This document shows, piece by piece, positions 1 through 26,310 of a stretch of 26,310 nt of DNA (position 1 is the first letter of the stretch; each line of letters starts with the position of its first letter). The stretch is taken from the IMG/VR virus record IMGVR_UViG_3300013004_000159, positions 1-26,310 of that record, one strand, 5' to 3'. This stretch comes from a virus. The translations under genes were made by a program, and so were the position numbers. The notes beneath the pieces were generated by a model. The model was given only the letters and a program-made list of their open reading frames with translations, did no database searches and was not told the DNA's origin.

Positions 1-1
1 T

Positions 2-172
2 GTTCACGGTGGATTAACTGCTAAAGTTAGTAATCCTAAAGCTAGAAAGTCATTTGCTGCTCGCCACCAGTGCCATTTAAAGAAAGATAAAACTAAAGCT
101 GGGTATTGGGCTTGTAGAATTAATAAATACGGTCACTTATGGGGCGGAAAAACTTATCCGGGATTCTGGTAA
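2..172 (+). CDS. Unknown protein, C-terminal part (start lies outside the window)
   Basis: An open frame runs from the window edge to TAA at 170-172 and gives 56 codons. The peptide is basic and aromatic, with the stretch ARHQC followed about 14 residues later by GYWACR, then YGHLWGGK and a C-terminal PGFW. The paired Cys with His and Lys suggests a small compact, perhaps metal-binding, domain. From memory, similar C-terminal segments (KARKSF, RHxC, KDKTKxGYWxCR) occur in uncharacterised proteins of T4-like environmental phages. No function can be given, and the rest of the protein is not visible. It is followed after 19 bases by the next plus-strand gene. Confidence 0.6.
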   Translation, partial: VHGGLTAKVSNPKARKSFAARHQCHLKKDKTKAGYWACRINKYGHLWGGKTYPGFW

Positions 173-173
173 C

Positions 174-182
174 TAATATAAA
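174..182 (+). promoter_or_regulatory. Weak candidate late promoter (TAATATAAA)
   Basis: TAATATAAA lies 9 bases before the ATG at 192 and differs by one base from the TAATATATA element seen before many other genes here. The upstream A6/TTTT block is absent and the element overlaps the end of the spacer after the previous stop, so this is tentative. Confidence 0.3.
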
Positions 183-191
183 AATTAAACT

Positions 192-995
192 ATGAAACAC
201 TTAAAAACATATAAATTATTTGAATCTGAATTTTTTACAATCAGTGATGAGAGAAGAAAAAAACTAATTGATTATATAAATAGTAGTTTAGATGGCGCGG
301 ATATGGATTTTTCTTCTTGGATATATCAAAATATAATTCGAGGAAAAGAAGAACATACAGAACTTAATGATTTTATTCAAAAATTATCTCCTAATTGGAA
401 AAAAATACTTGATGAATACTTAGCTAAGTATAAAAGTGGAGTAATGAAAATTGGACAAGATGACCAAAATGAGTGGTTTGGTGTAAATTATAACTCAAGT
501 CTTAAACAAAAAGAAGTAATAGGTGATCAGGAGATAACAAAAAACTTTTATGTAACATTTGAGAAAAGCGAAGACAACCTGAAAAGATGGTTCAATGGAC
601 TCGAAACTCTTATAAGTGACTTTTACAAAGCTTGCACAGAAGGTGAATTAAAAAACTCGGCAATTTCTTTCAAATGTGGATATGATGCTAAACATTTTAT
701 AGAAGACAATGACCATCTAAAGTTTTATTGGTATAAAGATGATGATAAAAATAAAGTATTAGAAGTATATAATAATTGGTTGAAGAAAACTGGTATACAA
801 ACTAAGAAAAGAGCTTATGATTTTGGAATAGACACTGCAAAAGGTAGAGATAAAAATAGCTTTGGTCTAATGGTTGCAACTAAGGTGAATGACCAGTTTC
901 AAAAACTTAAATCACAGTATGGGAAAAAGTTTACATCGGAACAATATGCAGATTATATAATAGATATGTTAAACAAAACAAAGTTTAAAATATGA
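192..995 (+). CDS. Unknown protein with N-terminal head-targeting-like tag
   Basis: This is a 267-residue, Lys/Asp/Glu-rich soluble protein with no membrane segment and no motif I recognise. Its first residues, MKHLKTYKLFES, follow the same pattern as the N-termini of the proteins at 19193 and 19947 (MKHIRTFENY, MRFIRTFESY). The pattern resembles the T4 capsid targeting sequence (MKTYQEFIAEA in IPIII), so packaging into the head is a possible role; this is inference. The body contains several aromatic-rich stretches (about residues 160-200) and ends in an amphipathic segment with YADYIIDMLNKTKF. Its stop overlaps the next start in an ATGA, which suggests translational coupling. Confidence 0.75.
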   Translation: MKHLKTYKLFESEFFTISDERRKKLIDYINSSLDGADMDFSSWIYQNIIRGKEEHTELNDFIQKLSPNWKKILDEYLAKYKSGVMKIGQDDQNEWFGVNYNSSLKQKEVIGDQEITKNFYVTFEKSEDNLKRWFNGLETLISDFYKACTEGELKNSAISFKCGYDAKHFIEDNDHLKFYWYKDDDKNKVLEVYNNWLKKTGIQTKKRAYDFGIDTAKGRDKNSFGLMVATKVNDQFQKLKSQYGKKFTSEQYADYIIDMLNKTKFKI

Positions 996-1261
996 CACTT
1001 CCTTTTCAAGAAACTAAATTAAGTGATAATGAATTTATCAGAGTATTCAATCAAAATACTGATTCTGGTGAGTTTATGTGGCACCGTGATAGAGAAGATA
1101 GGATAATTGAATCCATTGAACCCACAGACTGGAAAATACAAATAGATAACGAATTACCAAAGGTAATAGAAGGTGAAGTATTTATACCAATGGGCGCTTA
1201 TCATAGGTTAATAAAAGGAAATGGTGACCTTAAGATAAGACTTCAAAAGTTGAGTAATTGA
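992..1261 (+). CDS. Small cupin-like phage protein
   Basis: This 89-residue protein contains FMWHRDREDRIIE near residues 28-40, then DWKIQIDNELP, GEVFIPMGAYHRLIKG and DLKIRLQKL. The order (WHRDxEDR, a QxDxxLP strand, a proline/glycine turn with xYHRxIKG, a final beta strand) is a single-domain beta-barrel pattern of the cupin kind. I recall it as a recurring uncharacterised family in T4-like phages. The two His-containing motifs could bind a metal, but no activity is established. The start overlaps the previous stop (ATGA), giving a two-gene unit. The 3' end overlaps the convergent minus-strand gene by 32 bases. Confidence 0.7.
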   Translation: MTLPFQETKLSDNEFIRVFNQNTDSGEFMWHRDREDRIIESIEPTDWKIQIDNELPKVIEGEVFIPMGAYHRLIKGNGDLKIRLQKLSN

Positions 1262-1436
1262 GTTCGTGATTAAACCTTTCACCGATATACTTGACAAGTT
1301 TAATACATTTCTCAAACTCATCTATTTGTTCTAATTCTTTTACCGTCTTTTGTAAATATTTCTTAGTATAGATTCTAAAATCATTTGTGTAAGGTTTATT
1401 TGACATACATCTGTCAAAAACTTCTAAGGCAATCAT
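1230..1436 (-). CDS. Small hypothetical protein downstream of gp47
   Basis: This 68-residue protein has no recognised domain. It is charged and mostly helical in appearance, with two Cys and a Tyr/Lys-rich centre (FRIYTKKYLQKTVKELEQ). Its ATG lies one base after the stop of the gp47-like gene, so the two are almost certainly translated from one mRNA. The 3' end overlaps the convergent cupin-like gene by 32 bases. The tight coupling supports a real gene. A role connected with recombination or replication is possible from position only. Confidence 0.6.
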   Translation of the reverse strand: MIALEVFDRCMSNKPYTNDFRIYTKKYLQKTVKELEQIDEFEKCIKLVKYIGERFNHELNYSTFEVLS

Positions 1437-1437
1437 A

Positions 1438-2559
1438 TTAATCTTTTTTGGAACTGTAATTCTCGTTATAAATTCTTATTATCTCATCAAACTCGGTTAA
1501 AATACCATTCTTAAACTTACTATTATCATATTGTTGTTTAAGAATATATTCCTTTATATAATCCTCGTAATCTAAGTTGATAGAAATATCTAAATTATCT
1601 TCATCTACTCCCTGAGATTCATTCAATTCTTCACCATCAACTAACTCTTTTGTGATATCATCGATATATTCAACCGAAGCAAAATTAGACTTTTCTAAAA
1701 GAATCTCTAACTTTCTTCTGAGTTTTCTATTATTAATCAACAAACTATTTGATATAGCAATATCAATATAATCTTTACTATCCTTTAATTTTTCCAACTC
1801 TTCAACATCATCTTCATTCACAACTCTTACTTTCTTAAAGACTGGTGAGTAGGTGTTAGGAATAAAATCAATTTCATCAGTGTCTAAGTCTAAAACAGTG
1901 ATACCTTTTTGGTCACCATAATCATTTCTATCCATTTGATAAAGTGAACCGATAAACATAAAATTATTGTTAATTTGACGAATATGAATGTGACCAGAGA
2001 AGACATTTTTATATCCGGAAAAATTCTCAACATCTATCTTATCAGCATTTCTGTGAGCAACAGAGTTTAAGTGCATACGACAACCATTTAAATCTGAGTG
2101 ACAAAATAAATAATCACCTGGATTCGATGTTATTTCATTAATCATATCTACTCTTTTCTCAACCCACGGCATTAAAACTAATTTCTGACCACCAACATTT
2201 AATGAGGTGGTAGACTCATAAATCGTAATATTCTGATTTATATAACCATAAAGTCTAACTGAGTTAACTTCATTAGAACCTTTATTCCAAAGGTCGTGAT
2301 TACCAACCATAATATGCATTGGTATAATATCTGATAATTCTTTTAGAATTTTCTCAACTTTATTTAACACGATAATAGGTAAACTTGTTCTATTATCGAA
2401 AAGGTCTCCTAAGTGTATCAGAATATCACCTTCTTTAGCATTTTCCTTTAAGTAAGGAATAACAAACTCGTAAAATGTAGACTCCATCATATTTAGCCAC
2501 TTATCTAAATTATTTAGATAAACTCCAAAATGAGTATCTGTAATCATAAAAACTTTCAT
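1438..2559 (-). CDS. Recombination endonuclease subunit gp47 (Mre11/SbcD-type nuclease)
   Basis: This 373-residue protein is a calcineurin-like metallophosphoesterase. Metal-binding motifs are in the expected order: DTHFG at 8-12 (D8, H10), HLGD ending at D52, GNHD at 86-89, a catalytic-site CHSD around H154, and GHIH at 189-192. Such proteins pair with a Rad50/SbcC-like ATPase (T4 gp46) and process DNA ends for recombination-dependent replication; in T4 the complex also takes part in host DNA breakdown. The length is close to T4 gp47. The acidic C-terminal region (residues about 240-373) would carry the partner-binding part. The gp46 partner is not in this window. No TAATATATA element precedes it, consistent with early or middle rather than late expression. 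Confidence 0.93.
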   Translation of the reverse strand: MKVFMITDTHFGVYLNNLDKWLNMMESTFYEFVIPYLKENAKEGDILIHLGDLFDNRTSLPIIVLNKVEKILKELSDIIPMHIMVGNHDLWNKGSNEVNSVRLYGYINQNITIYESTTSLNVGGQKLVLMPWVEKRVDMINEITSNPGDYLFCHSDLNGCRMHLNSVAHRNADKIDVENFSGYKNVFSGHIHIRQINNNFMFIGSLYQMDRNDYGDQKGITVLDLDTDEIDFIPNTYSPVFKKVRVVNEDDVEELEKLKDSKDYIDIAISNSLLINNRKLRRKLEILLEKSNFASVEYIDDITKELVDGEELNESQGVDEDNLDISINLDYEDYIKEYILKQQYDNSKFKNGILTEFDEIIRIYNENYSSKKD

Positions 2560-2607
2560 TATATTGAAATTTTTCTTTTTATATCGATATTTTTAGTTAT
2601 AGTTTAG

Positions 2608-2637
2608 AAAAAAATCACTTTTCATAACTAATATATA
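2608..2637 (+). promoter_or_regulatory. Strong candidate late promoter for tail tube gene
   Basis: Six or more A, then TCAC and TTTT (to 2622), six variable bases, then TAATATATA at 2629-2637. The layout and bases match the element at 23147-23175 exactly outside the six-base spacer. The ATG is 85 bases downstream, leaving an unusually long A/T-rich leader. Confidence 0.65.
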
Positions 2638-2722
2638 CAATAAACTAGATAGAGACAAATTAGAATAAAATATATAATTTATAATTTGTCAAACAAGTTA
2701 AAGAAAAAATAATAAAAATAAG

Positions 2723-3352
2723 ATGCCATTACCACATTTTACCACAGTAACAACCAATAAAACACCAGGTGGACCAGGTACGTTTCCGGATGAAGTAGTA
2801 TACTTGAACCTTTTTGAGATTACCTTCATCTTACCAACATTGTTGACAGCTCAACTTAGAGATCCATTTTTGTTACTACAAAACGCGACAAAAATTGACT
2901 TAAACTTAACTGAGTTTGACGTTGCTGCTAAAACACAAAGATTTAAGTATTCAACAAGAATGTTTATGACTTCACCTACAAAAACAGACGGAACATTATC
3001 TATTCCGATTCAGGTGAATGTTAATAACCAGGGTTCTATGGAAACTTGGAATACATTAAAAGCTTGGTACGATTTAGTATTCAACTCTCAAAACGGTGCT
3101 CTTCACTACAAAAGTGATATCATCGGTACAATCATCGTTAACCAACACGATAAAAAAGGTATCGTTTTAAGACGTGTTACTTTCCAAAACGTACAAATCA
3201 CTAAACTTGGTGGTTACTCACTTGACTGGTCTTCTAACAACATCATTGAAAACGTACCAGCTGACTTCGTTTATGATTACTTCATTGATGAGTACATTGA
3301 CCAAGGAAATGGTATCATTCCTCAACTTGTTTCTGGATATACTTTAGATTAA
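2723..3352 (+). CDS. Tail tube protein, gp19-like
   Basis: This 209-residue protein has the look of a T4-type tail tube subunit: a mostly beta protein of near-standard length for the family, without membrane segments. It opens with a flexible Thr/Pro/Gly-rich N-terminus, continues with an LFEITFILP strand, and carries the ISIPIQV-like strand (LSIPIQVNVNNQG) and a C-terminal GYSLDWSSNN segment. The subunits would form stacked hexameric rings inside the sheath. The second half of the gene uses many C-ending codons (AAC, TTC, ATC, TAC, CAC, GAC) despite the very AT-rich genome, a sign of high expression. A strong candidate late promoter precedes it and a terminator follows. In T4 the tube gene follows the sheath gene; here it is separate and on the opposite strand. 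Confidence 0.75.
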   Translation: MPLPHFTTVTTNKTPGGPGTFPDEVVYLNLFEITFILPTLLTAQLRDPFLLLQNATKIDLNLTEFDVAAKTQRFKYSTRMFMTSPTKTDGTLSIPIQVNVNNQGSMETWNTLKAWYDLVFNSQNGALHYKSDIIGTIIVNQHDKKGIVLRRVTFQNVQITKLGGYSLDWSSNNIIENVPADFVYDYFIDEYIDQGNGIIPQLVSGYTLD

Positions 3353-3371
3353 TAATTAAATTATATAACAT

Positions 3372-3401
3372 AAAAAAAACCACCAATTTGGTGGTTTTTT
3401 T
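3372..3401. terminator. Bidirectional rho-independent terminator
   Basis: CCACC at 3380-3384 pairs with GGTGG at 3390-3394 around a short AATTT loop. The stem is flanked by a run of A on the left and a run of T on the right, so it can end transcription of the tail tube (+) and of the convergent hub assembly unit (-). Confidence 0.85.
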
Positions 3402-3426
3402 ATTTTCAAATAGTTTATGATTTATT

Positions 3427-3681
3427 TTAGAAGCTTGGCATACTGAAGTTTCCAACATTAGAAGCATTTCTCATCATTGAACCAGTATCATAGTTTGGCA
3501 TAGATTTAGATTGTTCACCTTCTTGTTTCTTTCTTTCTTTATCTTCCTCTTCAACAATCTCATTGACCAATTTGATGTTTTCCTCAAACATCCAGAATGG
3601 CCACAAGTCCATAGATTCTTCCCTAAGATGAAAGTGCTTTTGAAGTAACAATTTATTCTTTAATATATGCTTCAAAGGCAT
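3427..3681 (-). CDS. Small protein overlapping the gp26-like gene; possible hub assembly partner
   Basis: The longest open frame could begin at 3753, but that start lies 98 bases inside the upstream gene. The ATG at 3681 gives an 84-residue product with a 29-base overlap and is the better choice; an ATG at 3612 (61 residues) is also possible. The peptide has a helical segment with LLLQKHFHLREES, then DLWPFWMFEENIKLVNEI, an acidic-basic helix, and a Ser/Met/Asn-rich tail ending in NVGNFSMPSF. By position it sits where T4-like phages often have a second small hub assembly factor. That is inference from context; the sequence itself was not recognised with certainty. Confidence 0.55.
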   Translation of the reverse strand: MPLKHILKNKLLLQKHFHLREESMDLWPFWMFEENIKLVNEIVEEEDKERKKQEGEQSKSMPNYDTGSMMRNASNVGNFSMPSF

Positions 3682-4609
3682 CGTGAATAACGAAAATACC
3701 TGATGCTCCGGTGGGAAATTGCATATCTGTGCGGACCTCCTCACCACACTCACATGTTTTCTTCAATTCTTTGATACCAAATGTCATTTTACTCACAGCT
3801 GAATTTAGAAACTGAAAAGAGATGTCATCCATTTCTTCAAATTCTTTTACCTTAGCCTTAATCCCATCATAAGTGATAGAACTTCTACCAGGCATCAAGA
3901 AAGGAATAATTTTTAAGAAAGCTAAATTTGGTGTTCGCTTCTCGTTATTTTCTTTAATGATATAATCTGTAAAAGCTTTCTGAAGACCAATGTTTGGTGG
4001 AGTCAATTCAAAGAATTTACCATTTACTGTCTTAAAATTATAACACTTAGTAGAAAGGTTAAAGTATCTCTCTAACTTTTCATCGATTTCATGTGTCACA
4101 AAGTTCTTTCTTCCTAATTCAACTCCAAGATCTTGACCACAAGTACATTTTGTATTCACAACAAGAGAATTACCTTGTTGGAAAGTAAGTTCTCTGATTA
4201 AGAAAATAAGAAATAGTCTATCCTGGTCTTTAATCTCCAAGTATGAACCCATTTTACCATCAGGATATTTAATTCTTACACAAGCCTGCATCATATCATT
4301 CATTTTTTCAATGATATCATAGAAGTTATTATCATCAACCATTGAATAAGCCTGAATCTCTCTAACTTGAGCCGGTCTAACCATAAAAAGTGCACCTGTA
4401 GGATAAAACTCACCACAAGGAAGTTCTCTTACATCCATATTAAAGAATTGTAGGTCAGTAGTTCTATTAGACTCTACTGCTGGTGTTACAAAAGGAATAT
4501 CCGAACTTATAGAGGCAGCCTCTGCTTGTTTTTTTCCTGTTTCTAAATCACTAAGGTGTCTTTTTAGGTAATCTTCTTCCGACATCTCTTGTTTCTTATT
4601 CTCTGACAT
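3653..4609 (-). CDS. Baseplate hub assembly protein, gp26-like (T4_baseplate family)
   Basis: This 318-residue protein has a charged N-terminus rich in Glu/Lys, then FFNMDVRELPCGEFYPTG. A helical region follows with YDIIEKMNDMMQACV and a DRLFLIFLIRELTF segment, two CxCG motifs (KCTCGQD near residue 150 and TCECGEE near residue 290), and a closing FVIHDAFEAYIKE. The LP..YP start, Asp-Arg helix and paired CxCG motifs fit the T4 gp26 baseplate hub assembly family, and the Cys pairs may bind zinc. It is longer than T4 gp26 (about 208 residues). It has its own candidate late promoter 22 bases upstream and overlaps the small gene downstream. Family call is from remembered patterns. Confidence 0.6.
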   Translation of the reverse strand: MSENKKQEMSEEDYLKRHLSDLETGKKQAEAASISSDIPFVTPAVESNRTTDLQFFNMDVRELPCGEFYPTGALFMVRPAQVREIQAYSMVDDNNFYDIIEKMNDMMQACVRIKYPDGKMGSYLEIKDQDRLFLIFLIRELTFQQGNSLVVNTKCTCGQDLGVELGRKNFVTHEIDEKLERYFNLSTKCYNFKTVNGKFFELTPPNIGLQKAFTDYIIKENNEKRTPNLAFLKIIPFLMPGRSSITYDGIKAKVKEFEEMDDISFQFLNSAVSKMTFGIKELKKTCECGEEVRTDMQFPTGASGIFVIHDAFEAYIKE

Positions 4610-4630
4610 AATAATTTTTATTATTTTTTT

Positions 4631-4639
4631 TATATATTA
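4631..4639 (-). promoter_or_regulatory. Candidate late promoter for gp26-like gene
   Basis: TAATATATA on the minus strand, 21 bases before the ATG at 4609 and directly after the terminator of the upstream sheath gene. The sequence ATACTTTATC precedes it; the full upstream A6/TTTT block is not present. Confidence 0.55.
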
Positions 4640-4698
4640 GATAAAGTATCTCCTCTATTATAAAATAATTTTGATTATAAGTTTAGTTCAAAATAAAA

Positions 4699-4720
4699 AA
4701 ACCCTCAAATTTGAGGGTTT
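4699..4720 (-). terminator. Rho-independent terminator of sheath gene
   Basis: A perfect 22-base palindrome with an AACCCTCAAA stem arm, followed in the minus direction by a T run (A run at 4695-4700 on plus). It lies 18 bases past the sheath stop and before the next minus-strand promoter. Confidence 0.85.
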
Positions 4721-4738
4721 TCTTTAATTTTATTAGTT

Positions 4739-7700
4739 TTATGAGTTGATGAATCCACCAGCACTAATTGCTCCTGTTCTAAGTATTGTAATATTGTTAA
4801 CAATAATACCCATACCTTTGATTGGTTCAACATATGTGTCAAGTACACCAATTTGATTATCAATAATCTCAGGTGTGTTGTTTTCATCATCCATCTTATT
4901 GAAGTAGTTATATAAACCATTTCTACCCACATAAGTTTCACAGATAACGTCTGCTCTTAACTTAATTTCAGCTCTTATGTCTGGTGTGTTAAATTTCCAT
5001 TGGAAGTCTAACAACATTCTTGATAATTCTCTTTCAAGTTCAATCAACACCTCTCTTACGTGGATGTAAGAAAGAGCAGATCTATAAAGAGTTTGACCTG
5101 TATTTTCAGTTTCAATAGCGTATCCTCTATTTCTCTTGAACACTAATGGGTTCATTTGAGCTTGATTTAGATATTCTATATCACTTGGTGTGAACATCAT
5201 CTCTAAGTCGGTAATACCAGTAATTCTACCATTTGTAACACCCGCTGCGATTGTCCACGGTGTAACGTTACCAACATTCGATACGTGTTTTCTCATATAT
5301 GTTGTTGCAACATATGATGAAGGAGGAAATTCAACTGGACGACCATTATCATTCACTATAACATAAGGTGTGAAGTAACCAACACAAGTAGAACCTGCTC
5401 CGTCACCGAATGAGTAAAGGAATGCTGGACTACTTTCTGGGTCACCACCTTTAGCTACATATTCTAATTGTAACACACCTTCTGTGTTTACAAAGCTTGG
5501 TGATGATGAGTTCTTAAATTGTCTTAAAGAAGGCATGTTCAAGAAACCAAATGAATCTAATCTTTCACCACAAATATCAACTAATTGTTGTTTTGATTTC
5601 TCAGTCAATCCAAGACCAAATGAGTCAATTAAATATCTATAGTCAATTGCTTCTTTGTTTGTGATTGCCTTAAATAATGGTGTACCTTTAGCAACAAGAT
5701 TTAATATTGTATTTTGTCTAGTTTCAGTACCATCTGGTAAAGATGATTGTCTAATTCTAAATCCTTTAAGTGAAAGTGCCTTATATGTGTTTGCATATTG
5801 GTCAATTCCAACAAATCTTGTAGTTTGTAAATCACCGGCAAAATTAGTAATAGCGATTGGTCCATCACAAGTAATTTCTGTAAGGTCTGTGTTACCAGCA
5901 TATTGTCTCTTACTTAGAATTCTTGTGTATCTTCTTGGTGCTTCACCAACTTCTAACGCTGTTGCATCGTAGCTAGCTTCTAAGAAGTCACCTACTCTTA
6001 CTTCAGTGTAACGAGCCGCGTCTATTAAACACTTATTAGCCGTTTGTACATAACCAGCAGGAACTTCAATTTCTATAGTTTGCTTAAAGTTAGTTTTTTC
6101 AGACTGAATATAGAATGTGTTGTTTGCTTCTATTTCAACATCAACATCAGCATCTAATGATGAATCTTTAAATTCAACACTTAGAACACCATTTGAGTCT
6201 AAGAACATTCTTAAATAATGTTTAGTTAAATAATCATTTACTAAATTAACATCAGTTAAGTATTCATAAGCAACTTCTTCATTTACTTGATAAGCGTAGT
6301 AAGTAGAACCAACGAATCCAAGTGCGTTTGCTAAAGCGTTTGCTGATTGTAAAGGATTTACAGCGTTTTGTACGATAGTAAATGCTCCCTTATTTTCAGC
6401 AGACGTAGGGAATTGAATCTTCTCTTGAACTTGTAACTCGATTTCATCATCAAAGTTTGCAACAGTTGACTGGAATACGATGTAATCATAACCAGCGTAT
6501 GAAGATGTTGCTGTAGTTGCTACTTCACCATCGATGAAAGTAACGTTTACAGTATCACCCAAGACAGCATTTTGTGTACCATCAGACATAACATAAAGTC
6601 TGTTATCAAAGAAGAAATCTCTACTATTGATGTTACCATCAAAATATCTTGTATAGAATTTAGAGTATTTAGCAACAACTCCAATTCCACCAGGTGATGT
6701 AACAGCGACAGTGTCTTTTGTAATAACACCATCTGTTCCTAATAAGAACTCATTATCTTCTGTATATAATACAAAGTATCCTTTTTTGATATCTTGTAAT
6801 TGTGTAGATGTTAATTTAGTATCAAGTAAGAATGATTTGTTTTGTGTAGTACTTGATACAATGTCACTAATCTCCATATTAGATAAAGAAGCTTTCTGAT
6901 ATGAAGCAGATGGTCCTAAAACCATAGTCATTTTAGCCTTATTAGGACCATCGATTAAAGCTGTTAATCTTCTAAACATCTTAAATCTTCTGTACTGTTC
7001 GTAGTTAGAAACTTTAGAAACAGTATTAGTACCAGTAAACTCAAACTTAAGAACACCAGTAGAAGGTTCAGTAATGTAATAATCATCACCAGACATAGTA
7101 CCAAACGTGTAATCCTTAAATCCTTGTGTTGTTACAGAGACATCATCAACCGAAAGACCACCAAGACTAACGAAAGCTCCTTGATAAACATCAAATGTTA
7201 AGTAACCTAAAACGATATCATTTAATCCAACTGATGGATTTGTATCTTTTGTCAAACTATTAACACTCAAAATCTCACCAGTTGAGTCAATAATGAATGC
7301 TGACGTATATGATGCAGTAGCGTTATTTACTGGATAATCAGATGCACTTATCAAAAGTGACGTAGTAGCTGTAACAGGAACGTAAGTATCATCAATTACA
7401 GCAAATCCATTTCCACCAGGTACGTTATAAGTAACTGTCAATGATTGTGTACTTGTAGTAAGTGAACCTTTTGTAACGTTATAAACAGCACCCTCAGCGA
7501 ACCAAGCAGTTCTGTTATTACCGTTATAAACAATTCCACTTGTTAATGGAGAACCACCACTTGAATCTGGACCAAAAGCTCCATTAGAAAATGCGTGGTC
7601 ATCTTGACTTATATAAGAGAATGTTCCAATATATGGATCAACTCCCAACATAGCTGTAACGTTACCCGGTAAGTCAAGAGGTGTATTTACAATCTCGACA

Positions 7701-8698
7701 GACTCAGCAATTGTTTCTTTATAAGATAAGAAATCAATAGCTGTTTCTTCCTGACCTACTAAAGTATTTCCCAAAAGGTCAACAAGACCAGTATAGAAGT
7801 CCTTTTCAACTAAGTCGTTGTTAAATGCACAGAATAAACCAGTTCTGTCAGTATCTCTGTTTACTGTAGTTTCAATAAATATATTTCTACCATTCAAATC
7901 TCTAAAATAAGGGATTAATGAAAGACCTTCATAATATGCTAAAAGTGTAACGTTTCTATCGTTAGCGAAATTTCTGATTTGCTCTTTTCTAAGACCTGAA
8001 GCGTTAAAGTAAGCACTCCATCTTGGATCCACAGCTAATTGTTGATAGTTTGACCAATCACCACCAACTACCACAACGTCTACTAAATAGTCAGACGCGA
8101 AGTCATTCTTATTAACGTAAGGAGGCATCTTTTCAACAGAACCATACCATTCAAGTAATGTTCTGTCAAAGCCAGTAACTGATGATTTAAAGATAAACAC
8201 AGTAATATTTCTATCAGAAAGGTTTGTTATGTTAAAAGCTCTTTCTGTATAACCAGTGTTATTCTTAGTCAAATTGATGAAAGATTCAGTATCTCTCTTC
8301 CAGAAACCAGTTGTATCAAAAAATCTTCTATATGCACCTAATCTTTCGATATCATTCATATATCCAGCAGAAGTAGATAAAGACTGATACTCGATAGTGT
8401 CAAGATTGTCGTCGGTTACTAAAAGATTCATCGCGAAAATTGGCGATGTTTCTAACATCTTAGTAATTGTTCTGTGAAAGAAAGAACCTTTTCTTTCTAA
8501 TCCTCTATCAAGTTGTCCAAATATTGCTTCTAATTCACCAGTAGTTGTAATTCTAATTGGTGTATTAACTGGCCCTTTTTTAGAAACCCCAATTACAAGG
8601 TTGGTAATACCTTCTTGTATAGGGCTCGTGATTACGGATTGGTCAAATTCTTCTATGAAGATTCCTGGTCTTTTGTATTTTCCAATTTGAATAGCCAT
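4739..8698 (-). CDS. Tail sheath protein, gp18-like, unusually large
   Basis: This 1319-residue protein has the N-terminal region of contractile sheath proteins (YKRPGIFIEEFDQS, then ITNLVIGVSKKGPVNTP and FGQLDRG). It also has a typical sheath C-terminal domain with an MFTPSDIEYLNQAQMNPLVF-like stretch, RGYAIETENTGQT, an IHVREVLIELERELSRML helix, DFQWKFNTPDIRAEI and ITILRTGAISAGGFINS. The sheath surrounds the tube and contracts to drive injection. T4 gp18 has 659 residues, so about 600 extra residues lie in the middle (roughly residues 350-1050). These are Thr/Ser/Val/Gly-rich and beta-like, as expected for surface domains. A terminator follows and a TATATA promoter candidate precedes it. Confidence 0.9.
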   Translation of the reverse strand: MAIQIGKYKRPGIFIEEFDQSVITSPIQEGITNLVIGVSKKGPVNTPIRITTTGELEAIFGQLDRGLERKGSFFHRTITKMLETSPIFAMNLLVTDDNLDTIEYQSLSTSAGYMNDIERLGAYRRFFDTTGFWKRDTESFINLTKNNTGYTERAFNITNLSDRNITVFIFKSSVTGFDRTLLEWYGSVEKMPPYVNKNDFASDYLVDVVVVGGDWSNYQQLAVDPRWSAYFNASGLRKEQIRNFANDRNVTLLAYYEGLSLIPYFRDLNGRNIFIETTVNRDTDRTGLFCAFNNDLVEKDFYTGLVDLLGNTLVGQEETAIDFLSYKETIAESVEIVNTPLDLPGNVTAMLGVDPYIGTFSYISQDDHAFSNGAFGPDSSGGSPLTSGIVYNGNNRTAWFAEGAVYNVTKGSLTTSTQSLTVTYNVPGGNGFAVIDDTYVPVTATTSLLISASDYPVNNATASYTSAFIIDSTGEILSVNSLTKDTNPSVGLNDIVLGYLTFDVYQGAFVSLGGLSVDDVSVTTQGFKDYTFGTMSGDDYYITEPSTGVLKFEFTGTNTVSKVSNYEQYRRFKMFRRLTALIDGPNKAKMTMVLGPSASYQKASLSNMEISDIVSSTTQNKSFLLDTKLTSTQLQDIKKGYFVLYTEDNEFLLGTDGVITKDTVAVTSPGGIGVVAKYSKFYTRYFDGNINSRDFFFDNRLYVMSDGTQNAVLGDTVNVTFIDGEVATTATSSYAGYDYIVFQSTVANFDDEIELQVQEKIQFPTSAENKGAFTIVQNAVNPLQSANALANALGFVGSTYYAYQVNEEVAYEYLTDVNLVNDYLTKHYLRMFLDSNGVLSVEFKDSSLDADVDVEIEANNTFYIQSEKTNFKQTIEIEVPAGYVQTANKCLIDAARYTEVRVGDFLEASYDATALEVGEAPRRYTRILSKRQYAGNTDLTEITCDGPIAITNFAGDLQTTRFVGIDQYANTYKALSLKGFRIRQSSLPDGTETRQNTILNLVAKGTPLFKAITNKEAIDYRYLIDSFGLGLTEKSKQQLVDICGERLDSFGFLNMPSLRQFKNSSSPSFVNTEGVLQLEYVAKGGDPESSPAFLYSFGDGAGSTCVGYFTPYVIVNDNGRPVEFPPSSYVATTYMRKHVSNVGNVTPWTIAAGVTNGRITGITDLEMMFTPSDIEYLNQAQMNPLVFKRNRGYAIETENTGQTLYRSALSYIHVREVLIELERELSRMLLDFQWKFNTPDIRAEIKLRADVICETYVGRNGLYNYFNKMDDENNTPEIIDNQIGVLDTYVEPIKGMGIIVNNITILRTGAISAGGFINS

Positions 8699-8727
8699 AT
8701 TATTTTATATTTTTTTTTATTTTAATG

Positions 8728-8757
8728 TATATATAAAAAACAAAAAACGACATTTTT
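8728..8757 (-). promoter_or_regulatory. Candidate late promoter for sheath gene
   Basis: On the minus strand: six A and T (8751-8757), then GTCG, T-rich bases, and TTATATATA at 8728-8736, 29 bases before the sheath ATG. The arrangement is that of the strong element at 2608-2637 but with about two extra bases between the blocks. It partly overlaps the end of the upstream 187-residue gene. Confidence 0.5.
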
Positions 8758-8758
8758 T

Positions 8759-9322
8759 CTATTTTTGTTCTTCATCTTTCATTTTTTGATTAAATTCATC
8801 AATCTCCTTCTTAACATCCATCATTTTTTGATCCATTTCTTTTTTCTTATCTTGAATGGATTTTCCTATCTCTAAAATCTTCGCAGATTTTTGAGCTAAT
8901 TTTGTATTTAGGTCGTTGATATTTGATTTGGTTAAAAGTTTAGTCTCTTCTTTGTCTAATAATGACAACTCTTCTTGAAACTCTTGAATTTTGAGTTTGT
9001 CTTTTGTTCTTTCATCCTGAAGATGACTAACTTCTCTTTCTAATTTTTTAAGAGTTGAGTACTCAATAAGAAAAGGATTCCTATCCTGTTCAGGACCTGA
9101 TTCTATTTGTCCAATTATTGACTTTAGTTTTGACTCAACATCTTTATCGGTGAGTTTATCATCTTGATAAACAGCATCAATCTGTGCCTTTTTTTGATTA
9201 AATTCAGTAAATTGGTCTTCAAGAGCATTCATTTTCTCTTTTGACATCTTTACATCTGGCTCATCAGTGTCTATAATTTCAAGTTTCTCAATAAACTTCT
9301 GATAGTTAAAAACATATTTCAT
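8759..9322 (-). CDS. Coiled-coil protein with head-targeting-like N-terminus
   Basis: This 187-residue protein is almost entirely helical and charged. Heptad-like Leu/Ile/Met spacing covers about residues 20-185, with long Lys/Glu/Gln runs, so a coiled-coil rod or oligomer is likely. The N-terminus MKYVFNYQKFIEKLE follows the M-K-aromatic-hydrophobic pattern shared by other proteins here, and also recalls the T4 scaffold and internal protein starts. It lies 5 bases after the stop of the 1012-residue protein and is probably on the same mRNA. A scaffold-like or internal head role is possible but unproven; no enzymatic motif is visible. Confidence 0.7.
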   Translation of the reverse strand: MKYVFNYQKFIEKLEIIDTDEPDVKMSKEKMNALEDQFTEFNQKKAQIDAVYQDDKLTDKDVESKLKSIIGQIESGPEQDRNPFLIEYSTLKKLEREVSHLQDERTKDKLKIQEFQEELSLLDKEETKLLTKSNINDLNTKLAQKSAKILEIGKSIQDKKKEMDQKMMDVKKEIDEFNQKMKDEEQK

Positions 9323-9327
9323 TTTCT

Positions 9328-12300
9328 TTAAGTAAATTTAACCGTAGTTGGCTTCCCAGCGGCTTCTAAAGCAGATTGGATATCCTCAAAACCACCATGT
9401 ATTTTGATAGCAGTTTTTAATTTATTGACATCATCATTAATATCTACAGCTTTAGTTGTAACAGTTTCTTTACCCTTTACATCTTCTTTTGTCTCTTTGA
9501 TAAGCCAAAACATTCTTTTAGTAATAAATTTCATATCTTCAACTTTCTCAGGTTCAGCTCCGGAAGACACACTATTAATCTTAAGTGGTAGTTTATTATT
9601 AACTATACACTCTAAGAAGTTATTTTTAGAAATGATTGTACCTCTTACTTTTTTTCTAACTTCTAAATCCATATCACCATCACCTTTCTCAGTTTTGATT
9701 GATTCACCATCAAATACCTTTAGCAAATAATTCTTAAATGTTAAAAATGAACTAGAATATGATATGTAATAGAAATCACCAACTACATTCTGAATAAAGA
9801 AATAATATGTAACATCTTTATTTTTATCATCAACACCATCAACTTGTAAACATTTTCCGCTAAAGTCTTGCTCTTTAATAAAATCATCACCTTCTCCAGA
9901 TTCAGCATCTGGACCACCCTTAATACTTTCAGGTTTGACAAATTTATAAATTGACTGTTTTATCAAAGCTGCTTTAGAGTAATTATCTTTCAGATCTAAC
10001 TCACCAGTTGTTGGATTTTTCCAAGACAAATCAGCTTCTGGTAATCCTTTGAAGTTTTCATCGCTCATATCACCAAAATATCTATCAAGCATCTTTTGTT
10101 GAGCTCCTTTCTTAAATGGTTCTTCACCATCTAACATTTCCGACATAAATTTTCTCAAAGCAACACCAGCTCCTCTTTTAAGAACATTACCTACTCTAAT
10201 TTGAGTATTTTTGCTAAAAATTGGTTGGAATTTTCTTTCACCCATAATCTTTACAACAGCATCGTTCCAAATAGCAAATGTTTTCTTATGTCTATATGGT
10301 CCCTCAGTTTGAGCATTTGGATCACCACCACCACTTCTACCAAAAGGAATATACTCATTGTATACAGATCTAGACACCTTACCACCGGTTCTCGCACCAG
10401 GAATAGTATTATTTGTGTGTAATCCATAAGCTCTATTGAAAATTCTTACAATGTTCATTATTGGATCTATACCATCTAATACAACAGAATCTTTTGTCTC
10501 AGCAATTTTCTTTTCTAAGTTGACTTTAATTTTTTCAACTTCTGATTCTTTCATAACCCAAGCATTTAGGTCCATATTCTTACCCCACCAATCTTGTATA
10601 TCGTTGGCTAGTTTCTTTGGCATAATCTTTTTAGGATCACCAGACTCAGGAGCAGATCCACCCTCAGGCTTTTCACCAGATTCCGGTGTATTTTCTTTAG
10701 TCTCTGGAGTTACTTCGTCGGCTTCAATAATCATTTTAACAAATTTATCATAACCTAACAATAACTTCTCTTGAGTTTTTTCTTCTTTATTTTCTGGCTT
10801 ACCAAACTGTAACTCAGGGTTAATCACTCCTCTCATAGTAGCGTTGAAATTAACCAACTCTTTCATCATTTTATCCCAAAGAACTAAATTCTCTTGGTTA
10901 GAAGCAAACATTTTTTTAATTTCATCATTTGCAGCATTCATTACGTCATTCTTAACACTAATTGAATAAAGTCCAACAATTTTCTGAGCTATATTATCAG
11001 GTCTTGTTAAAAAGTTATCAAGTCCTTCTTTAACAACATATTTGTTTCTAAAATTCTCATCTCTTACTAATGTGTATATCTTCTGTATAGGAGATTTTGT
11101 CTTGGATTGAGAAATCTTTTCCTCTGGACTTAATTTAAGATAAGCTTCTAATTCCTCAATAGCACTAGGTTCACTCTTAAATAAATTATAAAGTGGTTTA
11201 ATAGCTTGATTAATATGCAATCCTTTAGTCTTTTTAGTAAAATCCCACTCAATACTATCACCAGTTGATATATTTTTAGGAGCTTCTCCATCTTTATAAT
11301 CAACCTCTTCGTAAATATAAGACTCTCTTGTAGAAGATGGACCAGAACCTGTTTTAGGTGCTGTGATTTTAGCAAGTTCTGCTTTATTTTTAGCACTAAC
11401 ATCTATTGTTTTTTTCTCGTCTTTCTCAGCTTCAGCTTCTTTTCTAAGTCGAGCTCTTGTTCCCTCACCAGCATTTGTGTTTTTACCAGCTTTCTTTTGT
11501 TCTTCAACCCACTTAGCTAATTTTTCTTTATAAATATCATCAACTGATTTACTAATGTTAGAAACGAATTTTCTATCACGAGCATATTTTGCCACAGCAT
11601 CGTCATCAGAAGTGGCACTCAAGCCTCTTGACTCACCACCATATCCAGGACCAGAATAAACTGGAGATCCTTTGATAGCAGCATAGAAATAAAACTTCTT
11701 TTCCTGCATTTCGCCATATATCTTAACTACACTTAAAACACTTTTTAAGTTTTCTATACAAAGATTAAATAATTTATTCTCTGTTTTTTCTTGAAAAGTT
11801 TCTTTCTTCTTATAATCATCAAGATTAATACCCTCTAAAAACTCTAAGAACTCATTTAATTGTCTTAAAAGTTCGTTCTTTTTTTCGATTGGTTCTACTT
11901 CTTCTACCTTTTTTATAGTTTCTTTTGTTAAATCTATCAAACTAGCTAAATTTACAGGATCAATTCTACCTTTAAATTTCTTAAGGTCATGTAGGTGAGC
12001 AACATTCATCTCTAATCTATTTAAGAAAGCATAAATAGTAACAGTACCTAACATTTTTTTGTCTTCTATATCAAGCTCAGCTAACTGTGATGACATTAAA
12101 ATGTCATCAAACTCAGCTCTTAATTTTGAAATAAGTGGTTTAATTAAAACCATATTAGCCCCAATTTGAGCCTTTCTAATAATTGCATTTACTAATCTAC
12201 CTACTAATGAATCACCCCAAGTAATTTCATTACCCATTGCGCCAGATCCGGACATTGTTTCCTGTATTAGTTTATCTAATTGATAGTCTAACTTTTTATC

Positions 12301-12366
12301 CAATTCAACTATTCTATTCTCATTTATTTGTTTAAGATAGTTGTTTCTCGAATTGATATACTTCAT
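9328..12366 (-). CDS. Large unknown protein (1012 aa), probable virion component
   Basis: No catalytic motif is recognised. The first third is helical (TWGDSLVGRLVNAIIRKAQI near residues 49-68, and DLKKFKGRIDP near 143). A Gly/Ser-rich stretch (GSPVYSGPGYGGESRG) precedes a Lys/Ala/Glu-rich linker near 290-340. An acidic Pro/Glu/Gly linker lies near 555-580, followed by a conserved-looking block (AYGLHTNNTIPGARTGGK, then a GPYRHKKTFAIWNDAV stretch) and a beta-rich part with YYFFIQNVVGDFYYISYSS. The start MKYINSRNNYLKQINE fits the shared N-terminal pattern. From memory, large proteins with a similar central block occur in other Bacteroidota T4-like phages without known function. A candidate late promoter 20 bases upstream supports a structural or internal head role. 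Confidence 0.75.
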   Translation of the reverse strand: MKYINSRNNYLKQINENRIVELDKKLDYQLDKLIQETMSGSGAMGNEITWGDSLVGRLVNAIIRKAQIGANMVLIKPLISKLRAEFDDILMSSQLAELDIEDKKMLGTVTIYAFLNRLEMNVAHLHDLKKFKGRIDPVNLASLIDLTKETIKKVEEVEPIEKKNELLRQLNEFLEFLEGINLDDYKKKETFQEKTENKLFNLCIENLKSVLSVVKIYGEMQEKKFYFYAAIKGSPVYSGPGYGGESRGLSATSDDDAVAKYARDRKFVSNISKSVDDIYKEKLAKWVEEQKKAGKNTNAGEGTRARLRKEAEAEKDEKKTIDVSAKNKAELAKITAPKTGSGPSSTRESYIYEEVDYKDGEAPKNISTGDSIEWDFTKKTKGLHINQAIKPLYNLFKSEPSAIEELEAYLKLSPEEKISQSKTKSPIQKIYTLVRDENFRNKYVVKEGLDNFLTRPDNIAQKIVGLYSISVKNDVMNAANDEIKKMFASNQENLVLWDKMMKELVNFNATMRGVINPELQFGKPENKEEKTQEKLLLGYDKFVKMIIEADEVTPETKENTPESGEKPEGGSAPESGDPKKIMPKKLANDIQDWWGKNMDLNAWVMKESEVEKIKVNLEKKIAETKDSVVLDGIDPIMNIVRIFNRAYGLHTNNTIPGARTGGKVSRSVYNEYIPFGRSGGGDPNAQTEGPYRHKKTFAIWNDAVVKIMGERKFQPIFSKNTQIRVGNVLKRGAGVALRKFMSEMLDGEEPFKKGAQQKMLDRYFGDMSDENFKGLPEADLSWKNPTTGELDLKDNYSKAALIKQSIYKFVKPESIKGGPDAESGEGDDFIKEQDFSGKCLQVDGVDDKNKDVTYYFFIQNVVGDFYYISYSSSFLTFKNYLLKVFDGESIKTEKGDGDMDLEVRKKVRGTIISKNNFLECIVNNKLPLKINSVSSGAEPEKVEDMKFITKRMFWLIKETKEDVKGKETVTTKAVDINDDVNKLKTAIKIHGGFEDIQSALEAAGKPTTVKFT

Positions 12367-12386
12367 GAAATATGAATATTTTTTGT

Positions 12387-12395
12387 TATATATTA
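12387..12395 (-). promoter_or_regulatory. Candidate late promoter for 1012-aa protein operon
   Basis: TAATATATA on the minus strand, exactly 20 bases before the ATG at 12366, the same distance as in several other units. It would drive the 1012- and 187-residue genes together. Confidence 0.6.
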
Positions 12396-12547
12396 AATCT
12401 ATTTACCCGATTTTATAGAAATTTTTTTTTATTTAATATTTTATAATTAAAATAAAGATTCCATCAGTTTATAAAAATTATAAAATTTTTTGTACTCTAA
12501 AAAACCGCAAAATTTCATCGGTCGTTAAAATTGTTGAATTTTCTAGT
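12396..12547. other. AT-rich divergent intergenic spacer
   Basis: The longest gene-poor stretch of the window (about 215 bases including its two flanking promoter candidates). It contains A/T-rich, partly self-complementary sequence (ATAATTAAAA, ATTATAAAATTTT) and a short GC-richer patch (ACCGCAAAATTTCATCGGTCG at 12502-12522). No gene, RNA or clear hairpin terminator was seen in it. Confidence 0.5.
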
Positions 12548-12556
12548 CAATATATA
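12548..12556 (+). promoter_or_regulatory. Candidate late promoter for W/G-repeat gene
   Basis: CAATATATA, 25 bases before the ATG at 12582, preceded by AAAATTGTTGAATTTT and a five-base gap. This is close to the stronger upstream-block layout seen at 19139-19167. Confidence 0.5.
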
Positions 12557-12581
12557 CACTAATTAAACATAATTTAGATTT

Positions 12582-12866
12582 ATGGATTTTTTAGAACTAA
12601 GGTACGAAGGTAAAACCTACACTACCAAAAATCACATCTTGGAAGTACTATCAAAGGAAAAACTTTATTGGTTGATAGACTCTGAAGTAAATAAAGCAAT
12701 CATCGAAATACAAAATAATACTGTAATTTGGCATGAGGGTATCTATATGTCAGGAAACTGGCATTATGGTATATTCAAAAATGGAGGATTTTACGGCACT
12801 TGGGAGAATGGTATATGGGAAGACGGATACTTTAACGGCGAATGGGTAAGTGGTATAAAAGCTTAA
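12582..12866 (+). CDS. Small protein with Trp/Gly (MORN-like) repeats
   Basis: This 94-residue protein has an N-terminal half with LELRYEGKTYTTKNHILEVL and IDSEVNKAIIEIQNN. About residues 48-92 then carry repeated W/Y/F-x-x-G-x-F/W units (WHEGIY, GNWHYGIF, NGGFYGTW, ENGIWEDGYF, NGEWVSG). Such short aromatic-glycine repeats form extended beta-hairpin structures like MORN repeats and are common in Bacteroidota and their phages, often as binding or structural modules. A specific function cannot be read. It has its own late promoter candidate and is followed after 22 bases by the next gene, probably in one unit that ends at the 13367-13388 terminator. Confidence 0.7.
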   Translation: MDFLELRYEGKTYTTKNHILEVLSKEKLYWLIDSEVNKAIIEIQNNTVIWHEGIYMSGNWHYGIFKNGGFYGTWENGIWEDGYFNGEWVSGIKA

Positions 12867-12888
12867 CTAAAAAATAATCTAAACTACT

Positions 12889-13344
12889 ATGAGAAGAAAA
12901 AAAGAAATAACAAAATCTGAAGTTTCAGATTTGTTATACACTAATCAAAAAATCTCTATCTACAGAACAAAAGAACAATGGTTCTTTGAGATTGGTAGAG
13001 AAATAACAACAGATTTAGGAGAAGCGGTGGCAATTTTGATGAAGAATAAAGAAGTAAATGAAGAAATCTGGAATATTGAAATAAAAGAATGTGATTCGGA
13101 ACTAATATCACCAGCTAGAAGTTTATTCTACTTAACTGGAGGTTACAACGAATGGGCGACTTTAGAAAATTATTCCAAACCTTGGAATGAATGTTGTTTA
13201 GAATTTCAAGAAGAATTTGGTTTTATGATAACTAAAATCATTAAAAGGTCAAAAAAATTATCAGATGTAAAAAATGGTTTCACAAAATACCTAAATTTAC
13301 CGGTATTATATGATTACGCACTTAGTAAAAATTTATTAAAATAA
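12889..13344 (+). CDS. Hypothetical protein (151 aa)
   Basis: No family recognised. It is a soluble, charged protein beginning MRRKKEITKSEV, with an IYRTKEQWFFEIGREI strand pair and a DLGEAVAILMKN helix. Trp/Cys-rich YNEWATLENYSKPWNECC follows near residues 88-105, and the C-terminal part is basic and helical. It lies 22 bases after the W/G-repeat gene and is followed by a terminator hairpin, so the two genes form a short operon. Confidence 0.65.
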   Translation: MRRKKEITKSEVSDLLYTNQKISIYRTKEQWFFEIGREITTDLGEAVAILMKNKEVNEEIWNIEIKECDSELISPARSLFYLTGGYNEWATLENYSKPWNECCLEFQEEFGFMITKIIKRSKKLSDVKNGFTKYLNLPVLYDYALSKNLLK

Positions 13345-13366
13345 ACTAAAAAGATATTAAAGCAAG

Positions 13367-13388
13367 AACCCATCGAAAGATGGGTTTT
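13367..13388 (+). terminator. Rho-independent terminator with GAAA loop
   Basis: AACCCATC at 13367-13374 pairs with GATGGGTT at 13379-13386 around a GAAA tetraloop, followed by a T run. It lies 22 bases after the stop of the 151-residue gene. Confidence 0.88.
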
Positions 13389-13395
13389 TTCTTTT

Positions 13396-13404
13396 TTATA
13401 TATA
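13396..13404 (+). promoter_or_regulatory. Candidate promoter abutting start codon (TTATATATA)
   Basis: TTATATATA lies only 5 bases before the ATG at 13410 and directly follows the terminator. If used as a -10 element, the transcript would begin at or near the ATG, giving a leaderless or nearly leaderless mRNA. Confidence 0.45.
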
Positions 13405-13409
13405 CTCAT

Positions 13410-13649
13410 ATGGAAGAATTTAGGTCAGTTTGTTCTAATCCCTGGTGTAAAGCACAATTCTCTTACACTGAAAGAGATTATATAAAAGTAGATGGTGAAC
13501 TTAGAGAACCAAAAACTTGCAGAAAGTGTAAAAGTTTTGATACGGAACTAAGCGGTGGTGTAGAATGGACAGATAAAACATATGAAGGACCAAGAGTTGA
13601 TAATCAACCACATGAGATTAGATATAAAGTAACAAACTTCAAATTATGA
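13410..13649 (+). CDS. Small zinc-ribbon-like protein
   Basis: An upstream in-frame ATG at 13380 lies within the terminator hairpin and would add a Phe-rich peptide, so the start at 13410 (MEEFRSV) is preferred, giving 79 residues. CSNPWC at residues 8-13 and CRKCKSFD near residues 37-44 form a two-knuckle Cys4 pattern typical of small zinc ribbons. The rest is a beta-like, charged tail (GGVEWTDKTYEGPR). Zinc binding is inferred; the partner, nucleic acid or protein, is unknown. The stop overlaps the next ATG (ATGA). Confidence 0.65.
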   Translation: MEEFRSVCSNPWCKAQFSYTERDYIKVDGELREPKTCRKCKSFDTELSGGVEWTDKTYEGPRVDNQPHEIRYKVTNFKL

Positions 13650-14494
13650 GAGCACAATTTTTTGACTTATCAGTATTGATTGAATTAGAAAGTAAGGTTT
13701 GGTTGGTTTCAAGAACTAAACCGTCAATTCCAATTGTTAAGATTTCAGCATCAGAATTTAATCTTATCAAAAAAGGAGTTTATGTGAAGTTTGGCCAAAG
13801 AATGAAAATAGGTGGTTCAGATTATTGGTTAAGTAAAGATTTATCAGAAGAAATTAAAATAAAATGTGTAAAATCAAACACAAACATATCAGAACTTGTT
13901 TTTTCAATGCAAGAATATATGAATCCAAGTATTATAGAGAAATTAAACTATACAATACACAAAGATAATCTTTATAATATTAAGAACGTAGATGATGATA
14001 TCTATATAATTTGTTCTAAAAATACTAAAAAGAACTACGATTATTTAATAAAAAAATTAGAAGAGTTCTTAGAGTCAATTGGACTTAAAGTAAAAAACTA
14101 CTATTATATTTCAGAAACATACTTCAATAGAAACGAAGATGATATTTGTCACAAAAAGGTTAGATTACTACTTCAACATCTTATAGGATTAAAAACCGAA
14201 GGTGATAAATTCATAGACGAGGAAATTACAAAATATGATATAATTTCTTACTATGATGAATCTAAAGAAGTTATAGAAATGTGTAAAAATATTAATGATA
14301 CTCTACTATTTTTACAGAAAAACTCAGAAGAATCAATTTCAGAAAAAGTTAAGGATCTACTTAAATCTGATTACACAGAACTTATAGTCAATGAAGTAAC
14401 TTTCAATAGAGTAAATAAGTTTATTACTACACCAGTAAAAATAACAACTCAAAATATAATTAAAAACTTTGAGTCCTTTAAGTTCAGAGGTTAA
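13646..14494 (+). CDS. Unknown protein (282 aa), possibly degenerate HAD-like fold
   Basis: The N-terminal part (QFFDLSVLIELESKVWLV, then VKFGQRMKIGGSDYWLS) looks like a small beta domain. The middle shows DDIYIICSKNTKKN, a helix, then GLKVKNYYYISETYF and KVRLLLQHLIGLK, and later YDIISYYDESKEVIEMCKNI. That order (a strand ending in a small polar residue, then a strand with Tyr/Asp-Asp-Glu before a helix) recalls the second half of HAD-type phosphatases in phages. However, I see no DxD motif I, so activity is doubtful. It is coupled to the zinc-ribbon gene by ATGA. Its stop codon shares the TTAA palindrome with the convergent gp16 stop. Confidence 0.6.
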   Translation: MRAQFFDLSVLIELESKVWLVSRTKPSIPIVKISASEFNLIKKGVYVKFGQRMKIGGSDYWLSKDLSEEIKIKCVKSNTNISELVFSMQEYMNPSIIEKLNYTIHKDNLYNIKNVDDDIYIICSKNTKKNYDYLIKKLEEFLESIGLKVKNYYYISETYFNRNEDDICHKKVRLLLQHLIGLKTEGDKFIDEEITKYDIISYYDESKEVIEMCKNINDTLLFLQKNSEESISEKVKDLLKSDYTELIVNEVTFNRVNKFITTPVKITTQNIIKNFESFKFRG

Positions 14495-15132
14495 GACTTA
14501 CCAGAATCTTTATCTTTACTTAACATAGCTGTTTTAATCAAATCGTTAAGTTTTCTATTGTCCATGATATCACCCGTCGGTCCACTCTGATTATCAGAAG
14601 CCTCATCAGCTAGAGATTTATTTAATTCTGGATTTTCAATTTCATTGAAACCTAAATCTTTTCTTAAATTCTTATAAAATTTCTCAAGATCTGTTCTTTG
14701 AGTAGATAAAAACTTAGCATTCTCACGTATTTGACCAATAGTTTGATTGACTACTTCATGCATTCTAGCTGAATTATCACCATTATCAACTTGTCTTAAT
14801 TGAGATAAGAAGTTTTTTCGTGTCATCTTAGTTAAAAAGATAGTCTCGGAATAAACCATAGCATCTTCTTTCATTTTATTTTTGATATAAGGATGTTCCT
14901 TTAATTGAGGTATATCACTTAAATACAAATCAACTAATGATTCCAAAACTTCCATTGATTGTTGACTAGCAACAGTTAAATCGGAATCATAATCATAAAT
15001 TTCAATTTCTCCTAAATCAGGCAGATCTTCTGGTCGAGCTAAGTGTTTTGATAAGTCAAAATCACCTCCCTCTGATTGAATTTGATCAAACTCATCTTGA
15101 AGTCTATTTCTTTCATTTTCTGTTTTTGACAT
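14491..15132 (-). CDS. Terminase small subunit, gp16-like
   Basis: The open frame extends to 15195, but that would run into the divergent terminase gene and its promoter. The ATG at 15132 (MSKTENERN) gives 213 residues and sits 20 bases from a TAATATATA element. An acidic N-terminal region with DLPDLGEIEIYDYDSDL resembles the T4 gp16 stretch around LPGIDGEEIKVYE. The central helices (MKEDAMVYSETIFLTKM, then MHEVVNQTIGQIRENAKFL and LEKFYKNLRKDL) correspond to the gp16 hairpin that forms a ring and regulates the large subunit during packaging. Its position directly next to gp17 supports this. T4 gp16 is 164 residues. Confidence 0.75.
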   Translation of the reverse strand: MSKTENERNRLQDEFDQIQSEGGDFDLSKHLARPEDLPDLGEIEIYDYDSDLTVASQQSMEVLESLVDLYLSDIPQLKEHPYIKNKMKEDAMVYSETIFLTKMTRKNFLSQLRQVDNGDNSARMHEVVNQTIGQIRENAKFLSTQRTDLEKFYKNLRKDLGFNEIENPELNKSLADEASDNQSGPTGDIMDNRKLNDLIKTAMLSKDKDSGKS

Positions 15133-15149
15133 AAGAAAGTGGTTTTTTA

Positions 15150-15161
15150 CAATATATATTA
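15150..15161. promoter_or_regulatory. Overlapping divergent late promoters for gp16 and gp17
   Basis: CAATATATA on plus (15150-15158) and TAATATATA on minus (15153-15161) share the palindrome AATATATATT. The plus element lies 21 bases from the gp17 ATG and the minus element 20 bases from the gp16 ATG, so one 12-base site could serve both terminase genes. Confidence 0.55.
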
Positions 15162-15179
15162 AAAATTCACCTTCTTTGT

Positions 15180-17324
15180 ATGGCGATTGTAACAACAGAA
15201 AGACAAATGGTCTTCACAACTAAATTAGTCGATGAAGCAACAGATAAGATAAATGATGGTATTGTAGTCAAAAGATATCAAAATCCTTGGTTAAAATCAG
15301 AAGTTGGTCTTAGAAGGGCTGGTGCATCATTTAGAATGACACCTGATGAACAACAAGAATATGTTAGATGTGCATTAGATGTACATTATTTTGTAGAAAA
15401 ATATTGTAAAGTAAAAAGAGAAGATGGATCAGTAGGTTCAATTAAACTAAGAGACTATCAAAAAGAAATATTAGATAACTTTGTAAACAACAGATTTAAC
15501 ATATTGATGGCATCTCGACAAGTTGGTAAAACAATTTCCTCCGCTATTTTCATGTTACACAAAATTCTATTTGATAATGACAAGAACATAATGATTGTTG
15601 CTAACAAAGGTGATACTGCTGTAGAAATTGTCGATAAGATTAAATCAATCTATACATTACTACCATTCTTTCTAAAACCCGGTATTAAAACTTGGAATCA
15701 AAAGTCTCTAACATTTGAGAACGGATGTAGAATCAAGACATCAGCTAGAACAAAAACACCAGCTATTGGTTTTACCATTGACGTTCTTTATTTAGATGAG
15801 TTTGCTCACATTCCATCCAACATTATAGAACCATACTACACAGCAGCCTTTCCAACAACCGCTGCCGTACAAAACTCAAAGATTATTATTACATCAACTC
15901 CAAATGGAATGAACTTATTCCACAGATTATTAACAGATGCTGAGCGACCAGTTGGTGATCCACAGAAAAATAACTATAAACCAATGAGAGTTTATTGGTA
16001 TCAAGTACCTGGTAGATTTGTAACTTATGTTAGATTGAATAATCATAAATTATATGAAAATGGCTTAGAAAAAGAAGATGTGTTAAACAATATAAAAGAA
16101 AGATGGGGTAGTTTAACCAAAATTGATATGGGATATAATATGGATTTACAAAAAGATGTTATATCAATATACAATAATGATGTTTGTTCAGATGAAGAAG
16201 TAAAAACTTTACAACTATTAAACTCAAAAGAGTTAGAAATATCAATTAGGGAAATAGCCGAAGTAACTACATGGAAAGAAGAAGCAATAAAAGATATTGG
16301 TGGTGAAGATGCGTTTAATCAGGAATATGGTCTAAGATTTATAAACTCCAGTAAATCACTTCTAAACGAAGGTATAATAGAAGATTTATTAAAGAATAAA
16401 AAGAACTATGAATTTGAGGAAATATTTGAGTTTAATAAGTTCATAAAATTTAGTTATGAAGGACTAAAATGGGTAGAGGATGATGATTTGTTTGTGCCTG
16501 TCAGGAGAAAGGATTATAAAATTATTTTATCTGTCGATATATCAGAAGGATTAGGTCAAGATTACTCTGTTATAAATATGTTTAGAATAACAAATAAACC
16601 AAAAGATTTAGTAGAAATTCAGAAACTATCTTATAAATCAATTGTGGACTTCTTTAGACTTGAACAGATAGGTCTTTTTAGAAGTAATATTATATCTGTC
16701 AAACAATTAGCCGAACTTCTTTATGTACTAGTATTCGAGTATCTTAATCCAGAAAATGTTAAAATAGTTTTAGAGTTAAATAACTACGGAAATGCTTTAC
16801 TCGCCGAGATGCCACACGTTTTTGATGGAAATAATAACTATGGATCTAGTGTATTTATTAGATACAAACACAGAGCAGACTCAACCGAAGAAAAGATTGG
16901 TCTAAAAGTAGGTGAAAATAAAAATATGTTGGTAAAAGATTATCAAGACCTAATGTTATCTAAAGGATTCTCTATTAACAACGAAGAAACAATAAGAGAA
17001 ATCACAACATTTGTAAAACACACCACATCAGCCGGTAACATAAAATACGCAGCTGACGTAGGACATGACGACTGTGTTATGACAATAGTTAACACAACAT
17101 CTATATTTCCTAAATCCGAATTCAAAGAAATGGTAGATGAATATATGTCTAAATCAATAGATAAAGAAATGGTTACTTACATAAACCAATGCCTATCAAA
17201 TATTGATTACGTAGAAGGTGTAGACTATAGTCAAGTTTTAAGAGTTAGAAGACAAGTACAGAATCGATATAAGTCTGGTAGTAACTATAATGGTAGTATG
17301 GACTGGTTTGGTCGTAAACCTTAA
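15180..17324 (+). CDS. Terminase large subunit, gp17-like
   Basis: This 714-residue DNA-packaging motor ATPase and nuclease has Walker A ASRQVGKT at 111-118 and Walker B VLYLDE with D206-E207. A coupling motif region follows (ITSTPNGMN). The RNase H-like nuclease has acidic residues D453 (SVDISEGLGQDYS), E532 (VLELNNYG) and D630/D631 (DVGHDD). It pumps DNA into the prohead and cuts the concatemer. In T4 gp17 (610 residues) Walker B D255 and nuclease D401 are 146 residues apart; here the gap is 247. An extra segment of roughly 80-100 residues lies after VPGR, about residues 285-365. The stop shares a TTAA with the convergent ClpS gene. Confidence 0.95.
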   Translation: MAIVTTERQMVFTTKLVDEATDKINDGIVVKRYQNPWLKSEVGLRRAGASFRMTPDEQQEYVRCALDVHYFVEKYCKVKREDGSVGSIKLRDYQKEILDNFVNNRFNILMASRQVGKTISSAIFMLHKILFDNDKNIMIVANKGDTAVEIVDKIKSIYTLLPFFLKPGIKTWNQKSLTFENGCRIKTSARTKTPAIGFTIDVLYLDEFAHIPSNIIEPYYTAAFPTTAAVQNSKIIITSTPNGMNLFHRLLTDAERPVGDPQKNNYKPMRVYWYQVPGRFVTYVRLNNHKLYENGLEKEDVLNNIKERWGSLTKIDMGYNMDLQKDVISIYNNDVCSDEEVKTLQLLNSKELEISIREIAEVTTWKEEAIKDIGGEDAFNQEYGLRFINSSKSLLNEGIIEDLLKNKKNYEFEEIFEFNKFIKFSYEGLKWVEDDDLFVPVRRKDYKIILSVDISEGLGQDYSVINMFRITNKPKDLVEIQKLSYKSIVDFFRLEQIGLFRSNIISVKQLAELLYVLVFEYLNPENVKIVLELNNYGNALLAEMPHVFDGNNNYGSSVFIRYKHRADSTEEKIGLKVGENKNMLVKDYQDLMLSKGFSINNEETIREITTFVKHTTSAGNIKYAADVGHDDCVMTIVNTTSIFPKSEFKEMVDEYMSKSIDKEMVTYINQCLSNIDYVEGVDYSQVLRVRRQVQNRYKSGSNYNGSMDWFGRKP

Positions 17325-17605
17325 CCATTAACTTCAAGAGTAGCAATAAGTCCTGAATGTTGAAGTTTTTCTTTCATCGTAGAGATAGTCTCATAATCAC
17401 CATACTTAACATCGCACTTACCATTAAAATGCACGATGTGTGCGCATTGTGATGCTTGTTCAAGTTCATGACCACAGACCTTCATTAAACAATTGATAAC
17501 ATGATCGAAAGTGTTATAATCATCATTATGTAATATAAGTCTAAATGGTTTAGACAAAATCTCATCTACTTTTGATTGAGTTTTTTTCTTAGTAATTGTT
17601 GCCAT
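17321..17605 (-). CDS. ClpS-like adaptor for the ClpAP protease
   Basis: This 94-residue protein shows the ClpS core: a flexible Lys/Thr-rich N-terminal tail (1-19), then PFRLILHNDDYNTFDHVINCL with N27-D28-D29, which matches the E. coli residues N34-D35 that bind the N-terminal residue of N-end-rule substrates. It continues with EQASQCAHIVHFNGK, where H59 matches E. coli H66. Host ClpS delivers proteins with bulky N-terminal residues to ClpAP and slows other substrates. A phage copy could redirect host proteolysis. The complete binding pocket suggests it is functional. It follows the HAD gene by 14 bases in the same direction. Not the highly conserved bacterial neighbour order (clpS-clpA), as no clpA is present. 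Confidence 0.9.
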   Translation of the reverse strand: MATITKKKTQSKVDEILSKPFRLILHNDDYNTFDHVINCLMKVCGHELEQASQCAHIVHFNGKCDVKYGDYETISTMKEKLQHSGLIATLEVNG

Positions 17606-17619
17606 ATTTTTTATATCTA

Positions 17620-18135
17620 TTAATTATTAAAAGTTTTTGTTGTTTTGTTTACTACATCCACAATAGTAACTACACAAGGTTGTGTTGTTGCCCATTCTTC
17701 AAATTTAGGAAGGTGTTCTTGTCTATCATCATACATAATAAACTCTTGTGGATTAACCTTTTTTATTAAATTCTCAAATAATCTTGTTTTGAATGCGTAT
17801 GTATCACCTCCGAAATTAAGATAAACTTCGTCAAAAGAAAGATTATGATGATTAAGAACCAACTCTACTTCTTTTCTAAGAGCTTCAATTCTACCAGTGG
17901 CTAAAATAAGATAAGCTGAATCATCGATTACTGCTTCTAAATATCTTTGATAAACCCAATTATTCACAGGGATATCAAAAACTTCTAAATCTAAACTCTC
18001 TGGTTTAGACCACCAACCGTTATACGGCCATTCTGTTCCGGTTTTCTCAAACCATATTTGTTTTCCATCCTCTGGGAGTGGTGTGTGACATAAAGTGTCA
18101 TCAAAGTCAAAAGAGATTAATTTATTATATTCCAT
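17620..18135 (-). CDS. HAD-family phosphatase (Swiss-army-knife RNA-repair type)
   Basis: This 171-residue protein has the HAD motifs FDFDDTL (nucleophile D10, D12), motif II threonine in ATGR at 79-82, a possible motif III lysine at K116, and YDDR at 135-138 followed by EHLPKFEEW. The segment between motifs I and II (TPLPEDGKQIW, then YNGWWSKPESL) is characteristic of the HAD_SAK_1 group that is linked to RNA or polynucleotide repair. The full catalytic set suggests an active phosphatase, probably acting on nucleic acid ends or a nucleotide; the substrate is inferred. It is upstream of ClpS in one unit. A GATATATAT element about 8 bases before the ATG could be its promoter. Confidence 0.82.
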   Translation of the reverse strand: MEYNKLISFDFDDTLCHTPLPEDGKQIWFEKTGTEWPYNGWWSKPESLDLEVFDIPVNNWVYQRYLEAVIDDSAYLILATGRIEALRKEVELVLNHHNLSFDEVYLNFGGDTYAFKTRLFENLIKKVNPQEFIMYDDRQEHLPKFEEWATTQPCVVTIVDVVNKTTKTFNN

Positions 18136-18188
18136 AAGTACAAATATATATCAAAATTTTAAAATATAAAAGTTGGTAAATAATATTT

Positions 18189-18197
18189 TTATATATA
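18189..18197 (+). promoter_or_regulatory. Candidate late promoter for membrane coiled-coil pair
   Basis: TTATATATA lies 18 bases before the ATG at 18216 within an 80-base A/T-only-like divergent spacer. A second ATATATATC copy at 18143-18152 lies near the minus-strand HAD start. The upstream A6/TTTT block is not seen. Confidence 0.45.
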
Positions 18198-18215
18198 TCA
18201 AAAAATAAAAATATT

Positions 18216-18632
18216 ATGAAATTTGATATAAAAACCATAATTATACTAGTTTTATTAGGAGTTTCTTTACTATTTGGATACAAATGGTTCTTTAGTAGTG
18301 ATCCATCTTTAAAACAAAGGTTGAAAGAAATAGAGGCTGAATATAATGCCTTAGAAGAAAAGAAAAAAGAATCTGACAAAAAGATTAAAGGTTTAGAGAT
18401 TGAGTTTGTAGATTTACAGAAAAAGGATAAAGCTCTTCAAGAAAAAGTGTTGAAACTAGAATCAGAAATTAAAATAGCTGAGCAAAACGCCACAAATTCT
18501 AAAAACAATTTAGATAAAATGAAAAAAGATTTAGAACAGACAAAACAAAAAATAGAAGAGTTTAAAAAGAATCCACCAAACAGAACTGGGGATGATTTGT
18601 TAAATTCAATAAAAAATAAAACTCAGAAATGA
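18216..18632 (+). CDS. Membrane-anchored coiled-coil protein, i-spanin-like candidate
   Basis: This 138-residue protein has a single N-terminal membrane segment at about residues 8-24 (TIIILVLLGVSLLFGYKWFF). The long Lys/Glu-rich coiled coil at about 30-115 carries heptads of Leu/Ile, and the tail is Asn/Pro/Lys-rich. A short basic N-terminus predicts N-in topology with the coil in the periplasm. This is the layout of inner-membrane spanins (Rz), which help disrupt the outer membrane at lysis. The overlapping next gene (ATGA) also encodes an exported coiled-coil protein. No lysin or holin was identified beside it, so the lysis role is inference from architecture only. Confidence 0.6.
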   Translation: MKFDIKTIIILVLLGVSLLFGYKWFFSSDPSLKQRLKEIEAEYNALEEKKKESDKKIKGLEIEFVDLQKKDKALQEKVLKLESEIKIAEQNATNSKNNLDKMKKDLEQTKQKIEEFKKNPPNRTGDDLLNSIKNKTQK

Positions 18633-19132
18633 AAAAATTAATTAGTTTATTAGTATTCTTAGTATTTACACTAACACTATCCGCACAATCAATTGAATAT
18701 CCAAGATATGAAGTAGATTCACTTGGTCAAAAAGTAATTGTATTAACCATTGAACAAGCTCAGAAATTAGACAATAATTCAGACCTACTATTACTTTTAG
18801 AAAAATATGCTCAGCAAATATCAGAATATGACTCAATATGTATTAAAACTGTAAATGACAAACAAAAAGTAATTGATTTACAAAAAGTTGAGATAAAAAC
18901 TCTTAAAGAGAATCTTGCAATAAAAGACAAAGAAATTGAAAATCTACAAAAGAGAGTAAACGAATATATTATAAAAGAAGCTTTTTGGGTAGAGCAAATG
19001 AAATTAAAAGATGAGACAATTGAAATAAAAGATAAGCAAATCAGAGGACTAAAAGGTAAAATGATTTGGGGTGGTGTCGGTGGAGGCGTCGCTATTATAG
19101 GTCTAATTTTAGGATTGGTACTTGTCAATTAA
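18629..19132 (+). CDS. Exported coiled-coil protein with signal peptide and C-terminal membrane anchor
   Basis: This 167-residue protein has a classical signal peptide (MKKLISLLVFLVFTLTLSAQS, predicted cut near residue 20). An exported domain with YPRYEVDSLGQKVIVLTIEQA and a coiled coil at about 60-140 follow. A Gly-rich membrane segment closes it (IWGGVGGGVAIIGLILGLVLV, about 145-166), leaving almost nothing after the membrane. There is no lipobox Cys, so it is not a typical o-spanin or a lipid-anchored u-spanin. It may pair with the preceding protein through the coils. Alternatives are an envelope-modifying or superinfection-exclusion protein. Confidence 0.6.
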   Translation: MKKLISLLVFLVFTLTLSAQSIEYPRYEVDSLGQKVIVLTIEQAQKLDNNSDLLLLLEKYAQQISEYDSICIKTVNDKQKVIDLQKVEIKTLKENLAIKDKEIENLQKRVNEYIIKEAFWVEQMKLKDETIEIKDKQIRGLKGKMIWGGVGGGVAIIGLILGLVLVN

Positions 19133-19138
19133 ATTGAT

Positions 19139-19167
19139 AAAAAATGAGTTTTAATACTTAATATATA
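19139..19167 (+). promoter_or_regulatory. Strong candidate late promoter for Gly/Gln-repeat protein
   Basis: Six A and T, then GAG, TTTT (19149-19152), six bases, and TAATATATA at 19159-19167. The layout equals that at 2608-2637 and 23147-23175, with GAG in place of CAC. The ATG is 25 bases further on. Confidence 0.65.
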
Positions 19168-19192
19168 ATTAATAAAAAATATCTAAATTAAA

Positions 19193-19885
19193 ATGAAGCA
19201 TATTAGAACATTTGAAAATTATCGTCTAAAGAAAAACAGAGAAGATATAATTAGAGAGTCTGTTTTACAGGTGAACGATATATACAAAGTTAAAACAATG
19301 ATTGATATTCCTCAGTCGTTGATTAATGCGTACGTTAAAAAAGTTAAAGACGATACTGGTAAAAATTTACGTCAGTTTTTTGGTGATGTTGATATCGCTG
19401 AAGAAATCATTAAATATATTAACATGAACAATCTGGATGTTGATAAAATTCCAGGAAACGCTATAATGGGTGGTCCACAAGGTCAAGCACAAACTCAACC
19501 AGAAGGTCAAGCACAAACCCAACCACAAGTTCAAGTTGAAGCTCAACCACAAGGACAAGCACAAGAAGGTCAAGAAGGTCAAGAACAAGCTCAATCACAA
19601 GGACAAGCTCAACCACAAGGACAAGCTCAACCACAAGGACAAGCTCAACCACAAGGACAAGCTCAAGAAGGCCAATTTGAAGAACCTCAAGGTCAGGGAC
19701 AAGCTCAAGATCAGGGACAAGGTCAGGGACAAGCTCAAGGTCAGGGACAAGCTCAAGATCAGGGACAAGGTCAGGGACAAGCTCAAGGTCAGGGACAAGC
19801 TCAAGGTCAGGGACAAGCTCAAGGTCAGGGACAAGCTCAAGGCCAAGAAGAAGAGGAAGAAGGCGAAGAAGAACTTCCAGCTTAA
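19193..19885 (+). CDS. Gly/Gln/Ala-rich repeat protein with head-targeting-like N-terminus
   Basis: This 230-residue protein has two parts. Residues 1-95 are ordered-looking, starting MKHIRTFENYRLKKNRED, with helices (IPQSLINAYVKKVKDDTGKN, then VDIAEEIIKYINMNN). From about 98 on the chain is low-complexity: GQAQPQ repeats, then GQGQAQ and DQGQ units, and it ends in an acidic run with five Glu and EEELPA. The second part is predicted to be disordered. The N-terminal pattern matches the tagged proteins at 192 and 19947. A strong promoter suggests it is abundant. A DNA- or protein-condensing internal head protein is one idea; no homologous function is recognised. A GAAA-loop terminator follows. 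Confidence 0.75.
   Translation: MKHIRTFENYRLKKNREDIIRESVLQVNDIYKVKTMIDIPQSLINAYVKKVKDDTGKNLRQFFGDVDIAEEIIKYINMNNLDVDKIPGNAIMGGPQGQAQTQPEGQAQTQPQVQVEAQPQGQAQEGQEGQEQAQSQGQAQPQGQAQPQGQAQPQGQAQEGQFEEPQGQGQAQDQGQGQGQAQGQGQAQDQGQGQGQAQGQGQAQGQGQAQGQGQAQGQEEEEEGEEELPA
19601..19654 (+). repeat. Tandem 18-bp repeat, three exact copies (GQAQPQ)
   Basis: The unit GGACAAGCTCAACCACAA occurs at 19601, 19619 and 19637 without a mismatch, and degraded copies flank it. It is in frame and encodes six residues per copy. Confidence 0.95.
19691..19840 (+). repeat. Tandem 18-bp repeat, seven exact copies in two-level array (GQGQAQ)
   Basis: The unit GGTCAGGGACAAGCTCAA begins at 19691, 19721, 19739, 19769, 19787, 19805 and 19823. 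A 12-bp GATCAGGGACAA unit is inserted after the first and third copies, which creates an exact 48-bp tandem duplication (19691-19738 and 19739-19786). The exactness points to recent expansion by slippage or unequal recombination. Confidence 0.95.
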
Positions 19886-19904
19886 TCAAATTAGATATTT
19901 TATG

Positions 19905-19931
19905 AACCCATCAGAAATGATGGGTTTTTTT
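19905..19931 (+). terminator. Rho-independent terminator with GAAA loop
   Basis: AACCCATCA at 19905-19913 pairs with TGATGGGTT at 19918-19926 around GAAA, then a run of T. It closely resembles the hairpin at 13367-13388. Confidence 0.9.
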
Positions 19932-19933
19932 AT

Positions 19934-19942
19934 TAATATATA
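19934..19942 (+). promoter_or_regulatory. Candidate promoter abutting start codon (TAATATATA)
   Basis: TAATATATA is placed directly after the terminator T run and only 4 bases before the ATG at 19947. This is the same arrangement as at 13396-13410. Confidence 0.45.
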
Positions 19943-19946
19943 GTAT

Positions 19947-20558
19947 ATGAGATTTATAAGAACCTTTGAGAGTTACAATGAAGATACTTTAATAGTAGTT
20001 GATGTTCAGAAATCCTTTAAGAAGTTTTTCTCAGAGATGTATCTCAATGAATTAAAGAAACATTGTAAAAACTTTAATAGTGTATATCAAGTCTGGGATA
20101 ATCATGTCGATGGTAAGATAGTTGACAAAGACTATTTATATGAAGAGGATCCAGAAATTCCTATACACAAAGATCTTTATCATTTTCCAAACCAAAAAGA
20201 ATTGATAGAAAAACGATACAATTACGACGTTGACGCCGATTTCTACAAGAAAGTTCTTGACAAAAACGTATATGAAGAAATTAGTAAAAAAGAAGAAGAT
20301 AAAACTTTAAAAAAAGGAGATATTTTTTCAACAAAAGAGGGTACAATTATTACATTTATTAATAATAAGCACGCTTGGTTTCACTGTCCAAAAAAACTCT
20401 ATGAAATTCTCACATCATTAAAAGGTAGAGAAGTTGAAATAGTTGGTGGTGCTGATTCAGAATGTTTAGAAGACATAGTAACTACCGCTGAAAGTTTAGG
20501 TGTAAAGATTAAGAGAAACTACAAATATATTTATACAGCGACAAGTTGTCCTATCTAA
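19947..20558 (+). CDS. Isochorismatase-like cysteine hydrolase with N-terminal tag
   Basis: This 203-residue protein belongs to the isochorismatase/nicotinamidase superfamily. It has TLIVVDVQKSF with D19, a later VEIVGGADSECLEDIVTTA with nucleophile candidate C173, and a possible catalytic lysine at K141 (NNKHAWFHCPKKLYEIL). The family hydrolyses amides or vinyl ethers such as nicotinamide. An extra middle section (about 60-130) with IPIHKDLYHFPNQ and EKRYNYDVDADFYKKVLD is unlike typical nicotinamidases, so the substrate is unknown. The first ten residues, MRFIRTFESY, match the tag seen on two other proteins and sit directly before the first beta strand. NAD metabolism is a plausible but unproven target. 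Confidence 0.78.
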   Translation: MRFIRTFESYNEDTLIVVDVQKSFKKFFSEMYLNELKKHCKNFNSVYQVWDNHVDGKIVDKDYLYEEDPEIPIHKDLYHFPNQKELIEKRYNYDVDADFYKKVLDKNVYEEISKKEEDKTLKKGDIFSTKEGTIITFINNKHAWFHCPKKLYEILTSLKGREVEIVGGADSECLEDIVTTAESLGVKIKRNYKYIYTATSCPI

Positions 20559-20936
20559 TTAAGTTACAGTAGCATAAACTTGGTAACCAGCTATTGTAAA
20601 GTATATAATCATATACTCAAGATGTCTATCTGGATGGTCAAAGAATTCTACTTCAACATTGAATTCTATACCTTCAATTTCAGGTATGTAATCTGCTATT
20701 TGTGCTCTGATTTCGGCCTCTACGGCTCTATTAGATATCTTTGTTTCATGTAGAAGTTTAACTAAATCAGCACCGAAGTTAGGGTCACCAAAAACCTCAC
20801 CTTTATTAGTAAAGACTATCATTTCATATTTTTGTATGATAACTCGAACTATATCATCCTCGATGACTTCGGGATCACGAAACCTTGGGTGACCTGGATA
20901 TCCAATATAAAAATCTATGAAATTAAAATTAGCCAT
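20559..20936 (-). CDS. Baseplate wedge subunit gp25
   Basis: This 125-residue protein is close in length to T4 gp25 (132). It shows the GPW/gp25 pattern: an N-terminal FIDFYIGYPGHPRFRDPEVI, the helix DDIVRVIIQKYEMIVFTNKGE, the family hallmark FGDPNFGADLVKLLHE, an AEIRAQIADYIPEI helix, and a C-terminal beta pair with MIIYFTIAGYQVYATV. gp25 joins the wedge to the first sheath ring and is thought to nucleate sheath assembly. It lies 33 bases after gp44. Its stop adjoins that of the convergent hydrolase gene. A TTATATATA element sits 6 bases before the start. Confidence 0.88.
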   Translation of the reverse strand: MANFNFIDFYIGYPGHPRFRDPEVIEDDIVRVIIQKYEMIVFTNKGEVFGDPNFGADLVKLLHETKISNRAVEAEIRAQIADYIPEIEGIEFNVEVEFFDHPDRHLEYMIIYFTIAGYQVYATVT

Positions 20937-20942
20937 TTGTAG

Positions 20943-20951
20943 TATATATAA
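20943..20951 (-). promoter_or_regulatory. Candidate promoter next to gp25 start (TTATATATA)
   Basis: On the minus strand TTATATATA ends 6 bases before the gp25 ATG, in the 33-base gap after gp44. It would allow late expression of gp25 apart from the replication gene upstream, with a near-leaderless transcript. Confidence 0.4.
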
Positions 20952-20969
20952 AATTATATACCGTCTAAG

Positions 20970-21935
20970 TTAATTTAATACGTCTCTAAATTTACCGATT
21001 ATAGTCATACCAAGTACAATTGGATCTGACACCTCTGATAATTTAATACCATAATCAGAAATAATATAATTACAATTAAATAATTTCTCAACATTAGGTT
21101 TATTCTGAGACATATACCATTCGATAAATGGTTTACCTAATAGTTGTATCATAACATCAATTTTATCTGGTCCGAATCCAGACATCAAAAAATGATAAGT
21201 TTGCTCATAAGATACATCAGATGAGGTAACAAACTCATATAGCTTTGATTTTGTTTGTGTAGAGACATTAACAGTCTCTGATTGATTACCTCCAGAAGAT
21301 ATATAATTTTGTACCTCAACAATAATACTTCTAAAGTCTGGAAACTTTTTTGTAATAATTGAAATTAAATCTTCTTTAGGAATAGTAGTGTTCTCTTGGG
21401 GAAGAATAACATTAGTAATTCTTTTGTATATCTCCTGTTTGAGATATTTTTCTTCTTCAACATTTTGACAATCAAAATTAATCTGTGGTATTCTCGACTT
21501 TATACCTTCGGATATTTTATTGATATGGTTAGTAGTTATTATGAATCTTACATTTTTATTGTATTTTTCAATAAATGCCTTGAAAGCATCCTGAAACTGA
21601 GATGAAACTCTCTCAAACTCATCAAGAAAAATATATTTTATATCAGAATCGGTTGACATCATAGGTGTAAACTTACAAAAGTCCTCAATTTCATTTCTTA
21701 AAACATCAATTGAAGTAAAAAGAGAACTGTTAAGCTCTAAAAAAGGTTTATCTTTTGTGTACTTACCAATAAGTATTCTTGCTAATGATGTTTTACCCGT
21801 ACCATAGTGACCGTAAAATATAAAATTTTGGTTCACACCATCTTTAAAATGATTTTGTATTCTCGGAAGTAAAATTAGGTCGTCTAAATTTTTAGGACGC
21901 CACTTTTCCCATAAAAGTAAATTGTTAACTGACAT
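20970..21935 (-). CDS. Sliding clamp loader ATPase subunit, gp44-like
   Basis: The frame is open to 21974, but the ATG at 21935 (MSVNNLLLWEKWRPKNLDDL) gives the normal clamp-loader N-terminus and 321 residues, nearly equal to T4 gp44 (319). The AAA+ motifs are WEKWRPKNLDDL at 9-20, Walker A GHYGTGKT at 42-49, Walker B FLDEFE with D105-E106 (DEAD-box-like position), sensor 1 TTN at 134-136, and an SR pair at 147-148 in place of the SRC arginine finger motif. With gp62 it loads the gp45 clamp for replication; in T4 the loaded clamp also activates late transcription. gp62 and gp45 are not in the window. Confidence 0.9.
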   Translation of the reverse strand: MSVNNLLLWEKWRPKNLDDLILLPRIQNHFKDGVNQNFIFYGHYGTGKTSLARILIGKYTKDKPFLELNSSLFTSIDVLRNEIEDFCKFTPMMSTDSDIKYIFLDEFERVSSQFQDAFKAFIEKYNKNVRFIITTNHINKISEGIKSRIPQINFDCQNVEEEKYLKQEIYKRITNVILPQENTTIPKEDLISIITKKFPDFRSIIVEVQNYISSGGNQSETVNVSTQTKSKLYEFVTSSDVSYEQTYHFLMSGFGPDKIDVMIQLLGKPFIEWYMSQNKPNVEKLFNCNYIISDYGIKLSEVSDPIVLGMTIIGKFRDVLN

Positions 21936-21990
21936 ATCATGTTTATGATTTTTATTCTGTTTTGTTTTACACAACGAGAAACAAAAGTTT

Positions 21991-21999
21991 TTATATATA
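21991..21999 (+). promoter_or_regulatory. Candidate late promoter for gp15-like gene
   Basis: TTATATATA lies 20 bases before the ATG at 22020. The 84-base divergent gap to gp44 also holds this near-palindromic element on the minus strand, but 55 bases from the gp44 start. Confidence 0.5.
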
Positions 22000-22019
22000 A
22001 TTTACAAATAAAAGTAATT

Positions 22020-23132
22020 ATGATAGGTGAACATTTTAATTTTGAGGACGTTTTCTTTAGAGATCTTACAGTATGTGTACTTGATACACTCGAAGGTCAA
22101 ATAAAATGGGTAAACCGATTTTCCAAAGGCGACTACTACGTCCAAGTTCCAATTTACTACTCTCTAACCGGTGATGAAAGATTCTTATTAGATACTTTCC
22201 AAGATGATATAGTATCCGAAAATAGATTTGTTGAACTCAATACAGATCTTATACCAAGAGGTCACTTAACAATGACCGGATTTAACATTAGAGGTGACGA
22301 ATTTGCGAATCCAAATGTTTGGCTAAAAATGGTTGTTGAAAATGAATTAGAAATAAGAAAAGTTTTAGCAAAGGTAAGAGCCATTCCAATTACTGTAAAT
22401 TATGAATTGACTATAAAGTTATCTTCAGAAATTGACACATTCAAATGTAGTCAAGCAATTATGGACACACTATGGCTTTATAAATTTATGTACTTTGAGT
22501 ACAACTTTATGAATATTGATGCTGTAATTCTAATGCCAGATAATAATCAGATTCAAATGAGTAGAGAAAAAAATCTAACATCTGATAACAACATTGAGCT
22601 AAAGGCTACTTTTGAGGTACAAACTTATTATCCAGCTTTCAGAAAAGATAGAGTAAATCCTGATGGTTATCCAGTTACATATGGCGAACCACCAACAGAC
22701 CCTAATACTTATCCGGATAGTGGTACCTATACAAATCTTGTACAACCTCCAAGAACTAATCCTAGAGGTCCACTACCACCATACTTTACCTATCCAGGAA
22801 GACCATGGGATCCTAGTGATTTTCCAACTGAATGGGGATGGCCATTCCCACCAGACACTTCTTCTATTCCAATTGGAGCAACTTCAATTAGCGGAACATC
22901 AAGTTTTGGTGGATTTCCGGGGTCATCAAATCCAACGGATGACAATCCAGGTCCTAATGGAGGTGGTCCAACTCCAAACCAAGACTACTTTATCTATGCT
23001 CCGAAAAGAACAAGATGGTTTAGTAACATACTTAAGGCAAGACAACAATCTAGAACTGGACCGGCTAATCCATATAGTGCTAGCTCAGGAAATGATGGTG
23101 GAAGTAACCCACCGATTGACCCCAATGCGTAA
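22020..23132 (+). CDS. Putative tail sheath stabiliser (gp15-like) with long Pro/Gly-rich tail
   Basis: An upstream in-frame ATG at 21939 would overlap the gp44 start region and the promoter, so 22020 (MIGEHFNFEDVFF) is chosen, giving 370 residues. Residues 1-215 resemble gp15-type proteins: VQVPIYYSLTGDERFLLDTF, then LIPRGHLTMTGFNIRGDEF, IPITVNYELTIKLSSEID, an AIMDTLWLYKFMYFEYNF helix-strand, and KATFEVQTYYPAF. In T4, gp15 caps the tail and joins it to the head. Residues about 216-370 are Pro/Gly/Asn/Thr-rich and probably disordered, with PPTDPNTYPD, PLPPYFTYPGRPW and NPGPNGGGPTPNQD, which T4 gp15 lacks. A baseplate protein is an alternative assignment. Confidence 0.5.
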   Translation: MIGEHFNFEDVFFRDLTVCVLDTLEGQIKWVNRFSKGDYYVQVPIYYSLTGDERFLLDTFQDDIVSENRFVELNTDLIPRGHLTMTGFNIRGDEFANPNVWLKMVVENELEIRKVLAKVRAIPITVNYELTIKLSSEIDTFKCSQAIMDTLWLYKFMYFEYNFMNIDAVILMPDNNQIQMSREKNLTSDNNIELKATFEVQTYYPAFRKDRVNPDGYPVTYGEPPTDPNTYPDSGTYTNLVQPPRTNPRGPLPPYFTYPGRPWDPSDFPTEWGWPFPPDTSSIPIGATSISGTSSFGGFPGSSNPTDDNPGPNGGGPTPNQDYFIYAPKRTRWFSNILKARQQSRTGPANPYSASSGNDGGSNPPIDPNA

Positions 23133-23146
23133 AAATAAAAAATGGT

Positions 23147-23175
23147 AAAAAATCACTTTTTATACATAATATATA
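23147..23175 (+). promoter_or_regulatory. Strong candidate late promoter for 427-aa protein
   Basis: Six A, TCAC, TTTT (23157-23160), six bases, and TAATATATA at 23167-23175; the fixed bases are identical to those at 2608-2637. The ATG is 29 bases further on. Confidence 0.65.
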
Positions 23176-23204
23176 GAGTAAAATAAAAAATAATATTTTA
23201 AAAT

Positions 23205-24488
23205 ATGAAGAATCTTAAACTCGAATTGTTTAACTTCAAGAAGGATCTTACACTTGACCAAGAAGAGATTGCTGTAATCATAGAAGGACACATGAATGCT
23301 TGTAATGAGCACTCAGAAAAAACAATTATCAATTCTCTTAACGAGAGACTGAAGGTATTTACTTACGACAAAAAAGTCAAATCATTATTAGAAGGTCTAA
23401 ATGATGATATGAAAAGTTATGAATTGTTATACGAACTTAAGAGTTTATATAATGTTCTTAATTCACAAAACCAAGGTGAACTTTATAGACAACCAATCAA
23501 TGTATTGTTACAAACAATTAGTTTAGATTCTGAACAAGATAGAATGTCAAAAATTCTTAACGAATTGGCAGTTTATGACTGGGTTCCAGAAATTAAATTA
23601 TTTGTTCACAACTTGACTTCATCTCCAGAAAAAAGAAGCAACTTATTATCTGGTGGTAAAGGAGAGTCTATTTTTACAATTGTTGAACAAGTGGAAGATG
23701 GTCATATTGCACTTATCAAAGATTCTTGGTTTATTTTAACAGAAAATAATATTGAAAAAACTCTTCTTGAGAATCATGTTAAAGATGAAGAAGATTTAAG
23801 ATCTATGAGAACTTTAGAAACGGCTATGAAATATGCTACTATCACAGAAGATAGAATCAATTTTAGAATTTCTGAGTATTTAACATTAGGTCTTTCAGTT
23901 GCTAAGAAAGATGGTCTTTACATCAATGATGATGAGATGAACGAAGAAACAACACTTGAATCTTTATTCTCATCACCAATTATCCCTATCGTAAATAAAA
24001 ACTTCTATCCTGTCCTACAAGAAGTTTCTAAAAATATGGATAAATTTGTTGAGTTAGATGTTGTTAAAAAAGTTGGTAACTTAGTAAATCCTTATTTAGA
24101 GTGTTTTGCTTTCAATTACAAAAACAGCACTTACCTTTACAGATGTGATGAAAGATATGGTAACTCATTCTTCAAATACGAATCAGCTATTGAATTAGTA
24201 AATGAAGTTAGAAATGAACTTAACTACGACTTAACTTATTTCTATGAAAATAAATTAGGAAAAGAAATTATAGTTAAAAGAAAACTTGAGGACAAAGAAA
24301 GAGAAATTAGCTTAAAACTTGAAGACGTTCAATTTAATATTGAAAAAGTTAAAGGTTCTATCCAAATGATTGGTGAATCAGTAGTTTTAACAACAGCTCT
24401 TAAAAACTTAGAAAAAAGAAGAAATCACTTAGATGCTGAATTAAACGGTGTTAAAGAACTTCAATACAAAGAAAGAATCAAACTTTAA
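23205..24488 (+). CDS. Unknown, probably abundant virion protein (427 aa)
   Basis: No family recognised. The protein begins MKNLKLELFNFKKDLTLDQEE, is mixed helix and strand, and has no membrane segment. Around residues 145-180 there is a beta-like stretch with KGESIFTIVEQVEDGHIALIKD. The C-terminal part (about 345-427) is a charged coiled-coil-like segment with KLEDKEREISLKLEDVQFN and ALKNLEKRRNHLDAEL. The promoter has the full upstream block shared with the tail tube gene, the gene stands alone between promoter and terminator, and codon use includes many C-ending Asn, Asp, Tyr and Phe codons. These traits suggest high late expression and a structural role. It is not recognisable as the major capsid protein. 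Confidence 0.7.
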   Translation: MKNLKLELFNFKKDLTLDQEEIAVIIEGHMNACNEHSEKTIINSLNERLKVFTYDKKVKSLLEGLNDDMKSYELLYELKSLYNVLNSQNQGELYRQPINVLLQTISLDSEQDRMSKILNELAVYDWVPEIKLFVHNLTSSPEKRSNLLSGGKGESIFTIVEQVEDGHIALIKDSWFILTENNIEKTLLENHVKDEEDLRSMRTLETAMKYATITEDRINFRISEYLTLGLSVAKKDGLYINDDEMNEETTLESLFSSPIIPIVNKNFYPVLQEVSKNMDKFVELDVVKKVGNLVNPYLECFAFNYKNSTYLYRCDERYGNSFFKYESAIELVNEVRNELNYDLTYFYENKLGKEIIVKRKLEDKEREISLKLEDVQFNIEKVKGSIQMIGESVVLTTALKNLEKRRNHLDAELNGVKELQYKERIKL

Positions 24489-24506
24489 TTAAATTAATAA
24501 GATTAA

Positions 24507-24534
24507 AATCCTCAAAGAAATTTGAGGATTTTTT
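24507..24534 (+). terminator. Rho-independent terminator with GAAA loop
   Basis: AATCCTCAAA at 24507-24516 pairs with TTTGAGGATT at 24521-24530 around GAAA, followed by T6. It ends the 427-residue gene unit. Confidence 0.9.
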
Positions 24535-24559
24535 ATTTTAAAAAACTTTTAGTTAATAA

Positions 24560-24568
24560 AAATATATA
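24560..24568 (+). promoter_or_regulatory. Candidate promoter for sigma factor unit (AAATATATA)
   Basis: AAATATATA lies 2 bases before a 15-codon open frame and 55 bases before the sigma gene. AAACTTTT at 24543-24550 precedes it, but the gap is nine bases rather than six. It may be a different promoter class, as sigma must be made before late transcription. Confidence 0.35.
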
Positions 24569-24570
24569 AC

Positions 24571-24618
24571 ATGAAATCAATAGCTAAAAAGGATAAATCC
24601 TTAGAAAAAATAAGCTAA
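24571..24618 (+). CDS. Possible 15-residue leader peptide upstream of sigma gene
   Basis: An ATG directly after the AAATATATA element opens a frame of 15 residues (MKSIAKKDKSLEKIS) that ends at 24616-24618, five bases before the sigma ATG. A second ATG at 24620 gives only five codons. The peptide may be translated to couple or limit sigma synthesis, or the frame may be chance. The sequence alone cannot decide. Confidence 0.3.
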   Translation: MKSIAKKDKSLEKIS

Positions 24619-24623
24619 AATGA

Positions 24624-24989
24624 ATGTACTTAAATAACAAAGATCTCTACGTAGAAATTATCGTATCAAAAGCCCAAGGAAAACTAACAAGAAACGCCGA
24701 GAAAATGCTAGAACTTCTAGCAAAGAAAACAATCAAAAAAATGAGATACTGGTCTAATGATGATAAGTTAGACTGTTATCAATCAGGACTTTTAGATATG
24801 TTCCAAAACTGGTACAATTTTAACGAAGATAAATCAGTCAACGCATTTGCTTACTTCACAGAGGTCTTTAAGAGAGGCATTGCAAAAGGATATAACGAAC
24901 TTTATAAGAAAAAAGGTGATAACGAACATCTTATTAAATTAATATCAATAGAAGGGTCAAATGACGGAATGGGACTACACTCACTCTAA
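24624..24989 (+). CDS. Late-transcription sigma factor, gp55-like
   Basis: This 121-residue protein aligns in pattern with T4 gp55. The start MYLNNKDLYVEIIVSKAQGKL matches the gp55 YVNNKELLQAII stretch. RNAEKMLELLAKKTIKKMRYW, then DKLDCYQSGLLDMFQNWYNF and KSVNAFAYFTEVFKRGIAKGYNELYKKKG correspond to a reduced sigma region 2 that binds RNA polymerase and opens the -10 element. It ends DGMGLHSL, as related phage sigmas do from memory. T4 gp55 is 185 residues; this one lacks the long C-terminal part. gp55 directs late transcription from a -10-only promoter (TATAAATA in T4), which fits the TAATATATA elements here. An in-frame stop lies directly before the ATG, fixing the start. Confidence 0.87.
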   Translation: MYLNNKDLYVEIIVSKAQGKLTRNAEKMLELLAKKTIKKMRYWSNDDKLDCYQSGLLDMFQNWYNFNEDKSVNAFAYFTEVFKRGIAKGYNELYKKKGDNEHLIKLISIEGSNDGMGLHSL

Positions 24990-25026
24990 TATCAATCTTA
25001 AAAAATTAAAACATCTTTAAACTAAA

Positions 25027-25056
25027 AAACCCACTCATTTGAGTGGGTTTCTTTTT
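25027..25056. terminator. Bidirectional rho-independent terminator
   Basis: CCCACTC at 25030-25036 pairs with GAGTGGG at 25041-25047, extended by A/T pairs, with T runs on both outgoing strands. It separates the sigma gene (+) from the convergent glutamine synthetase gene (-). Confidence 0.88.
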
Positions 25057-25066
25057 TACAATTATA

Positions 25067-26158
25067 TTAAGCCTCAGTTTCGACTTCACTATAAATAGTT
25101 TGTAACATTCTATCAGAAACTAAATAAGGGTCACAGTTAGACGCTGGTCTTCTATCCTCAAAATATCCACAACCATCTACTTGAGCCTGAGCAGGAATTC
25201 TAATCGAAGTATCTCTTGTAGAAAAACCATAACTAAACTCATGAATACCTGATGTCTCGTGAGCTCCAGTCAATCTTTGTTCGTTATGTAAACCATAAAC
25301 ATCAATATGTTCCATGTGATTTGACTCTAATTTAGACATTGACTCCATAATAATATCAATACCACCTTCTTTTCTCATTTCACTTGAAGAGAAATTAACG
25401 TGACAACCTGTGCCATTCCAATCACCCTTAAGTGGTTTTGGATGTAAAGAAACATTAACACTGTGTTTCTCAGCAACTCTTTGTAAGATATAACGAGACA
25501 TCCACAATTGGTCTGAACCATTTAGTGAAGTCACTGGTCCAATTTGATATTCCCATTGTCCAAGAAGAACTTCAGCATTAACTCCAGAAATATCTAAACC
25601 AATTTCCATACACATATTCATGTGTTCTTCAACGATTTCTCGACCAATTACAGTATCAGCACCAATACCACAATAATAATCACCTTGTGGTCTTGGATTA
25701 TTAGATGAATCTAAACTAAATCCAAGTGGTAATCCAATACCCTCACCAAATGGCATATTAGGCTTATGAGTAAGTGTATATTCTTGTTCCCAACCAAACC
25801 ACGGAGCCTCACTTTTAGTAAGAGAATCTAAAGAAAGTTCTTTAACAGTCTCAGCGAGTTTTCTTCGGTGATTAGTTATATGTGGCGTACCATCAGGATT
25901 TAAAACTTCACAAAGAACAAGCTTATGTGCAGAACCTCTAAAAGGATCATTTACAACAAAAACTGGTTTCAATAGACAATCTGTATTTTCTCCTTTACCA
26001 GATTTAGCTTGTAATGTAGAACTACCATCAAAAGACCACATCGAATAGTGTTCAGGATTGTTATCTAATCCAATAGATTCATTAACAATTTTAGTTTTAC
26101 TTCTGAGTTGTTGGGGTTCAGACCCATCTAACCAAATATACTCTTGTTTAATTTTCAT
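25067..26158 (-). CDS. Glutamine synthetase, type II
   Basis: This 363-residue protein is a complete GSII-type (eukaryote-like) enzyme that makes glutamine from glutamate, ammonia and ATP. Motifs in order are WSFDGSST at 41-48, the metal-binding PWFGWEQEY with E124 and E126, NAEVLLGQWEYQIGP from 194 with E196 and E203, GDWNGTGCHVNFS with H253, RLTGAHET at 295-302, SIRIP near 318, and YFEDRRPASNCDPY at 332-345 with E334 and R337. All catalytic positions I can check are kept. One position often Pro in this family is Leu (NAEVLL). GSII is found in some Bacteroidota and other bacteria, so host origin is likely. It would raise nitrogen supply during infection. Its upstream region lacks TAATATATA. 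Confidence 0.95.
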   Translation of the reverse strand: MKIKQEYIWLDGSEPQQLRSKTKIVNESIGLDNNPEHYSMWSFDGSSTLQAKSGKGENTDCLLKPVFVVNDPFRGSAHKLVLCEVLNPDGTPHITNHRRKLAETVKELSLDSLTKSEAPWFGWEQEYTLTHKPNMPFGEGIGLPLGFSLDSSNNPRPQGDYYCGIGADTVIGREIVEEHMNMCMEIGLDISGVNAEVLLGQWEYQIGPVTSLNGSDQLWMSRYILQRVAEKHSVNVSLHPKPLKGDWNGTGCHVNFSSSEMRKEGGIDIIMESMSKLESNHMEHIDVYGLHNEQRLTGAHETSGIHEFSYGFSTRDTSIRIPAQAQVDGCGYFEDRRPASNCDPYLVSDRMLQTIYSEVETEA

Positions 26159-26231
26159 ATAGTGTTTTTTTTATTCTATACAATAAACTAAACTTTGTTT
26201 AAATTCATGATAAAATAATCAAATTACATGT

Positions 26232-26310
26232 ATGAATAAAGTCTTTTTACAAATTTGGGAAGAATCTTCCAAAAATGAAATTCAACCAGATGGAGCTTCA
26301 CTCCATCTAA
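26232..26310 (+). CDS. Unknown small phage protein, N-terminal part (continues beyond window)
   Basis: An ATG at 26232 opens a frame that reaches the window edge after 26 codons: MNKVFLQIWEESSKNE followed by IQPDGASLHL. The pattern VFLQxWEES...PDGxSLHL is one I recall from small uncharacterised phage and bacterial proteins that continue with an acidic helix. No function is known. It is divergent from the glutamine synthetase gene, with a 73-base A/T-rich gap between the two starts. Confidence 0.6.
   Translation, partial: MNKVFLQIWEESSKNEIQPDGASLHL

Follow-up and report, generated by a model that had tools for sequence, protein, structure and literature searches.

The window, by which we mean the whole 26,310-base stretch of virus DNA analysed here, encodes five proteins (A to E, Table 1) that a first-pass annotation had singled out for their similar N-terminal starts. 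It also holds T4-like genes for the large terminase, the tail sheath and a gp25-like protein. The terminase is of the gp17 type, which places the genome among the T4-like phages; it shares 78% identity (tblastn) with LR745206.1 and has matches in 2,529 phage records. LR745206.1 (634,780 bp) is also the nearest complete genome to the window, with DNA identity of up to 78%, followed by LR756502.1 (642,428 bp) among the close relatives and by the more distant LR756504.1 (636,363 bp) and LR756501.1 (735,411 bp). The window is a piece of a T4-like huge phage with complete relatives of 635-642 kb. Judged by record number and size, the four genomes named are presumably huge phages described by Al-Shayeb et al. 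(PMC7162821), who give Bacteroidetes as the predicted hosts of the five genomes larger than 634 kb.

Other genes of the window include a glutamine synthetase-like phage gene, for which the Pfam match spans the catalytic domain only in part, and an Rz-like spanin gene with a second, small gene after it whose product starts in a signal-like way; the two are a possible lysis pair and lie directly upstream of the tagged genes D and E.

Table 1 Location of the features discussed (window coordinates unless another sequence is named; arrows mark cut-like sites)
Feature	Coordinates	Strand	Description
Protein A	192..995	+	267 aa; tag MKHLKTYKLFE
Predicted cut in A	codon end at 224		after E11 (LFE↓S)
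Protein B	8759..9322	-	187 aa; weak tag MKYVFNYQKF; coiled-coil-like body
Protein C	9328..12366	-	1012 aa; propeptide-like N-terminus MKYINSRNNYLK... (begins MKYINSRNNY)
Predicted cut in C	codon end at 12259		after E36 (IQE↓T)
Large terminase	15180..17324	+	gp17-type
Stretch common with contig IMGVR_UViG_3300034284_002584 (L363)	18180..24882		99.98% identity
Possible lysis pair	18216-19132	+	
Protein D	19193..19885	+	230 aa; tag MKHIRTFENYR; Q/G/A low-complexity tail
Predicted cut in D	codon end at 19258		after E22 (IRE↓S)
Protein E	19947..20558	+	203 aa; tag MRFIRTFESY directly before predicted first beta strand TLIVVDVQ
Glutamine synthetase-like gene	25067-26158	-	
Portal gene	continuation of L363		
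Protease-scaffold gene	L363:6001-8127		
gp23-type capsid gene	L363:8206-9924		
Fused protease-repeat protein of a relative	L019:8546-10669 = W01 198546-200669		candidate huge-phage scaffold
Stand-alone S77-like ORF	W04:C1:11386-11787	-	178 aa
Small tagged protein	L013:17266-17520 (W01 93266)		
Small tagged protein	L047:4294-4539 (W02 80294)		
Tagged 2H phosphoesterase	W01 449,573		
T4 gene 61.1	NC_000866 18966-19130	-	MKTFKEFIKED

Five window proteins and their N-termini

All five starts (at 192, 19193 and 19947, and at 9322 and 12366 on the minus strand) read as the annotation had quoted them. Its statement that the bodies are unrelated is likewise borne out, the sole match among them being a 16-residue stretch of B and C at E=0.02; no PHROG or Pfam family was found for any of these bodies, that of A included. 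Membership in a five-member tag set stands only in part. Scored with a cross-validated tag profile of nine columns, trained on other genomes only and used with a 9-bit threshold, A (24.1 bits), E (15.6 bits) and D (13.8 bits) are strong members, and three of the window's 28 genes pass where about 0.06 would be expected by chance from internal methionines. Protein B, which has no strict (L/I)xE site, is a weak member that reaches only 4.8 bits itself and has clearly tagged orthologues (MKYLKKYKIFLE↓A, 19.8 bits; MKYLKGYSSFNE↓D, 11.3 bits). Protein C does not match the profile and is propeptide-like only. Aromatic residues are spaced as Y4 and F7 of T4 in A, B, D and E and in most tagged proteins, but not in C, where the first aromatic is missing.

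The (L/I)xE motif is present in A, C and D, and cutting itself is inferred from it. For A, the 10 distinct N-termini found in environmental relatives all carry MKHLK(T/S)Y(K/Q/H)(I/L)FE↓(S/N). The clearest case is the family of D (80 loci), whose 29 distinct environmental N-termini all read MK(H/Y)(I/V)(R/K)x(F/Y)Ex(F/Y)R and lead through a variable stretch to I(K/R/S)E↓(S/A) and a near-invariant body, the cut-like site being invariant in 29/29 variants. M-(K/R)-Y-(I/L) is retained in orthologues of C, as is a cut-like site; although the propeptides differ among relatives, (I/L)xE is found again immediately ahead of the conserved body GDSL(V/L)GRL (IQE↓T in the window, ILE↓T in environmental sequences, INE↓S and IKE↓E in the relatives).

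Protein E keeps the tag pattern in 31 distinct N-termini and, because no (L/I)xE site lies near its tag, it is probably targeted but not cut, as far as its sequence can tell. Uncut cargo is possible, since a T4 tag with aspartate at position 10 is still targeted but no longer cut (PMC9026906). The AlphaFold model of E (mean pLDDT 64) has a helix at residues 2-9 and then a strand at 14-20, and no fold match was found for it in the PDB. A motif-based guess that E is an isochorismatase-type hydrolase was discarded, as neither Pfam nor searches by PDB sequence and by fold supported it. In LR756501.1 a protein resembling E starts MKVIKFSDYLKES and continues with ILVVVDVQ.

Scale, specificity and cargo of the tag

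As the window record is only a fragment, the further carriers of the tag that the annotation had anticipated were sought, and genome-wide counts taken, in complete relatives. Their ORFs were called with a simple longest-ATG rule, a crude caller that leaves gene starts approximate, and the relatives are mutually related rather than independent genomes. The tag profile identifies 89/964, 115/995 and 45/955 proteins at 9 bits or more in three complete relatives, and 44/896 in LR756501.1 (W04; 647 of 735 kb covered), against 2.0, 2.0, 1.1 and 0.8 for the internal-methionine null. A strict tag pattern yields 34, 44 and 16 proteins in the three complete genomes, where a mean of 0.57, 0.83 and 0.33 is expected when N-terminal columns are shuffled between proteins and 0.0-0.4 from internal methionines. 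No excess is obtained with the same profile in other phages with an S77 protease (PAU, 1/300; PTm1, 0/320; KVP40, 2/394). An aromatic at profile column 0 was obligatory in the search, so its invariance is partly by construction. A T4-like regular expression used alone does not place the huge-phage tag above the null, probably because extra residues precede the aromatic core. Variant tags of the form MI(K/R)(K/T)(F/Y)K(I/L)FE occur in LR756501.1, together with a more T4-like MK..F..(F/Y)(I/L)NE.

The annotation had further argued from differing codons that selection acts on the peptide. The codons do differ among the window's tags, and in the relatives tag codons are near genome usage, with a mild A-rich preference, and the DNA upstream of tagged genes is barely more alike than that of untagged genes (similarity 0.37-0.42 vs 0.35-0.37); a copied DNA cassette is therefore ruled out. 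Grouped by body, the 298 tagged proteins, the window's five included, form 242 groups, of which 203 are singletons, and thus satisfy the criterion for a capsid targeting sequence (CTS) of a short tag on otherwise unrelated proteins.

Most of the tagged cargo belongs to no family. Pfam scans of cargo representatives do find NUDIX, SET, GNAT, T4-type RNA ligase and poly(A)-polymerase head domains, as well as DHH, NFACT-R, HNH, RNase T, dephospho-CoA kinase, FMN reductase and 2'-5' RNA ligase/Acb1. The last match probably stems from a 2H phosphoesterase of relative W01, whose body, with two PHLT motifs, directly follows MKLKKYKQFIKE↓S and which resembles the anti-CBASS protein Acb1. Many small tagged proteins of W01 and W02 have a common motif like DILLELEDDGF, which suggests a fast-diverging paralogous cargo family.

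Downstream of the tag, the motif (L/I)xE(S/A/G) occurs within residues 8-32 in 29.4% of tagged and 6.1% of untagged proteins, and in 2.5% further along the same tagged proteins. This roughly five-fold enrichment is seen only with glutamate at P1, no comparable enrichment being found with D, Q, N, K, S or R at that position. About 70% of tagged proteins lack the strict motif in residues 8-32, and in pairs of orthologues the (L/I)xE sites align no more often near the N-terminus than in the background (11/26 N-terminal vs 10/26 elsewhere).

The resemblance to the start of T4 internal head proteins, which the annotation had pointed out, holds in the aromatic spacing and often in the (L/I)xE motif, and it withstands a blind search: among 274 T4 ORFs, the profile trained on huge phages ranks ipI, ipII and ipIII second to fourth. 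Its top match there is gene 61.1, and gp61.1, ranked above the known internal proteins, may by this sequence likeness be an unrecognised packaged protein.

Prohead protease, capsid genes and scaffold-like repeats

A gp21-like protease, for which the annotation had proposed a search elsewhere in the genome, was found beside a gp23-type capsid gene on the overlapping contig L363; by that contig's coordinates its start is about 6.9 kb past the window end. Gene families on L363 were assigned by homology to genes of the relatives. In four huge phages and on this contig a Peptidase S77 domain adjoins gp23, in the order Portal_T4, protease, Gp23, that is, between the portal and major capsid genes. 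The protease meets the criteria for Peptidase S77 (T4 gp21) in profile, motifs, fold and gene position. The PF03420 match has E-values of 1e-4 to 4e-6 in four genomes, with a score under the curated cut-off, and the motifs NRNxR(I/L)Y, GExxHP and SSR align with T4 gp21. The AlphaFold model is of low confidence (pLDDT 55); its fold search returned the T4 gp21 chains of 5jbl at ranks 1-3 (prob 1.00) and human cytomegalovirus (HCMV) protease as a weak fourth, and a PDB sequence search with the protease gave no real match. At its N-terminus the capsid protein resembles T4 gp23 over a stretch that ends in a propeptide-like site, INE↓N.

The 735-kb phage also encodes a second, stand-alone S77-like ORF, possibly a protease paralogue. 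Two small tagged proteins of W01 and W02 repeat in their bodies, after the tag, the mature N-arm of the capsid protein (approximately SGMGxVxxAQPxxLxGTTG) and could be capsid-arm mimics.

In four of four huge phages and on the overlapping contig, the protease is extended by a long domain in which a 14-residue unit, NIAYSEYIAENLDK for example, is repeated about ten times in tandem. Each repeat holds YxEY(I/L)AE, which is near the T4 tag YQEFIAEA and includes the cut motif. Internal matches to (F/Y)xx(F/Y)(I/L/V)xE number 11, 11, 11 and 14 in the protease-scaffold proteins of the four genomes; runners-up have at most two in three genomes, and in LR756501.1 seven are found in a 1,691-aa protein and three in another. 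With a profile of the tag only, the protease-scaffold protein ranks top in 4/4 genomes, but column-permuted profiles equal its count in 5-9% of trials and the likeness of tag and repeat is for this reason suggestive only. Among other phages, the PTm1 protease (589 aa) is joined to a long domain, and those of T4, KVP40 and PAU are unfused.

Interpretation and comparison with known systems

What the analysis establishes is the tag with its scale and specificity, a cut motif specific for glutamate, the presence of protease and capsid genes, and the correspondence with T4 IPI-III. From these we infer, with high confidence, that the tag is a T4-type CTS serving a much larger cargo set that includes enzymes. 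The basic-hydrophobic start with two aromatics three apart, MK-(H/Y)-(I/L)-K-x-(F/Y)xx(F/Y), would dock a protein on the assembling prohead core; in many cargoes the gp21/S77-family protease would then cut after (L/I)xE, freeing the mature protein inside the head, and the cargo would travel in the virion, with injection alongside the DNA probable. For T4 it is known that targeting depends on residues 4 and 7 (Y, F) of the CTS and cutting on residues 8 and 10 (I, E), that the CTS alone suffices for a protein to be packaged in the head, and that internal proteins co-purify with the scaffold gp22 (PMC9026906). We found no virion proteome for these phages in the literature, and packaging and delivery are thus inferred. 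Against a CTS stand the absence of such a proteome, the sub-cut-off Pfam score and low-confidence model of the protease, the failure of C to fit the tag core, the many tagged proteins without a strict site, the lack of excess among aligned sites of orthologues, and the approximate gene starts.

Several cargoes are enzymes able to act during infection (NUDIX, RNA ligase, GNAT, SET), and E and others are tagged without a cut site, as might be expected if the tag directed proteins not to the head but to some other site that the phage builds inside its host cell, such as a replication compartment or membrane. We regard such a destination as improbable, as it leaves unexplained the match to T4 internal proteins, the glutamate-specific enrichment of (L/I)xE and the cut rule common to the capsid propeptide. 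That B and C adjoin the tail sheath gene in the window and its relatives could instead point to a tail or baseplate assembly signal; given that the sheath, gp25-like and other tail genes of the window are untagged and that the tagged genes are for the most part distant from the tail module, we hold this to be very unlikely. The mild A-rich codon preference, lastly, would suit a by-product of translation initiation in which A-rich starts yield MK-rich N-termini and the peptide has no role. This we can scarcely credit, because column shuffling falls far short of the strict-pattern counts (0.3-0.8 against 34, 44 and 16), PAU, PTm1 and KVP40 have no excess, and the downstream cut motif would go unexplained.

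Within the CTS interpretation, the repeats suggest how docking might work. Each carries the aromatic pair and (I/L)AE motif of the T4 tag, and a tag mimicking one scaffold repeat would let proteins join the core as extra scaffold units, to be freed by the same cuts. Such mimicry is plausible and unproven as a mechanism, and the full proposal, by which up to about 100 different proteins, possibly counter-defence and RNA-repair enzymes among them, enter the host with the DNA in this way, is one we advance only tentatively, doubting it slightly more than we believe it. Were it true, the gain of about 12 codons would turn any gene into virion cargo.

Most huge-phage genes have no known role, and the tag assigns some 5-12% of them to a single class of probable virion cargo, predicting which proteins act first in the cell; by inference, huge phages probably deliver a large set of preformed proteins to their hosts alongside the DNA. 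Since IPI, IPII and IPIII of T4 each block a restriction enzyme (PMC12373910), the tagged proteins amount to a shortlist of counter-defence candidates. The T4-type CTS is known as a signal class, as are at least 10 internal proteins in T-even phages (PMC12373910); what is new is the scale of the tag, the lineage in which it occurs, the enzymes among its cargo and the fusion of the protease to a scaffold-like domain whose repeats resemble the tag. No paper reporting such a tag set in huge phages was found, within incomplete coverage of the literature.

Cleavage after glutamate by a distant gp21 homologue is also the fate of N-terminal propeptides of several head proteins, namely inner-body and ejection proteins, in the giant phages phiKZ and SPN3US (PMC5694885, PMC9026906), the phiKZ rule being S/A/G-x-E (PMC13282480). 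Those propeptides, unlike the huge-phage tag, are mostly much longer, often exceeding 100 residues in SPN3US, and no comparable common short tag has been described for them. Herpesviruses have protease-scaffold fusions, and the huge-phage protein resembles them in joining a maturation protease to a long C-terminal scaffold-like domain, in keeping with the weak HCMV fold match, but differs in that this domain is built of 14-residue repeats with YxEY(I/L)AE. The closest correspondence is with the CTS of T4 IPI-III, in the MK start, the aromatics three apart, (L/I)xE↓(A/S), the unrelated bodies and the gp21-type protease; the comparison concerns the tag only, the bodies not having been compared directly with the internal proteins. 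The huge-phage tag departs from that of T4 in the one to three extra residues, often H/Y-I/L-K, that usually separate MK from the aromatic core, in tags without a cut site, in enzymes as cargo, and in cargo number, T4 having three internal proteins and the T-even phages together at least 10 reported (PMC12373910), compared with 45-115 per genome in the huge phages.
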